DNA from: Thiobacillus denitrificans | GTDB lineage: Bacteria; Pseudomonadota; Gammaproteobacteria; Burkholderiales; Thiobacillaceae | Length of the DNA stretch: 64,000 nucleotides | Assembly: GCA_020723405.1 (NCBI GenBank) | Contig: DYIY01000003.1 | Span: 124,001-188,000, forward strand | Reading direction: 5' to 3' | Shown here: in pieces, positions 1 to 64,000 of the stretch | How positions within the stretch are numbered: the first letter of the stretch is position 1 | How the letters are laid out: each line of letters starts with the position of its first letter | Notes under the pieces: model-generated | What the model saw: only the letters and a program-made list of their open reading frames with translations | What the model was told of the DNA's origin: nothing | Database searches by the model: none | Program-made: the position numbers and the translations under genes

Positions 1-1010
1 GCGAAGTCGTCGTAGACCGTGACCCCCCGGGCCTGGCCCTTCACCTCCAGGCGCCGCTTCACGTTCTCGAAGCGGGACAGGGCGGCCATGCCGTCCCGGG
101 GCGGCACTCCGGCATGGCGGGCGGCGGCCAGGGCAGCCAGGGCGTTGTGCCGGTTGTGTTCGCCGAGCAGGGCCCAGTCCACCCGGCCCAAAGGCGCATC
201 GTCCAGGCTCACTGCGAAGGCCTCGGCATCCAGCGCCTGGGCCTGCCAGCCGAAGCCTGGGCCGGCGAAGTACTCCACCGGGCTCCAGCAGCCGCGGCCC
301 AGCACCCGCAGGATGTTCGGATCGCCGCCATTGGCGACGATGAGGCCATTGCCGGGCACGCTGCGCACCAGATGATGGAACTGGGTCTCGATGGCCGCCA
401 AATCGGGAAAGATGTCGGCGTGGTCGTATTCCAGGTTGTTGAGCACCGCCGTGCGGGGGCGGTAGTGGACGAATTTGGAGCGCTTGTCGAAGAAGGCCGT
501 GTCGTACTCGTCCGCCTCGATGACGAAGAAGGGGCTGTCGGTGAGCCGGGCCGACACGCCGAAGTTCATGGGCACCCCGCCGATCAGGAAGCCGGGGTTG
601 AGGCCGCAGTCCTCCAGGATCCAGGCCAGCATGGAAGAGGTGGTGGTCTTGCCGTGGGTGCCGGCCACGGCCAGGACCCACTTGTCCGTCCCCGGGCCGC
701 CGCCGCGCAGGACGTTTTCCGCCAGCCACTGGGGCCCGGAAACGTAGGGCAGGCCCCGGTTGAGAATCTCCTCCATGAGGGGCTGTTTGCCCCGGGCCAC
801 CACGTTGCCCACCACCCAGACGTCGGGTTGCAGGTCCAGTTGCTCCACGCCGAAGCCCTCGATGAGGCGGATGCCGAGGGCCTCCAACTGGGTGCTCATG
901 GGCGGATAGACGTTGGCGTCGCAGCCGGTGACGGTGTGGCCCGCCTGTTGGGCGATGGCGGCGATCCCTCCCATGAAGGTGCCGCAGATGCCGAGGATAT
1001 GGATGTGCAT
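1..1010 (-). CDS. mpl: UDP-N-acetylmuramate:tripeptide ligase Mpl, 3' end outside the window
   Basis: Mpl rejoins recovered murein tripeptide (L-Ala-gamma-D-Glu-meso-DAP) to UDP-MurNAc in cytoplasmic peptidoglycan recycling. About 336 codons are visible; the C-terminal part lies beyond the left edge. The N-terminus MHIHILGICGTFMGG is a Mur-ligase Rossmann glycine motif. An ATP P-loop, GTHGKTTT, lies near residues 117-124, and the EADEYDTAFFDKRSKF stretch is typical of Mpl rather than MurC. The start at 1008-1010 is the only ATG that includes the Rossmann motif. The gene is divergent from the diguanylate cyclase gene across 98 bp. AmpG, at 38462-39967, would supply muropeptides to the same recycling route. 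The family call is secure; completeness cannot be judged. Confidence 0.95.
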   Translation of the reverse strand, partial: MHIHILGICGTFMGGIAAIAQQAGHTVTGCDANVYPPMSTQLEALGIRLIEGFGVEQLDLQPDVWVVGNVVARGKQPLMEEILNRGLPYVSGPQWLAENVLRGGGPGTDKWVLAVAGTHGKTTTSSMLAWILEDCGLNPGFLIGGVPMNFGVSARLTDSPFFVIEADEYDTAFFDKRSKFVHYRPRTAVLNNLEYDHADIFPDLAAIETQFHHLVRSVPGNGLIVANGGDPNILRVLGRGCWSPVEYFAGPGFGWQAQALDAEAFAVSLDDAPLGRVDWALLGEHNRHNALAALAAARHAGVPPRDGMAALSRFENVKRRLEVKGQARGVTVYDDF

Positions 1011-1108
1011 GGTTCTGGTCGGTTGGCGTGCGGGGGATTATCCGATGGCTTAAAGAATGCCGCCACTTGGCCGATAATCGACTTCCCTAAGCAGAAGAAC
1101 CCAGATTC

Positions 1109-2071
1109 ATGGCGCAGACCCCCAATGTCATCGGCATCACGGTGATGCAACGGCTCAAGGAGACCGGGGACGCCGCCACGCCGGAAAACTACGAGCGCCT
1201 GTATTACGAATTGTCCGGTCTGCCCCGGCCGGACAAGGGGGCTGCGCCGGACAGCGCCCCGGCCTGCGTGCCGGATCCGGCCGGGGTCAGTCCCGCCTTC
1301 TGTGCCGAATTGCTGCTGGCCCTGCGCCAGATGCTGGTGGACGTCACCTCCAAGACCGAAGTGCTGGCCCGGGATCTGGGTGAGAAGAACAAGGATCTGG
1401 CCGGCAACGTGGATACCCTGAAAGGCAGCCGGGACAAGAATGAAATCCTGCGCCTCCTGTCCATGGTGGTCATCCAGGCCGGGGGCATCCAGCACACCGT
1501 GGAGGCCAGCCACAAGGACCTCCTGGAAACCCGTCATGCCCTCACCGCCATGCAGGAGGAATTGGCCGAGACCCGCCAGCTCCTCAACGAAGATGCCCTT
1601 ACCGGGGCCCTGAACCGGCGGGGTCTGGACCAGACCCTCATGCGCGAGATCGCCCGGGCCCAGCGGGGCGACGGTCGTCTGGTGCTGGCCATGGTGGACC
1701 TGGACCACTTCAAGAAGGTCAACGACACCCACGGCCACGAGGCCGGCGACCACCTGCTCATGCACTTCACCAGCCTCATCAAGTCGGTGCTGCGCAAGTC
1801 GGACGCCCTGGTGCGCTACGGCGGCGAGGAATTCACCCTGATCCTGCCGGACACCGACGCCCGGGGGGCCCAGTTCGTCCTGGGTCGCCTGCAGATGATC
1901 ATGCAGAAATCGCCCCTCACCTACGACGGCAAGCTGATCAACACCACCTTCAGCGCCGGCCTGGCCGCCCTGCGCGGGGACGAGAACGGCCACGCCCTGC
2001 TGCGCCGGGCCGACGATGCCCTCTACGCCGCCAAGAACGGCGGCCGCAACTGCATCAAGATCGCCAACTGA
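1109..2071 (+). CDS. cytoplasmic GGDEF diguanylate cyclase
   Basis: Predicted to make cyclic di-GMP from two GTP. The protein has 320 residues. The C-terminal half (from about residue 157, DALTGALNRRG) is a GGDEF domain with substrate helix MVDLDHFKKVNDTHGH and an intact active site GGEEF at 238-242. An RxxD product-inhibition site (RKSD, 229-232) sits exactly five residues upstream, so feedback control is expected. The N-terminal ~150 residues have no membrane segment or signal peptide; they include a likely helical or coiled-coil stretch and no sensor domain I recognise. The gene lies 25 bp before rsmB on the same strand and may be co-transcribed. The input signal is unknown. Confidence 0.9.
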   Translation: MAQTPNVIGITVMQRLKETGDAATPENYERLYYELSGLPRPDKGAAPDSAPACVPDPAGVSPAFCAELLLALRQMLVDVTSKTEVLARDLGEKNKDLAGNVDTLKGSRDKNEILRLLSMVVIQAGGIQHTVEASHKDLLETRHALTAMQEELAETRQLLNEDALTGALNRRGLDQTLMREIARAQRGDGRLVLAMVDLDHFKKVNDTHGHEAGDHLLMHFTSLIKSVLRKSDALVRYGGEEFTLILPDTDARGAQFVLGRLQMIMQKSPLTYDGKLINTTFSAGLAALRGDENGHALLRRADDALYAAKNGGRNCIKIAN

Positions 2072-2096
2072 TCCGGCCTTGGGCGACAATCCGCCC

Positions 2097-3359
2097 ATGA
2101 CCGACCCCCGTTCCCTGGCCGCCGACCTGGTCAACGCCGTCCTGCTCGACAAGCGCAGCCTGTCCCAGGCGCTCCAGGAAAGGCGCCCCGGCACGGACCC
2201 GGCGTCCCTGGCCGCCGCCCAGAGCCTGGCCTACGGCACCCTGCGCCAGGCCGGCCGGTTGCGCTTCTTCCTCCAGCGCCTGGTGGGCAAGCCCCTCAAG
2301 CCCCGGGACCTGCTGGGTATCCTGCTGGTGGGCTTGTACGAACTGGACCAGGCGGAAGCGCCCCCCTACGCCGCGGTCAACGAGGCGGTGGGCAACGCCG
2401 CCCGCCGGCATCCCGGGGCCCGGGCCTTCGTCAACGCCGTGCTGCGCAATTTCGGCCGCCGCCAGTCCGAGTTGGCCCTGGAAGCGGCGCGGAACCAGGA
2501 AGCCCGCTGGAACTTCCCCCATTGGTGGCTGGCCCGCCTGCAGGCCGAGTACCCAGACGCCTGGCCGGCCATCGTCAGCGCCCAGAACGGCCATCCACCC
2601 ATGACCCTGCGGGTCAACCGGCGCCGGGCGGCTCCCGGGGACGTCCTGGCCGAACTGGAGCAGGCCGGCATCCTCGCCCACTCCAGCGGACCCGCCGCCC
2701 TGACCCTGGAGCGGCCGGTTCCGGTGGCCATCCTGCCCGGCTTCGCCGCCGGCCGGGTGTCGGTGCAGGATCTGGGGGCCCAGTGGGCCGCTCCCCTGCT
2801 GGAACCGGCCGACGGCCTGCGGGTGCTGGATGCCTGTGCGGCCCCCGGGGGCAAGACCGGCCACCTGCTGGAACTGGCCGACCTGGATCTCACCGCTTTG
2901 GACAGCGATGCCGGTCGCCTGGAGCGGGTCCGGGAGAACCTTGTCCGGCTGGGCCTAAGCGCCCGCTTGCTGGCCGCCGATGCCGGCCGGCCGGGGGACT
3001 GGTGGGACGGGCGGCCCTACGATCGCATCCTCCTGGACGCCCCCTGCACCGCCACCGGCGTGGCTGGCCGCCATCCGGACGGCAAGTGGCTCAAGCGCGG
3101 CGAGGATATGCAACACCTGGTGGCCGAACAGGCCCGCCTGTTGGACGCCTTATGGCCCCTGCTCAAGCCCGGTGGCACAATGCTTTACGCCACATGCAGC
3201 CTGTTCGCGGCGGAAAACGCCGGCCAGGTCGCCGCCTTCGCCGGCCGCCATCCGGACGCCCGGCGCGAAGCCGTCGTCCTGCCCGGGGCCCGCGAAGGCC
3301 AACTGCTCCCCGGCCCGGAGACCGACGGATTCTTCTATGCCCGCCTGTTCAAGACGTGA
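2097..3359 (+). CDS. rsmB: 16S rRNA m5C967 methyltransferase RsmB
   Basis: SAM-dependent cytosine-5 methyltransferase acting on C967 of 16S rRNA. It has 420 residues: an N-terminal NusB-like RNA-binding domain (about 1-140) and a C-terminal Rossmann methyltransferase. The SAM motif is DACAAPGGKTGHLLEL. The two RNA-cytosine methyltransferase cysteines are present: C317 in LDAPCTATG (motif IV) and C367 in YATCS (motif VI, nucleophile in this family). I chose the ATG at 2097 because the protein then begins MTDPRSLAADLVNAVL, as in homologs; an upstream in-frame start would overlap the cyclase gene. Its 3' end overlaps the DUF4390 gene by 23 bp, indicating translational coupling into the ntrYX operon. 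Confidence 0.95.
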   Translation: MTDPRSLAADLVNAVLLDKRSLSQALQERRPGTDPASLAAAQSLAYGTLRQAGRLRFFLQRLVGKPLKPRDLLGILLVGLYELDQAEAPPYAAVNEAVGNAARRHPGARAFVNAVLRNFGRRQSELALEAARNQEARWNFPHWWLARLQAEYPDAWPAIVSAQNGHPPMTLRVNRRRAAPGDVLAELEQAGILAHSSGPAALTLERPVPVAILPGFAAGRVSVQDLGAQWAAPLLEPADGLRVLDACAAPGGKTGHLLELADLDLTALDSDAGRLERVRENLVRLGLSARLLAADAGRPGDWWDGRPYDRILLDAPCTATGVAGRHPDGKWLKRGEDMQHLVAEQARLLDALWPLLKPGGTMLYATCSLFAAENAGQVAAFAGRHPDARREAVVLPGAREGQLLPGPETDGFFYARLFKT

Positions 3360-3903
3360 CTTCCTGCTCCGCGCCGCCGCCCTGGCCGCGTTGCTGGCCG
3401 CTTCCGGGGCCAGGGCCGAAGGCATCCAACTGGCCCAGGCGGAAGTCTCCCTGAAAGGCGAGATCTTCCAGTTGTCGGGGCACTTCGACGTGCAGCTCTC
3501 CGGCACCCTGGAGAACGCCCTGACCCGGGGCGTCCAGCTTACCTTCGTCCAGGAGGTGGAGGCCCAGCGGGAACGGGATTTCTGGCTGGCCGAGGACCTG
3601 ATCGAGTTGCAGCGCAGCATCCGCCTGTCCTACAACGCCCTGCTGCGCCAGTATTACGTGACCCTGTCCGGCGTCTCCTCCACCCACGACACCCTGGCCG
3701 ATGCCCTGAAGGCCGTGGGCGACCTGCGCGACTGGGCCATCCTCAACGTCAAGCAGACCAGGCGGAAAGCCAGTAACCGGGTGTACATCCGCATGTACCT
3801 GGATCTGGCGCAACTGCCCAAACCCCTCCAGGTCAATGCCCTGGCCTCCTCCTCCCGCTGGCAGCTGGATTCCGGCTGGCAGGAACGGTCCTTCAAGTTC
3901 TGA
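3337..3903 (+). CDS. DUF4390 exported protein with a twin-arginine-like signal
   Basis: The 188-residue protein belongs to the DUF4390 family, commonly encoded between rsmB and ntrY in betaproteobacteria; its function is unknown. The N-terminus MPACSRRDFLLRAAALAALLA has an S-R-R-x-F-L core followed by a hydrophobic stretch and an AxA-like cleavage site (GARAEG), as in Tat signal peptides, so it is probably exported to the periplasm. The mature part is mixed beta/alpha with a RERDFWLAEDLIE helix and no catalytic motif I recognise. It overlaps rsmB by 23 bp and stops 12 bp before ntrY. A role as periplasmic partner of the NtrY sensor is a context inference only. Confidence 0.8.
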   Translation: MPACSRRDFLLRAAALAALLAASGARAEGIQLAQAEVSLKGEIFQLSGHFDVQLSGTLENALTRGVQLTFVQEVEAQRERDFWLAEDLIELQRSIRLSYNALLRQYYVTLSGVSSTHDTLADALKAVGDLRDWAILNVKQTRRKASNRVYIRMYLDLAQLPKPLQVNALASSSRWQLDSGWQERSFKF

Positions 3904-3915
3904 GCGCCCGCCGGC

Positions 3916-6069
3916 ATGATCTACCTGATTGCCGCCAGCCTGCTCATCGGCACCACCCTCATCGGGCTCCTGGTGCTGGCGGCCGACAACTCCGCCTTCC
4001 TGGCCGGCAACATCTCCCTGCTCCTGTGGGTGACGGTGGGCACCGCCATCGGCCTCATCGTGCTCATCGGCTACCAGGCCTTCGTGCTCATCCGCCGCAT
4101 CCGCAGCGGTGTGTTCGGCTCCAAGCTCACCGCCCGCTTCTTCCTCATCATCAGCCTCATGGCCCTGGCCCCGGGCATGGTGGTCTATGGCGTCTCGGTC
4201 CAGTTCCTCATCCGTTCCATCGAATCCTGGTTCGACGTGCGCATGGAAAGTGCCCTGGAAGGGGGCCTGGCCCTGGGCCGCTCGGCTCTGGAACACGTGC
4301 AGCGGGAGGTCGTGGCCAAGAGCGAGGCCCTGGCCCGCCAGCTTGCCGAATTGCCCCCCGTGATGCAGGCCGAACGCCTGGACGACCTGCGGGAACAGGC
4401 CGGCCTGCGGGAAGCCAGCCTGCTGGACGACAACGGCAGGCTGCTGGGCTTCACCTCCGCCAGCCAGACCACGCTGCTGCCCCCCGCCCTGGACCAGGGC
4501 GCCCTCTGGCAGGCCCGGTTGTTCCAGCCCTGGTCCCGACTGACCGCCGACGGCACCGGCGGCATCAGCGTCACCGTGGTGGTGCCGGTGAGTCTGGTGG
4601 CCCTCTCGGAACGGCTGCGCATCCTCCAGGTGATCCAGCCGGTGCCCGAGCAACTGGCCCAGGACGCCCAGCAGGTGGAAACCGCCCGCTCGGGCTATCA
4701 GGAACTGCTCCTCTCCCGCCTGGGCCTCAAGCGCCTGTACGGCATATCCCTCACCCTGGCCCTGACCCTGGCCCTGTTCTCCGCCCTGAGCCTGGCCTTC
4801 ATCCTCTCCGAACGCCTGGCCGCCCCTTTGCGGGCCCTGGCCCGGGGCACCCGGGCGGTGGCCCGGGGCGATTACACCCAGGTGCAGACCGTGGCCAGTT
4901 CCGACGAACTGGGCATGCTCACCCAATCCTTCAACCGCATGACCCGGCAACTGGCCGAGGCCCGGGCCACCGCCGAGGAAAGCCACGACAAGCTGCTGGA
5001 AGCCAATGCCTACCTGGAAAGCGTACTGGCCAGCGTCACCGCCGGGGTGGTCACCCTGGAGCCGGATCTCTCCGTGCGTCTGGCCAATCCCATGGCCGCC
5101 GACATCCTGGGCGCCAGCCGCCCGGAACTGGAGAACCGGCCCCTGGCCGACTGGGGCGTGCCGCGCAGCGAACAGTCCGGACAATTGGCCCGGGAAGGTC
5201 TGCAACGCTTCGCCGGGGCCATGGTCCACCACTTCCGGGAAAGCCCCACCCGGCCCTGGCGGGAACAGGTGGAACTGGAAACCCCCCTGGGCAAGCGCAT
5301 CCTCCTGGCCCGGGGCACCCCCCTGGTGCCCGGGGAGGACCCGGACTACGTGCTGGTGCTCGACGACGTGACCCAGCTCATCCAGGCCCAGCGGGACGCG
5401 GCCTGGGGCGAAGCGGCCCGGCGCATGGCCCACGAGATCAAGAACCCCCTCACCCCCATCCAGCTTTCCGCCGAACGGCTGGAAGCCAAACTGGCCGACC
5501 GGCTGGAAGGCCCGGCCCGGGAGACCCTCACCCGGGCCACCGCCACCATCGTCGGTCAGGTCATGGCCATGAAGGGTCTGGTGGATGCCTTCGCCCAATA
5601 TGCCCGGCTACCCTCGCCGCGCATCCAGCGGGTGGACCTGAACGCCCTCATCCACGAAGTCCTGGGCCTGTACGAGGCCGAGGTGCCCATCCGTTTCGAT
5701 CTCACCCCGGGACTGCCCGACGTGGCCGGAGACCCGGGCCTGCTGCGCCAGGTGCTGGTGAACCTCATGAAGAACGCCCAGGAAGCCATGCACGACCGCC
5801 CGGAACCCCATGTCCGGGTGTCCACCCTGCTTGAGGGGGAGCGCATCGTGCTCAGCCTGGAGGACAATGGACCCGGTTTTCCGGAAGAATTGCGAAGCCG
5901 GATGTTTGAGCCCTACGTCACCACCAAGCCCCGGGGCACCGGCCTGGGCTTGCCCATGGTGAAGAAGATCGTCGAGGAACATCACGGCGAAATCGAGGTA
6001 CGCAACCTGGAAGGCGGCGGGGCGGGCATCCGCATCCGCCTGCCGGTCCTGGCCGAAGAGAGAGGATAG
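3916..6069 (+). CDS. ntrY: NtrY-type membrane sensor histidine kinase
   Basis: Sensor kinase of the NtrYX pair, linked in other bacteria to nitrogen and redox-responsive regulation. The 717 residues comprise three N-terminal membrane segments within about 1-105, a periplasmic loop, a fourth segment at about 275-300, HAMP, a PAS region (about 365-480) and the catalytic core. The H-box RRMAHEIKNPLTPIQL places the phospho-His at H506. The ATPase domain has an N-box (LVNLMKNAQEAM), G1 (DNGPGF) and G2 (GTGLGLPMVKK), all intact. It is followed after 3 bp by ntrX. The signal sensed cannot be read from sequence. Confidence 0.93.
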   Translation: MIYLIAASLLIGTTLIGLLVLAADNSAFLAGNISLLLWVTVGTAIGLIVLIGYQAFVLIRRIRSGVFGSKLTARFFLIISLMALAPGMVVYGVSVQFLIRSIESWFDVRMESALEGGLALGRSALEHVQREVVAKSEALARQLAELPPVMQAERLDDLREQAGLREASLLDDNGRLLGFTSASQTTLLPPALDQGALWQARLFQPWSRLTADGTGGISVTVVVPVSLVALSERLRILQVIQPVPEQLAQDAQQVETARSGYQELLLSRLGLKRLYGISLTLALTLALFSALSLAFILSERLAAPLRALARGTRAVARGDYTQVQTVASSDELGMLTQSFNRMTRQLAEARATAEESHDKLLEANAYLESVLASVTAGVVTLEPDLSVRLANPMAADILGASRPELENRPLADWGVPRSEQSGQLAREGLQRFAGAMVHHFRESPTRPWREQVELETPLGKRILLARGTPLVPGEDPDYVLVLDDVTQLIQAQRDAAWGEAARRMAHEIKNPLTPIQLSAERLEAKLADRLEGPARETLTRATATIVGQVMAMKGLVDAFAQYARLPSPRIQRVDLNALIHEVLGLYEAEVPIRFDLTPGLPDVAGDPGLLRQVLVNLMKNAQEAMHDRPEPHVRVSTLLEGERIVLSLEDNGPGFPEELRSRMFEPYVTTKPRGTGLGLPMVKKIVEEHHGEIEVRNLEGGGAGIRIRLPVLAEERG

Positions 6070-6072
6070 GCA

Positions 6073-7332
6073 ATGCCCGAAATACTGGTGGTGGACGACG
6101 AACCCGGCATCCGTGAACTGATGCGCGAGATCCTGGAAGAGGAAGGCTACGACGTGCGCGCCGCCGAGAACGGCACGGCGGCCCGCAATGCCCTGGAAGC
6201 CAAGATTCCCGACCTGGTCCTGCTGGACATCTGGATGCCCGACGTGGACGGGGTCACCCTGCTCAAGGAATGGAAGGCCCAGGGCCGGCTCACTATGCCG
6301 GTGGTCATGATGTCCGGCCACGGCACCGTGCACACGGCGGTGGAAGCCACCCGCCTGGGGGCCTTCGACTACCTGGAAAAGCCCATCGCCTACAAGCAGT
6401 TGCTGGAAACCGTGCGCAAGGCCATGGAGACCCGCTCGGCCAAGCCCATCACCACCGGTACCCTGGAATACCTGGGCCAGGGCGAAGCCATCAAACGCCT
6501 CACCCAGCGCCTCAACCTGGCCGCCAGCGCCGGCCTGCCGGTGCTGCTGCTCACCGAGCCCGGGGCCGGCGAAGAGGCGGTGGCCCATTTCCTCACCCCC
6601 CCCGAAGGGGCCTTCGTCCAGGTGGAGGACGGCGCCATGCTGGCCGACCGGCCCATGGATCTGCTGGTGCGTGCCAAGGGGGGCCTGGTGTTCGTCCCCG
6701 ACCTGGAAATCCTCAGCGCCATGCAGCAGAAGGGCCTGGCCCTGCTCATCGCCCGCCGGTCCGAATATGCCACCCGGGTGGTGACCGCCTGCCAGACCCC
6801 GCCTGCCCAGATGCTGGCCGAAGGCAAACTGCAACGGGAACTGCACGACCTGCTGGCCCACGCCGTGGTGGAACTGCCCCCCCTGCGCGACCGCCGGGAG
6901 GACATCCCCTACCTGGCCACCCGCATGCTGGAAGATGCCTGCGTGCGTCTGCTCATCCCCCCCCGGCGCCTGAGCGACACGGCCATGGATCTGCTGAGTG
7001 CCCACGAGTGGCCGGGCAACCTGGCGGAACTGGACGCCCTGGCCGGTCGCCTGGCCCTGGAGGAAGGCCCGGACCCGGTGGATGCCGACAGCGTGGAAGC
7101 CATCCTGGGAACACCGCCCAAGGCCAGTGGCCCGGGCGGCATCGACCTGATGCTCCACCTGCCCCTCAAGGACGCCAGGGACGCCTTCGAAAAGGCCTAC
7201 CTGGAAGCCCTGCTGGCCGAATGCAACTGGGGCATGAGCCGGGCCGCCGAACGGGCCGGCCTGGACCGCACCAACCTGTATCGCAAGGTCAAGCAACTGG
7301 GCATCGAAACCCCGGGCAAGGAAAAGGGCTGA
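6073..7332 (+). CDS. ntrX: NtrX-type response regulator with a degenerate AAA+ domain
   Basis: Cognate regulator of NtrY, 419 residues. The receiver (1-120) is intact: acidic pocket D8/D9, phospho-acceptor D52 in LLDIWMPDVDG, and a conserved lysine in YLEKP. A Fis-type helix-turn-helix lies at the C-terminus (CNWGMSRAAERAGLDRTNLYRK). The central domain aligns with sigma-54 activator ATPases but is shortened and altered. The Walker A position reads EPGAGEE (about 162-168) without the lysine, the GAFTGA sigma-54 loop is absent, and Walker B reads GGLVFVPDLE rather than the usual GGTLFLDE. It should bind DNA but is unlikely to remodel sigma-54 holoenzyme by ATP hydrolysis. Confidence 0.9.
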   Translation: MPEILVVDDEPGIRELMREILEEEGYDVRAAENGTAARNALEAKIPDLVLLDIWMPDVDGVTLLKEWKAQGRLTMPVVMMSGHGTVHTAVEATRLGAFDYLEKPIAYKQLLETVRKAMETRSAKPITTGTLEYLGQGEAIKRLTQRLNLAASAGLPVLLLTEPGAGEEAVAHFLTPPEGAFVQVEDGAMLADRPMDLLVRAKGGLVFVPDLEILSAMQQKGLALLIARRSEYATRVVTACQTPPAQMLAEGKLQRELHDLLAHAVVELPPLRDRREDIPYLATRMLEDACVRLLIPPRRLSDTAMDLLSAHEWPGNLAELDALAGRLALEEGPDPVDADSVEAILGTPPKASGPGGIDLMLHLPLKDARDAFEKAYLEALLAECNWGMSRAAERAGLDRTNLYRKVKQLGIETPGKEKG

Positions 7333-7673
7333 GCCGATCCCCCAGCCCGGGCGGGCATACAGCCTGTCTCGGTGCGGTTCGTTCCTCACCGCACCCTACA
7401 GGCAGGCAACCGTACACCTCCTGAATCCTCGTAGGCAGTGGCGAGCGCAGCGAACCGCAACCCCGTCGTGTGACTCTGCCCCCCCATGCCCCGTCGTGGT
7501 AGCGATCCTGGGCCCCGTCTTTTGCCAGACTCACAGCCATTGGGGGTCGAAGATCAATATCCTTTCGGGACGGCTTGCTGGGTTCATGGGGTTGCCATGG
7601 CACAGCCCGGCCGGGCCCCAGGGGCCGGGATGGTAAACTTGCCTACTTTTTAATCCCCAGCCCAGCCCAGCCC
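7333..7673. other. 341-bp intergenic region between ntrX and metH
   Basis: No gene is supported here. The left part holds a palindromic repeat (7371-7395). The right part is C/G-rich, with a possible stem CCCGGCC/GGCCGGG near 7605-7630 and a run of CCCAG units directly before the metH ATG, where a Shine-Dalgarno sequence would be expected but is not seen. I looked for cobalamin and SAH riboswitch cores because metH follows and could not match either. The metH promoter must lie here, but I cannot place it with confidence. Confidence 0.5.
7371..7395. repeat. REP-like palindromic repeat
   Basis: GGTGCGGT (7371-7378) and ACCGCACC (7388-7395) form a perfect 8-bp stem with a 9-nt loop, flanked by CTACAGGCAG. 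Read on the minus strand it resembles the dispersed GTAGGGTGCGG...CCGCACC elements found between genes in many beta- and gammaproteobacteria. It lies 38 bp after ntrX and could act as a 3' stabiliser; there is no U-tract, so it is not a canonical terminator. Confidence 0.6.
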
Positions 7674-10600
7674 ATGACCGACCGCAGCGCCGAACTCCTT
7701 GACTTGGCCGCCCGCCGCATCCTGATCCTGGATGGGGCCATGGGCACCATGATCCAGCGCTACAAGCTGGCGGAAGCGGACTATCGCGGTGGGCGCTTCG
7801 CCGACTGGCCCAGGGACGTGAAGGGCAACAACGACCTGCTGGTGCTGACCAAGCCGGAGGTGATCCGGGAGATCCACAGCCAGTATCTGGCCGCCGGGGC
7901 GGACATTCTGGAAACCTGCACCTTCAACGCCAACAGCATTTCCATGGCCGACTACGGCATGGAGGCTCTGGTCCACGAGATCAACTTCGCTGCGGCCAGG
8001 CTGGCCCGGGAGGAAGCGGACCGTTACTCCACCCCGGACAAGCCCCGCTTCGTGGCCGGGGTGCTGGGCCCCACTTCCCGCACCGCCACCATTTCGCCGG
8101 ACGTGAACGACCCGGGCTTCCGCAACGTCACCTTCGACCAGTTGGTGGCCACTTACTACGAGGCCACCGATGGCCTGGTGAAGGGCGGCGCCGACCTGCT
8201 GCTCATCGAGACCGTGTTCGACACCCTCAACGCCAAGGCGGCGGTGTTCGCGGTGATGAAGTATTTCGACGACGCGGGCCGGAAGTGGCCCATCATGATC
8301 TCCGGCACCATCACCGATGCTTCCGGCCGCACCCTGTCGGGCCAGACGGTGGAGGCCTTCTGGAACAGCCTGAGCCACGCCGAGCCCCTGTCCTTCGGCT
8401 TCAATTGCGCCCTGGGGGCCCAGGAACTGCGCCAGCACATCGAGGAGATCGCCCACAAGGCCGACTGCCTGGTGTCGGCCCATCCCAACGCCGGCCTGCC
8501 CAACGCCTTCGGCGGCTACGACGAGACGGCGGCCCAGATGGCGGAACAGATCGGCGAGTGGGCGAAGAGCGGCCTGCTCAACATCGTCGGCGGCTGCTGC
8601 GGCACCTCCCCGGAACACATCCAGGCCATCGCCGACGCGGTGGCGGACTGCGCCCCCCGCCGGCGGCCGGTCATCCCGCCGAAGTTGCGGCTCTCCGGCC
8701 TGGAGGCCTACAACCTGGGGGCCGGGGACCTGTTCTGCAACGTGGGCGAGCGGACCAACGTCACCGGCTCGGCCAAGTTCAAGCGCCTGGTCATCGACGG
8801 CAACTACGACGAGGCCCTGGCCGTGGCCCGCCAGCAGGTGGAAGCCGGCGCCCAGGTCATCGACATCAACATGGACGAGGGCATGCTGGACGGAGAAGCG
8901 GCCATGGTGCGCTTCCTGCATCTGGTGGCCAGCGAACCGGACATCGCCCGGGTGCCCATCATGGTGGACTCCTCCAAGTGGGCCATCATCGAAGCGGGCC
9001 TCAAGTGCATCCAGGGCAAGCCCATCATCAACTCCATCTCCCTCAAGGAGGGCGAGGCGGAGTTCGTGGCCCGGGCCAGGCTGGCCCGCCGCTACGGGGC
9101 GGCGGCGGTGGTCATGGCCTTCGACGAACAGGGCCAGGCCGACACCTATGCGCGCAAGACGGAGATCTGCGCCCGGGCCTACAAGATCCTCACCGAACAG
9201 GTGGGCTTCCCGGCCGAGGACATCATCTTCGACCCCAACATCTTTGCCGTGGCCACGGGCATCGAGGAACACGCCAACTACGCCGTGGATTTCATCGAGG
9301 CCACCCGCTGGATCCGCCAGAACCTGCCGGCCAGCCACATTTCCGGCGGCGTCTCCAACGTCTCCTTCTCCTTCCGCGGCAACGAGCCGGTGCGGGAGGC
9401 CATCCACACCGTGTTCCTCTACCACGCCATCCAGGCGGGCATGGACATGGGCATCGTCAACGCCGGGCAACTGGGGGTCTATGACGACATCCCCGCCGAG
9501 CTGCGGGAGCGGGTGGAGGACGTGGTGCTCAACCGCCGCCCCGACGCCGCCGACCGCCTGGTGGAACTGGCCGAGACGGTGAAGGGCAAGGCCAGGGAGG
9601 CCGTGGAGGACCTGGCCTGGCGCAGCGAGCCGGTGGAGAAACGCCTGGCCCACGCCCTGGTGAAGGGCATCACCACCTACATCGTCGAGGACACGGAAGA
9701 GGCCCGGGCCAGCCTGGGCCATCCGGTAAAGGTCATCGAGGGCCCCCTGATGGACGGCATGAACCACGTAGGGGACCTGTTCGGCGCCGGCAAGATGTTC
9801 CTGCCCCAGGTGGTGAAGTCGGCCCGGGTCATGAAGCAGGCGGTGGCCTACCTGGTGCCCTACATCGAGGCGGCCAAGACCGCCGAGAGCAAGCCCAAGG
9901 GCAAGATCCTCATGGCCACGGTGAAGGGCGACGTCCACGATATCGGCAAGAACATCGTCGGCGTGGTGCTGGGCTGCAACGCCTACGAGGTCATCGACCT
10001 GGGGGTCATGGTGCCCGCCGACAAGATCCTGGCCGCCGCCCGGGAAAGCGGCGCCGACATCATCGGCCTGTCGGGCCTCATCACCCCCAGTCTGGAGGAA
10101 ATGTCCCACCTGGCCGCGGAAATGCAGCGCCAGGGCTTCAGCGTGCCCCTGCTCATCGGCGGCGCCACCACCAGCCTGGCCCACACGGCGGTGAAGATCG
10201 ACACCCAGTACGCCGGCCCGGTGGTCTACGTGAAGGACGCCTCCCGGGCCGTGGGGGTGTGCACCCAGTTGCTTTCCGAAGGGCTGCGCGGCGACTACGT
10301 GGCGGGCCTGAAGGCGGAATACGCCCAGGTGCGGGAGCGGCATCTGGCCCAGAAGAGCGAGAGCCGCAAGGTGAGCCTGGCGGAAGCCCGGAATAACGGT
10401 TTCCGGACGGACTGGAGCGCCGCAGCCCCCCCCGTGCCCCGCTTTCTGGGCGTGCGGGAATTCCAGGCCTACGACCTGGCCGAGCTGGCCCGATACATCG
10501 ACTGGACGCCCTTCTTCCAGGCCTGGGAACTGCACGGCCGCTACCCGAGGATCCTGGACGACGCCGTGGTGGGCGAGGAAGCCCGCAAGCTGTTCGCCGA

Positions 10601-11348
10601 CGCCCAGGCCATGCTCAAGCGCATGATCGACGAGCAGTGGATCGAAGCCCGGGCCGTGCTTGGCCTGTTCCCGGCCAACGCCGTGGGCGACGACATCGAG
10701 CTCTACGCCGACGAAGCCCGCGCCGCCCCGGCCATGACCTGGCACAACCTGCGCCAGCAGATGGCCCGCCCCGAGGGCCAGCCCAACTGGTGCCTGGCCG
10801 ACTTCGTGGCGCCCCGGGAGAGCGGCGTGGCGGACTACGCGGGCGCCTTCGTGGTCACCGCCGGCATCGGCGAGGAAGCCCGGGCCCGGGCCTTCGAGGC
10901 GGCCCACGACGACTACAGCGCCATCCTCTTCAAGGCCCTCTGCGACCGCCTGGCGGAAGCCTTCGCCGAACGGCTCCACGAGCGGGTGCGCAAGGAATTC
11001 TGGGGTTATACGGCAGACGAGGCCCTCGCCAACGAAGCCTTGATCCAGGAAGCCTATCGCGGCATCCGCCCGGCCCCGGGCTATCCGGCCTGCCCGGAAC
11101 ACAGCGAGAAGGGCGAACTGTTCCGCCTGCTGGACGCCGAGGCCCGCATCGGCGTGAGCCTCACCGAAAGCTACGCCATGCGCCCGGCGGCCTCCGTGTC
11201 CGGCTTCTACCTGAGCCATCCCCAGGCCCGCTACTTCGCCGTGGCGAAGATCGCCCAGGACCAGGTGGCCGACTACGCCCGGCGCAAGGGCTGGAGCCAA
11301 CAGGAAGCGGAGCGCTGGCTGGCGCCCAACCTGGGCTACGACGCCTGA
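7674..11348 (+). CDS. metH: cobalamin-dependent methionine synthase MetH
   Basis: Transfers methyl from 5-methyl-THF to homocysteine through methylcobalamin, in the cytoplasm. At 1224 residues it matches the usual full length (about 1227). Domain order: homocysteine-binding domain (about 1-330, zinc ligands FNC and [10 protein letters not shown]), pterin-binding domain (about 345-620), cobalamin cap (650-740), B12-binding domain with DVHDIGKN, whose H755 is the lower axial ligand, and the C-terminal SAM reactivation domain (about 900-1224). The ATG at 7674 gives [21 protein letters not shown]; upstream in-frame starts add low-complexity residues. There is no clear Shine-Dalgarno sequence. It ends 17 bp before the phosphatase/ADP-ribosylglycohydrolase gene. 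Confidence 0.97.
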
Positions 11349-11365
11349 TCCGGGCGGTTCCGTCC

Positions 11366-12952
11366 ATGGCCACCCGCACCAGCCTGACCCATCCCCTGCG
11401 CATTGCCGAACTCCCCGTGCCGGACGGTGGCGGACGCATCGGCGTCACGTTCTGCCCGGGCAAATGCGATCTGCGTGCCCACGACGGTCCCTGGACCCGG
11501 GATCTGCCCCTGGACCTGGGGGCCATCCGCGGCTGGGGGGCCAACGCCCTGGTGAGCCTGGTGGAAGAGCACGAACTGGATGAGCTCCACGTTCCCGATC
11601 TGGGCGACATGGCCGAATCCGCCGGCTTGGAATGGCATCACCTGCCCATTCCCGACATGGGGGTGCCGGGCTGGCATTTCGAGCGGCAATGGACCTATGC
11701 GGGCACCCGCCTGCGCCGCCTCCTGCGCCGTGGCGGCCGGGTGGTGGTGCATTGCCGGGCCGGCCTGGGCCGGGCGGGCACGATCGCCGCCCGCTTGTTG
11801 GTGGAACTGGGCATGCCGGTCGCCGAAGCCGTCTCCCAGGTGCGCAAGGCCCGTCCCGGCGCCATCCAGACGCCCGACCAGGAACGCCATGTCCAGGTGG
11901 CCCGGCGGGTGTCGGACCACCAGGATGAGATCGTCTCCCGCCGTCTGGCCTGTTTGCTGGGCTGCGCCCTGGGGGATGCTTTCGGTTATCCGGTGGCCTT
12001 CGACCGCCTGGAGGCCATCCGCGAACGCCACGGCGACCTGGGCCTGCGGGAACCGGAGTATCGCCATGGGCGGCTGGTGGTGTCCGACGAGACCCAGTTG
12101 ACCCTGTTCACCCTGGAGGGCCTGACCCGGGCCATGCAGACACCGCGGCAGAGCGAACACGACATCCTGGCCCAGATCCGCCTGTCCTACCTGGATTGGC
12201 TGGAATGCCAGGGACTGGGCAACGGGGCGGCCAACCATCCTTCCCGCCTGTTCAAGCACGCGGTGCTGCACACCCAGCGCACGCCGGGCAAGCTTTGCAT
12301 CCAGGCCCTCCGTGAAGGCGGAGGCGGATCGCCGGAACGGCCCATCAACGACAGCCGGGACAGCAGCGGGGTGATGCGCACCGGTCCCGTGGCCCTCATG
12401 CCGGAGATGACCATGGAGCGGGCCTTCCGGGTGGCTGCCCGGTCCGCCGCCCTGACCCACGGCCACCCGGGCTGCTATCTGCCGGCGGGCATCCTGGCCG
12501 GCACCCTGCACGGCCTGCTCGACAACAAACCGCTGCAAACGGCCCTGCTTCAGGCCGCCGACCAGGCCCGGACCCTGTCCGGCCACGAGGAGACCCTGGC
12601 CCAACTGCGGGCAGCGGTGGACACCACCCTGCTGCCCCATACCGACCGCCTGCCGGAGGCCCTGGGGGCCGGCCGTGACAGCGGGGCGGCCCTGTGCATC
12701 GGCTACTACTCGGCCAGCCGGGCCGGAGATTTCCGCGAAGCCCTGGCCCTGGCCGCCAACCAGGACGGGGATTCCGACGCCGCCGCCAGCGTGGCCGGCC
12801 AATTGTTCGCCACCCGGGGGGGGCTGGAAGCCGTACCCCATGCCTGGGTGCGCCGTCTGGACGTACTGGAAGCCCTCTGCGACCTGGTGGACTGGGCCCT
12901 GCCCCTGTGGCGGCGGGGGGCCATTCTGCCCGGGCGCAAGCCGGCGGATTGA
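11366..12952 (+). CDS. fusion: dual-specificity-type phosphatase plus ADP-ribosylglycohydrolase
   Basis: Two catalytic domains in 528 residues. Residues 1 to about 185 form a Cys-dependent phosphatase resembling the CDKN3 group: a PIPD acid-loop motif and the P-loop HCRAGLGRAGT with nucleophile C130 and R136. Residues about 190-528 are an ADP-ribosylglycohydrolase of the DraG/ARH fold: LGCALGDAFGYP, the metal motif SDETQLTLFTL (usually S/TDDT), a central HGHPGCYLPAG and the C-terminal metal motif NQDGDSDAAASVAGQL. Key acids of both domains are present, so both could be active. The product probably removes phosphate and ADP-ribose from shared or linked substrates. Substrates are unknown. The next gene starts 3 bp later. 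Confidence 0.88.
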   Translation: MATRTSLTHPLRIAELPVPDGGGRIGVTFCPGKCDLRAHDGPWTRDLPLDLGAIRGWGANALVSLVEEHELDELHVPDLGDMAESAGLEWHHLPIPDMGVPGWHFERQWTYAGTRLRRLLRRGGRVVVHCRAGLGRAGTIAARLLVELGMPVAEAVSQVRKARPGAIQTPDQERHVQVARRVSDHQDEIVSRRLACLLGCALGDAFGYPVAFDRLEAIRERHGDLGLREPEYRHGRLVVSDETQLTLFTLEGLTRAMQTPRQSEHDILAQIRLSYLDWLECQGLGNGAANHPSRLFKHAVLHTQRTPGKLCIQALREGGGGSPERPINDSRDSSGVMRTGPVALMPEMTMERAFRVAARSAALTHGHPGCYLPAGILAGTLHGLLDNKPLQTALLQAADQARTLSGHEETLAQLRAAVDTTLLPHTDRLPEALGAGRDSGAALCIGYYSASRAGDFREALALAANQDGDSDAAASVAGQLFATRGGLEAVPHAWVRRLDVLEALCDLVDWALPLWRRGAILPGRKPAD

Positions 12953-12955
12953 GTC

Positions 12956-13987
12956 ATGGGCGACTTCCCCTTCCGCAGCCGGGCCGACCTGGCCGACCGT
13001 TTCGCCACGGGCCTGTCCGCCATGCTGGCCGGGCACGATGGGTTGGGCGTGCACGTCCTGGTGCTGGCCAACGCGCTCCAGGACCCCGCCCTGTGGCACG
13101 GCCTGCGGCCTCTCCTGGCTGACCGCCAGCGAGCCCTGGGAGCGGCCCTGGCCGCGGATTTGCGCCAGGGCCGCCGGCCCCGGGCACCGTTGGACGATCT
13201 GCTGGTGTTCCTGCAACTCATGGCCATCGGCTTCGAGTACCTGGCACCGGTGGAACAGCGGGAGTTGGCCGGAGAGGGGCCCGATGCGCCGGTCTGGGAA
13301 TTGCAGTTCAACCCGGTGCGGGCCCTGCGCCCGGCGCGCATGAGCGAGGCCCGGGTGGAAGGGGTCATGGGTCCCTTCGACCCGGCCGGCTTCCATTTCA
13401 ACAAGCCCTTCCTTGACAAGGAGGTGTTCTGGCGGGGCCAACTGGCCGGCAAACCGGCCCGCCTGCTCTACAACAAGTTTCCCTTCGCCCCCCTGCACGG
13501 CCTGCTGGTGCCCGAACCGGAACGCTGCCTGCCCCAGTGCCTCACGCCCGAGCTGCACGGCTGGGCCTGGGAGGTGGCCGCCGCAGGGGCGCGGAACATT
13601 CCCGGTTTCACCCTGGCCTACAACAGCTATGGCGCCTACGCCTCGGTCAACCACCTGCATTTCCAGAGTTTCGTCCGGGAAACCCCCCTGCCGGCCCAAA
13701 CAGCCGTGGACTACCCCTTGGCCAGGCAGCGCTTCACCGCCGTGGAAGAGGCCTGGTTCGCCCTGGACGAACTGCACCAGGCCGGCGGTGCCTACAATCT
13801 GCTCTACGGGGCCGATGGCCTGCTGCTCCTGCCCCGGGTTCGCCAAGGCGTGGTGGCGCTGGAGCCCTGGAGCGCGGGATTCGCCTGGAGCGAGGTGTCC
13901 GGGGTGTTTCCCCTGGCTGGCCGGGAGGACTACCAAGGTTTGACCCATGCCGACGTGTATGCTGCCCTGGGTCGGCTCACTACCTGA
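12956..13987 (+). CDS. GalT/HIT-superfamily nucleotide transferase or phosphorylase-like protein
   Basis: 343 residues. The C-terminal half carries YNKFPFAPLHGLLVPEPE, the typical HIT/GalT lead-in strand, and H233-L-H235-F-Q237. The HxHxQ pattern is that of GalT and Ap4A-phosphorylase enzymes (nucleotidylyl-His intermediate) rather than HIT hydrolases (HxHxH). The N-terminal ~120 residues are helical and unfamiliar. It sits 3 bp after the phosphatase/ADP-ribosylglycohydrolase fusion, so a linked step on a nucleotide-sugar or ADP-ribose derivative is likely, though inferred from context. A GDP-hexose phosphorylase-like enzyme is an alternative. Substrate and direction of reaction are unknown. 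Confidence 0.72.
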   Translation: MGDFPFRSRADLADRFATGLSAMLAGHDGLGVHVLVLANALQDPALWHGLRPLLADRQRALGAALAADLRQGRRPRAPLDDLLVFLQLMAIGFEYLAPVEQRELAGEGPDAPVWELQFNPVRALRPARMSEARVEGVMGPFDPAGFHFNKPFLDKEVFWRGQLAGKPARLLYNKFPFAPLHGLLVPEPERCLPQCLTPELHGWAWEVAAAGARNIPGFTLAYNSYGAYASVNHLHFQSFVRETPLPAQTAVDYPLARQRFTAVEEAWFALDELHQAGGAYNLLYGADGLLLLPRVRQGVVALEPWSAGFAWSEVSGVFPLAGREDYQGLTHADVYAALGRLTT

Positions 13988-14052
13988 CGAGCCCCCCACC
14001 CCATCCTGACGGCTTTCGCCCCATTCCGCCCCGTGGCATTGTTGCCGACACC

Positions 14053-17000
14053 ATGTCCCCCCGCCTGATCCGCGTCCTGCGCCGCCTGCTCCATTACGCC
14101 GCCTATGCCGGCGGCGGTGTGGTCATCGCCATGTGCATCGTCGCCCTGGCCTTCCGTTTCTGGGTCATGCCCAACATCGCCGGCTACCGGGCCGGCCTGG
14201 AGGCGGCGGCCACGGAAGCGGTGGGCCAGCCGGTGCGCATCGGCGCCCTGGAGGCCGACTGGCACGGTTTCAATCCCCGGGTGACCCTGCGCGACGTGAC
14301 CCTGGTCCCCCAGGCTGGGGAACCCCTGGTGCTGCCCCGGGTGGATGCCGTCTGGTCCTGGCTGTCGCTGCCCCTGCTGGACGCCCGCCTGGCCCGGTTG
14401 ACCCTGGAACAGCCCCGCCTGGCCATCCGCCGGGATGGGGCGGGGGTGATCTACGTGGCCGGCATTCCGGTGAACGTGCCCAGCGCCCCCAGCCCTTTCC
14501 CGGACTGGTTGCTCAGCCAGCCGCGCATCGTGGTGAAGAATGCCGAGGTGACTTGGGTGGACGAGAAGCTGGACGCTCCGGAATTGCGCTTCTCCCGGGT
14601 CCGCCTGCTGCTGGAGAGCCGCTTCGGGCGGCATCGTTTCGGCGCCGTGTCGGAGCCCACGGCAGCCGCCGCCCGGCGCCTGGAGATGCGCGGCGACCTG
14701 AAGGGGGACAGCGTGCACCAGCCGGCCGGCTGGTCCGGCGAGGCCTACGCCCGGGTGGATGAGGCCCGTCTGGAGAACTGGGGCCGCTGGGTGCCCTGGG
14801 CCCAGGAGGCGGTCAAGGCCGGGGTGGGCAGCCTGCGTTTCTGGATCACCGTGAAGGCAGGCCAGGTGGCGGGGCTGGCTGGTGACGCGAATCTGCAGGG
14901 GGTGGCCATCAACCTGCAACAGGACCTGCCGGACATGACTTTCGACAGTCTCACCGGCCACCTGGGCTGGGCCCGGGATAAGGACAGCCAGAGCTTCTAC
15001 GTGGAACGCCTGCGCTTCACCCGCCCCGGGGTGGCGCCCGCCGAGCCCGCCTCCCTGCGCATCACCCTCACTCCGGACGGCCGGGGCGGCGTGCAGCAGG
15101 TGGGCGCCACCGCCAGCAACCTGCGTCTGGAAGCCTTCACCGCCCTCACCGGTGCCCTTCCCCTGCCGCGCAGGGGCCACGACCTGCTGGCTTCCTTCCA
15201 TCCCCGGGGCCTGGTGGAAAGTGCCGAAGGCCATTGGGCCGGCCCGGGGAACTACACGGTGAAGGTGCGCATGAAGGAAGCGGGGCTGCGGGCCTACGAG
15301 AACTTCCCCGGTTTTTCCGGGCTGTCCTTCCAGGTGCGGGCCAACCAGGACGAAGGACAGGCGGAATTGACCGGTGGACTGGCCCTGTCCTGGCCCCTCA
15401 TCTTCCGCCATGACCTGGATTTCCGCCATCTGGAGGCCAGGGCCGGCTGGAAGATGGGCAAGGACGGCCTGACCGTGGATTTCGACGTGACACGCCTGGC
15501 CAACGCCGACCTGGAGGGTGGCGTGGCGGGCCAGGTCGTACTGCCCCGCCGGGGCGCCCCGGTGGCCGACATCCGGGGCCGTTTCAGCCGGGGTGAAGCC
15601 ACCGCCGTCTACCGCTACCTGCCCCACAAGGTGGCGGACAACGCCTACACCTGGCTGCGCGATGGCCTGGTGGGCGGCCATTCCGACGACGTGCGCCTGG
15701 TGCTCAAGGGCCCCCTGGACCGGTTTCCCTTCGACAACGGCGGAGGGGAATTCCAGGTGTCCGTGCACATGGTGGACGGCGCCCTGGACTACGCGCCGGG
15801 TTGGCCAGGCATCCGCGGCGTGCACGGCGATCTGGTGTTCCATGACAAGGCCATGAGCCTCACGGCGGACAGGGGCCGCATCCTGGACACCCAGATCGGC
15901 CCGGTGAAGGCGGTCATCCCCGACCTGCATTACAGCTATGAGGAGGTCGTGCTGGTGGACGGCCGGGCCCGGGGCCCCACCCAGGGTTTCCTGGAATTCA
16001 TCCGCCAGTCGCCGGTGAACCGTTACACCGACGGCTTCACCGAACCCTTCCGCGCCGGCGGAGAAGGCGAGCTGGCCATCAGCCTGCGCCTGCCGGTGCG
16101 CGCCATCGAGTCCAGCACCGTCAGCGGCAACTACGCCATCCAGGACAACCGGCTGGATCCCGGCGGGGACCTGCCCTTGCTGGAAAATGTCCAGGGCGTG
16201 GTGTCCTTCACCGACCGGGACCTGCAAGCCAAGGGATTGAAAGTGCGCATCCTGGGACAGCCGGCCACCCTGGACATCGGCAGCGCCGAGGGCAAGCTGC
16301 GAGTGCACATGGCCGGCCGGGCCAGCGCCGAGGCCCTGAAGCCCCATCTGCCCACCGCCCTGGCGAATCGGCTGTCGGGCGCCACCGACTGGCGGGCGGA
16401 CGTGGGCCTCAACGCCAGCCGGCACACCGAACTCACGGTGAGCAGCGACCTGACCGGCCTGGCCCTGGACCTGCCGCCGCCCCTGGGCAAGACGGCCGCC
16501 CAGTCCCTGCCCTTGAGCATCGGCAAGCAGCCCGGCGACAAGGCCGACCTGCTGTCCGTCCGCTACGGCGGCCTGCTTTCCCTGCGTGCCCTGTTGCCTG
16601 GGGAAGGGCAACCCCGCATGCAACTGCGCCTGGGGGGCGAAGAGGCGCCGGCACCGGGTGAGCCTGGCCTGTGGGTGTCCGGCAGCCTGGCCCAACTTGA
16701 CCTGGATGCCTGGCGGAACGTAGCCCTGCCCGAAGGGGAAAGCCCCGTGCCCCTGCGTGAGGTGACCGTGAACTTCGCCGATCTGAAGCTGCTCAACCGC
16801 CACCTGCATGACACCCGGGTGCGCCTGCGCCCCTCGGGCAAGGGCTGGAGCCTGATCCTGGCGGGCCGGGAGATCACCGGCGAGATCGCCACCATTCCCG
16901 AGGGCAAGGCGGTCAACGTGCTGGCCAATTTCAAGCGGTTGGCCATCCCCGAGGCGGAACCCGGCGCGCCGGTCACCCCCGCCGAATCCCTGGGCAGTCT

Positions 17001-17826
17001 GCGCTCCCTGGATCTGGGGGCCGACAGCGTGGCCTGGCAGGGGCGGGAACTGGGGGAACTGCGCCTGCGCCTGTCACCGGTGAAACAAGGCCTCAAGGTG
17101 GAGTATTTCCGCCTGGTGAACGGTGAAAGCCATATGGAAGGCAAAGGCATCGTGGCCGACCATCCCCGCCGTCCCACCCGGCTGGAACTGGATTTCATGT
17201 CCGGCAACCTGGGCAAGCTCCTCGGCCAATTGGGCAGTCCGGGCCGGCTGCGGGGCGGGGAGGCGAAGATCAGTGGCATCCTGGGCTGGACCGGGGGGCT
17301 GGAGGACTTCAACCACGCCACCCTGAACGGGGACATGGCGGTGAACATCCGCCAGGGCCAGTTCCTCAAGGTGGACCCGGGTGCCGCCAAGCTGCTCGGC
17401 ATCCTCAACCTGCAAGCCCTGCCCCGGCGCATCGCCCTGGATTTCCGCGACGTGTTCACGGAGGGGTTCGCCTTCGACGAGATCGCCGGGGGCGTGCACC
17501 TGGAGCGGGGGTCCGCCTACGCCAAGGATCTGCGCATGAACGGCCCGGCAGCCAAGATCCGCATGGGTGGCGTGGTGGACCTGGACAAGGAAACCCAGAA
17601 CCTGCGCTTCGTCATCCAGCCCCGGCTGGAGGACACCGTGGCGGTGGCCGGCGCCATTCTCGGCGGGCCCGTGGTGGGCCTGGGCACCCTCCTGGCCAGC
17701 AAGGTGCTGAAGGACCCCATCGGCCAGGCCGCCACCTTCGAGTACGCCGTCACCGGCACCTGGAGCGAGCCCCAGGTCAGGAAAATCCCCCGCCGCCCCC
17801 CCGAGGAGTCCAGGGCGGCGGAGTGA
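14053..17826 (+). CDS. yhdP: YhdP-family AsmA-like envelope protein
   Basis: A 1257-residue protein matching YhdP (about 1266 in E. coli), one of the large AsmA-like proteins implicated in phospholipid movement to the outer membrane. One N-terminal membrane anchor (about residues 12-38) is followed by a long periplasmic body of repeating beta strands. The C-terminal AsmA-like signature includes IRQGQFLKVDPGAAKLLGIL and a final hydrophobic stretch (AILGGPVVGLGTLLASKVL). The ATG at 14053 was chosen because the anchor follows directly. The gene heads yhdP-nitrilase-tldD, an order seen in related bacteria. No frameshift is visible. Confidence 0.93.
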   Translation: MSPRLIRVLRRLLHYAAYAGGGVVIAMCIVALAFRFWVMPNIAGYRAGLEAAATEAVGQPVRIGALEADWHGFNPRVTLRDVTLVPQAGEPLVLPRVDAVWSWLSLPLLDARLARLTLEQPRLAIRRDGAGVIYVAGIPVNVPSAPSPFPDWLLSQPRIVVKNAEVTWVDEKLDAPELRFSRVRLLLESRFGRHRFGAVSEPTAAAARRLEMRGDLKGDSVHQPAGWSGEAYARVDEARLENWGRWVPWAQEAVKAGVGSLRFWITVKAGQVAGLAGDANLQGVAINLQQDLPDMTFDSLTGHLGWARDKDSQSFYVERLRFTRPGVAPAEPASLRITLTPDGRGGVQQVGATASNLRLEAFTALTGALPLPRRGHDLLASFHPRGLVESAEGHWAGPGNYTVKVRMKEAGLRAYENFPGFSGLSFQVRANQDEGQAELTGGLALSWPLIFRHDLDFRHLEARAGWKMGKDGLTVDFDVTRLANADLEGGVAGQVVLPRRGAPVADIRGRFSRGEATAVYRYLPHKVADNAYTWLRDGLVGGHSDDVRLVLKGPLDRFPFDNGGGEFQVSVHMVDGALDYAPGWPGIRGVHGDLVFHDKAMSLTADRGRILDTQIGPVKAVIPDLHYSYEEVVLVDGRARGPTQGFLEFIRQSPVNRYTDGFTEPFRAGGEGELAISLRLPVRAIESSTVSGNYAIQDNRLDPGGDLPLLENVQGVVSFTDRDLQAKGLKVRILGQPATLDIGSAEGKLRVHMAGRASAEALKPHLPTALANRLSGATDWRADVGLNASRHTELTVSSDLTGLALDLPPPLGKTAAQSLPLSIGKQPGDKADLLSVRYGGLLSLRALLPGEGQPRMQLRLGGEEAPAPGEPGLWVSGSLAQLDLDAWRNVALPEGESPVPLREVTVNFADLKLLNRHLHDTRVRLRPSGKGWSLILAGREITGEIATIPEGKAVNVLANFKRLAIPEAEPGAPVTPAESLGSLRSLDLGADSVAWQGRELGELRLRLSPVKQGLKVEYFRLVNGESHMEGKGIVADHPRRPTRLELDFMSGNLGKLLGQLGSPGRLRGGEAKISGILGWTGGLEDFNHATLNGDMAVNIRQGQFLKVDPGAAKLLGILNLQALPRRIALDFRDVFTEGFAFDEIAGGVHLERGSAYAKDLRMNGPAAKIRMGGVVDLDKETQNLRFVIQPRLEDTVAVAGAILGGPVVGLGTLLASKVLKDPIGQAATFEYAVTGTWSEPQVRKIPRRPPEESRAAE

Positions 17827-17901
17827 ACGGATGTTGTGCGCTATTGCGGTGCCCGCAAGTCCTTTGTAACCTCGAACCACTCCACCCGACGGAACCCCCC
17901 C

Positions 17902-18816
17902 GTGACCCGCGCCAAACCCTGTTCCTTCGCCAAGACCCGCACCCGGGCTGCGCCCAAGCCCACCACCGACGCAGGCGGCATCGTCCGCATGGCGGCCGTG
18001 CAGATGGCCTCCGGCCCCAACGTGGCGGCCAACCTGGCGGAGGCCGAGCGGCTCATCGCCATGGCGGTGGCGGCCGGTGCCAAGCTGGTGGCCCTGCCCG
18101 AGTTCTTCGCCATCATGGGCCTCAAGGAAACCGACAAGGTGGCGGCCCGGGAGAGCGAAGGGAAGGGGCCCATCCAGAAATTCCTGGCCGCCCAGGCCAA
18201 GAAGCATGGCATCTGGCTGGTGGGCGGCTCGGTCCCCTTGGCCTGCGACAACCCGAAAAAGGTGCGCAACGCCTGCCTGGTCTTCGACGACAAGGGCAAA
18301 CAGGTGGCCCGTTACGACAAGATTCACCTGTTCGGCCTGGACCTGGGCAACGAGCGCTACAAGGAGGAAACCACCATCGAACCCGGCGACCGGGTGGTGG
18401 TGGTGGACACCCCCTTCGGCCGCATCGGCCTGTCGGTGTGCTACGACCTGCGCTTCCCCGAGTTGTACCGGGCCATGGGCGTGGTGGACATCATCCTGGT
18501 TCCGGCCGCTTTCACCGCCACCACGGGCAAGGCCCACTTCGAGACCCTGATCCGGGCCCGGGCCATCGAGAACCTGGCCTACGTCATCGCCCCGGCCCAG
18601 GGGGGCTACCACGTGTCCGGCCGGGAAACTCACGGCGACTCCATGATCGTGGACCCCTGGGGCAACATCCTGGACCGCCTGCCCCGGGGCTCCGGCGTGG
18701 TGGTGGCCGGCATCAACCGGGCCTACCAGGAAAGCCTGCGCAAGAGCCTGCCTGCATTGAAACACCGTACCCTGGACTGCGCCTGCGACACCCAGGTGGA
18801 CATCTTCAAACCCTAA
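17902..18816 (+). CDS. nitrilase-superfamily amidase (Nit/deaminated-glutathione-amidase type)
   Basis: Carbon-nitrogen hydrolase with the family Glu-Lys-Cys triad: E in ALPEFFA, K in RYDKIHLF, C in SVCYDLRFPELYR. The last motif and HGDSMIVDPWG are characteristic of the Nit1/Nit2 group, which repairs deaminated glutathione; that substrate is inferred. The start is uncertain. A GTG at 17902 is used here, a GTG at 17836 gives a longer form, and the ATG at 17989 gives MAAVQMASG, close to where family homology begins. No convincing Shine-Dalgarno sequence supports any of them. It is flanked by yhdP and tldD on the same strand. Confidence 0.88.
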   Translation: MTRAKPCSFAKTRTRAAPKPTTDAGGIVRMAAVQMASGPNVAANLAEAERLIAMAVAAGAKLVALPEFFAIMGLKETDKVAARESEGKGPIQKFLAAQAKKHGIWLVGGSVPLACDNPKKVRNACLVFDDKGKQVARYDKIHLFGLDLGNERYKEETTIEPGDRVVVVDTPFGRIGLSVCYDLRFPELYRAMGVVDIILVPAAFTATTGKAHFETLIRARAIENLAYVIAPAQGGYHVSGRETHGDSMIVDPWGNILDRLPRGSGVVVAGINRAYQESLRKSLPALKHRTLDCACDTQVDIFKP

Positions 18817-18849
18817 GCCCGCCCCCTCACCCCTCACCGCCCCACACCC

Positions 18850-20286
18850 ATGTCCCAAGCATTCGCCGCCGCCGAATCCACCCTCCTGGCCCCCAACGCG
18901 GTGGACCCCGCCCAACTGGACGGCATCTTCGGCCAACTGGCCGCCCACAAGGTGGACGACGCCGATCTCTACTTCCAATACACCCGCTCCGAGGCCTGGA
19001 GCCTGGAAGAGGGCCAGGTGAAGTCGGGCAGCTTCAACATCGACCAGGGGGTGGGCGTGCGGGCCGTGGTGGGGGACAAGACCGCCTTCGCCTATTCCGA
19101 TGACATCCGCCTGCCGGCCATCCGGGAGGCTGCCAACACCGTCCGCGCCATCGCCGCCGCCGGCCAGTCGGCCACCGCCCGGGTGCCGGGCCGGGTGGAG
19201 GGGCGCAGCCTCTACGCCCCCCTGGACCCCCTGGCCAGCCTGGCGGAAGCCGACAAGGTGGCCCTGCTGCACCGCCTGGAGGACTACGCCCGCAAGCAGG
19301 ACAGCCGGGTCACCCAGGTCATCGCCAGCCTGGCCGGGGAATACGAGGTCATCTTCGTCACCCGCCTGGACGGCCGCAGCGCCGCCGACGTGCGGCCCCT
19401 TTGCCGGGTCTCCCTGCAAGTCATCGTCGAACAGGACGGTCGCCGGGAACAGGGCAGCGCCGGCGGCGGCGGCCGCTTCGACTACGCCTATTTCAGCGAC
19501 GCCCTGCTCCAGGAATACGCCCGGCTGGCCGTGGAACAGGCCCTCACCAACCTCAACGCCCAGCCCGCCCCCGCCGGCACCATGACCGTGGTGCTGGGCT
19601 CCGGCTGGCCCGGCATCCTGCTCCACGAGGCCATCGGCCACGGCCTGGAGGGCGATTTCAACCGCAAGGGCTCCTCCGCCTTCTCCGGGCGCATCGGCCA
19701 GCGGGTGGCCGCCGACGGCGTCACCGTGGTGGACGACGGCACCATCCCGGACCGGCGCGGCTCCCTCAACGTGGATGACGAGGGCACCCCCAGCCAGCGT
19801 ACCGTGCTCATCGAAAACGGCATCCTGCGCGGCTACATGCAGGACAGCATGAACGCCCGGCTCATGGGCATGGCCCCCACCGGCAACGCCCGCCGGGAGT
19901 CCTTCGCCCACCTGCCCATGCCGCGCATGACCAATACCTACATGCTGGCCGGCGACAAGGACCCCGCCGAAATCCTCCGCTCGGTGAAGAAGGGCCTCTA
20001 CGCCGTGAACTTCGGCGGCGGCCAGGTGGACATCACCAGCGGCAAGTTCGTCTTCTCCGCCGCCGAGGCCTACATGATCGAAGACGGCCGGATCACCTAT
20101 CCCGTGAAGGGCGCCACCCTCATCGGCAACGGCCCCGACGTGCTCACCCGGGTGTCCATGATCGGCAACGACCTGAAGCTGGACCCGGGCGTGGGCACCT
20201 GCGGCAAGGAAGGCCAGAGCGTGCCGGTCGGTGTGGGCCAGCCCACCCTGAAGATCGAGGGGCTGACCGTGGGCGGCACCCACTAG
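18850..20286 (+). CDS. tldD: metalloprotease TldD
   Basis: TldD is the catalytic subunit of the TldD/TldE zinc protease, involved in maturation or degradation of unfolded peptides such as microcins and antitoxins. The 478 residues carry the signature [11 protein letters not shown] with HExxxH at 259-264, and a conserved C-terminal cysteine in [13 protein letters not shown]. No tldE (pmbA) lies in this window, which is common because the two genes are often apart. It starts 33 bp after the nitrilase gene, following a C-rich CCCCTCACCCCTCACC spacer, and is followed after 11 bp by a small coiled-coil gene. Confidence 0.95.
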
Positions 20287-20297
20287 GCGGGCGGGTC

Positions 20298-20744
20298 ATG
20301 ATCGGCTTCCTCATCAAGCTGGCCGTGCTGCTGGTGATCGGCGTGCTGGCCTACAACTACTTCTTCGGCACCGACGCGGAGAAGGCCCAGTCCGCCAAGG
20401 CCTTCGGCCAGATGAAGGACGTGGCCGTGTCGGTGGGGGAACTGGCCAAGGCGGAGAAGGAGAAGTTCGACGCCGGCAAGTACGACACCGCCCTGGACAA
20501 GCTGGGTGCCGCCTACGTGAAACTGCGGGAAGGCGCCCAGAAGCTGGACGCCGGCCTGCTCAAGCGCATCGACGGCCTGGAGCGGCGGAAGAAGGCCCTG
20601 GAGGAAGACCTGGCGGAACTGGAGAAGAGCGACCTGCCCCCCGAGGAGCAGGCCAAGCGCAAGGCCAGGCTGCTGAAGGAACTGGAAGCCCTGGAAAAGG
20701 ACTCCGCCACCCTGGCGCAAGACGCCGCCGGGCAGGGGAAGTAA
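20298..20744 (+). CDS. small membrane-anchored coiled-coil protein, function unknown
   Basis: 148 residues. Residues 4-24 (FLIKLAVLLVIGVLAYNYF) form one hydrophobic segment, and the remainder is highly charged and helical with heptad-like runs (LERRKKALEEDLAELEKSD), so a membrane-anchored coiled coil is likely. No family is recognised. Its GC-rich codon use matches its neighbours, supporting a real gene. It starts 11 bp after tldD and is probably in the same transcript; it converges on the next gene, with only 4 bp between stop codons. Confidence 0.7.
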   Translation: MIGFLIKLAVLLVIGVLAYNYFFGTDAEKAQSAKAFGQMKDVAVSVGELAKAEKEKFDAGKYDTALDKLGAAYVKLREGAQKLDAGLLKRIDGLERRKKALEEDLAELEKSDLPPEEQAKRKARLLKELEALEKDSATLAQDAAGQGK

Positions 20745-20748
20745 GCCC

Positions 20749-21183
20749 CTAGCGGGGCGCCGGCAGGACCCCGGGGTTCACCGCAGGCGCCGGGGGAAAA
20801 GCGGGCGAAGTCGGCGTATCCAGCATCTCCCGGGCGCCCACCACGAAATACTCCGTCTCCCCGAAGCAGGACGAGGGGATGAACTTGTGCTGCTGGTAAT
20901 GCAGCACCACCCGCTTGCCGGACAGGGCATTGATCTGCTCCGCCATGGCATCTTCCCGCACGGTGAAGGAGAACTTCTCCGGAATCGCCCCGGGCATGGT
21001 CACCATGGCGATCTCCCCCTCCCAGGTCTTGCACAGCCAGCCCTTCTTGGAAAACTTCTGCACGTAGCCGGCCCGGTCGCCTTCGGAGTAGCTCCAGTTG
21101 AGGGAGAGCCAGACCCAGGCCAGGACGAGAAGCACGGAGAGGGAGAGAAGCGCAGCGAGAATACGAAAGGCTTTGTTGTGCAT
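20749..21183 (-). CDS. small single-pass membrane or exported protein, function unknown
   Basis: 144 residues starting MHNKAFRILAALLSLSVLLVLAWVW, an N-terminal anchor or uncleaved signal. The body contains KGWLCKTWEGEIAMV and a second cysteine in SSCFGETEYFVV, a possible disulfide pair. Similar short proteins are sometimes labelled 6-phosphogluconate dehydrogenase in betaproteobacterial genomes, but nothing here resembles that enzyme. The ATG at 21183 is used; a TTG twelve bases upstream falls inside a palindrome. The gene converges on the preceding one. A Pro-rich tail ends the protein. Confidence 0.7.
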   Translation of the reverse strand: MHNKAFRILAALLSLSVLLVLAWVWLSLNWSYSEGDRAGYVQKFSKKGWLCKTWEGEIAMVTMPGAIPEKFSFTVREDAMAEQINALSGKRVVLHYQQHKFIPSSCFGETEYFVVGAREMLDTPTSPAFPPAPAVNPGVLPAPR

Positions 21184-21525
21184 ACTGGTTTGCAAACCTG
21201 GAATCGTGTGGAGGAATGTTCGGGCTCGTGAATCGGTGGGCTACACCACGGAAAATGCTGACCATGGAGTCGGTTCTTGATGCATGAGCCGATTCTATGT
21301 CCCTGAGGCGCGGCCATCACAGCACAAATCCGAAGATCTGGCGCTGCGGCGTGCTCGAACGAGATCCCCCGGCGGGCCGCACGATCCCCGAATCGTCCGC
21401 GCCCGTCGGCCGGCTCGCCAGGACCCGCGCTTCGAGCATGGGCCCGGCACCCGGCTGGAGGCCAGGTCCGGGGATGCGCTAGGATTTGCAGGAAGCCGCT
21501 TTCAGATCGGCGTGGGAGGTCCACC
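21184..21525. other. 342-bp intergenic region
   Basis: Besides the palindrome at 21187-21198, this stretch contains loosely paired GAATCGG (about 21231) and CCGATTC (about 21290) arms and otherwise unremarkable GC-rich sequence. Reading frames through it on both strands are Arg/Pro-rich and look non-coding. Promoters for the two flanking divergent genes are expected here, but none is clear. A weak GGGAGG precedes the downstream plus-strand gene. Confidence 0.5.
21187..21198. promoter_or_regulatory. 12-bp perfect palindrome at the start of a minus-strand gene
   Basis: GGTTTGCAAACC is a perfect palindrome lying 4 bases before the minus-strand ATG at 21183, where its ribosome binding site should be. 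It could be an operator or could hide the ribosome site. Only the palindrome itself is seen; function is inference. Confidence 0.35.
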
Positions 21526-21963
21526 ATGAATCGTCTTCTTGTCCTGCTTGTCCTGGCGGGCGCCTTGGCCTTGCCCGTGGCCCAGGCGGCCTATCGGTGC
21601 GAAATCGAGGCACGGATCATTTACCAGGATGAACCCTGTCACCCCGGGGCTGGCGCCCCGGTGCTCGTCGATCCGATGAACCCCACAGCCGAGGAAGCCG
21701 AGCGGGCCAGGCAAAGGGCAGTCCGCGACCAGGAGGAACTTCGTCGTTTCGAGAAGGAACGCGCCGAGGCGGAGAAAAAGCGTCAGGCGGAAGAGCGCGC
21801 CAACCAGCACAGCAGGGAACACAAGTCCAATAAACCCAGCTGCGCCGAACTGGCGGACGAGGCCGTGGAGTTGGAAGACAGTGCCCGGATCGACCCGAAG
21901 GACAGCAAGCTCAAGGACAAGGCCAAGCGCGCCCTGCAACGCTACGAAAAGACCTGTCTCTGA
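21526..21963 (+). CDS. exported DUF4124-like protein with coiled-coil centre
   Basis: 145 residues. A clear signal peptide (MNRLLVLLVLAGALALPVAQA) is followed by YRCEIEARIIYQDEPC, resembling the start of the DUF4124 domain (usually Y-W-x-D/E-x-x-G...). The centre is a charged helix rich in E, R and K (about residues 50-100), and the C-terminus has two cysteines (SCAEL, KTCL). It is likely periplasmic with one or two disulfides. Function is unknown. Another DUF4124 protein is encoded at 41404-42009. It converges on metY. Confidence 0.75.
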   Translation: MNRLLVLLVLAGALALPVAQAAYRCEIEARIIYQDEPCHPGAGAPVLVDPMNPTAEEAERARQRAVRDQEELRRFEKERAEAEKKRQAEERANQHSREHKSNKPSCAELADEAVELEDSARIDPKDSKLKDKAKRALQRYEKTCL

Positions 21964-21984
21964 GTTGCTGCCGGGCCCGCTGGA

Positions 21985-23259
21985 CTACTTTGCCGCCGCC
22001 AGGGCCTGCCCGATGTCCTCCATCAGGTCGTCGATGTGCTCGATGCCGATGGACAGGCGCACCAGGTCTTCCGAGACGCCGGCCTTGGCCAGTTCGTCCG
22101 GGGACAGTTGCCGGTGGGTGGTGGTGGCCGGGTGGCAGGCCAGGCTCTTGGCGTCGCCGATGTTCACCAGGCGCACCACCAGCTTGAGGGCGTCGATGAA
22201 CTTGGCGCCGGCTTCCCGGCCACCCTTGATGCCGAAGGAGACGATGCCCGAGGCCTTGCCGTTCATGTACTTCTGCACCAGGCCGTGGTCCTTGCTGTCG
22301 GGCAGGCCGGCGTAGTTGACCCAGGACACTTGCGGGTGGGACTGCAGGTGCTTGGCCACCGCCAGGGCGTTGTCGCAGATGCGGTCCATGCGCAGGTGCA
22401 GGGTTTCGATGCCCTGCAGGATGAGGAAGCTGTTGAAGGGGCTGATGGCCGCGCCCATGTTGCGCAGGGGCACCACCCGGGCCCGGCCGATGTAGGCCGC
22501 CGGGCCCAGGGCTTCGGTGTAGACCACGCCGTGGTAGGAGGCGTCGGGCTCGTTGAGGCGGGCGAAGCGGACCTTGTGGTCGGCCCAGGGGAACTTGCCG
22601 GAGTCGACGATGCAGCCGCCGATGCTGTTGCCGTGGCCGCCCAGGTATTTGGTGAGGGCGTGGACCACGATGTCGGCACCGTGCTCGAAGGGCCGGCACA
22701 GGTAGGGGGTGGGCACGGTGTTGTCGACGATGAGGGGCACGCCGTTGGCGTGGGCCAGCTCGGCCAGCTTCTCGAAGTCGGTGACGTTGCCCAGGGGGTT
22801 GCCCACGGATTCGCAGAACAGGGCCTTGGTGCGGTTGTCGATGAGCTTGGCGAAGCTGTCCGGCTCCCGGTAGTCGGCGAAGCGCACCTCGATGCCGTAG
22901 CGGGGCAGGGTGTGGGCGAACAGGTTGTAGGTGCCGCCGTACAGGGTGGAGCTGGTGACGATGTTGTCCCCGGCTTCGGCGATGGTCATGATGGCGTAGG
23001 TGATGGCCGCCATGCCCGAGGCCAGGGCCAGGCCGGCGATGCCTCCTTCCATTTCCGCGACGCGCTTTTCCAGCACGTCGGTGGTGGGGTTCATGATGCG
23101 GGTGTAGATGTTGCCCGCCACCTTCAGGTCGAACAGGTCGGCGCCGTGCTGGGTGGAGTCGAAGGCGTAGGAGGTGGTCTGGTAGATGGGCGGCACCACG
23201 GCCTTGGTGGTGGGGTCCGGGCTGTAGCCGCCGTGCACGGCGATGGTTTCGAGTTTCAT
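21985..23259 (-). CDS. metY: O-acetylhomoserine sulfhydrylase MetY
   Basis: PLP enzyme making homocysteine from O-acetylhomoserine and sulfide (or methionine from methanethiol). The 424 residues show the Cys/Met-metabolism fold: YTRIMNPTTDVLEKR, GMAAITYAIMTI, and the PLP lysine in VVHALTKYLGGHGNSIGG. The C-terminal LSIGIEHIDDLMEDI is typical of the family. The start at 23259 is preceded by AAGGAGA. It complements metH in methionine synthesis. It stands alone, with a 54-bp gap to the nuclease gene upstream on the same strand. Confidence 0.95.
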   Translation of the reverse strand: MKLETIAVHGGYSPDPTTKAVVPPIYQTTSYAFDSTQHGADLFDLKVAGNIYTRIMNPTTDVLEKRVAEMEGGIAGLALASGMAAITYAIMTIAEAGDNIVTSSTLYGGTYNLFAHTLPRYGIEVRFADYREPDSFAKLIDNRTKALFCESVGNPLGNVTDFEKLAELAHANGVPLIVDNTVPTPYLCRPFEHGADIVVHALTKYLGGHGNSIGGCIVDSGKFPWADHKVRFARLNEPDASYHGVVYTEALGPAAYIGRARVVPLRNMGAAISPFNSFLILQGIETLHLRMDRICDNALAVAKHLQSHPQVSWVNYAGLPDSKDHGLVQKYMNGKASGIVSFGIKGGREAGAKFIDALKLVVRLVNIGDAKSLACHPATTTHRQLSPDELAKAGVSEDLVRLSIGIEHIDDLMEDIGQALAAAK

Positions 23260-23313
23260 GTTGTCTCCTTCGGTGGGTGCTGCCTGATTTTCTGTTGGGG
23301 TAAAGCCGGCGGA

Positions 23314-25929
23314 TTATGCCTGATGCTCGCGCCGGCATAGCCCGCGCATCTCGCACCAGGAACAGGTCTGGGGCGCCCCCTGGGCGGGCAGGGGGGCCCC
23401 GGCGGCCAGGCCGGCCAGGGTGGCGGCCAGCCGCTCGCCTTCCAGGGCGGCCTGGGCCGCCAGGTCGCCCTTGCGGGCCAGGATGTCCACCTTGTCGTCG
23501 TCCACGCCGACGAAGCCCGCCTCCGCCGCGCCGGTGAGCCAGGCGTAGGTGGTGAGTTGCGCGTCCTCGGCGGCCTCGTCCAGTTTCTTGCGCAGGACGT
23601 CCCGGGCCTGGGTCTTGTAGTCCAACACGGCCACGGCGCCGGCCTTGTCTTCCAGCCGGTCCACCCGGCCGTGGAGCAGGGTGCTGCCGCCGGGCCACGT
23701 CACCTCCCGTTCCACCCGCTGTTCGCCGGCCTGGAAGGCGTAGCCGGCCTGCTCCCGGGCCTGGGCCCAGTCCAGGTAGGCACCGTGCTGACGCTCCCAG
23801 CGCAGCCGCCAGGCCAGGGCCAGGTAGCTGGCGGCTTCGGCGGGGGCGAAGGCCTCCCGGGTGAGTGCGGCGAGTTGGGTTTCAAGGACGCTGCGGTCAT
23901 GGTCGGCCAGCCGGGGGTAGGCTGCATGGAATCCGGCCAGGACCTGGTGGACCAGGCTGCCGTAGTCGGCCTTCTCCATTTCCTCCTGGACTTCGTCCCG
24001 CTCGTTGAGGCCCAGTTGATGGCGGGCGTGGAACTGGTAGGGACAGGCCACCAGGCTTTGCCAGGCGCTGACACTGAGGCGGGCCGGCACGCCCGGGGAA
24101 GCGGGGGATGGGACAAGGGCGGGGGGTGTTTCGTCCGCGCCGGGGCCATCGGCGGGGGGCGCCGGCTCCAGCCAGGGGCGACCCCAGGCGGCTTGATGGA
24201 AAGCGTCCAGGTGGACCAGCCAGGGGGACAGGGGCACGGGTTCGCCCTGTTCCTCGGCCTGCCAGACGAATACCGCCCGGGGGGCCCGGGCCAGCAGGTC
24301 CATCAGGTCGGCGCGCAGTTCCTCTTCCTTCTCCAGGGCGCCGGGCAGGCCCAGTTGCCGGCGGGCCGCATCGTTGAACAGGCCGCTGGCCGGGGGGGGG
24401 GGCAGGTGGGCAGCCCCGGCCCCCAGCAGGATCACCCCTTCCACCTCCCGGGTGTGGGCGGCGCCAAGGTGGGTGAGGCGCAGGGGGCTCAGGACCGTGT
24501 CGTCCAGGAAGGTGCCTTCCTCCAGATGCAAAAACAGCCAGCGCCGCCAGTCGGCCAGGGGGTAGCGGGCCCGGTGGCCGGCGCTTTCCGCGGCCAGCCG
24601 GTCCAGCAGGCTCAACAGTTGCCGGCCCACCGGGTCGGCCCCCAGAGCGGGACGGATGGCCAGGGCCCCCAGCAGGTCCAGCCAGCGGCGGGTCCACTCC
24701 TGGAGACTGCGCCTGCCCCGGGCGAAGCCGGTCAGGGCACCGTCGAGCCGGGCCAGCACGGCTTTTGCCGCGTCCAGGCCCAGTTGCCGGGCCAGGGCCT
24801 GGTGGCCGGCCAGCCCGTCGGGGGCACCGTGGCGGCGGAAGGCTTCGTCCAGTTGCTGGGCGGCCCGCTCCCGCAGGCCCGGATCGTCGGCCAGCACGTA
24901 GGGCGAGTGGAGGAAATCCAGCAGGTCCCGGAACCAGGCGTTGCCCGTCACCAGGCGCAGGGTGGCGTCCAGGGCATGGCTGGCAGAGGCGGTGGTGAAG
25001 GCCCAGCCGGTCTCGTCCTGGGCCAGGATGCCGCGCCGTTCCAGGAGAGCCCGCAGGCGCCGGGCCATGAGCCGGTCCAGGGCCACCAGCAGGATCTGCC
25101 GGCGGCCTTCCGCCAACCAGTCCAGCAGCACGGCTTCGGCGCTCCGGGCGGCGGCCTCCAGGCCCGGGGCGGCCAGCAAACGGACGCTGCCATGCAACAG
25201 GCTGCGCGGAAATCCCGCTGCCAGGCTGTGGGCCCGTTGGGCCAGGGGCGGCCCAGCGGCCGGGACGCGCCAGGCTGCCTGTAAGAGGGCCAGGCGGTCC
25301 GGGTGGTCCGGCGGCGTGGGCAGTTCGATGACCGGGGCCCGCTGCCGCCAGGTCGCCAGAAAATCCTCTTCCACGCCGCTGCGTACCACCCGGCCCAACA
25401 CGTAGAGGGGACAGTCGGCCCGGCCGGCCCGGCGCAGCAGACGTCGCCCGCGCAGGGCGGCGGCGCCGGGCCGGCCGCTGCGGGCCAGGGCCTTCCACAC
25501 TTCCCGGGCCAGGCCGGCTTCCAGATCCAGGTAGCGGTTGCGGCCCCGGGCCAGATGTTCCCAAACGGTCTCGGGCGCCCCCCGAGCATCCAGTTCGTCC
25601 AGCAGGCCCAGCAGATCCCGGGCCGCTTCCCAGAGGGTCCCGTCCGGCACCTGGCCACTCTTTTCCAGGAAGTCCCGCAAGACGGCCAGACGGACGCTGT
25701 CCGGCTCTGCGTCCTCGTCGGGCCGAGCGTCTTCCGCCGCCAGATCGGCCAGGGTCAGGATGACCGGCGGACGCAGGTGGCGCCCCGGCAGGGTGGCCAC
25801 CAGGGCCTGGCGAAAAGCCTGGGCGGCGTGATGATGGGGGGCGACCAGCAGGGTGTCGGAGTAATCCGGCGTGCGTTCGCCTTCGCGTTCCAGGAAGGCC
25901 AGGGCAGCAGGCAGCAGGGTGGCAGGCAT
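23314..25929 (-). CDS. AddB-like PD-(D/E)XK nuclease with Fe-S cysteines
   Basis: 871 residues. The C-terminal ~230 residues form a RecB-type nuclease: GSLVHQVLAGFH, then LDYKTQ carrying the catalytic D and K. The cysteines C629 (VACPYQF) and the terminal CSWCEMRGLC match the iron-sulfur staple of AddB nucleases. The rest resembles an inactivated helicase, with no Walker A lysine motif. It is expected to work with an AddA helicase-nuclease in double-strand-break end processing, but no addA adjoins it here. The ATG at 25929 is used; the same frame is open upstream across the terminator to a GTG at 26010. Its leader contains a promoter and a terminator. Confidence 0.82.
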   Translation of the reverse strand: MPATLLPAALAFLEREGERTPDYSDTLLVAPHHHAAQAFRQALVATLPGRHLRPPVILTLADLAAEDARPDEDAEPDSVRLAVLRDFLEKSGQVPDGTLWEAARDLLGLLDELDARGAPETVWEHLARGRNRYLDLEAGLAREVWKALARSGRPGAAALRGRRLLRRAGRADCPLYVLGRVVRSGVEEDFLATWRQRAPVIELPTPPDHPDRLALLQAAWRVPAAGPPLAQRAHSLAAGFPRSLLHGSVRLLAAPGLEAAARSAEAVLLDWLAEGRRQILLVALDRLMARRLRALLERRGILAQDETGWAFTTASASHALDATLRLVTGNAWFRDLLDFLHSPYVLADDPGLRERAAQQLDEAFRRHGAPDGLAGHQALARQLGLDAAKAVLARLDGALTGFARGRRSLQEWTRRWLDLLGALAIRPALGADPVGRQLLSLLDRLAAESAGHRARYPLADWRRWLFLHLEEGTFLDDTVLSPLRLTHLGAAHTREVEGVILLGAGAAHLPPPPASGLFNDAARRQLGLPGALEKEEELRADLMDLLARAPRAVFVWQAEEQGEPVPLSPWLVHLDAFHQAAWGRPWLEPAPPADGPGADETPPALVPSPASPGVPARLSVSAWQSLVACPYQFHARHQLGLNERDEVQEEMEKADYGSLVHQVLAGFHAAYPRLADHDRSVLETQLAALTREAFAPAEAASYLALAWRLRWERQHGAYLDWAQAREQAGYAFQAGEQRVEREVTWPGGSTLLHGRVDRLEDKAGAVAVLDYKTQARDVLRKKLDEAAEDAQLTTYAWLTGAAEAGFVGVDDDKVDILARKGDLAAQAALEGERLAATLAGLAAGAPLPAQGAPQTCSWCEMRGLCRREHQA

Positions 25930-25955
25930 GGGCCCATTGTCCCGGCCGGCCGCAC

Positions 25956-25984
25956 AAAAAAAAACCCCGGTTTGTGACCGGGGT
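25956..25984 (-). terminator. strong Rho-independent terminator
   Basis: On the minus strand an 8-bp stem, ACCCCGGT/ACCGGGGT, with a 5-nt loop is followed by nine T residues. This is an excellent intrinsic terminator for leftward transcription. It lies 26 nt before the ATG of the AddB-like gene, so it ends a short upstream transcript or attenuates that gene. Confidence 0.9.
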
Positions 25985-26078
25985 GAAGAGAGGAGGAGGA
26001 TGTCAGCCACACCGGTGCAGGTGCGCGGCCAACAATCCCGACCCGAATACCCGATGGCTCAGGGCACCCGGGGGGGAT

Positions 26079-26117
26079 TCAACACGAAACGCATCGCCAC
26101 TCGCGCGGTAAACGCAT
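26079..26117 (-). CDS. 12-codon leaderless frame in the small-RNA unit
   Basis: ATG at 26117 opens MRLPREWRCVSC and stops. The predicted transcription start is only 2-4 nt upstream, so translation would be leaderless. The two Cys, one Trp and three Arg in 12 codons recall leader peptides that sense translation, but this is inference from composition and position. The frame may equally be fortuitous. Confidence 0.3.
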   Translation of the reverse strand: MRLPREWRCVSC

Positions 26118-26127
26118 TTCAGATACG

Positions 26128-26156
26128 AATATATGAAATAGAAGCCCTTGTGTCAA
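26128..26156 (-). promoter_or_regulatory. near-consensus sigma-70 promoter
   Basis: Minus strand: TTGACA (26156-26151), a 17-nt spacer, then TATATT (26133-26128), in an AT-rich island unlike the surrounding GC-rich sequence. The predicted start is near 26121. It is the strongest promoter I can read in the window. Confidence 0.8.
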
Positions 26157-26232
26157 ACTGGTTTTTATATGGTGGTAACCTGCCTTACCCCCATGGGGTG
26201 AATCCCCTTCCGACACCTTGCCCAACGTAGTT

Positions 26233-27345
26233 GTGAGCCATTTCCATCCGCCCCTGGTCGATCGCCTGCTGGCGCAGCGGCCGCATATTCCAGTCACCAG
26301 CGTTCTGGTCGTCGCCAACCTGCTGGTGTTTGCCGCCATGGTCGTCCAGGGGGCCGGCCTGTGGCATACAGCCAACGGCATCCAGTTGGCCTGGGGGGCT
26401 AACTTCAGTCCGGCCACCCAGGATGGCCAGTGGTGGCGGCTGGGCAGCGCCATGTTCCTGCACTTCGGCCTGCTCCATCTGGCGCTGAACATGCTCTCCC
26501 TGTGGGATGGAGGCCGGCTGGTGGAGCGCATGTACGGCCCGGGCCGGTTCCTGGTGCTCTATGGGGCCAGTGGCCTGGCCGGCAATCTGGCCTCCCTGGT
26601 GGCCCACGGCAACCAGGCGGTGTCCGGCGGGGCGTCCGGTGCCATCTTCGGCGTCTATGGCGCCCTGCTGAGCTACCTCTGGCTGGAGCGGCATGGCTTG
26701 GACCGGGCCGAGTTCCGCGGGCTGTTCTGGGGGGCGGCGGCGTTCACGGGGTTGGCCATCGGCTTTGGTCTGCTGGTGACCGGCATCGACAATGCTGCCC
26801 ACGGCGGCGGTCTGCTGGCCGGCGTGCTTGCGGGTCTGGCCCTGGGCCGCCCGTTCCATCGGGTGCCCAGCGCCCGGCGCATCGCCCAGGGCTTGGCGGG
26901 GCTGACCCTGATCGGACTGGTGGGGGCGCTGTTGCTCAACCTGCCGGCGCCCCGCTACCGCTGGAGCGAGGAACAGCGGGCCCAGCGGGAGATCCTGGCT
27001 TTCCTGGATGAGGACGCCCGCATCAGTGCCCAGTGGGGCAGCCTGCTGGATCAGGCCCGGCGCCGGGAGGAAACCTTCGACGCTCTGGCCGGGCGCATCG
27101 AGGATCAGGTGGCGGCACCCTACGAGGACAGCTTCGAACAACTGGCCAATCTCCAGGTCAGCCGGGCCGTTCCTTCCGCCCCGGCCCTCATGGCCCTGCG
27201 GGAGTACGCCCGCATCCGTCGGGACGCCTCCCGGGAACTGGTGGAGGGGCTGCGTACCCAGGACATGGACAAGGTCAGGGAATCCCTGGAGTCGGCCCGC
27301 CGGGCGGTCGGCCGGGTTCAGGAGGGGCATCAGGAACGGCCTTGA
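26233..27345 (+). CDS. rhomboid-family intramembrane serine protease
   Basis: Polytopic membrane protease with the Ser-His dyad: S135 in GGASGAIFG and H190 in DNAAHGGGLLAG (numbered from the GTG at 26233). Conserved LHLALNMLSL and repeated glycine-rich helices fit the rhomboid core (about 20-240). A soluble C-terminal extension of about 120 residues is charged and helical (EEQRAQREILAFLDE). There is no ATG start: GTG at 26233 or TTG at 26218 are the options. The gene is divergent from the small-RNA unit. The substrate is unknown. Confidence 0.87.
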   Translation: MSHFHPPLVDRLLAQRPHIPVTSVLVVANLLVFAAMVVQGAGLWHTANGIQLAWGANFSPATQDGQWWRLGSAMFLHFGLLHLALNMLSLWDGGRLVERMYGPGRFLVLYGASGLAGNLASLVAHGNQAVSGGASGAIFGVYGALLSYLWLERHGLDRAEFRGLFWGAAAFTGLAIGFGLLVTGIDNAAHGGGLLAGVLAGLALGRPFHRVPSARRIAQGLAGLTLIGLVGALLLNLPAPRYRWSEEQRAQREILAFLDEDARISAQWGSLLDQARRREETFDALAGRIEDQVAAPYEDSFEQLANLQVSRAVPSAPALMALREYARIRRDASRELVEGLRTQDMDKVRESLESARRAVGRVQEGHQERP

Positions 27346-27378
27346 GGGGCTGCCGGACGGGCTCTATATAAATACGGT

Positions 27379-27407
27379 TTGACAGATATATATGGCAGTT
27401 GTTAGGC
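27379..27407 (+). promoter_or_regulatory. probable arsR promoter
   Basis: TTGACA (27379-27384), a 17-nt spacer and a weak TTAGGC (27402-27407) precede arsR by 39 bp in an AT-rich patch that includes ATATATAT. ArsR repressors bind such AT-rich regions to autoregulate their operons. The -35 is consensus and the -10 is poor, so the exact assignment is tentative. Confidence 0.5.
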
Positions 27408-27446
27408 TGTTCGCATTGATGCTACTTGCGTTTATGCGTATTGATT

Positions 27447-27764
27447 ATGGACGAACAAGCCTTCTTTGATGCGTTGGCCGACCCCATCCGGCGGCGTATC
27501 CTGGCCCTGCTGCTGACCCACGACGAACGATGCGTCTGTGATCTGAACGCCAGTCTGGCGGAACCCCAGCCCAAGGTGTCCCGGCATCTGGGTGTGCTGC
27601 GGGAAGGGGGGCTGGTGCTGACCCGCCGGGAAGGTGTGTGGATGCACTACCGCCTGCATCCGGGCCTGCCCGCCTGGGCTCTGCGGGTGCTCTGGCACAT
27701 GCGCGAGGGCCTGCCCGCCGAAGCCGCCGTCGCCAAGCAGGATTGCCCGGTGTGCGCCGCCTGA
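27447..27764 (+). CDS. arsR: arsenic-responsive repressor ArsR
   Basis: Winged-helix repressor of 105 residues that releases DNA on binding As(III). The N-terminus MDEQAFFDALADPIRRRIL is typical; the metalloid site ERCVCDL carries the paired cysteines; the recognition helix region is EPQPKVSRHLGVLREGGLV. A further C-terminal DCPVCAA could take part in binding. The ATG at 27447 was chosen over an upstream start because ArsR homology begins there. It is the first gene of the arsenic operon, and the next gene begins 33 bp later. Confidence 0.95.
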   Translation: MDEQAFFDALADPIRRRILALLLTHDERCVCDLNASLAEPQPKVSRHLGVLREGGLVLTRREGVWMHYRLHPGLPAWALRVLWHMREGLPAEAAVAKQDCPVCAA

Positions 27765-27797
27765 TAACCCCATGACCTGACTGTTCCGGATATCTCC

Positions 27798-28202
27798 ATG
27801 AAAACCGTACTGATCCTTTGCACCGGCAATTCCTGTCGTTCCCAGATGGCCGAAGTGCTGGTCAACCACGATCTGGTTGGCCAGGTGCGTGCCCTGTCTG
27901 CCGGCACCCGTCCCCAGCCCAAGGTGGCGGATGGCGCCATCGCCGCCCTGAAGGAGATGGGCCTGGAGACGGATGGCCTGTATCCCAAGGACGTGGACGC
28001 GGTCATGAATGAAGCCATCGATCTGGTGGTGACCGTGTGCGACAACGCCAAGGAAACCTGCCCGATCTTTCCCCGGCCGGTGAAATCCATCCATCTGCCC
28101 TTCCACGATCCCCACGGCGAACCCCTGGAAAGCTTCCTGAAGGTGCGCGACGACATCCGTGCCCGGCTGGTGCCCGCAGTGCGCGAGCAGTTGGGGCTTT
28201 GA
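27798..28202 (+). CDS. arsC: arsenate reductase ArsC, thioredoxin-coupled LMW-phosphatase type
   Basis: Reduces As(V) to As(III) in the cytoplasm. The 134 residues carry the LMW-phosphatase loop CTGNSCRS (CX5R) at the N-terminus and the redox cysteine pair in VVTVCDNAKETCP, as in thioredoxin-linked ArsC. A DPHGEPLESF loop follows, with a C-terminal helix. It is the second gene of the operon and is followed after 30 bp by another reductase of the same fold. Confidence 0.92.
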   Translation: MKTVLILCTGNSCRSQMAEVLVNHDLVGQVRALSAGTRPQPKVADGAIAALKEMGLETDGLYPKDVDAVMNEAIDLVVTVCDNAKETCPIFPRPVKSIHLPFHDPHGEPLESFLKVRDDIRARLVPAVREQLGL

Positions 28203-28232
28203 GCCACACCTGTCCTCCCGGAGGAGAAGATC

Positions 28233-28739
28233 ATGGCCGACACCATTCTGAACGTGCTGTTCCTGTGTACCGGCAATTCCGCCCGCTCCATCCTGGCGGA
28301 ATCCCTGCTCAACAGCATGGCGGTGGGCAAGGAGCGCTTCCGGGCCTACAGTGCGGGCAGCCATCCCGCCGGCCGGGTCAACCCCTTCGCCATCGAGTTG
28401 CTGGAGAAGAACCATCTGCCCACCGAGGGACTGCGCAGCAAGTCCTGGGACGAGTTCGCCCAGCCCGGTGCGCCGGAATTGCACTTCGTTTTCACAGTGT
28501 GCGACAACGCCGCCGGGGAGGTCTGCCCGGCCTGGCCCGGCCAGCCCATGACCGCCCATTGGGGGGTGCCCGATCCGGCCGCCGTGGAAGGGGATGACGA
28601 GCGCAAACGCAAGGCCTTCTTCCAGGCCTTCCGCCAGTTGCAGAACCGCATTTCCCTGTTTGCCAACCTGCCCCTGGATAAGCTGGACCGCATCAAGCTG
28701 GAGAAAGCCCTGCGGGATATCGGCAGCACCACGGTCTGA
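28233..28739 (+). CDS. arsC2: second arsenate reductase of the LMW-phosphatase fold
   Basis: 168 residues with phosphatase loop CTGNSARSILAE, the resolving region FTVCDNAAGEVCP and the PMTAHWGVPDPA motif typical of a distinct ArsC subgroup that is often glutathione/glutaredoxin-linked. The upstream GGAGGAG is a strong ribosome site. Two reductases in tandem suggest different electron donors (thioredoxin and glutaredoxin), which is inference. It ends 12 bp before the aquaporin gene. Confidence 0.9.
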   Translation: MADTILNVLFLCTGNSARSILAESLLNSMAVGKERFRAYSAGSHPAGRVNPFAIELLEKNHLPTEGLRSKSWDEFAQPGAPELHFVFTVCDNAAGEVCPAWPGQPMTAHWGVPDPAAVEGDDERKRKAFFQAFRQLQNRISLFANLPLDKLDRIKLEKALRDIGSTTV

Positions 28740-28751
28740 ACCGGATCCATC

Positions 28752-29459
28752 ATGTCCCTATCCAGAAGACTCGTCGCCGAAGCCCTGGGCACCGCCTTCC
28801 TGCTGGCGGTGGTGGTGGGCTCGGGCATCATGGCCGAGCGTCTGGCGGGGGGCAACGTGGCCATCGCCCTGCTGGCCAACACCCTGGCTACCGGTGCCGG
28901 CCTGGTGGCCCTGATCCTCACCTTCGGGCCCATTTCCGGGGCCCACTTCAACCCGGCGGTGACCCTGGCCGATGCCTGGCAGGGGGGGCTGCCCTGGCGG
29001 ATCGTCCCGGGCTACCTGGCTGCCCAGGTGGCGGGCGCCTTCGCCGGCGTGGCGGCGGCTCATCTCATGTTCGATGAGGCCCTGTTCTTCGCCTCCCAGC
29101 ACGTGCGCAGCGGCCCCAGCCAGTGGTGGAGCGAATTCGTCGCCACCTTCGGCCTGCTGGCGGTGATCTGGGGCTGCGTGCGCCAGCGGCCCGGGGCGGT
29201 GCCCTTCGCCGTGGGGGCCTACATCACCGCCGCCTACTGGTTCACCGCATCCACCTCCTTTGCCAACCCGGCGGTGACCCTGGCCCGGGCGGCCTCGGAT
29301 ACCTTCGCCGGCATCCGGCCGGTGGATGCCCCGGCCTTCATCGTCGCCCAGTTGCTGGGGGCTCTGGCCGCCACGGCCCTGTTCCGCTGGTTGATCCCTA
29401 CCTTGCCGGAGCGGGCCGGGGATGTGATCCTGCCCCATTCCGCATCCGATCCGGACTGA
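28752..29459 (+). CDS. aqpS: MIP-family aquaglyceroporin, probable arsenite channel (AqpS-like)
   Basis: 235-residue six-helix channel with both pore loops: HFNPAVTLA and FANPAVTLAR. In Sinorhizobium an AqpS inside an ars operon lets As(III), formed by ArsC, flow out down its gradient. The same arrangement is seen here: arsR-arsC-arsC-aqp and no ArsB or Acr3 pump. The family is certain; the substrate is inferred from the operon. It is tightly packed (4 bp to the next start). Confidence 0.88.
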   Translation: MSLSRRLVAEALGTAFLLAVVVGSGIMAERLAGGNVAIALLANTLATGAGLVALILTFGPISGAHFNPAVTLADAWQGGLPWRIVPGYLAAQVAGAFAGVAAAHLMFDEALFFASQHVRSGPSQWWSEFVATFGLLAVIWGCVRQRPGAVPFAVGAYITAAYWFTASTSFANPAVTLARAASDTFAGIRPVDAPAFIVAQLLGALAATALFRWLIPTLPERAGDVILPHSASDPD

Positions 29460-29463
29460 GGCC

Positions 29464-30396
29464 ATGTTGAACCTTTTCTTCCGGGGCCTGTTGGCCTTGC
29501 TTCTGCTTTTCTTCGTTCATGCCACCCGGGCGGATTTCCAGCCCGTGGCCCTGCCGGTGGTCGAACAGGTTCATGCCATCATCGGTCCCCTGGGCCAACG
29601 CAATGCCGATAACGACGGACTCAACGCCAACTTCGGCTTCATCGTCACCGGCCAGGGGGTCATCCTCATCGACTCCGGGGCCAGCAAGCTGGGCGCCGAG
29701 AAGCTGGAAAAGGCCATCGCCCGGGTCACTGACCAGCCCGTGCGCTGGGTGATCAATACCGGCAGCCAGGACCACCGCTGGCTGGGCAACGCCCATTTCG
29801 CGGCCAAGGGCGCCCAGGTCTTCGCCCTGAAACGCACCGCCGCCACCCAGGCGGAGTTTTCCGGCCAGCACATGCAGATGCTGGCCGGCTTCCTCGGCCC
29901 CCGCCTGGAGGGCACCCGGCCCCAGCCCGCCACCAGCCTGCTGGAGGGGGACGAGGCCACCCTGGAACTGGGGGGCGAAACCCTGGTTTTGCGCTACACC
30001 GATGCCCACTTCCCGGGGGATGCCTGGGTCTGGCTGCCCAGGCGCAACGTCGTCCTTACCGGGGACCTGGTCTATGTGGACCGGATCCTGGGGGTGCTGC
30101 CCTGGTCCAGCGTGAAGAAGGGCCAGAAGGCCTTCCGTGCCCTTGAAGCCTTGAACCCGCAACACATCGTCCCCGGCCACGGCGGCGTCTGCGACCTGGC
30201 CAAGGCCAAGCGGGATTCCGGCGACTATGGGGACTTCCTGGCCGACGTCATCGGCAAGGCGGCCCAGGACATGGAGGCCCTGGACGCCACCCTGGACAAG
30301 TACGCCGACCAGCCCCGCTTCAAGCATCTGCACAACTTCACGGACCTGCACCGGGCCAACATGAATCGGGCCTTCGTGGAGTTCGAGGCCAACTGA
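29464..30396 (+). CDS. exported MBL-fold protein with an altered metal site
   Basis: 310 residues with a signal peptide (about 1-23, LLLFFVHATRA) and a metallo-beta-lactamase fold. The usual HxHxDH motif is replaced by T99-G-S101-Q-D103-H104, losing two histidine ligands of the first metal, while DAHFPGDAW, LTGDLVYVD and VPGHGGVCD keep later ligands. It may bind one metal or act differently from standard hydrolases. It belongs to the arsenic operon by position: 4 bp after the channel gene, with its stop overlapping the permease start (TGATG). Its role there is unknown. Confidence 0.78.
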   Translation: MLNLFFRGLLALLLLFFVHATRADFQPVALPVVEQVHAIIGPLGQRNADNDGLNANFGFIVTGQGVILIDSGASKLGAEKLEKAIARVTDQPVRWVINTGSQDHRWLGNAHFAAKGAQVFALKRTAATQAEFSGQHMQMLAGFLGPRLEGTRPQPATSLLEGDEATLELGGETLVLRYTDAHFPGDAWVWLPRRNVVLTGDLVYVDRILGVLPWSSVKKGQKAFRALEALNPQHIVPGHGGVCDLAKAKRDSGDYGDFLADVIGKAAQDMEALDATLDKYADQPRFKHLHNFTDLHRANMNRAFVEFEAN

Positions 30397-31433
30397 TGTC
30401 CGCCGTCGCCGGTCGTACCAGCCTGGGCCCCTGGGTCGGGCTCGTTCTGGGCGTGCTGCTTTGGCTGGGGGCCTATGCCAACCTGACGGCCTTCGCCGAC
30501 GCCGGCCTGGCCCTGCTGGGCCTGGAGCGCAGCAGCCATCTGGGCGAGGCCATCCACTTCTTCCTCTACGACACCCCCAAGGTGCTGCTCCTGCTGGTGG
30601 GCGTGGTGTTCCTCATGGGGGTGGTGCACAGCTTCATCTCCCCGGAGCGGACCCGGGCCTGGCTGGCCGGCAAGCCTCTGGGCCTGGGCAACGTCATGGC
30701 CGCCAGCCTGGGGGTCGTCACCCCCTTCTGTTCCTGTTCGGCGGTGCCCCTGTTCATCGGCTTCCTGTCCGCCGGGGTGCCCCTGGGGGTGACCTTCTCC
30801 TTCCTGATCTCGGCGCCCATGGTCAACGAGGTGGCCCTGGCCCTGCTGTTCGGCCTGTTCGGCTGGCAGGTGGCCGCCCTCTACCTGGGCCTGGGGCTGG
30901 CCGTGGCCATCGTCGCCGGTCTGGTCATCGGCAAGCTGGGGATGGAACACCACCTGGAAGACTGGGTGCGGGCCATCCGTGTGGGCGCGCCGCCGGTCCT
31001 GGGCGACGGACCGCCCACCTGGCCGAAACGCCTGCGGGCCGGGGTGGACCACGTCCGGGAGATCGTCGGCCGGGTCTGGCCCTGGCTGCTGGCCGGCATC
31101 GCCGTGGGCGCCGGCATCCACGGCTTCGTGCCCGAGGATTTCATGGCCGCCTTCATGGGCAAGGATCAATGGTGGGGCGTGCCGGCGGCGGTGGCCCTGG
31201 GGGTGCCCATGTACAGCAATGCCGCCGGCATCCTGCCGGTCATCGAGGCCCTGCTGGGCAAGGGCGCCGCCCTGGGCACGGCCCTGGCTTTCATGATGAG
31301 CGTCATCGCCCTGTCCCTGCCGGAGATGATCATCCTGCGCAAGGTGCTCAAACCCCGTCTCATCGCCGTGTTCGCCGCCGTGGTGGCCTGCGGCATCATG
31401 CTGGTGGGTTTCGTCTTCAACGCCGTCCTGTGA
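30396..31433 (+). CDS. arsP: ArsP-type permease (DUF318 family)
   Basis: 345 residues with about eight to ten membrane segments in two halves. The first half carries TPFCSCSAVPLF, the cysteine motif of the ArsP/DUF318 permeases, and the second a matching GVPMYSNAAGILPV. ArsP members export trivalent organoarsenicals such as methylarsenite, which fits the arsM gene downstream. Related members are annotated as Cu/Zn exporters, so substrate assignment rests on context. The start overlaps the MBL gene stop by one base. Confidence 0.82.
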   Translation: MSAVAGRTSLGPWVGLVLGVLLWLGAYANLTAFADAGLALLGLERSSHLGEAIHFFLYDTPKVLLLLVGVVFLMGVVHSFISPERTRAWLAGKPLGLGNVMAASLGVVTPFCSCSAVPLFIGFLSAGVPLGVTFSFLISAPMVNEVALALLFGLFGWQVAALYLGLGLAVAIVAGLVIGKLGMEHHLEDWVRAIRVGAPPVLGDGPPTWPKRLRAGVDHVREIVGRVWPWLLAGIAVGAGIHGFVPEDFMAAFMGKDQWWGVPAAVALGVPMYSNAAGILPVIEALLGKGAALGTALAFMMSVIALSLPEMIILRKVLKPRLIAVFAAVVACGIMLVGFVFNAVL

Positions 31434-31442
31434 GGTTCCGAA

Positions 31443-31766
31443 ATGGCTGAACTGCATCCTTCCATCGTCGCCCTGGTGTCCCTGGCCGCCAACATTGCCG
31501 CCAACCATCCCAAACAGGGCCTGTGCCAGGTGGACAAGTTGAAGGAATACGGGGTGGCCCGGGAGCAGATCGACCTGGTCATCGAAATCGCCCGGCACAT
31601 CCGCGACGAAGCCGCCCAGGCCCTGGACGCCAGCTTCGACGCGGCCTATCTGGAAGGCTTCCAGCCGGCGAAACCCAGGCTGAAAGCGGATCCCTTTGCC
31701 AACATCGCCGTGGTGGAAGGCGGCGCCTGCTGCACCCCCACCAAGTCCGGACAATCCTGTTGCTGA
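31443..31766 (+). CDS. small AhpD-like protein with a Cys-Cys tail
   Basis: 107 residues. The helical body (IVALVSLAANIAANHP...GVAREQIDLVIEIARHIRDEA) resembles AhpD/carboxymuconolactone-decarboxylase-like proteins, but the redox CxxC is absent, with a single Cys at that position (QGLCQ). The tail GGACCTPTKSGQSCC has two vicinal Cys pairs suited to binding As(III) or another thiophilic metal. It begins 9 bp after arsP with a GAGGTT ribosome site. I know no function; an intracellular As(III) carrier or oxidant-linked helper is speculation. Confidence 0.6.
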   Translation: MAELHPSIVALVSLAANIAANHPKQGLCQVDKLKEYGVAREQIDLVIEIARHIRDEAAQALDASFDAAYLEGFQPAKPRLKADPFANIAVVEGGACCTPTKSGQSCC

Positions 31767-31777
31767 AAAGGGGGGCT

Positions 31778-31851
31778 GTAGGAGCGAGCTCCAGCTCTCG
31801 AACAATGCCGCATGAACACACCGTGATTCGCGAGCTGGATCTCGCTCCTAC
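31778..31851. repeat. REP-like inverted repeat inside the ars operon
   Basis: Arms GTAGGAGCGAGCTCCAGCTC... (31778-31802) and its complement ending GAGATCCAGCTCGCGAA read on the other strand (31827-31851) pair with few mismatches over 25 bp around a 24-bp loop. The GTAGGAGCGAG...TCGCGAA pattern is like REP/BIME elements dispersed between genes in pseudomonads and others. It separates the Cys-tail gene from arsM and may tune downstream expression. Confidence 0.75.
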
Positions 31852-31878
31852 CAGTCCCGATCAAAAGGAAGCGTCAGC

Positions 31879-32709
31879 ATGAAACCTGCCGAACACGACA
31901 CCCTCCGGGCCCAGGTCCAGGCCGCCTACGGCCAGGTGGCCCGGGACGGCAGTTCCTGCTGCGCCACAGCGCCCGCCTCCGGAAGCTGCTGCGGGTCTTC
32001 CGATGCCGACGTGGCCCAGTTGCTGTCCCGGGGCATCGGCTACAGCGTAGCCGAGATGGCTTCGGTGCCCGAAGGGGCCAACCTGGGCCTGGGCTGCGGC
32101 AATCCCCAGGCCATCGCCGCCTTGAAGCCGGGGGAAACTGTCCTGGACCTGGGCAGCGGCGCCGGCTTCGATGCCTTCCTGGCGGCACGCCAGGTGGGGT
32201 TGGCTGGCCCGGGTTCCGGCCGGGTCATCGGCGTGGACATGACCCCGGACATGCTGGCCAAGGCCCGGGATAACGCCCGGAAGGGCGGTTACGACAACGT
32301 GGAATTCCGCCTGGGGGAAATCGAGCACCTGCCGGTGGCCGATGCCACGGTGGACGTGATCATCTCCAACTGCGTCATCAACCTGTCGCCGGACAAGGCC
32401 CAGGTTTTCCGGGAGGCCTTCCGGGTGCTCAAGCCCGGGGGACGGTTGGCCATTTCCGACATCGTGCTCACCGCCGAACTGCCGGAAGCCATGCAGCAGG
32501 AGGTCGCCCTGCACACCGCCTGCGTGGCCGGTGCCGCCGACGTGGCGACTCTCACTGCCTGGATGGCCAGCGCCGGTTTCAGCCAGATCCGCATCACCCC
32601 CAAGGACGCCAGCCGGGAGTACATCCAGCACTGGGCCCCGGGGCGGGGGGTGGAGAATTACATCGCCTCGGCCAACATCGAGGCCCTCAAGCCCAAGGAG
32701 TCCGTATGA
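31879..32709 (+). CDS. arsM: arsenite S-adenosylmethionine methyltransferase ArsM
   Basis: Methylates As(III) using SAM and thiols. The 276 residues contain the SAM motif [12 protein letters not shown] and the three catalytic cysteines conserved in ArsM: C73 (GLGCGNP), C165 (SNCVINLSP) and C215 (TACVAG). An N-terminal pair of Cys-Cys motifs (27-28 and 37-38) adds further metalloid-binding capacity. AAGGAAG precedes the ATG. Its stop overlaps the thioredoxin-like gene (ATGA). A fragment of a second arsM lies at 58245-58490. Confidence 0.95.
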
Positions 32710-32942
32710 AGAACGTGAAAGTCCTGGGCAGTGGTTGCCGCAACTGCGAGACCACCGCCAAGCTCATCAGTGAAGTGGCCGCCGCCAAGGGGGTGGCCAT
32801 CGACCTGGAGAAGGTCACCGACATGGCCGCCATCCTGGGTTACGGGGTGATGACCACTCCGGGGGTGGTCATCGACGGCCAGGTGGTCCATGCCGGTGGC
32901 GTGCCGGAACGGGGGAAGATCGAGGGCTGGCTGGCCCCCTGA
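32706..32942 (+). CDS. small thioredoxin-fold disulfide protein
   Basis: 78 residues; redox motif GCRNC near the N-terminus and the cis-proline region [10 protein letters not shown] identify the short thioredoxin-like (redox-active disulfide protein) family often found with arsenic or metal permeases. It overlaps arsM by 4 bp, so the two are translated together. A role recycling thiols for ArsM or ArsC is inferred. It is the last gene of the operon and converges on the chemoreceptor gene. Confidence 0.85.
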
Positions 32943-32963
32943 CCGGGCCGGCGCCGGTCCTGG

Positions 32964-34112
32964 TCAATGCCCGTGCCCGTCGAGCAGCAGGGCCTTGGCG
33001 CACAACTGCTGGGAATCGGCCGCCCCGGCAGCAGCCAGGGACTCCAGATGGCGGATCACGTCCATGCTGGCTTTTTCCATGGCTGCCAGGGCGGGGAGGG
33101 CATGTTCCATGTCCCCTGAACGGCACAGACGCACCGCTTCCTGGCCATGCCGGTGCACGGCGGTGTGGGGGGGCTCCAGTTCGCGGAATCCCCTGAGGCC
33201 GGCGAAGCAGCGCTGGCCGTCGCCTTCGTAATACCAACGGCCCAGGCGGCAGTGGGTATGGCTGGCGAAATCGTCCGGCCCCTTGTCGCTCAGACCCATG
33301 AAGACCTTGTAGATTTCCAGCTTGAACACCAGGTGGTCGATCTTGGCGGTTTCCACGAAGCTGCGCAGGGCACCGGCCGCGATGGTCTCCATCATTTCCC
33401 TGGACTGCTCCATCAGGGTCTTCATCCCGCTATGGGCGTCGCTGCCGTCGCTGTGGAAGCTGGCGGTCCGTTCCGGGGCGATGAAGATGCGGTCGCGAAC
33501 CTGATGGGCTTCGTTCTGTACGCTGCGCACCAGTTCGGATATTTCACCGGTGGCGTTGCGGGTCCGCTCCGCCAGTTTGCGCACCTCGTCGGCCACCACG
33601 GCAAAGCCCCGGCCCTGTTCGCCGGCCCGGGCCGCCTCGATGGCGGCATTGAGGGCCAAGAGGTTGGTCTGGATGGCGATCTCCTGGATGAGATGGACGA
33701 TGCCGTCGATCTCCCCTGTGCGCTGATCCAGGTGGGTCACGGCGGCGGAGGATTCGTTGAGACGCTGGGAGAAATCGGTGAGATTGCCGGCCATGCGTTC
33801 GATGATGCCCAGGGTGTCGCCCACGGAGGAGGAGGTGATGACCGCCCGGCTGGTGCCGGCCTTCATGAGTTCTGCCAGGTTGGCCAGGGAACCCTGGCAG
33901 GTGCGCAGGGATTCACCGTAATCCATCAACTGCTGGGCCAGAACCTGATGCTGGGCCACGCTCTGCTCCATTTCCCGCAAGCGGGCCTGGGCCTGGTCCC
34001 GCTCCTGGCGCAGGTTTGCCAATTCGGCCTCCAGGGCAGGATTTCCCGGTGCCGGGGGGGCCTGGGGCGGGGTGGCTTGCCGGGGGGTGACGCCCAGCCA
34101 TTGGCTCAGCAT
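32964..34112 (-). CDS. soluble chemoreceptor with C-terminal zinc-binding (CZB) domain
   Basis: 382 residues with no membrane segment. The N-terminal ~75 residues are a coiled coil. The signalling hairpin follows: [36 protein letters not shown], the invariant MCP tip region. The C-terminal CZB domain shows DHLVFK and [13 protein letters not shown] with the His/Cys zinc ligands. CZB receptors and cyclases sense zinc or hypochlorous acid through the zinc-Cys site. The ATG at 34112 has GGGAGAAG upstream. No other chemotaxis genes are in the window. Confidence 0.9.
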
Positions 34113-34389
34113 GGTTCTTCTCCCTTCATGTCGTGATGGATGAAACGGCCCTGTTGCCGGCCGCAAAACCATATTTATAGACCAGATGGGGTTGGCCCGC
34201 GCAGCGCTCATCCACGCACAACCCTGACATGCACAGGGGAAATCCGTTATCCTCCGGGCTGGTACGTTCATTCCAAGCTGTCGGAACCGGCATGTCGCCG
34301 CACCCCATCGCCTGGTGCGGTTTGACTGGCTCCCGGTCCCCCCCGAACCAGGCCGATCCCGTCGGCGTCTGACCCGGCCCCCTGATTCC

Positions 34390-37300
34390 ATGCAGCGTTT
34401 CTTCGCCCCGACCGTCCTGATCCTTTGCCTCTTTCTGGCCCTGGCCGGCTTGCCCGCCCAGGGGGCCGGAGAGGTGCGCATCGGCGTGCTGGCCTTCCGT
34501 GACATTCCCACCACCGAAAAGGCCTGGGGTCCCACGGCGGCTTACCTGGAGCAGGCCATTCCGGGCCACCGTTTCCGCATCATTGCCCTGCACAACGAAG
34601 CCCTGGACAAGGCCGTGGCCCAGGGCAGCGTGGAATTCGTCCTGACCCAGCCGGAACATTACGTGATCCTGCGCAACCGCCACGGTCTGGCTGCCCTGGC
34701 CACCCTCATGACCCAGGCCGAAGGCCGGCCCATGATGGAGTTCGGCGGGGTCATCTTCACCCGGGCAGATCAGACCGGCATCCAATCCCTGGCGGACGTG
34801 GGCGGCCGCAAGGTGGCGGCAGTCTACGAAAATTCCCTGGGAGGCTACCGCATCCAGCAGTGGACGCTGTTGCAGCACGGCCTGCACCTGCCCGAGGCGG
34901 CTGGGGAACTGGTGTTCACCGGCCAGCCCCAGGACAAGGTGGTGTCAGCCGTGCTGGAGGGACGCGCCGAGGTGGGTTTCGTGCGTACAGGCGTACTGGA
35001 GTCCCTGGCCCGGGAAGGCAAACTGGATCTGGCGGCCCTGCGGGTGCTGAACCTTCAGCCTCCCCAGACCTTTCCCCAGCGCTTGTCCACGGATCGGGTG
35101 CCGGAGTGGCCTTTCGCCGCCATGCGCGGGGTGCCGGAACCCCTGGTCAAGGCAGTCACCCTGGCGCTGCTGCGCCTGCCCGCCGATTCGGGGGCAGCCC
35201 GGGCCGCCGGCATCCACGGCTTTGCCCCGCCCGGGGACTACACCCCCCTGGAAGGCATCCTGCTGCGCCTGAAGGCCCATCCTGGGCGACTGGAACAGTT
35301 CGATGCCCAGGACGTGGCGGAGAAATACCGCTGGGAGTTCATGACCATCCTGGCGCTGCTGGTCCTGCTGGCCGTGAGCGTGGCCACCCGCCTGCGCCGC
35401 GACAACCTGCGGATTGCCAAGGCTGCCCAGGAACGGGATCTGATCCTGGGCAGTCTGGCCGAGGGAGTGTGCGGTTTCGACGGAACCGGCCATTGCACCT
35501 TCATCAACCCGGCTGCCAGAGCCATGCTGGGCCTGGGGGGCTCGGAAATGCCCGGCGAATTGCGCCACCCCCTGTTCCACTTCCTCGAAGGGGTGAGCCA
35601 GGACATCTGGGACGAGGCCTGTCCCCTGCGCAGCACCCTGGTGGATGGCCAGCGCCGGGCAGGCGAAGCCCAGGTGATCCGCGCCGATCAACAGGGCCGC
35701 CTCCCCGTGCACTATTCCATCACCCCCCTGCGCGACGGCCGGGGCGTCCAGGGTGTGGTGGTCGCCTTCCAGGACATCACCGAGCGCAAGGCCCGGGACG
35801 CCGCCCAGCGGGTGGCCGCCGTGGCCTTCGAAACCCAGGAAGGCATGCTCATCACCGATCAGAGCGCCCGCATCCTTCGGGTCAACAGCGCCTTCACGGA
35901 ACTCACCGGCTACGCAGCGGAAGAAGCCATCGGCAAGACGCCCGCCCTGCTCAAGTCGGGACGCCACGACCCCGCCTTCTACCAACGCCTGTGGCATGCC
36001 CTCAAGGAGGAAGGCTGCTGGCAGGGGGAGATATGGAACCGGCGCAAGAACGGCGAACTGTATCCCCAGTGGCTGACCATCACCGCCGTGCGCTGCGACG
36101 GTGGCGAGATCTGCCACTACGTGGGCACCTTCCTGGACATGAGCCAGCGCAAGAAGGCCGAGGCCCAGATCGAATACATGGCCCTCTACGATGCCCTGAC
36201 CGGCCTGCCCAACCGCCGCCTGCTCCTGGAACGCTTGCATCAGGCCGTGCTGTCCCGGGCCCGGGCCAGCAAGTACGGGGCCCTGCTGTTCATCGACCTG
36301 GACAACTTCAAGACCCTCAACGACACCCAGGGCCACGACATGGGCGACCGACTGCTGGTGCAGGTGGCGGAACGGCTCAAGGCCTGCGTGCGGGAGGAGG
36401 ACACGGTGGCCCGCCTGGGCGGCGACGAGTTCATCGTCATGCTCGACGAACTGGGTGAAGACAAGGACCAGGCTGCCGTCCTGGCGGAAATCGTCGGCGA
36501 GAAGGTCCTTGACCGTCTCAACCAGCCCTATCGCCTGGCCGACGGGGACCACCACAGCGGTGCCAGCATCGGCATCACCCTGTTCCACAACCACGACTTC
36601 ACCGTGGAGGAACTGCTCAAGCGGGCCGATATGGCCATGTACCAGGCCAAGGCGGCGGGCCGCAACAACCTGCACTTCTTTGACCCGGCCATGCAGGCCG
36701 CCGTGGAGTCCCGGGCCAGTCTGGAACGGGAATTGCGCAACGGCATCAAGCGGCGGGAGTTCATTCTCCACTACCAACCCCAGGTGGACGGGTCCGGCCG
36801 CATTCTCGGCGCGGAAGCCCTGGTGCGCTGGAACCACCCTGAACAGGGCCTGCTGAGCCCCGGTACCTTTATTCCCGTGGCCGAATCCAGCGGCCTCATC
36901 CTCAACCTGGGCCAGATGGTGCTGGAAACCGCCTGCGCCCAACTGGCCTTGTGGCAGGCCAGCCCGGCGACCGCCCACCTGAGCCTGTCGGTCAACGTGA
37001 GCGCCCGCCAGTTCCGCCAGTCCGATTTCGTGGAGCGGGTGAAGGGCGCCCTGCAACATACCGGCGCCCGGGCCACGGGCCTCAAGCTGGAACTCACCGA
37101 GAGCATGATGCTGGACGGGGTGGAGGGGGTCATCGCCAAGATGCAGGCCCTCAAGGAACTGGGGGTGGGCTTCGCCCTGGACGACTTCGGCACGGGCTAC
37201 TCCTCCCTGGCCTATCTCAAGCGCCTGCCCCTGGACCAGATCAAGATCGACCAGTCCTTCGTCCGGGATGCCCTCAACAACATCAACGACGCCACCATCA

Positions 37301-37488
37301 CCCGCACCGTGCTGGCCCTGGGCCAGACCTTCGGCCTGTCGGTCATCGCCGAGGGGGTGGAAACGGCGGAGCAGCGCCATTTCCTGGAGATGCACGGCTG
37401 CAAGACCTTCCAGGGCTACCTGTTCGGCCGGCCCACCCCGGTGGAGGAACTGGAAGGCATGCTGGACAAGTTCGACCGGACCTACTGA
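34390..37488 (+). CDS. PhnD-type sensor with PAS-PAS-GGDEF-EAL
   Basis: 1032 residues. Signal peptide (1-25), a periplasmic PhnD-like binding domain (about 27-285, [18 protein letters not shown]), a membrane segment at about 317-335, two PAS domains (about 345-470 and 475-595), a GGDEF domain with GGDEF at 677-681 and an RxxD site (REED) five residues before it, and an EAL domain (EAL at 809-811, [16 protein letters not shown]). Both cyclase and phosphodiesterase sites look intact, so it may switch c-di-GMP activity on ligand binding. The ATG at 34390 gives a clean signal peptide. Confidence 0.92.
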
Positions 37489-38465
37489 GCCAGGTCCACC
37501 ACGAAACGCCCGGTCACCCGCCCGGCCAGGATGTCCGCCGCCGCCGCCGGGCATTGTTCCAGGCCGATGGTCCTGACGATGCCCGCCAGATCCGCCGGAG
37601 TGATGCGTGCCGCCAGCAGGTTCCAGGCCGCTTGGCGCCGGGCCTGGGAGGCATAGACCGAGTCGATGCCCAGGAGGCTGATGCCGCGCAGGATGAAGGG
37701 GGCCACCGTGGCCGGCAGATCCATGCCCATGGCCAGGCCGCAGGCGGCCACCGCGCCGTTGCGCTTCACCTGGGCGCAGGCGTTGGCCAGGGCGTGGCTG
37801 CCCAGTGTGTCCACGGCGCCGGCCAGGCGTTCCTTCTGCAAGGGCTTGCCCGGGGCGGTGAAGTCGCTGCGGGGCAGGACCTCCGCAGCCCCCAGGCCCT
37901 TCAGGTAGGCCGCGTCCGCCGTCTTGCCGGTCACCGCCCAGACGCTGAACCCGGCCCGGGCCAGCAGCAGCACCGCCACCGAGCCCACCCCGCCGGTGGC
38001 GCCGGTGACCAGCACCGGCCCGTCGCCGGGGGTCAGGCCGTGGGCTTCCAGGGCCAGCACGCACAGGGCCGCCGTGTAGCCGGCGGTACCCAGGGCGGCG
38101 GCCTCGAAGGGACCATAGGGCCGGGGCAGTTTGACCGGCCAGCCGGCCGGCACCCGCACGAGCTCCGCCAGGCCTCCCCAACGGGATTCCCCCTGGCCCC
38201 AGCCGTTCACCACCACCGGGTCGCCGGGCTGGAAATCCGGGCTGGCGGAGCTTTCCACCACCCCGGCCGCGTCGATGCCCGCCACCAGGGGCCAGGCCCG
38301 GACGATGGGGCCGGCATTGGCGATGGCCAGGGCGTCCTTGTAGTTGAGGGTGGAATGGCTCACCCGCACCAGCACCTCCCCCTCGGGCAGCGCCGCCTCC
38401 TCCAGGCGGGCCACCCGGGCGGTAAAGGCAGGCTGGTTCTCCAGCAGCAGGGCCTGGAAGCTCAT
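37482..38465 (-). CDS. acuI: acrylyl-CoA reductase AcuI / YhdH family
   Basis: NADPH-dependent medium-chain reductase of 327 residues that reduces acrylyl-CoA to propionyl-CoA and so removes a toxic electrophile. Characteristic features: SHSTLNYKDALA near the N-terminus, GTAGYTAA, and the dinucleotide motif VTGATGGVGSVAV. No zinc cysteines are seen, as expected for this group. The stop overlaps the end of the convergent GGDEF-EAL gene by 7 bp, and the start overlaps ampG by 4 bp, implying a shared ampG-acuI transcript. Confidence 0.92.
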   Translation of the reverse strand: MSFQALLLENQPAFTARVARLEEAALPEGEVLVRVSHSTLNYKDALAIANAGPIVRAWPLVAGIDAAGVVESSASPDFQPGDPVVVNGWGQGESRWGGLAELVRVPAGWPVKLPRPYGPFEAAALGTAGYTAALCVLALEAHGLTPGDGPVLVTGATGGVGSVAVLLLARAGFSVWAVTGKTADAAYLKGLGAAEVLPRSDFTAPGKPLQKERLAGAVDTLGSHALANACAQVKRNGAVAACGLAMGMDLPATVAPFILRGISLLGIDSVYASQARRQAAWNLLAARITPADLAGIVRTIGLEQCPAAAADILAGRVTGRFVVDLAQ

Positions 38466-39967
38466 GGACGTTTCTCCTCGTTGCCGGTCAATGCCCGGAT
38501 GGTGTCACGCATCCGCCAGACCATGTAGACCCCGGGCACCCCCAGCAGCACGGCCATGACGAAGAAGGCCGGCCAGCCGATGCTTTCGGCCATGACCCCG
38601 GCCAGGGGGCTCACGTAGATGCGGCCGATGGAGGCCAGGGCCGACAGCAGGGCGTAGTGGGTGGCGGTGTAGCGCTGGTTGCACAGGCTCATCAGCAGCG
38701 CCACGAAGGCCGCCGTGCCCATGCCGCTGGTGATGTTCTCGGCGGCGATGGCGAACATCAGCAGGTTGTCGATCTCGGCCGGTTGGAGGATGGCCATGAA
38801 GCCCCAGTCGAAGGGTTCCAGGGTGAAGCCGCCCCAGGCCCCCCGGCCCAGCACCGCCAGGGTGTAGAAGCCGAAGTTGGCCAGCATCTGCAACACCCCG
38901 AAGAGCAGCAGGGCCCGGTACAGGGACAGGCGCAGCATGAGGGCGCCGGCCAGGATGGCGCCGAAGATGGTCAGCCAGATGCCGATGATCTTGTTGACGA
39001 TGCCCACCTCCGCCTGGGTGAAGGCCATGCCCTTGATGAGGAAGGGCGTGGTCAGGCTGCCGGCGAAGGCGTCGGACAGCTTGTAGAGCACGATGAGCAG
39101 CAGGAAGGCCCAGGCCCCGGGCTGGGCGAAATAGGTGGTGAGGGAACGGTTGAGGGTCTCGAAGCCCACCCGGCGGGCCGCCCAGCCGCCGAGGGGCAGG
39201 GCGCAGGCGATGCCGGCCAGGACGAAGAGCAGGCGGATCCACTTGTTGGGATCCTCCGGATCCAGACCCAGGCCCATGAGGACCCAGCGGCTCAGGAAGG
39301 CCCCGGCCAGCACCCCGGAGAGCAGGGCCAGGAAACCCAGCAGTTCCTTCTTCGGATCCGAATCCAGGGGCCGGGACGCGCCCCCCACCCGGGGCGTGGC
39401 CAGCAGGGAAAACGCGGCGGCTCCCACCATGATCCAGGCCATGATCTCGTAGACCCGGCTCCAGCCCCACTGCTCGGCCCAGATGAGGGCGATGCCCCCG
39501 GACAGGATCATGCCCACCCGGTAGCCGAACACCGCCAGGGACCCCCCCAGGCCCCGCTCGTGGGCCGCCAGCACGTCGGTGCGATAGGCGTCGATGACCA
39601 CGTCCTGGGACGCGGACAGGAAGGCCACCAGCACCGCCACCCCGGCGAAGGCCAGGGGCGCGCCCTGGGGGGACAGGCCGGACATCCACCACAGGGTGGC
39701 GGCCATGACCAGTTGGGTGGCCATCAGCCAGCCCTTGCGCCGGCCCAGGAAGGGCGGCTCGAAGCGATCCATGAGGGGCGCCCAGAGGAACTTGAAGGTG
39801 TAGGGCACCCCCACCAGGCCCAGGAAGCCGATGGTGGCGATGTCCACGCCCTCCACCGTCAGCCAGGCCTGCATGGCCTGACCGGTAAGGGACAGCGGCA
39901 GGCCCGAGGCGAAGCCCAGGACCAGGACGGCGAACAGGCGATGGAAGGCGGCGAGGCTAGAGGGCAT
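38462..39967 (-). CDS. ampG: muropeptide permease AmpG
   Basis: Major-facilitator transporter importing anhydro-muropeptides from the periplasm for recycling. 501 residues, about 12-14 membrane helices. Signature regions include the N-terminal FASGLPLSLTGQAMQAWL, the DRF(E/P)PPFLGRRKGW loop and SASQDVVIDAYRTD. The start overlaps the xthA stop by 11 bp. Together with Mpl (left edge) it provides two steps of peptidoglycan recycling within this window. Confidence 0.95.
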   Translation of the reverse strand: MPSSLAAFHRLFAVLVLGFASGLPLSLTGQAMQAWLTVEGVDIATIGFLGLVGVPYTFKFLWAPLMDRFEPPFLGRRKGWLMATQLVMAATLWWMSGLSPQGAPLAFAGVAVLVAFLSASQDVVIDAYRTDVLAAHERGLGGSLAVFGYRVGMILSGGIALIWAEQWGWSRVYEIMAWIMVGAAAFSLLATPRVGGASRPLDSDPKKELLGFLALLSGVLAGAFLSRWVLMGLGLDPEDPNKWIRLLFVLAGIACALPLGGWAARRVGFETLNRSLTTYFAQPGAWAFLLLIVLYKLSDAFAGSLTTPFLIKGMAFTQAEVGIVNKIIGIWLTIFGAILAGALMLRLSLYRALLLFGVLQMLANFGFYTLAVLGRGAWGGFTLEPFDWGFMAILQPAEIDNLLMFAIAAENITSGMGTAAFVALLMSLCNQRYTATHYALLSALASIGRIYVSPLAGVMAESIGWPAFFVMAVLLGVPGVYMVWRMRDTIRALTGNEEKRP

Positions 39968-40736
39968 GGTCGTAATCCACCACCAGGGGCGCGTGGTCGG
40001 AGAAGCGCTGGTCCTTGTAGACGAAGGCGGAGCGGGCCTTGGCCGCCAGGACCGGGGTGGCGATCTGGTAGTCGATGCGCCAGCCCACGTTCCTGGCCCA
40101 GGCCTGGCCCCGGTTGCTCCACCAGGTGTAGGCCTCGCCGGTGTGCTCCGGGTAGAGGCGGCGATAGACGTCCACCCAGCCCAGGCGCGCGAACAGGTCG
40201 CCGAGCCAGGCCCGCTCCTCGGGCAGGAAGCCGGAGTTCTTCTGGTTGGACTTCCAGTTCTTCAGGTCCATGGCCTGGTGGGCGATGTTCCAGTCGCCGC
40301 ACAACAGCACGTCCCGGCCGCTGGCCGCCAGGGCCTCCAGCCGGGGCAGGAAGCGTTCCATGAAACTGAACTTGGCGGCCTGGCGTTCGTCTGAGCTGGA
40401 ACCGGACGGCAGGTAGAGAGACACCACCGACAGGTTGCCGAAGCGGGCTTCCAGGTAGCGGCCCTCGGCGTCGATGTCGGTGATGCCCAGGCCTTCCACC
40501 AGGGTATCCGGCGTCCGGCGGGTATAGATGCCCACGCCGCTGTAGCCCTTTTTCTCGGCGGGGTGGAAATGGCCCGTCAGGTCCCCGGGGGCCCGCATTT
40601 CCGGGGTGAGGTCGGCGAGCTGGGCCTTGAGTTCCTGGAGGCAGACCAGGTCCGCCCCCTGTTTTTCGAGCCAGGGATACAGTCCCTTGCTGGCGGCGGA
40701 GCGGATTCCGTTAAGATTCAGGGAAATGACACGCAT
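39957..40736 (-). CDS. xthA: exodeoxyribonuclease III XthA
   Basis: 259-residue AP endonuclease and 3'-5' exonuclease for base-excision repair. Signatures: MRVISLNLNGIRSA, the catalytic glutamate in CLQELK, GDWNIAH, and C-terminal FSDHAPLVVDYD. The ATG at 40736 matches the family start. Only 13 bp separate it from the divergent pyrE start, so the promoters of the two genes must overlap the neighbouring coding sequences. Confidence 0.96.
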   Translation of the reverse strand: MRVISLNLNGIRSAASKGLYPWLEKQGADLVCLQELKAQLADLTPEMRAPGDLTGHFHPAEKKGYSGVGIYTRRTPDTLVEGLGITDIDAEGRYLEARFGNLSVVSLYLPSGSSSDERQAAKFSFMERFLPRLEALAASGRDVLLCGDWNIAHQAMDLKNWKSNQKNSGFLPEERAWLGDLFARLGWVDVYRRLYPEHTGEAYTWWSNRGQAWARNVGWRIDYQIATPVLAAKARSAFVYKDQRFSDHAPLVVDYDHAL

Positions 40737-40749
40737 GGCAATAAGGTGA

Positions 40750-41400
40750 ATGGTGGAGACTTTCAAGGATGCCTTCCTTGACTTTGCGATCGGCCAGCAG
40801 GTTTTGCTGTTCGGCGAATTCAAGACCAAGGCGGGGCGGCTGAGCCCCTATTTCTTCAACGCCGGCCTGTTCAGCGGCGGCGTTGCTTTGAAGCGGCTGG
40901 GCGAATTCTACGCCAAGGCCATCGGTGCTTCGGGCCTGGCCTTCGACGGGCTGTTCGGGCCGGCTTACAAGGGCATCCCCCTGGCCGCCTCGGTGGCCAT
41001 CGCCCTGGCTGCCGAGGGCCGTGACGTGCCTTTCAGCTACAACCGCAAGGAAGCCAAGGATCACGGCGAAGGGGGGAGCATCGTCGGCGCCAGGCTGGCC
41101 GGGCGGGTGCTCATCGTGGACGACGTGATCTCCGCCGGCACTTCGGTGCGGGAATCCGTGGAACTGATCCGCGCCGCCGGGGCCGAACCCTGCGGCGTGG
41201 CCATCGCCCTGGACCGCATGGAACGGGGCCTGGGGGCCCTGTCGGCGGTACAGGAGGTGAGCCGGGACTACGCCATTCCCGTGGTGTGCATCGTCTGCCT
41301 GGACGATCTGGTCAGTTATCTGGCCGGCCGTCCCGGCGAAACCGATCGGCTGGCGGCCATCCGTGCCTACCGGGATGCCTATGGCGTGGGAACCGCCTGA
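40750..41400 (+). CDS. pyrE: orotate phosphoribosyltransferase PyrE
   Basis: Forms OMP from orotate and PRPP in pyrimidine synthesis. 216 residues with [19 protein letters not shown], the catalytic loop lysines in [13 protein letters not shown], and the PRPP motif [13 protein letters not shown]. The AAGGTGA ribosome site occupies most of the 13-bp gap to divergent xthA. It is followed after 3 bp by a DUF4124 gene on the same strand. Confidence 0.96.
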
Positions 41401-41403
41401 ATC

Positions 41404-42009
41404 GTGCGCGCCCTGCTGCCGTTTTTCCTGTTTTTCGTGTCCCTGGGCACCCAGGCCGCCACCTATCGCTGGGTGGACGAGAACGGCAAGGTCCATTACG
41501 GCGATGTGTTGCCCAGCCAGACACCCAGCAAAGGGGGAGCCGAACTGGACAAGCAGGGCCGGGTGAAAAAGGATTCACCGGGCAGTCTGATCAGCCCGGC
41601 GGAGCGCCGGCGCATGGAAGAGGCCCGGGTCCGGGAGGAAGAGGCCCGGCGCCAGGCGGAGGCCCAGCGTCGCCGGGACCAGGCGCTGCTCACCACCTTC
41701 GTCAGCGAGGACGAGATCGATCTGGCCCGGGACCGGGCCCTGGAGCAGGAGGTGGCCAGGCTGCGGGGCTTGAGTGCCCGCCTGACCGCGGCCAGCGAGA
41801 AGCTGACCTATGCCAACGGCCAGATCAGCCACTACATGGGCAATGGCATGGTGCCGCCGCGCACCTTCACCCAGATGAAGACTGAAGCGGAAGGGGAGTT
41901 GGCCGCAGTCAACGCCCAGATACTCAACTCCCAGAACTCCATGCAGGACATCAAACTGCGGGCCGAGGCCGACCGACTGCGCTTTCGGGAGTTGAAGGGC
42001 TACCGCTGA
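41404..42009 (+). CDS. DUF4124 exported protein with coiled coil
   Basis: 201 residues from a GTG at 41404, 3 bp after pyrE. Signal peptide 1-18 (LPFFLFFVSLGTQA), then the DUF4124 core TYRWVDENGKVHYGDVLP, then a long charged coiled-coil (about 65-115) and a helical C-terminus. Proteins of this type are common in betaproteobacteria next to pyrE, with unknown function; a periplasmic or envelope role is likely. It converges on gatB with 15 bp between the stop codons. Confidence 0.82.
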   Translation: MRALLPFFLFFVSLGTQAATYRWVDENGKVHYGDVLPSQTPSKGGAELDKQGRVKKDSPGSLISPAERRRMEEARVREEEARRQAEAQRRRDQALLTTFVSEDEIDLARDRALEQEVARLRGLSARLTAASEKLTYANGQISHYMGNGMVPPRTFTQMKTEAEGELAAVNAQILNSQNSMQDIKLRAEADRLRFRELKGYR

Positions 42010-42024
42010 GCGATAGCCCGTACC

Positions 42025-43479
42025 TCAGGCGCCGCCGTTCAGTTTGGCGCGCAGCAGATCGTTGACCTGGGCCGGATTGGCCTTGCCCCGGCTGGCTTTC
42101 ATCACCTGGCCCACCAGGGCGTTGAAGGCCTTCTCCTTGCCGGACCGGAACTCCTCCACCGACTTGGCGTTGGCGGCCATGACCTCGTCGATGATGCGTT
42201 CGATCTCGCCGGAATCCGACATCTGCTTGAGGCCCTTGGCCTCGATGATGGCGTCGGGTTCGCCGCCTTCGTTCCACATGGCTTCGAACACCTGCTTGGC
42301 CAGCTTGTTGGACAGGGTGCCGTCGGCGATGCGCTTCACCAGCCCGGCCAGTTGCCCGGGGGTGATGGGAATGGCGCTGACGTCCTTCTCGGCCCGGTTC
42401 AGGCTGGCGGATACCTCGCCCTGGAGCCAGTTGGCCACGGTCTTGGCCTGGCCGTCCCCGGCCAGGGCCACGGTGTCCATGAAAAAGCGGGCCATTTCCC
42501 GTTGGCTGGTGAGGCTGGCCGCATCGTAGGCGGTCAGGCCGTAATCCCGCTGGAAGCGTTCGCGCATGGCCCCGGGCAGTTCCGGCAGGCCGGCCCGCAC
42601 CTGGTCGATCCAGGCCTCGTCCAGCTTCACCGGCAACAGGTCCGGATCGGGGAAGTAGCGGTAGTCGTGGGCGTCTTCCTTGCTGCGCATCATGCGGGTT
42701 TCGCCCGTATCCGGATCGAACAGCACGGTGGCCTGCTGGATCTTGTGGCCGTCCTCGATCTGCTCGATCTGCCAGCGCACTTCGTAGTTGATGGCCTGTT
42801 CCAGGAAGCGGAAGGAGTTCAGGTTCTTGATCTCCCGCCGGGTGCCGAATTCCTTCTGGCCCACGGGCCGCACCGACACGTTGGCGTCCACCCGGAAACT
42901 GCCTTCCTGCATGTTGCCGTCGCAGGTGCCGATCCAGGTCACCAGGGTGTGCAGGGCCTTGGCGTAGGCCACCGCTTCCTTGGCGGAGCGCATGTCCGGT
43001 TCCGAGACGATCTCCAGCAACGGCGTGCCGGCCCGGTTCAGGTCGATGCCCGTCATGCCGTGGAAGTCTTCGTGCAGGGACTTGCCCGCATCCTCTTCCA
43101 GGTGGGCCCGGGTCAGACGGATGGTCTTGGTCTCGGCCTTGTCTCCCTCGCCGACCTGGATGTCGATGCTGCCCCCTTCCACGATGGGCAGTTCGAACTG
43201 GCTGATCTGGTAGCCCTTGGGCAGGTCCGGGTAGAAGTAATTCTTGCGGGCGAAGACGTTGGTGCGGTTCAGCCTGGCGCCGATGGCCAGGCCGAACTTG
43301 ATGGCCCGTTCCACCGCCCCCTTGTTGAGTACCGGCAACACCCCGGGCAGGGCCAGATCCACCTGGCAGGCCTGGGTGTTGGGTGCGGCACCGAAGGCGA
43401 TGCTGGCGCCGGAAAAGATCTTGGACTGGGTGGTGAGCTGGGTATGCACTTCCAGCCCGATGACGGTTTCCCATTGCAT
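42025..43479 (-). CDS. gatB: Asp/Glu-tRNA amidotransferase subunit B
   Basis: GatB activates mischarged Glu-tRNA(Gln) or Asp-tRNA(Asn) with ATP before amidation. 484 residues beginning [15 protein letters not shown], with [18 protein letters not shown] and [10 protein letters not shown], and the C-terminal YqeY-like tail. GAGGTAAACAG lies before the ATG. It is the last gene of gatC-gatA-gatB; the 63-bp gap to gatA is filled by a GA-rich repeat. The trimer's presence implies indirect Gln- and/or Asn-tRNA formation. Confidence 0.97.
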
Positions 43480-43490
43480 GTCTGTTTACC

Positions 43491-43573
43491 TCGTGAGGAG
43501 TGAGGGGTGAGGAGTGAGGGGGAACAAACCCGTGGCCATCTCCTAACTCCTTACCCCTTTCTCCTCACTCAGC
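43491..43573. repeat. GA/TC-rich imperfect inverted repeat between gatB and gatA
   Basis: The left part repeats GTGAGGAGTGAGGGGTGAGGAG (20-nt unit GTGAGGAGTGAGGGGTGAGG), and the right part reads CTCCTAACTCCTTACCCCTT...CTCCTCACTC, giving a long imperfect hairpin. The right arm encodes the last nine residues of GatA and its stop. Similar tracts occur at 46545-46613 and 53611-53650, and a C-rich one before tldD. Confidence 0.65.
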
Positions 43574-45027
43574 GCCGGTCGGTGCTGGTGCCAGTCGGTG
43601 GCGAGTTGATATTGGTGGGCCACGCCCAGCATCTTCGCTTCGCTGAAGTAATTGCCGATGAGCTGCATGCCGATGGGCAGGCCCTGGCCGTCGAAACCGC
43701 AGGGCAGGGACATGCCCGGCAGGCCGGCCAGGTTCACGGCGATGGTGTAGATGTCGGACAGATACATCTGCACCGGATCGTCGGCCTTCTCCCCCAGCTT
43801 GAAGGCGGTGGAGGGGGCGGTGGGCCCCAGGATCACGTCGCAGGACTTGAAGGCCTCGGTGAAATCGTCGGCGATGAGCCGGCGCAAACGCTGGGCCTGG
43901 ATGTAGTAGGCGTCGTAGTAGCCGTGGGACAGCACGTAGGTGCCGATCATGATGCGCCGCTTGACCTCGGCCCCGAAGCCCTCGGCCCGGGTCTTCTCGT
44001 ACATGTCGGTCAGGTCCTCGTACTCGGGGGTGCGATAGCCGTAGCGCACGCCGTCGAAGCGGGACAGGTTGGACGAGGCCTCCGCCGGGGCCAGCACGTA
44101 ATAGGCGGCCACCGACAGGCGGGAGTTGGGCAGGCCCACTTCCACCGTCTCGGCCCCCAGGCCCTTCAACTGGGCGATGGCGTCCTCCACGGCCCGGGCG
44201 GTGTCGGCGGACATGCCCTCGGCGAAGAATTCCCGGGGCAGGCCGATCTTCAGGCCGGCCAGGGGCCTGGCCCCCGGGGTGGGCGTCAATTCCCGGGTGT
44301 AGTCCTCCTTTGCCCGTTCCAGGCTGGTGGAATCCCGGGGGTCGAAGCCGGCCATGACGTTGAGCAGCAGGGCGCAGTCCTCGGCGGTGCGGGCCATGGG
44401 GCCGCCCTGGTCCAGGCTGGAGGCGAAGGCGATCATGCCGTAGCGGGACACCACCCCGTAGGTGGGCTTCAGGCCGGTGATGCCGGTGAGGGCCGCCGGC
44501 TGGCGGATGGAGCCCCCGGTGTCGGTGCCGGTGGCCGCCGGGGCCAGACCCCCGGCCACGCAGGCGGCGCTGCCGCCGGAGGAACCGCCGGGCACTCGGC
44601 TGGTGTCCCAGGGGTTCTTCACCGGGCCGTAGAAGCTGGTCTCGTTGGACGAGCCCATGGCGAACTCGTCCATGTTGGTCTTGCCCAGACAGGGCATGCC
44701 CGCCGCCTTGAACTGCTCGATGACGTGGGCGTCGTAGGGCGAGACGAAGTTGGACAGCATCTTCGAGCCACAGGTGGTGAGCCAGCCTTCGGCGCAGAAG
44801 ATGTCCTTGTGGGCAATGGGCACGCCGGTGAGCATGCCGGCCTGGCCGGCTGCCCGCCGGGCATCGGCGGCCCGGGCCTCGGCCAGGGTCCGTTCCGGGT
44901 CCACGGTGATGAAGGCGTTGAGTTCCGGATTGCGGGTCTGGATGCGGGCCAGGTAGTCCTGGCAGAGTTCCACGCTGGAAGCCTGGCCGGCGGCGAGGAG
45001 TTGGGAGAGGGATTGGATGGTGTTCAT
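43543..45027 (-). CDS. gatA: Asp/Glu-tRNA amidotransferase subunit A
   Basis: Amidase subunit that releases ammonia from glutamine. 494 residues with the amidase-signature triad: K74 in VPIAHKDIF, the cis-Ser in [11 protein letters not shown] and the nucleophile Ser in [13 protein letters not shown]. The body is normal, but the last nine residues (SEEKGVRS and neighbours) are translated from the GA-rich repeat that fills the gap to gatB, so the native C-terminus seems replaced or extended by repeat sequence. It lies 104 bp after gatC. Confidence 0.96.
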
Positions 45028-45131
45028 GTTTTCTTGAGCTGGTAGTCGGTAGTTGGTAGTGGGTAGCGCTGATTCAGCGCGCCTTTGGCGCGGAAAAATA
45101 CAGCTACGAGCTACCGGCTACGGGCTACCCG
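45028..45131. repeat. GGTAG-type palindromic repeat between gatA and gatC
   Basis: The 104-bp gap reads as an imperfect palindrome: GGTAGTCGGTAGTTGGTAGTGGGTAGCG on the left and CTACGAGCTACCGGCTACGGGCTACCCGCTA on the right, with an inner GCGCGCC/GGCGCGG stem. Units of GGTAGxxxGTAG recur within each arm. It is a structured, low-complexity insertion inside the gat operon; on the minus-strand transcript it would form a long hairpin between the gatC stop and the gatA start. Confidence 0.65.
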
Positions 45132-46537
<1,406 letters not shown>

Positions 46538-46544
46538 TTCTGGT

Positions 46545-46613
46545 GCGGAGTGACGTGTAAGGAGTGAGGGAAAGGCCCGCTCCTCACCCCTCGCCCCTCA
46601 CCCTTCACCACCC
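46545..46613. repeat. GA/TC-rich inverted repeat between mreB and mreC
   Basis: GGAGTGACGTGTAAGGAGTG on the left faces CTCCTCACCCCTCGCCCC and CTCACCCTTCACC on the right, pairing imperfectly around AAAGGCCC. It belongs to the same family as the gatA-gatB spacer. In the mre transcript it would fold just upstream of the mreC start and leaves no obvious Shine-Dalgarno for mreC. Confidence 0.6.
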
Positions 46614-47507
46614 ATGTCTCCCGCCCCCCACGCGCCGCTGTTCGTCCGGGAGATGGGGTTGCCGGCCCGCTTCGGGGTCTACGTCCTGCTCTGCCTGTTC
46701 CTGCTCGGTCTGGATGCCCGTTATTCCGCCCTGTCCGGCGTGCGGGCCGGTCTCAATACCCTGCTCCACCCCCTCCAGGCTGTCCTGGCCCAGCCCTGGG
46801 CCTGGACCCAGGACGTGTCCGGTTTCTTCGTCACCCACGGCGAGCTGGCGGCCGAAAACGTGCGGCTGAAGGAGGAGCGGGACCGGCTGCGCGCCGACTT
46901 CCTGGACCGCCAGGCCCTGGCCGCCGAGAACGCCAACCTGCGGGATCTGCTGGCCCTGGCCCACCATCCCGGGGTGATCCCGGTGGTGGGAGAGATCCGG
47001 GAAACCGTGGCTGATCCCTTTTCCCGCAAGGTGATCATCGACCGGGGGAGTGCCCATGGCCTGGAGGCAGGCTGGCCGGTGGTGGATGCGGCGGGCCTGG
47101 TGGGCCAGGTGACCCGGGTCTATCCCTGGACTGCCGAGGTGACCCTGCTCACCGACCGGGACCAGGCAGCGCCGGTGCAGAACATGCGCAACGGGCTGCG
47201 CCTCATCGTTTCCGGCCAGGGTTCCGACAACCTGCTGGAGATCCGTTTCCTGGACATGCATGCCGACCTGCAACCCGGCGACTGGCTCTACACCTCGGGC
47301 ATCGATGGGGTGTATCCGGCGGGTATTCCGGTGGCCCGGGTGATGCAGACCGAACCGCCCCGCCACACCCCCTTCGCCCGGGCCGTCTGCCGGCCCCTGG
47401 GCGGGGTGGGCAATTACCGCCACGTTGCGGTGCTCAAGCCCCGGCTTCCACCCCAGGCTCCGCCTGTTCCCGCCCCCCGCCCGCCCCCCGGCCATGCCCC
47501 GCGCTGA
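46614..47507 (+). CDS. mreC: rod-shape protein MreC
   Basis: Bitopic inner-membrane protein linking MreB and the PBP2/RodA synthase. 297 residues: one membrane segment (about 20-38, FGVYVLLCLFLLGL), a periplasmic coiled coil (about 78-112, AAENVRLKEERDRLRADF) and the beta-barrel MreC domain (GSAHGLEAGWPVVDAAGLVG, SGIDGVYPAGIPVA). The C-terminus is proline-rich. It overlaps mreD by 14 bp. Confidence 0.95.
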   Translation: MSPAPHAPLFVREMGLPARFGVYVLLCLFLLGLDARYSALSGVRAGLNTLLHPLQAVLAQPWAWTQDVSGFFVTHGELAAENVRLKEERDRLRADFLDRQALAAENANLRDLLALAHHPGVIPVVGEIRETVADPFSRKVIIDRGSAHGLEAGWPVVDAAGLVGQVTRVYPWTAEVTLLTDRDQAAPVQNMRNGLRLIVSGQGSDNLLEIRFLDMHADLQPGDWLYTSGIDGVYPAGIPVARVMQTEPPRHTPFARAVCRPLGGVGNYRHVAVLKPRLPPQAPPVPAPRPPPGHAPR

Positions 47508-48045
47508 ACCCCCCGCCGAAAAGCCCCTGCTGCCCCAGGGCGCGGAGCTGGCTCCGCCCCCCACGCGGCTCAAGGTCTATGGCAGCCTGGCCCTGTCCCT
47601 GGCTGCCACCCTGCTGCCCTGGTCCGACGATTTGCACTGGCTGGTGCCGGACTTCACCCTCATGGCCCTGCTCTACTGGAACATCCATGCGCCCCGCCTG
47701 GCCGGCCTGGGCATGGCCTTCACCCTGGGCCTGGTCACCGACGTGGCCCGGGGGGTGCTGATGGGTCTCAACGCTCTGGCTTTCTGCGCCGCCACTTTCG
47801 TGATCCTGCTGGTGCAGCGCCGTCTGGAGGGCTTTGACGCCCCCCGGCAAAGCCTCCAGGTGGCCCCGGTGCTGCTGGGCAAGGAGGCCCTGGTGCTGAC
47901 CCTGGGCCTCATGCTGGGCCTGGGGGAGGCGGACTGGCGCTGGCTGGCAGCCGGCGTGGTGGCCGGGGTGCTGTGGATGCCCCTGGCCTGGCTGGTGGAC
48001 CGCCTGACGGGCCGGCCGTCCCGACCCCCCGTGCCCTTGCCGTGA
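47494..48045 (+). CDS. mreD: rod-shape protein MreD
   Basis: 183-residue polytopic membrane protein of the elongasome, about five hydrophobic segments (for example LALSLAATLLPW, LGMAFTLGLVTDVARG). The ATG at 47494 lies within the mreC end; the stop overlaps the GTG of mrdA (GTGA). The N-terminal ~25 residues are hydrophilic and proline-rich. Identification rests on fold, size and place. Confidence 0.92.
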   Translation: MPRAEPPAEKPLLPQGAELAPPPTRLKVYGSLALSLAATLLPWSDDLHWLVPDFTLMALLYWNIHAPRLAGLGMAFTLGLVTDVARGVLMGLNALAFCAATFVILLVQRRLEGFDAPRQSLQVAPVLLGKEALVLTLGLMLGLGEADWRWLAAGVVAGVLWMPLAWLVDRLTGRPSRPPVPLP

Positions 48046-50006
48046 GCAACCTGCGCCTCATCAACCCGGACGTGGAGTTCCTGCGCTACCGGCGGCGTAT
48101 GGAAATCGCCGGGGTGATCGCCGCCTTGTTGTTTCTGGTCCTGTTCTCCCGTTTCGTCTGGCTGCAACTGGTCCAGTACGACCATTACCATGCCCTGGCC
48201 GAGAACAACCGCATCTCCCTGGTGCCGGCGCCGCCTTCCCGGGGGGTGGTCTATGACCGGCAGAACATGGTGCTGGCCCACAACTTTGCCGCCTATACCC
48301 TGGAGATCACCCCTGCCAAGGCGGGCAGGCTGGAGGACACCATCGAGCGGCTGGCCCAGGTGGTGACCATCGAGCCCGGTGACCGCAAGCGCTTCAAGAA
48401 GCTGCTGGCGGAAAGCAAGAATTTCGAGAGCATCCCCATCCGCAACATGCTCAGCGAGGAGGAGGCCGCCCGCTTCGCCGTGAACCGGTTCCGCTTCCCC
48501 GGGGTGGAAGTGAAAGCCAGGCAGTTCCGCCAGTATCCCTTCGGCGACGGTTTTGCCCACGTGGTGGGTTACATCGGCCGGATCGGCGAAAAGGATGCCC
48601 AGCGGCTGGAGGAATCCGGTCTGGCGCCCAATTACAAAGGGACCGACCACATCGGCAAGCTGGGCATCGAGGCCACCTACGAGCCCTGGCTCCACGGCCG
48701 GACCGGCATCGAGAAGGTGGAGACCGATTCCGGCGGCCGGGCGGTGCGGGTCTTGTCGCGCACGGCGCCGGTGGCCGGTTTCAACCTCTATCTCCACCTG
48801 GATGCCCGGCTCCAGCAGGTGGCCGAAAAGGTGTTCGGCGATTACCGGGGCGCACTGGTGGCCCTGGACCCGCGCAACGGCGGGGTGTTGGCCCTGGTGT
48901 CCAAGCCCGGTTTCGATCCCAACCTGTTCGTGGATGGCATCGACACCGCCACCTGGAAGGAGCTCAACGAGTCCCTGGACCGGCCCCTCATCAACCGGGC
49001 CCTGCGCGGGGTCTATCCGCCGGGCTCCACCATCAAGCCCTTCATGGGCCTGGCCGGCGTGGAACTGGGGGTGCGCAAGCCGGGCGACACCATTGCCGAC
49101 CCGGGCTATTTCACCCTGTCCGGCAGCAGCCACCGCTACCGTGACTGGAAGAAGGACGGCCACGGCATGGTGGATCTCAAGCGCTCCATCACCATCTCCT
49201 GCGACACTTATTACTACGGCCTGGCCCACCAGATGGGCATCGAGCGCATGGCCGGCTACCTGGGCCACTTCGGCTTTGGCCGCAGGACGGGGGTGGACCT
49301 GGATGGGGAACTGGCCGGTCTCATGCCCACGCCAGCCTGGAAGACCAAGCGTTTCAAGCAGCCCTGGTGGCCCGGTGAGACGGTGGTGGCCGGCATCGGC
49401 CAGGGTTACGTGCTGGCCACCCCCATGCAGTTGGCCGTGGCCACCATGGCCCTGGCCAACGACGGCGTGGTGTACAAGCCGCAATTGCTGCGGGCCTGGA
49501 AGGACCCGGCCAGCGGCAAGGTGAGTTACGCCGCGCCCCAGATCGTGGACCGCATCAGGATCACGCCCGAATACCTGCGCCTGGTGAAGGAAGCCATGAT
49601 CGACGTGACCCGGCCCGGTGGAACGGCTTCTGCGGCCGGCGCCAACGCCCCCTACCTGTTCGCCGGCAAGACCGGCACTGCCCAGGTGGTGGGCATCAAA
49701 CAGGGGGCCCGCTACGTGGAAAGCCAGGTCCACGCCCGGCACCGGGACCATGCCCTGTTCATCGCCTTCGCCCCTGCCGACGATCCCAAGATCGTGGTGG
49801 CCGTGATGGTGGAGAACGGTGGCCACGGGGGTTCCACCGCTGCGCCCATCGCCCGCAAGGTGGTGGACTATTGGCTGCTGGGCAAACTGCCCACCATCTA
49901 CGCCCCCGAGGAAGCCGCCGATGAGGCCATTCCCGATGAAGTGGAGGACAGCGGCCCGGCGGGCAGTGAGTCCCGGGTGGTGGTGCCCGAGGAGATCGTC
50001 GAATGA
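48042..50006 (+). CDS. mrdA: penicillin-binding protein 2 (elongation transpeptidase)
   Basis: 654 residues from a GTG that overlaps the mreD stop. One N-terminal membrane anchor (about 20-42), a dimerisation/pedestal domain, and a transpeptidase domain with the three motifs: S329-T-I-K332, S-C-D (in ITISCDTYYYG) and K543-T-G-T in FAGKTGTAQV. It cross-links lateral-wall peptidoglycan with RodA. The 3' end overlaps rodA by 4 bp. Confidence 0.97.
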   Translation: MSNLRLINPDVEFLRYRRRMEIAGVIAALLFLVLFSRFVWLQLVQYDHYHALAENNRISLVPAPPSRGVVYDRQNMVLAHNFAAYTLEITPAKAGRLEDTIERLAQVVTIEPGDRKRFKKLLAESKNFESIPIRNMLSEEEAARFAVNRFRFPGVEVKARQFRQYPFGDGFAHVVGYIGRIGEKDAQRLEESGLAPNYKGTDHIGKLGIEATYEPWLHGRTGIEKVETDSGGRAVRVLSRTAPVAGFNLYLHLDARLQQVAEKVFGDYRGALVALDPRNGGVLALVSKPGFDPNLFVDGIDTATWKELNESLDRPLINRALRGVYPPGSTIKPFMGLAGVELGVRKPGDTIADPGYFTLSGSSHRYRDWKKDGHGMVDLKRSITISCDTYYYGLAHQMGIERMAGYLGHFGFGRRTGVDLDGELAGLMPTPAWKTKRFKQPWWPGETVVAGIGQGYVLATPMQLAVATMALANDGVVYKPQLLRAWKDPASGKVSYAAPQIVDRIRITPEYLRLVKEAMIDVTRPGGTASAAGANAPYLFAGKTGTAQVVGIKQGARYVESQVHARHRDHALFIAFAPADDPKIVVAVMVENGGHGGSTAAPIARKVVDYWLLGKLPTIYAPEEAADEAIPDEVEDSGPAGSESRVVVPEEIVE

Positions 50007-51100
50007 TCCAGCGTTTCATCCTCCGCCTGGTGGCCCACCTGGACGGTCCCCTGATGGGCCTCCTGGCCCTGCTTCTGCTGATCAGCACGGCCACCGTGTT
50101 CAGCGCCTCGGGGGAGAACACCGACCGGGTGGTTGCCCACCTGACCAACATGGGGGTGGCCTTCACCGCCCTGCTCATCATGAGCCACATCCCCCCCCAG
50201 CGGCTCATGCAGTTCGCCCTGCCGGCCTACGTGGTGGGCTTGCTGCTGCTGCTGGGGGTGGCCTTGTTCGGGGTGGTGGTGAACGGCTCCCGGCGCTGGC
50301 TGGAGTTGGGCATCACCCGCATCCAGCCCTCGGAACTCATGCGTCTGGCGGTGCCCATGATGCTGGCCTGGTATTTCCACTACAAGCAGGAGACCCTGCG
50401 CGGCCGGGACTTCGCCATCGCCGCCCTGATGCTGGTGCTGCCGGTGGGCTTCATTGCCAAGCAGCCGGACCTGGGCACCTCCCTGCTCATCACGGCCTCG
50501 GGCTTTTACGTGCTCTATCTGGCGGGGCTGTCCTGGAAGTTCATCCTGGGCGCCGCCGTGGCCGCCGGCTCGGCCCTGCCCCTGGCCTGGAACTACCTGC
50601 TGCACGATTACCAGCGTCAGCGGGTGCTCACCCTCATCGACCCGGCTTCGGATCCCCTGGGGGCCGGCTACCACATCATCCAGTCCACCATCGCCGTGGG
50701 TTCCGGCGGTCTGGCCGGCAAAGGCTGGATGATGGGTACCCAGACCCACCTGGATTTCCTGCCCGAACGCAGCACCGACTTCATCTTCGCCGTGTTCTCC
50801 GAGGAGTTCGGCCTCATCGGCAACCTGTTCCTGCTGCTTCTGTACGCCGCGATCATCTGGCGGGGCCTGTGGCTGGCGGCGGGCGCCACCTCCCTGTTCG
50901 GCCGCCTGTTGTCCGGGGCCATCGTGCTCAACTTCTTCACCTACGCCTTCGTCAACATGGGCATGGTGTCCGGCATCCTGCCCGTGGTGGGCGTGCCCCT
51001 GCCCCTGGTGAGCTACGGCGGCACCTCCATGTTGACCGTGTTGTTGAGCCTGGGCATCGTCATGAGTGCGGCAACGCATAAAAAGCTTGTAAAAACATAG
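50003..51100 (+). CDS. rodA: SEDS peptidoglycan glycosyltransferase RodA
   Basis: 365-residue SEDS-family polymerase with about ten membrane helices, partner of PBP2. Conserved features: GSRRWLELG, QPSELMRL, KQPDLGTSL with the catalytic-site aspartate, HFDFLPERSTDFIFA-type loop (here HLDFLPERSTDF) and the C-terminal VSYGGTSML. It overlaps mrdA (ATGA). The coding end AAAAAGCTTGTAAAAAC is unusually A-rich for this DNA. Confidence 0.96.
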   Translation: MIQRFILRLVAHLDGPLMGLLALLLLISTATVFSASGENTDRVVAHLTNMGVAFTALLIMSHIPPQRLMQFALPAYVVGLLLLLGVALFGVVVNGSRRWLELGITRIQPSELMRLAVPMMLAWYFHYKQETLRGRDFAIAALMLVLPVGFIAKQPDLGTSLLITASGFYVLYLAGLSWKFILGAAVAAGSALPLAWNYLLHDYQRQRVLTLIDPASDPLGAGYHIIQSTIAVGSGGLAGKGWMMGTQTHLDFLPERSTDFIFAVFSEEFGLIGNLFLLLLYAAIIWRGLWLAAGATSLFGRLLSGAIVLNFFTYAFVNMGMVSGILPVVGVPLPLVSYGGTSMLTVLLSLGIVMSAATHKKLVKT

Positions 51101-51149
51101 TGGATACGCGCTACACTTGGAGCAGTTTCTAATTGCTGCGACTCGTGCC

Positions 51150-52376
51150 ATGCGGACCCGTCCCCTCCTCCTCATCCTGGCCCTCGGCGCCGCCCTCGCC
51201 GGTTGCGGCACCGCCCCCACCAAGACGGCCGACAAGGACGACGGCACGGTGACCCCCCCCTACAAGGGCGGCGGTTACTACAAGGACGACGGCCCGGGGG
51301 CCAATCCCCCCGCCAATCTGGCCGACATTCCCGACCCCGCGCCCAAGTGGGAACCCCTGCATCGCTATGCGAACGACCGTTACAAGGTCATGGGCAAGGA
51401 ATACGTGCCCCTCTCCGCCGACAAGGCGTACAAATCCAAGGGCCTGGCCTCCTGGTACGGACGCAAGTTCCACGGCAAACCCACATCCTCAGGCGAGCCC
51501 TACGACATGTACGCCATGTCCGCCGCCCATCCCACCCTGCCCCTGCCCAGTTACGCCAAGGTCACCAACCTGGAGAACGGCAGGAGCGTCATCGTCCGGG
51601 TGAACGATCGGGGGCCCTTCCACGAGGGGCGCATCATCGACCTGTCCTACACCGCCGCCTACAAGCTGGACATCCTCAAGGGCGTGACCCCGGTGGAAGT
51701 GGAATCGGTGCTGCCGGACACCCCGGCCCCCAGCTCCTTCGTGGCCCAGGCCGCCGACGATTTCAATCCCCTGGCCGTGCCGGCCCCCAGCATGGCCCCC
51801 GAACCGGCCGTGGCACCGCCCCAGGTCGGCAAGGCCATCTATCTGCAACTGGGCGCCTTTGCCAAACCGGAAACGGCGGACGGCGTGCTCAACCGGGCTT
51901 CTGCCATCCTGTCCCGGGGCTTCCCCGGGGTGTTGCGTATCGAAAGCAACGGCCTCTACAAGGTCCAGGCCGGCCCCTTCGCCAACACCGAAGACGCCGA
52001 CCGTGCCGCCGGCCGGGTCCAGTCCGAACTGGGCATCAAGGCGTACAAGGTGGCGGCCGGCGGCACAGCCGCCAGCCCGGCGGCGGCCTCCCAAGCGGCG
52101 GCGCAACCGGTCCCGCTGCCTGTCATCCTGACCGACAACCCGGGCCCCGGCCTCTATCTGCAATTGGGTGCCGTTTCCTCTCCCGATGCCGCCGAAGCCC
52201 TGGCCGGCCGTGTGCAATCCCGCTATGGCGACGACTTGCCGGGATTGGCCCGGGTCAGTGCCGGCACCCTCTACAAGATCCAGGCCGGCCCCTTCGCCGA
52301 CAGTGCCGCCGCCGACAAACTGGCGGCGGCCTACCAGCAGGATTTTGGTGTGAGACCCTACAGACTGGTGCGCTGA
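51150..52376 (+). CDS. rlpA: septal lipoprotein RlpA with two SPOR-like repeats
   Basis: 408 residues. Lipobox LAGC with the lipidated C19 predicts outer-membrane anchoring. The double-psi barrel domain (about 105-200) has GLASWYGRKFHGKPTSSGE and VIVRVNDRGPF. Two SPOR-type segments follow, each of the pattern YLQLGA...LYKxQAGPF (about 232-308 and 335-408); most RlpA proteins have one. SPOR domains bind denuded glycan at division sites. The ATG at 51150 was chosen for the signal peptide. Confidence 0.94.
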   Translation: MRTRPLLLILALGAALAGCGTAPTKTADKDDGTVTPPYKGGGYYKDDGPGANPPANLADIPDPAPKWEPLHRYANDRYKVMGKEYVPLSADKAYKSKGLASWYGRKFHGKPTSSGEPYDMYAMSAAHPTLPLPSYAKVTNLENGRSVIVRVNDRGPFHEGRIIDLSYTAAYKLDILKGVTPVEVESVLPDTPAPSSFVAQAADDFNPLAVPAPSMAPEPAVAPPQVGKAIYLQLGAFAKPETADGVLNRASAILSRGFPGVLRIESNGLYKVQAGPFANTEDADRAAGRVQSELGIKAYKVAAGGTAASPAAASQAAAQPVPLPVILTDNPGPGLYLQLGAVSSPDAAEALAGRVQSRYGDDLPGLARVSAGTLYKIQAGPFADSAAADKLAAAYQQDFGVRPYRLVR

Positions 52377-52382
52377 GCCCAT

Positions 52383-52405
52383 GGCCCGGCGGGAACCGCC
52401 GGGCC
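52383..52405. terminator. perfect GC-rich hairpin after rlpA
   Basis: GGCCCGGCGG (52383-52392) and CCGCCGGGCC (52396-52405) pair perfectly over 10 bp with a 3-nt loop, 6 bp after the rlpA stop. No T-run follows, so this may be a transcript-end protector or pause site rather than a standard terminator. Confidence 0.45.
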
Positions 52406-52472
52406 CACATGAGGGTCATGAAGGGGCGGCTTGGGCCGCCCCGTATAATTTCCGTCCAACGTTCAGATACCG

Positions 52473-53612
52473 ATGCCCCCCATGAAGTTGATTGCCGCCT
52501 TTCTGTTCCTGCTTTCCCTGGTGTTCTCCGCGAGGGCGGCCCTGCCGGTGCCGCCGCCGCCCCAGATCGAGGCCCGGGCCTGGCTGCTCATCGACGCCGC
52601 CAGCGGTCTGCCCCTGGCCGAGAAGAACGCCGACGCCAAGGTGGAGCCGGCTTCTTTGACCAAATTGATGACCGCCTACATCGCCTTCACCAGTATCAAG
52701 GAAGGCCGCCTGACCCTGGAACAGAGCCTGCCCGTCTCGGAGAAGGCCTGGCGGGCCGAAGGCTCGCGGATGTTCCTGGACCCCAAGAAGCAGGCACGGG
52801 TGGAAGACCTGTTGAAGGGCATGATCGTCCAGTCCGGCAACGACGCCTGCATCGTGCTGGCCGAAGCCATCGCCGGTTCCGAGGAGAGCTTCGCCGCCCT
52901 CATGAACCAGATGGCCAAGCGCCTGGGCATGGCCAATACCCACTTCGTGAACGCCACGGGCCTGCCCCATCCCCAGCACACCACCACCGCCCGGGATCTG
53001 GCCAAGCTGGCCGGCGCCCTGATCCGGGAGTTTCCCGATCACTACAAGCTCTACTCCCTGCGTGAATTCGCCTACAACGGCATCACCCAGCCCAACCGCA
53101 ACCGGCTGCTGTTCATCGACCCCAGCGTGGATGGCGTGAAGACCGGCCACACCGACAGCGCCGGTTACTGCCTCATCGCCTCCGCCCGGCGGGAACAACG
53201 GCGGTTGTTGAGCGTGGTCCTGGGTACCGGCTCCGACACCGCCCGGGCCATGGAAAGCCAGAAACTGCTCAACTACGGCTTCCAGTTCTTCGAGACCGCC
53301 AAGCTCTATCCCGCCAACCAGGCAGTGAGCAGCCTGCGCATCTACAAGGGCACGGAGAACGAAGTGAAAGCCGGCTTCATCGGCGATTTCTTCGTCACCG
53401 TGCCCCGCGGCACCAGCAAGGCCATCCAGGCCCAGCTCATCACCCAGCAGCCCCTGCTGGCGCCGGTCAAGCGTGGCCAGCGCCTGGGCACCCTGCGGCT
53501 GACGGCCAACGGCCAACCGGTGGGTGACTACCCCCTCCTGGCCCTGGAAGACGTGGAAGTGGCCGGTATCCTGGGCCGGGGCTGGGACGCCATCATGCTG
53601 ATGTTCAAGTGA
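52473..53612 (+). CDS. dacA: D-alanyl-D-alanine carboxypeptidase (PBP5/6 family)
   Basis: 379 residues. Signal peptide (to about 23, FSARA), serine-type D,D-peptidase with S61-L-T-K64, SGN (IVQSGNDAC) and KTG (DGVKTGHT), then the C-terminal beta domain and an amphipathic membrane-binding tail (GRGWDAIMLMF). It trims pentapeptide stems in the periplasm. MKLIAAF at 52482 is an alternative start. The following dat gene begins in a GA-rich repeat directly after the stop. Confidence 0.95.
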   Translation: MPPMKLIAAFLFLLSLVFSARAALPVPPPPQIEARAWLLIDAASGLPLAEKNADAKVEPASLTKLMTAYIAFTSIKEGRLTLEQSLPVSEKAWRAEGSRMFLDPKKQARVEDLLKGMIVQSGNDACIVLAEAIAGSEESFAALMNQMAKRLGMANTHFVNATGLPHPQHTTTARDLAKLAGALIREFPDHYKLYSLREFAYNGITQPNRNRLLFIDPSVDGVKTGHTDSAGYCLIASARREQRRLLSVVLGTGSDTARAMESQKLLNYGFQFFETAKLYPANQAVSSLRIYKGTENEVKAGFIGDFFVTVPRGTSKAIQAQLITQQPLLAPVKRGQRLGTLRLTANGQPVGDYPLLALEDVEVAGILGRGWDAIMLMFK

Positions 53613-53650
53613 GGAAGTGAGTCGGGAGTCGAGAGTGGAGAGAGGAGTGG
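53611..53650 (+). repeat. GA-rich low-complexity tract at the dacA-dat junction
   Basis: GAGGAAGTGAGTCGGGAGTC followed by GAGAGTGGAGAGAGGAGTGGA: repeated GAG/GTG units related to the spacers at 43491-43573 and 46545-46613. It holds the likely ribosome site (GGAG, 53637-53640) and GTG start of dat. Confidence 0.5.
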
Positions 53651-54513
53651 AGCCCACGGTCTATCTCAATGGGTGCTTCCTGCCCCTCGCCGAGGCCCGC
53701 ATCCCGGTCATGGACCGGGGGTTCCTGTTCGGCGACGGGGTGTACGAAGTGATCCCCGTCTATGACCGCCGTCCCTTCCGCCTGGATGAACACCTGGATC
53801 GGCTCCAGGCCAGCCTGGACGGCATCCGCCTGGCCAATCCCCATACCCGGGCCCAGTGGACCGCTCTGGTGGAACAGATCTGTTGCGGCGTGGACTGGAA
53901 CGACGTGGGCGTCTATCTCCAGGTCACCCGGGGACCGGGCCCCCGGGACCACGCCTTCCCCAAGGTGGTCAGTCCCACGGTCTTCCTCATGCCTCTGGAA
54001 CTCACCGCCCCCGGTGCCGAACTGGTGGCCCAGGGCGTGGCTGCCATCACCGCCGAAGACACCCGCTGGGCCCGCTGCGACATCAAGGCCACCTCCCTGC
54101 TGGCCAACGTGCTGCTGCGCCAGCTTTCCGTGGACGCGGGCTGCGCCGAAACCCTCCTGGTGCGGGACGGCTGGCTCATGGAAGGCGCTGCCAGCAGCGT
54201 CTTCCTGGTGCGGGACGGTGTCATCCTGGCCCCCCCGAAAAGCCCCCTGATCCTGCCCGGCGTCACCTACGACGTGGTCCTGGAACTGGCCGCCGCCGAA
54301 GGTGTTCCCACCCGGGTGGCGCCCGTTCCCCAGACCGCCTTGGTGGACGCCGACGAGGTCTGGCTCACCTCTTCCACCAAGGAGATCCTGGCGGTCACCA
54401 CCCTGGACGGCCGGGCCGTGGGCGACGGCCGGCCCGGCCCCCTGTATCGGCGGCTGATGGCCCGCTACCAGGACTATAAGCACACCGTCATGCGCGGAAA
54501 GGACCGGCCATGA
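53647..54513 (+). CDS. dat: D-amino-acid aminotransferase (class IV PLP)
   Basis: Interconverts D-Ala/D-Glu and keto acids, feeding peptidoglycan precursors. About 288 residues: VYLNGCFLPLAEARIPVMDRGFLFGDGVYE, the PLP lysine in RCDIKATSLLANV, and WLTSSTKEILAV are class IV signatures. I prefer the GTG at 53647, six bases after a GGAG; a GTG at 53617 would add ten residues translated from the GA-rich repeat. It overlaps ybeD by 4 bp. Confidence 0.9.
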   Translation: MEPTVYLNGCFLPLAEARIPVMDRGFLFGDGVYEVIPVYDRRPFRLDEHLDRLQASLDGIRLANPHTRAQWTALVEQICCGVDWNDVGVYLQVTRGPGPRDHAFPKVVSPTVFLMPLELTAPGAELVAQGVAAITAEDTRWARCDIKATSLLANVLLRQLSVDAGCAETLLVRDGWLMEGAASSVFLVRDGVILAPPKSPLILPGVTYDVVLELAAAEGVPTRVAPVPQTALVDADEVWLTSSTKEILAVTTLDGRAVGDGRPGPLYRRLMARYQDYKHTVMRGKDRP

Positions 54514-54776
54514 GCGAGCAGGACACCCTCCTCGAATTCCCCTGCGACTTCCCGGTCAAGATCATGGGCCACAACGGCGACGGCTTCGCCCAGGCCATGG
54601 TGGCGATCGTGCTGCGCCACGCCCCGGATTTCCTGGCGGAAACCGTGGAAATGCGTGCCTCGTCCTCGGGCAGCTACCTGTCGGTGACCTGCACCATCCG
54701 GGCCACCTCGAAGGCCCAACTGGATGCCCTTTACCGGGAGTTGACCGGCCATCCCCAGGTGAAGGTGGTGTTGTAA
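54510..54776 (+). CDS. ybeD: DUF493 protein YbeD
   Basis: 88 residues; LLEFPCDFPVKIMG and YLSVTCTIRATSKAQLDALYREL are typical of the small ferredoxin-like DUF493 family, whose role is still unclear. It usually stands between dat/dacA and lipB-lipA. Here it overlaps dat, as expected, but lipB does not follow. Confidence 0.93.
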   Translation: MSEQDTLLEFPCDFPVKIMGHNGDGFAQAMVAIVLRHAPDFLAETVEMRASSSGSYLSVTCTIRATSKAQLDALYRELTGHPQVKVVL

Positions 54777-54799
54777 CCCCGGCCCACCAGGCGACGGAC

Positions 54800-55393
54800 A
54801 TGCTGCATCCCCTCATCACGATGCTGTTGTGCTCCGCCCTGGTGGGCCACGCCTGGGCGGGCACGGCCGACCAGGACCAGGCACGGGAGGTGGCAGGGGT
54901 CAACCTGCCTGCCTGCCTCCACAGACCCGGCCAGCCCCTGCTGTTGAACGGCGCGGGCCTGCGGCGGATCATGTTGCTCAAGGTCTACGTCGCCGCCCTT
55001 TACCTGCCCCGGCATCTCCATGATGCCCACACCATCCTGGACCAGGACATGCCCAGGCTCATGCAACTGACCCTGCTGCGGGACCTGACCACGGACCAGA
55101 ACGTGGAGGCCCTCAAGGGGGGGCTGGAAGCCAACAACAGCGAACGGGAGCTGGCCGCCCTGGCGCCGGAAGTGGAACGCTTTCTGGGCTACATCCGCAG
55201 CCTCCACGCCGTCCCGGCCGGCACCGTCATCCAACTGGATTACCTGCCCGGAGCCGGCACCCGGGTGACCGTCGGCCACCGCCTGCTCGGCACGGTGCCC
55301 GGCGAAGCCTTCAACCGGGCCGTGCTGCGCATCTGGCTCGGTGAAGAACCGGTGCAGACCAGTCTGAAGAAGGCCTTGCTGGGGGAGGGCTGA
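54800..55393 (+). CDS. exported chalcone-isomerase-like protein
   Basis: 197 residues with a signal peptide (about 1-20) and the chalcone-isomerase-like fold: LNGAGLRRIMLLKVYVAALYLPR is the family signature, and LLGTVPGEAFNRAVLRIWLGEEPV the C-terminal one. Bacterial members are periplasmic and of unknown function, not flavonoid enzymes. It starts 23 bp after ybeD, in the place where lipB is normal. A terminator follows. Confidence 0.85.
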   Translation: MLHPLITMLLCSALVGHAWAGTADQDQAREVAGVNLPACLHRPGQPLLLNGAGLRRIMLLKVYVAALYLPRHLHDAHTILDQDMPRLMQLTLLRDLTTDQNVEALKGGLEANNSERELAALAPEVERFLGYIRSLHAVPAGTVIQLDYLPGAGTRVTVGHRLLGTVPGEAFNRAVLRIWLGEEPVQTSLKKALLGEG

Positions 55394-55434
55394 GCACCGG
55401 GACGGGGGTATGGGGCCGGGATGGGGCGATGAAT

Positions 55435-55468
55435 GCCCGCGCGGTCTTCGGCCAGGCGGGCTTTCTTT
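55435..55468 (+). terminator. Rho-independent terminator ending the cell-shape block
   Basis: GCCCGC (55435-55440) and GCGGGC (55456-55461) form a stem followed by TTTCTTT, 42 bp after the stop of the chalcone-isomerase-like gene. It probably ends the dacA-dat-ybeD transcript. Confidence 0.7.
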
Positions 55469-55638
55469 ACCAGGGAAATGAGCGGTCAACAGCCGTTCCC
55501 AGGTTCAAACCGCGCACGCTTCGTCCTCACCCGCCACGCCATGGACTTCACCAGCCTCCGGCGTGGAGTGGGAGATGGTGCGTCTGAAACCAGTGGGCGA
55601 CTGCCTGCCTGTCCCACGGTACGGCGCGGTGGCACGTC

Positions 55639-56562
55639 TCAGCGTCCGGGCCGCAGCACCAGGGCCAGGCCGGCGATGATGGGCAGCGCCCCCGCCAGAT
55701 CCGAGGAGGGTACCGCCTCCCCCAGCAGGGCCATGGCCAGCAGGGTGGCGAACACCGGATTGAGCAGGTGGAAACCGCCGGCTCGGGCGGCGCCGCCGTG
55801 GCGCACCAGCCAGAGCAGCATCAGGGTCGTGCCGATGGAGACCACCGCCGCCTGATAGGCCAGGCTGCCGTAGAAGGCGGCATCGAAGCGGATGGCCAGG
55901 TCTTCGCGCCACCAGGCCAGGGGCAGCAAAGCCAGGCCGCTGGCCGGCAGTTGGACGAGGGCGATGCCCACCGGGTCCAATCCGCCGGCCACGGCCTGCC
56001 GGTTGAGCAGGGTGGAGGCTGCCAGGGCCAGGGTGCCCGCCAGGATGAGCGCCGCGCCGAAGCTGTCCACCCCGGCGCCCACGGCCGCCGAGGCCCGCCC
56101 GCCCATGATCCAGACCACGCCCGTAAAGCCCGCCAGCAGGCCAAGGGCCCCCCGCCAGCCAAAGGGTTCCCGCAGCCACAGGGCCGCCAGGGCGGCGGTC
56201 CACAGAGGGCTGGTGCTGGCCAGGATGGCCGTCAGCCCGGCGGGCACGGTCTGCATGCCCGTGTAGGCCAGGCCCAGGTACACGGCATTGGTCAACAGCC
56301 CGGCGGCCAGGGCTGCCCGCAAGGCGGCGCGATCCATCGGAGCTTTCCGGCGCCCCCTGGCGAGCCAGACGTACAGCGGCACCAGCAAAGCCCCCGCCAG
56401 CAGGAAGCGCAGGGACAGCAGGGTCAGGGGACCGGTGGCGGTCATGCCGATCTTGCCGGCGATGAAGGCCGAACTCCACACCAGGCTGAACAGTCCGCCC
56501 ACCAGGGCCAGGCGGGGCAGGGAAACAGGAACGGAGCTCAGGGACAGGCTGGGGGAGGACAT
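55639..56562 (-). CDS. EamA/DMT-family exporter
   Basis: 307 residues, ten predicted helices in two EamA repeats (GLFSLVWSSAFIAGKIGMT and the second half from about residue 165). Substrates of the family range from amino acids to metabolites; none can be inferred. The ATG at 56562 has GGAG six bases upstream; an ATG at 56568 is possible. It is divergent from a LysR regulator, which is its likely controller. Confidence 0.88.
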   Translation of the reverse strand: MSSPSLSLSSVPVSLPRLALVGGLFSLVWSSAFIAGKIGMTATGPLTLLSLRFLLAGALLVPLYVWLARGRRKAPMDRAALRAALAAGLLTNAVYLGLAYTGMQTVPAGLTAILASTSPLWTAALAALWLREPFGWRGALGLLAGFTGVVWIMGGRASAAVGAGVDSFGAALILAGTLALAASTLLNRQAVAGGLDPVGIALVQLPASGLALLPLAWWREDLAIRFDAAFYGSLAYQAAVVSIGTTLMLLWLVRHGGAARAGGFHLLNPVFATLLAMALLGEAVPSSDLAGALPIIAGLALVLRPGR

Positions 56563-56594
56563 GGCCATCTCCAAAGGCGGTGGGATTGCCGCCA

Positions 56595-56656
56595 GCGTAG
56601 GGAAGGGTGCATGATTTTGGAAATTCATATATTTCAATCAATCATTCACAATCGAA
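56595..56656. promoter_or_regulatory. divergent AT-rich control region between EamA and LysR genes
   Basis: An AT-rich stretch containing ATTTCAATCAATCATTCACA followed by ATCGAAAT, with ATTTC/GAAAT half sites; LysR regulators bind such interrupted dyads (T-N11-A) in divergent promoters. The exact box is not resolved. Confidence 0.4.
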
Positions 56657-57553
56657 ATGATCAATACCCCCCCGGACCCCATCCCCCGCACACTGGACAT
56701 GGACTTGCTGCGCACCCTGGTGGCCATTGCCGACAGCGGAGGCTTTTCCGCTGCCGCAGGCCGGCTGGGCCGCACCCAGTCGGCGGTCAGCCTACAGATC
56801 AAACGCCTGGAGGAAGCCCTGGGCCAGCCCCTGCTGGAACGGCGCCAGGGCCGGGTGGCCGGCCCCACTGCCGAAGGCCGGGTGCTGCTGGACTACAGCC
56901 GCCGCATCCTGCGCCTGAACGACGAGGCCTGGGCCTGCTTCAGCCGGCCGGACCTGGGCGGCCGGCTGCGTCTGGGGTTGCCGGAGGAGCTCATGGAAAG
57001 CGTGTTCCCCCGGGTCCTGGCGGATTTCAGCCGGGACTATCCCCGGGTGGAACTCACCGTGCGCTGCGACCTGTCCGCCCGCCTCACTGTTCTGGTGGAG
57101 GCTGGGGAACTGGATCTGGCCATCACCAAACGCATGCCGGGGGGCAAGGAGACGGACCCATCCACTCCCTGGCGCCGCCTGAGCGGGGACCCTCTGGTCT
57201 GGCTGGCCGGGGAAGGCAGCAACGCCCCGGATCGGCGGCCATTGCCCCTGGCCGTGTTCCACGAGGGCTGCGTGTTCCGCATGGCGGCCATTGCCGCCCT
57301 GGCCAGCGCCGGCATCCCCTGGCGGGCGGCCTTCGTGGCCAGCAGTTACACCGCCTTGCGCCACGCCGTTGCCACCGGCCTGGCGGTCACCCCTCTGCCG
57401 CGCGGCCTGCTGGCCCCGGGCCTGGTGGAGGCCGGCACCGGCTTGCCGGAACTGCCCGTCTCGGAGCTCATCGCCCGCTTCGGCCCCGGCGCGGTGTTGC
57501 CCTCTGCCCGGCGGCTGCTGGCGCTGTTCGAAACTCGGCTGCGGAACGGCTGA
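56657..57553 (+). CDS. LysR-type transcriptional regulator
   Basis: 298 residues: N-terminal winged helix-turn-helix (about 15-75, GGFSAAAGRLGRTQSAVSLQ) and a periplasmic-binding-protein-like effector domain. Divergent from the EamA exporter, a frequent pairing in which the regulator controls export. An internal ATG at 56699 (MDLLRTLVAIADSG) is nearer the family consensus start and may be the true one; with 56657 the protein gains 14 residues. Confidence 0.9.
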   Translation: MINTPPDPIPRTLDMDLLRTLVAIADSGGFSAAAGRLGRTQSAVSLQIKRLEEALGQPLLERRQGRVAGPTAEGRVLLDYSRRILRLNDEAWACFSRPDLGGRLRLGLPEELMESVFPRVLADFSRDYPRVELTVRCDLSARLTVLVEAGELDLAITKRMPGGKETDPSTPWRRLSGDPLVWLAGEGSNAPDRRPLPLAVFHEGCVFRMAAIAALASAGIPWRAAFVASSYTALRHAVATGLAVTPLPRGLLAPGLVEAGTGLPELPVSELIARFGPGAVLPSARRLLALFETRLRNG

Positions 57554-57760
57554 ACCTAGGGGCCTGGGCGGCTGGAAGGGAAATCGGCTGCAAATCCGCC
57601 AGAGCGGTCCCTTCTCAGCCGCATTCCTGGGCAATAGTTCGGGCCCGGCGAAAGCGTCAAACACTGTCCTCGCTCAGGCGAATGTTTGCTTCGATTCCTC
57701 CACTCCGACAGGCTCCTGGTCGGATGGCGATGCCCATGTGGCAGGTCCATACCTCCCGCT

Positions 57761-58144
57761 TCAGCTACAACCGCAGTCGGTGCCCGGAGTGCCGCCCTCC
57801 AGGGGATGGCCGTCCCGCCGCCACCAGTCCAGGCCGCCCATCAGCTCCTTCACCCTGAAGCCCAGCCGGGCCATGTTCAACGCCCCCTTGGTGGAGGCGT
57901 TGCAGCCGATGCCGTCGCAGTAGGTGACGATCAGGGCCTGGCGGTCCAGGCCGGCGGTGCTGGCGGCATCCATGGCGCGATGGGGCAGCGACAGGGCGCC
58001 GGGGATGTGTCCCGCCGCGTAGGCCTCGGGGGAGCGGGCGTCGATGACGATGACGTTCTCACCCTGCTCCCGAGCCACCTTCAGGTCCCAGGCATCGATT
58101 TCGTAGGCCAGTTTGTCGGCGTAGTGCTTCAATTGGTCGTCCAT
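57761..58144 (-). CDS. rhodanese-domain protein
   Basis: 127 residues, single rhodanese domain: VIVIDARSPEAYAAGHIPGALSLPH and the active loop TYCDGIGCNAST, with catalytic Cys in YCDG. The C-terminus ends in a Cys-rich GTDCGCS. It may act in sulfur transfer. The remnant of an arsM gene lies 100 bp upstream on the same strand, so the two may once have formed a unit. The 207-bp gap to the LysR gene shows nothing recognisable. Confidence 0.88.
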   Translation of the reverse strand: MDDQLKHYADKLAYEIDAWDLKVAREQGENVIVIDARSPEAYAAGHIPGALSLPHRAMDAASTAGLDRQALIVTYCDGIGCNASTKGALNMARLGFRVKELMGGLDWWRRDGHPLEGGTPGTDCGCS

Positions 58145-58244
58145 GATGGCTGTCCTCCGCATTGTGTGGCGATACCGACAGCCTATCCCATCCCTGAGGG
58201 CGACGGCCCGTACAGTGGACGGCTTTGCCGGCCATGCAGCGGGC

Positions 58245-58490
58245 TCATTCCAGCGGCTTCACCGCCTCGATGGTGGCGGATACCACGTAATCCGCGATGG
58301 GCGTGCCCGGCGCCCAGTGGCGGATGAAAGCCCGGCTTGGGTCCTTGGACGTGATGCGGATGGCCCGGAACCCGGCCTGGTCCAGCATGGCCTCCAGTTC
58401 GGCGCCACCTGCCGCGCCCGCCATGCAGCCGGTGTAGAGGGCCAGATCGGCGCGCACCGCCTCCGGCAGCGCCCAGACGGGCAATCGGGC
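58245..58490 (-). pseudogene. arsM: C-terminal remnant of a second arsM
   Basis: About 81 codons matching the end of ArsM: LPEAVRADLALYTGCMAG, RAIRITSKDPSRAFIRHWAP and VVSATIEAVKPLE align with the tail of the intact ArsM encoded at 31879-32709, including the equivalent of its third catalytic cysteine (C215). A stop (TAA, 58491-58493) closes the frame just upstream, and no SAM-binding part is present nearby. It is therefore a remnant, not a gene. It diverges enough from the intact copy not to be a recent duplicate. Confidence 0.85.
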
Positions 58491-58636
58491 TTAATGCCCT
58501 CAACGTCAGCTATCCGAGGCAGTGTTGCCGCACGCCCGGTTTTCGGGATCTTCAGCTTTTCGGCTTGGGCAGCTGTCAACAGGACCCCGCCGCTGTGGCG
58601 GGTTCATGTGCAAATTTGCTATTGAAGCTGCGGTGG

Positions 58637-59299
58637 CTACAAGAAAAAACTTCCTTGGTCTGAGTACCCGTCCGGCTCGATTGACATGCCTGCGATCTTT
58701 GAAAGCAATGCGCGGCGACAGGAAAATTCTCCCCCTCCATCCTGAATCCATACCCCAAGACGCCGCTCAAGCCAGCAATGCGCAAAGGCATCACCATTGG
58801 ACAAGTCGTTGAAACGATCCGGTTCCACTTCCGTGTTACGGGGATTTAGGACGACATATATGGAAAGTTCGTCACCACTGATAGCGTTCACGCTGGCCAC
58901 CGCAGGTATCGCCCCATCAACCATGAAACGGTAAATGCCGCGTTCACTCTCATGGCTTTCCGGTGCGCCGCCTGGCCACCAGTTTTCACCGGGGGACATG
59001 CCAAACAAGCGTTGTTCAAGGCCGGCATTGATCGCCGTAACCAGTAGGTTGCGCCATGCCTGCCAGCGTACGCCGCGCCCCTTCCTGAGTGGAAAGCTCC
59101 GAAACGGAGAATAGGAGTGCTCAAATTCCGGTAACAGCCGCAGCTCATCTGGCACGGCGACATAACCGAGCTGACGCAGGCGCTGCACCAGGCTGGCATT
59201 TCTGGGCTTAAGGACCTCGATGGTTGCCCGGCCCGTCAACGCGGCACGCAAAGCCGCATGGGTCTTGAAGCCAAGGGCTGCGGCTACGCCTTCGCTTAG
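58637..59299 (-). pseudogene. 5'-truncated hypothetical gene of lower GC
   Basis: An open frame of about 220 codons whose start seems lost: codons run open from 59308 after a stop (59309-59311), and the first plausible residues are SEGVAAALGFKTHAALRAAL. The downstream part is clearly coding in character (YSPFRSFPLRKGRGVRWQAW, FMVDGAIPAVASVNAISG). No family is recognised. GC content is visibly lower than in all neighbours, suggesting acquired DNA. A TTG at 59251 could start a shorter protein, but the 5' end coincides with the broken end of the deacetylase fragment. Confidence 0.6.
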
Positions 59300-59303
59300 A
59301 TGG

Positions 59304-59813
59304 GACGGTTACGACTTCGGCGGTGCGTTCTGCACCTTCAACGGCCTGATGGTGGCGGCCCAGTGGCTCAAGTCCCGGGGTCTGGTGAACCGGGTCGGCA
59401 TCCTGGATTTCGACATGCACTACGGCAACGGCACCGACGACATCCTTACTCGTCTCCGCCTGGACTACGTGCGCCACTGCACCGCCGGCGCCCATTGGCA
59501 TAAGGCCTGCGACGGCGAGGATTTCCTCGATGCGAACGACGGCATCGTGGAGGACATGGCGGACTGCGATCTGATCCTCTACCAAGCGGGTGCCGATCCC
59601 CACGTGGACGATCCCCTGGGCGGCTTTCTGTCCACCGAACAACTCCTGGAGCGGGACCGGCGGGTATTCGCCGCCGCCCGGGCCAGGAAGCGCCCGGTGG
59701 CCTGGAACCTGGCGGGCGGTTACCAGCGGGATGCCTCCGGCGGGATTCGGCCCGTCCTCGACATCCACGACAACACCTTGCGGGCCTGTTGGGAGAATGG
59801 CGGCGGCGCGTAA
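59304..59813 (+). pseudogene. C-terminal fragment of a class II histone-deacetylase-like gene
   Basis: 169 codons from GYDFGGAFCTFNG to the end: DFDMHYGNGTDDIL (metal ligands), YQAGADPHVDDPLGGF and NLAGGYQRD are deacetylase/acetylpolyamine-hydrolase motifs. The N-terminal third with the catalytic HH pair, which normally stands just before this point, is missing. Upstream codons belong to the opposite-strand gene, so the 5' part was removed by a rearrangement near 59300. It is probably inactive. Confidence 0.82.
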
Positions 59814-59871
59814 TCCATTAACCAGCCTGCCTTGTCGGCGATTCGCACCAGACGACCACCCGCAAAGTCCC

Positions 59872-59922
59872 GCGCCATTTTATTTGTCGCGCGAGGCAGT
59901 CAAACGACAAATAAAGTGGCGC
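59872..59922. repeat. 18-bp near-perfect inverted repeat
   Basis: GCGCCATTTTATTTGTCG (59872-59889) and CGACAAATAAAGTGGCGC (59905-59922) are complementary at 17 of 18 positions with a 15-bp loop. The AT-rich arms stand out from the surroundings. It may be the ends of a lost insertion element, a small non-autonomous element, or a protein-binding hairpin; there is no transposase nearby. Confidence 0.8.
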
Positions 59923-60022
59923 GTGACTGGTTGACCGGTTCGTGACTGGACACCGGCCTCCGCCGGTGTGACGGACTACCCCACGACCCAGACTGGATCG
60001 ACGGGCCCCGGTCGAAGTCCCC

Positions 60023-60778
60023 TCAACCCTGCCCGTACCCCAGCCGCTCGGAAATCTTCCGCGCCGTTTCCTGCACCCGTTCCACCCATTCCAGCCGCCG
60101 CCGTTCCATGGGTGCGGACACCGACAGCCCGGCCACGGCGTTGCCGGTGGCGTCCCGCACCAGGGCGCCGATGCAGCCCACGCCCAGTTCCGCTTCCTCG
60201 TCGTCCAGGGCGTAGCTGCGGGCGGTGCTGGCGCCCACGTCTTCCAGCAGCTTTTGCAGGTCGGCCCGGGTGTTGGGGGTGTAGGCGGGCAGCCCGGTGC
60301 GCCGGGCGTAGTCGCGGATGGCGGCGGCGCCGGCCTCCCCCAGCATGAGCTTGCCCACGGCGGTGACGTGGAGGGGGGCCCGGCTGCCCACCACCTGTTC
60401 CACCCGCATCATGCGGTTGGGAGTCACCCGTTCCACGTAGACCACTTCGTCGCCCTGGCGCACCGTCAGGTTCACCGTTTCGCCCAGCAGGTCGCGCAGG
60501 GCTTCCATTTCCGGGCGGGCCGCCGAGCGCACGTCCAGGCCCACCCGGGCCTTGGCGGCCAGGCGCAGCAGATGGGGGCCCAGGCGGTAGTGGCCCTGGG
60601 CGTCCCGGGCCACGAAGTCGTGTTCGCCCAGGGCCCCGAGGATGCGGAAGGCGGTGGAGGGGTGGAGGCCCGTCTCGGCGGCCAGCACCTTGAGGGAGGC
60701 GCCCTGGTCTTCCGATGCCAGGGCGTCCAGCAGGGATACCAGGCGGTCGATGACCTGGATGGAGGAGGTCTTGTCCAT
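60023..60778 (-). CDS. IclR-family transcriptional regulator
   Basis: 251 residues: winged helix at the N-terminus (IQVIDRLVSLLDAL, GLHPSTAFRILGAL) and the IclR effector domain (about 75-250; VGKLMLGEAG, DDEEAELGVGCIGALV). Divergent from the TPP-enzyme gene across 119 bp with two palindromes that fit IclR operators. It is expected to control the TPP enzyme and OtnK genes in response to a sugar-acid-type ligand; the ligand is unknown. Confidence 0.93.
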   Translation of the reverse strand: MDKTSSIQVIDRLVSLLDALASEDQGASLKVLAAETGLHPSTAFRILGALGEHDFVARDAQGHYRLGPHLLRLAAKARVGLDVRSAARPEMEALRDLLGETVNLTVRQGDEVVYVERVTPNRMMRVEQVVGSRAPLHVTAVGKLMLGEAGAAAIRDYARRTGLPAYTPNTRADLQKLLEDVGASTARSYALDDEEAELGVGCIGALVRDATGNAVAGLSVSAPMERRRLEWVERVQETARKISERLGYGQG

Positions 60779-60811
60779 GGGTGGGCTCCGGGGGTGTGGA
60801 TGGCGACATTA

Positions 60812-60826
60812 TTTCACATTATGAAA
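60812..60826. promoter_or_regulatory. IclR-type operator 1
   Basis: TTTCACATTATGAAA, an inverted repeat TTTCA/TGAAA with a 5-bp centre, of the shape bound by IclR regulators. It lies 34 bp upstream of the iclR start and about 72 bp from the TPP gene. Confidence 0.6.
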
Positions 60827-60829
60827 CGC

Positions 60830-60845
60830 ATTCTACATTGTGAAT
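60830..60845. promoter_or_regulatory. IclR-type operator 2
   Basis: ATTCTACATTGTGAAT, palindromic ATTC/GAAT with similar centre, 18-19 bp from operator 1 centre to centre, about two helical turns. It overlaps a possible -35 (TTGTGA) of the TPP-enzyme promoter, whose -10 may lie in CTATAGGCTATAT. Confidence 0.55.
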
Positions 60846-60897
60846 TGTTGAGTGTTTCTATAGGCTATATCCCACAACTGCCGACAAGGAGCCCGAC

Positions 60898-63111
60898 ATG
60901 AACGCCATCGCCACGGAAACCGCCCTCGCCCCCGCCTTCTGCGAGGGCATCCAGTACTTCGGCCCCGAGTGGCCCGGCCACGCCGAACAGGCGGCCAGCG
61001 CTGCCATCCCGGAAGGGAAGAAGGCCATCGCCGGGGCCAATGCCCCGGGGGCCGCCTACCAGACCCTGCTGGCCGCCGACGCCCTGCGCTACCTGACCTT
61101 GCAGATCTGCGGTGCCAAGGCTTCCGGCCACCCGGGGGGCTTCGCCTCCAGCGCCGAGGCCTATGCGGCCCTGGTGATGCTGGGCCACACCAACATCGTC
61201 ACCGAGGTGGGCCACCACGCGCCGGGCTTCTATTCCGCCATGTTCCTGGATCGTTCCCTGGAGGACATGGGCATCCACACGGTGCAGCAGATGCGCGACC
61301 GGTTCCGGGAAAAGCACGGCCTGCTGGGCCACCTGTCCGGGGCCATCCCGGGCCTGCTGGCGCCCGCCGGGCCTCTGGGCCAGGGCCAGCACTTCGCCAT
61401 GGCCGGCGCCCTGCTGCATCCCGGTGTGCTGTTCCCGGTGACCATCGGCGACGGGGGCATGGGCGAGCCCTACATCCTCAACGCCATGATGCACTTCAAC
61501 ACCGCCTACCCCACGGTGACCAACTTCCTGCCGGTGCTCATCTGGAACGGCTTCAGCCAGGAACACCACGCCATGTGCGCCACCTGGAGCAACGAACGGA
61601 TGACCGCCTACTGGAAGGGCCACGGCTTCGAGCGGGTGTACCTGGTGGACGCCAAGCAGTTCGATGACGGCGGCCAGCTGGGCGCCTACGTGGACAGCAC
61701 CGCCTTCTCCTTCGCCCAGCGCCTGGCCTTTGCCCAGGCCGTGCTGGAAGGGGCCGAGGCCGCCGCCAAGAGTGCCCTGTCCGGTCGCCGCACGGTGTTC
61801 ATCGTCAAGCAACTGAAGGGCGCCGGGGTGCACAAGGTGGGGGCCAAGGCCCACAACCTCTACCCGGCCGACACCCTGGACGCGGAGCACATCAGCGCGG
61901 GCCTGCAACGGCGGGCCCTGAGCGCCGACGCCTGGCAACGGGTGCGCGACAACTTCACCCGGGCCGGCGGCGGCCCCGCCGCGAAGACCGTGGTCACCGA
62001 AGCGGTGCTGGACATCGTGCCCCTGCCCGACCTGGGAATCCGGGAATTCGCCGTGGGCGAGAAGCAGGTGCCCGCCACCGCCTTCGGCGCCCTGGTGGCC
62101 ACCCTGGGCCAGCAGGATCCCTACTTCGTGGTCACCAACGCCGACGGCAACGAAGCCAGCGCCATGGCCAACATCAACCAGGCCCTGAAGATCCGCCACC
62201 CGGTGGAGGACCTGCTCTACCACCAGGAGCCCGGCGGCCAGGTCTACGAGCCCCTCAACGAGGACGCCTGCGCCGGCCTGGCGGCGGGCCTGGCCCTGTT
62301 CGGCGCCCGGTCCCTGTGGCTGTCCTACGAGAGCTTCGCCATCAACGGCTGGCCCATCGTGCAGACCGTGACCCAGGCCATGGCCGAACTGCGCCGGCCG
62401 ACCCCGTCCCTGGTGTGCATGTTCACTGCCGGCGCCCTGGAGCAGGGGCGCAACGGCTGGACCCACCAGCGCCCGGAGATCGAGAACTACTTCGCCGCCC
62501 AGATGCGCAACGGCAACTTCTACGCCCTGTTCCCCTGCGACGCCAACCAGATCCAGGCGGCCTACGAGTGGGCCCTGAACAGCCACAACAAGGGCATCGC
62601 CATCATCGCTTCCAAGAGCCCCCTGCCGGTGCACACCACCCTGGAGCAGGCCCGGCGGGGCATCGAGGACGGCGCGGTGACCCTGTACGAAAGCGCGACG
62701 GGTTCGCGGACCGTGGTGTTCGCCGTGACCGGCGACATGGCCCTCCTGCCCGTGTTCGAGGCCAAGGACCGGCTGGAGGCGGACGGCGTGAAGGTGCGCA
62801 TCGTGTCGGTGGCCAATCCCCGTCGCCTCTACCGGCCGTCTGACGTGGCCTGGGACACGGTGTCGCAACCCGACGGGGCCTTCATGGCCGACGCGGCCTT
62901 CGACGCCCTGTTCGACGGCGACGCCCTGATCGGCGTCAGCGGCGGCCCCTCCGGCCCCCTGGAGCCGGTGCTGCTGCGCAGCCGGGCCGCCCGGCGGGAC
63001 GTGATGGCCTGGAAGCGGGGGGAAACCACCGCCAGCCCGGGGGAGATCATGGCCTTCAACGGGTTGACGGGCGAGGCCATGGCGGCGCGGGCGAAGGCCA
63101 TGCTGGGCTGA
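60898..63111 (+). CDS. transketolase/phosphoketolase-like TPP enzyme
   Basis: 737 residues. KASGHPGGFASSAEAYAAL resembles the transketolase substrate motif, and G184-D-G-G opens the TPP motif that ends at an Asn about 28 residues on (VLIWNGFSQEHH). A pyrimidine-binding-like middle domain and C-terminal domain follow. Proteins of this group have been annotated as xylulose 5-phosphate 3-epimerase; it is not a standard Xfp phosphoketolase. AAGGAG precedes the ATG. With IclR upstream and an OtnK kinase downstream, a role in sugar-acid breakdown is likely, but the reaction is unknown. Confidence 0.78.
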   Translation: MNAIATETALAPAFCEGIQYFGPEWPGHAEQAASAAIPEGKKAIAGANAPGAAYQTLLAADALRYLTLQICGAKASGHPGGFASSAEAYAALVMLGHTNIVTEVGHHAPGFYSAMFLDRSLEDMGIHTVQQMRDRFREKHGLLGHLSGAIPGLLAPAGPLGQGQHFAMAGALLHPGVLFPVTIGDGGMGEPYILNAMMHFNTAYPTVTNFLPVLIWNGFSQEHHAMCATWSNERMTAYWKGHGFERVYLVDAKQFDDGGQLGAYVDSTAFSFAQRLAFAQAVLEGAEAAAKSALSGRRTVFIVKQLKGAGVHKVGAKAHNLYPADTLDAEHISAGLQRRALSADAWQRVRDNFTRAGGGPAAKTVVTEAVLDIVPLPDLGIREFAVGEKQVPATAFGALVATLGQQDPYFVVTNADGNEASAMANINQALKIRHPVEDLLYHQEPGGQVYEPLNEDACAGLAAGLALFGARSLWLSYESFAINGWPIVQTVTQAMAELRRPTPSLVCMFTAGALEQGRNGWTHQRPEIENYFAAQMRNGNFYALFPCDANQIQAAYEWALNSHNKGIAIIASKSPLPVHTTLEQARRGIEDGAVTLYESATGSRTVVFAVTGDMALLPVFEAKDRLEADGVKVRIVSVANPRRLYRPSDVAWDTVSQPDGAFMADAAFDALFDGDALIGVSGGPSGPLEPVLLRSRAARRDVMAWKRGETTASPGEIMAFNGLTGEAMAARAKAMLG

Positions 63112-63255
63112 TCCCGGGTTCCCCCCTTTGAAAAAGGGGGGTTAGGGGGGATTTCGTTGCGGCATCACGTACTGGAGAGCCCTGCTAAATCCCCCCCGGC
63201 CCCCCTTTACGAAAGGGGGGAGAACACCCCCGCGAATCACCAGGAATCAGCGACC

Positions 63256-63339
63256 ATGGACAACGCCAACCGCATCGATCACACCCACCCCGCCACCCCA
63301 CCGGGCTGCTGCCGTTCCCCCCTTTGCAAAGGGGGGTAG
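63256..63339 (+). CDS. 27-codon frame in repeat copy 1
   Basis: Opens MDNANRIDHTHPATPPG and ends PLCKGG, stopping in the next copy's GGGTAGGGG. AGGA lies ten bases before the ATG. A near-identical frame exists in copy 2. It could be a real micropeptide or the duplicated start of a former gene; there is no independent evidence of translation. Confidence 0.3.
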   Translation: MDNANRIDHTHPATPPGCCRSPLCKGG

Positions 63340-63447
63340 GGGGGATTTCGTAGCGGCATCACGTACAGGAGAGCCCTGCTAACCCCCCCCGGCCCCCCTT
63401 TACAAAAGGGGGGAGAAAACCCCGCGAATCACCAGGAATCAGCGACC

Positions 63448-63531
63448 ATGGACAACGCCAGCCGCATCGATCACACCCACCCCGCCAACCCACCGGGCGG
63501 TTGCCGTCCCCCCCTTTGTAAAGGGGGGTAG
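63448..63531 (+). CDS. 27-codon frame in repeat copy 2
   Basis: Opens MDNASRIDHTHPANPPG and ends PLCKGG, same length and stop position as the frame at 63256-63339, with a handful of amino-acid changes and no indel between ATG and stop. AGGA precedes it at the same distance. Coding status is uncertain. Confidence 0.3.
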   Translation: MDNASRIDHTHPANPPGGCRPPLCKGG

Positions 63532-63640
63532 GGGGGATTTCGCAACGGCATCACCTATTGGAGAGCCCTGCCAAATCCCCCCCGGCCCCCCTTTACGAAA
63601 GGGGGGAGAACGCCCAGCGAATCACGAGGAGTCAGCCACC

Positions 63641-64000
63641 ATGCCTCACACCAAGATCATCGTCCTCGACGACGACCCTACCGGCAGCCAGACGGTCCAT
63701 TCCTGCCTGCTGCTCACCCGCTGGGATCCGGCCACCCTCCAGGCAGCCCTGCTGGATGACGCCCCCCTGTTCTTCGTGCTGACCAACACCCGGGGCATGG
63801 ACGCGGCCCGGGCGGCGGCCGTCACCGGGGAAGTCTGCGCCAACCTGCGCCTGGCCCTGGCGGACCTGGCGGCCGGCGGGCGCACCCTCCAGCCCATCCT
63901 GGTGAGCCGCTCCGATTCCACCCTGCGCGGCCATTACCCGGTGGAGACCGACGTGATGGCTGAAACGCTTGGCCCCTTCGATGCCCATTTCCTGGTGCCG
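63641..64000 (+). CDS. otnK: OtnK-family (DUF1537) four-carbon acid sugar kinase, 3' end outside the window
   Basis: The first 120 codons are visible. IIVLDDDPTGSQTVHSC and VSRSDSTLRGHYP are the N-terminal signatures of the DUF1537 kinases that phosphorylate 3-oxo-tetronates such as those from threonate or erythronate. GAGGAG nine bases before the ATG is a good ribosome site, and it belongs to the third tandem-repeat copy. It probably belongs to the IclR-controlled unit with the TPP enzyme. The rest lies beyond the right edge. Confidence 0.88.
   Translation, partial: MPHTKIIVLDDDPTGSQTVHSCLLLTRWDPATLQAALLDDAPLFFVLTNTRGMDAARAAAVTGEVCANLRLALADLAAGGRTLQPILVSRSDSTLRGHYPVETDVMAETLGPFDAHFLVP

Follow-up and report, generated by a model that had tools for sequence, protein, structure and literature searches.

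A candidate trans-acting small RNA gene with a Shine-Dalgarno-complementary tract, conserved among probable Thiobacillaceae

Background

Does a stretch of about 165 nucleotides without an ordinary gene, enclosed by a promoter and a terminator in Thiobacillus denitrificans, encode a regulatory RNA, and would such an RNA act on the gene behind it or on distant messages? The window analysed here is a stretch of 64,000 nucleotides (contig DYIY01000003.1, positions 124,001 to 188,000), in which the original prediction described an unannotated minus-strand transcription unit with a CCU-repeat tract able to pair with Shine-Dalgarno sequences. From sequence evidence, and with a probability of roughly 0.7, the locus encodes a small RNA that is conserved, non-coding and trans-acting and belongs to (probably) Thiobacillaceae. 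The evidence consists of its own sigma-70-type promoter and terminator, a common hairpin plan, a nearly invariant and largely single-stranded CUCCUCUCUU tract and persistence of the element where it is unlinked from its usual neighbour. Small RNAs of Thiobacillaceae are the subject of no study among the matches listed in the open-licence PMC literature; the locus would add a conserved small-RNA family without Rfam entry for a group of sulfur bacteria.

Promoter, terminator and layout of the locus

The near-consensus promoter of the original prediction is present on the minus strand, with a -35 hexamer TTGACA (26151..26156), a 17 bp spacer and a -10 hexamer TATATT (26128..26133). It matches the sigma-70 consensus at 11 of 12 hexamer positions and is the only sigma-70-like site in the 4.5 kb between 24000 and 28500, where shuffles give a mean of 0.3. 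The small RNA (about 165 nt, 25956..26121, minus strand) has a putative start near 26121, placed from the -10 position, and ends with the last T of the terminator run. Its minus-strand features are, in 5' to 3' order, hairpin 1 (26085..26121), with a loop length that varies between species, hairpin 2 (26034..26079), with GCCAUC at 26058-26053 in its apical loop region, and hairpin 3 of the UUGUUGGUCGCG / CGCGRCUGACA type (26002..26033), all three being predicted folds and the last also marked by pair changes on both sides. The CU-rich tract AUCCUCCUCCUCUCUUC, complementary to Shine-Dalgarno sequences, follows at 25985..26001 and adjoins the intrinsic terminator (25956..25984) directly on its 5' side, as had been claimed of a CCU tract, here ATCCTCCTCCTCTCTTC at 26001-25985. 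The terminator, like the promoter exact in the coordinates first given, has a stem at 25984-25964 of 8 pairs (6 G-C) and a 5-nt loop, followed by nine T (25964-25956) that are read directly. Four terminator-like sites occur in 24000-28500, this stem being the longest, and since shuffles already give a mean of 2.2, their count alone is weak evidence. Folded as 25957-26122, the RNA reaches -76.5 kcal/mol (z -4.38), and none of 200 dinucleotide shuffles folds as well.

The statement that the stretch holds no ordinary gene is also right, although the nuclease gene behind it has a frame extendable to a GTG at 26010, within the RNA. In many relatives, however, the alignment of the nuclease begins at the residue of the ATG at 25929.

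Conservation of promoter, tract and terminator

A first plain DNA search of 101 genomes (the genome of the window and 100 relatives) matched 32 of them; one match (G009) touches an RNA of Rfam family RF02278 and was not counted as the small RNA of the window. Of the 30 loci returned, 29 were aligned, with the exclusion of one (L023, genome G017) that has lost the promoter and the 5' half and has a changed tract. Alignment A1 comprises 24 loci; A1 to A3 are without L023, and only A4 includes it, together with two loci found by covariance model (L105, L106).

The original prediction was to fall if close relatives failed to keep the promoter, the CCU tract and the terminator, and all three are conserved. 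The -35 box is exactly TTGACA in 25 of the 29 aligned loci and TTGAC plus any base in 29/29; the -10 box is exactly TACATT or TATATT in 27/29, and the spacer between them has 17 positions in 26 loci and 18 in three. These hexamers were chosen by best consensus match, but an unguided alignment (24 loci) brings them into register as well. The tract core CTCCTCTCTT is found in 29/29 aligned loci as well as in L105 and L106, and is absent from L023; GCCATC and a T run of at least 5 are each found in 26/29.

With gaps counted as mismatches, mean pairwise identity over 23 of the 29 aligned loci is 0.645 in the promoter segment (34 nt) and 0.617 in the RNA, where shuffling leaves 0.189. Over the 100 nt that precede the promoter it is 0.195, against 0.197 when these are shuffled once, and in the 60 nt downstream, often including the start of the nuclease gene, it is 0.307. 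As identity falls to the level of the shuffle upstream, the selected stretch appears to run from the -35 box to the terminator.

Two loci depart from this picture. At the excluded locus of G017 (L023 / L110), the end of another reading frame replaces the promoter and the RNA 5' half and the tract is changed, with terminator and nuclease gene remaining; it may be either a decaying copy or a 3'-UTR-derived form. At L106 (G016), hairpins 2 and 3 look rearranged, with promoter, tract and terminator retained.

Secondary structure and covariation

Minimum-energy folds of the 29 members, computed one by one, give the same plan in most: a hairpin 1 of variable length, a hairpin 2 with GCCAUC near the tip, then hairpin 3, the CU tract, which is left mostly unpaired, and finally the terminator. 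L008, L014, L015 and L016 depart from this plan, hairpin 3 included. The CU tract is predicted to be largely unpaired in all 29 members (mean probability 0.89, range 0.68-0.99) and lies, on average, at the 99th percentile of unpairedness among the 15-nt windows of its own RNA, terminator tail excluded.

Hairpin 3 shows changes on both sides in 4/11 pairs of the plain MAFFT alignment (A3) and in 6/11 pairs of the model-fitted alignment (A4). For hairpin 3 and terminator together, 95.5% of cells are paired in the unguided alignment, with five pairs changed on both sides, and pairing drops to 34-51% when the partners are slid by 1-3 columns. The covariation score is reached by 0/500 shuffles and the number of pair types by 11/500, counts that are not probabilities because the aligned sequences are related. 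In the model-fitted alignment, which leans towards its own structure, all five measures lie above the shuffles and 13/28 pairs have changes on both sides; a slide of +3 columns still gives 11 such pairs against the 13 in register, so this count is a weak measure there.

Support for the other two hairpins is weaker than for hairpin 3. In the model-fitted alignment, hairpin 2 keeps its inner pairs poorly to moderately (77% of cells); hairpin 1 has similar arms in many relatives but is missing from the consensus fold of RNAalifold, which, on the unguided full-length alignment, comprises hairpin 3 and parts of hairpin 2 and of the terminator, with a covariation term of -1.93 kcal/mol. Since U-G and G-U pairs are frequent in hairpin 3 and would be mismatches in a plus-strand transcript, the RNA is the minus-strand one.

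Distribution among genomes

A covariance model built on the 3' part of the RNA (123 positions) matches the window at 25955-26078 with 124.9 bits. In the search of related genomes that had been proposed as a check, it finds the RNA at 59-126 bits in 33 of the 117 family genomes, at 34 places and in 8/12 genera, the next score being 33.7 bits; two of these places (G101) sit at contig ends and could be a single one. In this search, genera g5, g6, g7 and g12 are without any genome at 59 bits or more. The small RNA is not universal in the family, as 84/117 genomes, some of them incomplete, are without a match of at least 59 bits. At E <= 0.001 the model reports 40/117 family genomes in 11/12 genera, of which only the 33 at 59 bits or more were counted. 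The weaker family matches (up to 34 bits), where inspected, are terminators (L109, L120), a CCU-rich stretch of other make (L107), apparent coding sequence (L108) and RF02278 RNAs (G024, G060).

Outside the family, 32 genomes among 399 of the order gave E <= 0.001, with 38 bits as the best score, in a search run with Infernal's stricter filters, by which weak true relatives could be lost. Thirteen of these extra-family loci (L082-L094) were inspected; by eye they have no promoter and no GCCATC before the tract, and they are taken as chance matches driven by the terminator.

The exact 21-nt tract occurs in 20 named stretches: Thiobacillus (3), Thiobacillaceae (2), Parasulfuritortus (2; Thiobacillaceae according to NCBI), Gallionellaceae (3, drawn from two MAGs), uncultured Burkholderiales (3), Hydrogenophilus (2), Hydrogenophilales (1), Betaproteobacteria (2) and less precise labels (2). 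The family that carries the small RNA is probably Thiobacillaceae, though some MAG labels disagree.

Neighbouring genes

In the window, the small RNA is followed on the same strand by a gene for an AddB-like PD-(D/E)XK nuclease of 871 aa (23314..25929, minus strand; PF12705, 112.4 bits), which starts 26 nt past the T run and has AddB as its best NCBIfam match (87.6 bits, under the cut-off of 486.5). On the other side lies a divergent gene of the rhomboid family (26218..27345, plus strand; PF01694, 111.3 bits). At 27 of 32 loci the nuclease gene stands behind the small RNA on the same strand, its first aligned residue coming 21-140 nt past the end of the RNA, and it is possibly fed by read-through from the small RNA.

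In the remaining five loci (L016, L017, L019, L025 and L106), the nuclease gene does not adjoin the small RNA. Four of these retain promoter, tract and terminator; at L106, the more diverged fifth, the nuclease gene follows on the same strand after about 2.5 kb. The nuclease gene lies on another contig in G001 and G031, and it was not found anywhere in G010 and G025, which are 96% and 93% complete. In G031 (L016 / L111), the small RNA sits between the ferredoxin gene fdxA and a Grx4-type glutaredoxin gene and is convergent with fdxA on the opposite strand; as it faces the end of that gene, nothing follows immediately for which it could serve as a leader. In 11/32 loci a glutaredoxin gene lies divergent to the small RNA, which hints at the ancestral place of the RNA. 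In the inspected genomes of g5, g6 and g12, the nuclease gene is immediately preceded by a ferredoxin gene, and the RNA is absent between the two (8/8 loci, by eye). The independence of the small RNA from its neighbouring gene supports action in trans.

Linkage in 27/32 loci taken together with persistence where unlinked would also suit an RNA with both roles, i.e. a trans-acting small RNA derived from a 5' leader, with incomplete termination that also supplies transcription of the nuclease gene. We regard such a double role as possible, if tentatively so, the strong terminator with its 8-bp stem and nine T arguing for little read-through. It is unlikely that the element is chiefly a cis-acting leader, in which the promoter would drive the nuclease gene and the terminator would serve as an attenuator, with read-through setting nuclease expression. 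The same linkage is the best argument for a leader, and the mere 26 nt between RNA and nuclease gene in the window leave little room for a separate promoter; however, a position always upstream of the controlled gene is not what the five unlinked loci show, promoter, tract and terminator are kept in four of them, two nearly complete genomes yielded no nuclease gene, and an anti-terminator is not apparent in the minimum-energy folds.

Proposed function

The preferred reading remains that of a small RNA acting in trans. Several features of the Hfq-dependent trans-acting class can be recognized from sequence: the RNA has its own promoter and a terminator with U run, it is retained where neighbours have changed, and the host encodes Hfq, here twice (G000:C32:100401-100586 and G000:C29:141251-141442; PF17209, 101.5 and 92.7 bits). 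The CU-rich tract is complementary to ribosome-binding sites of the GAGGAGG type, and resembles the 3' end of 16S rRNA. In anti-Shine-Dalgarno small RNAs of alphaproteobacteria (AbcR1/2, NfeR1), an unpaired anti-Shine-Dalgarno motif acts as seed; these RNAs belong to another class of bacteria than the host of the window RNA and are likened to it by description only.

By analogy, the most likely role of the small RNA is to cover the ribosome-binding sites of a set of messages and thereby repress them. It would be transcribed from its own sigma-70-type promoter and bound by Hfq via the U-rich 3' end; the tract would then pair with purine-rich Shine-Dalgarno sequences of several mRNAs, and the pairing would block ribosome binding and lower translation. 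Such a mechanism has been reported for Bordetella S17 and proposed for Burkholderia ncS27/bdhR1. A second contact may be made by the conserved GCCAUC loop. The original interpretation as a candidate regulatory RNA with a CCU tract able to pair with Shine-Dalgarno sequences gains support from conservation, from the tract predicted to be unpaired in 29/29 members, from independence of neighbours and from the lack of any Rfam 15 family at cut-off.

A more elaborate variant, which we consider quite unlikely, sees a two-handed translation blocker. The hairpin-2 loop GCCAU is complementary to AUGGC, i.e. a start codon with the first two bases of an alanine codon, and loop and tract would clamp the start codon and the ribosome-binding site of one message at once, the RNA coexisting with an RF02278 RNA as a second, lineage-specific competitor for similar sites.

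Search for target genes

Sites complementary to the tract over 10 nt were searched in 50 genomes with the pattern AGAGAGGAGG-N4..11-ATG and a backward control. Seven such sites occur in 7/50 genomes (four for the control), distributed over 4/29 carriers and 3/21 genomes taken as non-carriers. Shorter sites of 8 nt (AGAGGAGG-N4..10-ATG) number 27 in seven carriers versus 21 for the control. Neither pattern search, in the 50 genomes or in the seven carriers, gives a clear enrichment of complementary start sites over the backward control.

Two genes carry GAGGAGGATGTC before the ATG, a PEP-CTERM protein gene of the genome of the window and a DUF2189 membrane protein gene of G029. Among DUF2189 orthologues, complementarity of at least 8 nt to the window tract is present in 8/15 carriers and 2/6 non-carriers, versus 2/48 heuristically called window genes; the orthologue of G030, with an aligned start in a broken frame, was dropped from this comparison, and weaker paralogues (L220-L227) were left out. 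A single matching member was the reason for picking this gene, its starts were called heuristically, and matches occur in non-carriers too, so DUF2189 is a lead, not evidence, and both genes are candidate targets in the sense of leads only.

Comparison with known small RNAs

The Rfam family RF02278 (Betaproteobacteria toxic small RNA) comprises ncS27, ncS03, ncS05 and ncS62 of Burkholderia cenocepacia, "double-hairpin RNAs" of which one is bdhR1. Like the window RNA, its members are short, end with a terminator hairpin and U run, and have an unpaired CU-rich anti-Shine-Dalgarno stretch; RF02278 has a CU-rich first hairpin, whereas the tract of the window RNA runs straight into the terminator. 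According to the available text of the reports (PMC5688073; PMC4603805), the CU-rich unpaired stretches of the Burkholderia double-hairpin RNAs are predicted to cover ribosome-binding sites, overexpression of ncS27 slows growth and ncS27 is processed to a shorter form; an excerpt of a further report (PMC7011215) adds toxic small RNAs from Herbaspirillum.

It is very unlikely that the window RNA is a divergent member of RF02278 and not a separate family. It scores 26.5 bits against that model and has a similar UGUCUCCUCC / UGACAUCCUCC motif and terminator, but this is under the gathering score of 50, as is the case in the six relatives scanned (24.4 and 24.7 bits in two, the other four not listed at E <= 0.5). 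The alignment to the RF02278 consensus leaves the first hairpin mostly unfilled, and the minimum-energy folds lack such a CU-rich hairpin before the terminator. Furthermore, the genome of the window encodes a true RF02278 RNA at another site (G000:C2:53949-54009, L158:1450-1510; 66.8 bits), and matches above cut-off occur in 69 of the 101 genomes searched, including 55 of the 61 family genomes among them, mostly one each. In the eight RF02278 loci inspected, a ATATTAGA-type stretch and a short stem precede, and no upstream likeness to the window promoter and hairpins 1-3 was seen. One genome thus holds two RNAs of different build, both ending in nearly the same Shine-Dalgarno-masking tract, which raises the question whether they have common targets, or different ones set by the architecture around the tract.

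In RF02866 (ncS16 of Burkholderia), a stem is followed by a single CU-rich stretch and then by a terminator, an order shared with hairpin 3, tract and terminator of the window RNA; its model of 83 positions is without a counterpart of hairpins 1 and 2. Scores stay below its cut-off of 48, with 23.1 bits for the window and 25.8-29.0 bits in three of six relatives, the others not being listed.

The nearest tested model for the window RNA is S17 of Bordetella pertussis. As far as the available text of its description goes (PMC11722255), S17 has a sigma-70-type promoter with 17-bp spacing, a precursor of about 190 nt with stem-loops, a C/U-rich unpaired region and a nine-T terminator, all of which, compared by description only, are likenesses to the window RNA in its promoter, stem-loops, unpaired region and terminator. 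The same text reports processing by RNase E, dependence on Hfq and direct repression of one gene by pairing in its 5' untranslated region, many more candidate genes matching near their ribosome-binding sites, and S17 not being similarly toxic in E. coli. Differences from the window RNA, in that portion of the report (PMC11722255), are the several pairing sites of S17S, the homology to RF02278 stated by its authors and the location beside coq7.

Taken with these systems, the window RNA looks like a new small-RNA family, which by analogy would work like known anti-Shine-Dalgarno RNAs. Neither the window, nor L105, L106 and L110, nor the six relatives scanned have a match to any Rfam 15 family at its gathering score. 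Sub-threshold Rfam matches in the window (Trp leader with 30.2 bits, the RF02278 and ncS16 matches given above, anti-hemB with 22.2 bits, and others) draw mainly on the terminator and the CU tract, some of them also on the preceding stem.

Coding potential and other features of the window

Of the 29 aligned members, 18 have an ATG at position 7 of the RNA and 11 do not. Frames from this ATG have 3 to 59 codons, two of them being open to the end, and by eye share neither length nor sequence, so the small RNA is taken as non-coding. A reading of the conserved element as short coding gene or protein-sequestering RNA, in place of a base-pairing regulator, is hardly plausible: the ATG in 18/29 members and the putative frame of 32 residues also given for Bordetella S17 in the available part of PMC11722255 speak for it, and the range of frame lengths, the 11 members without ATG and peptides that look unlike one another speak against a coding gene.

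Searches for tRNA and tmRNA genes and for plasmid sequences gave no match in the window. At 27426-31433, the window contains what we take, from the translations, to be an arsenic-type cluster of an ArsR-like regulator, two arsenate-reductase-like proteins, an aquaporin-like protein and a permease-like protein.
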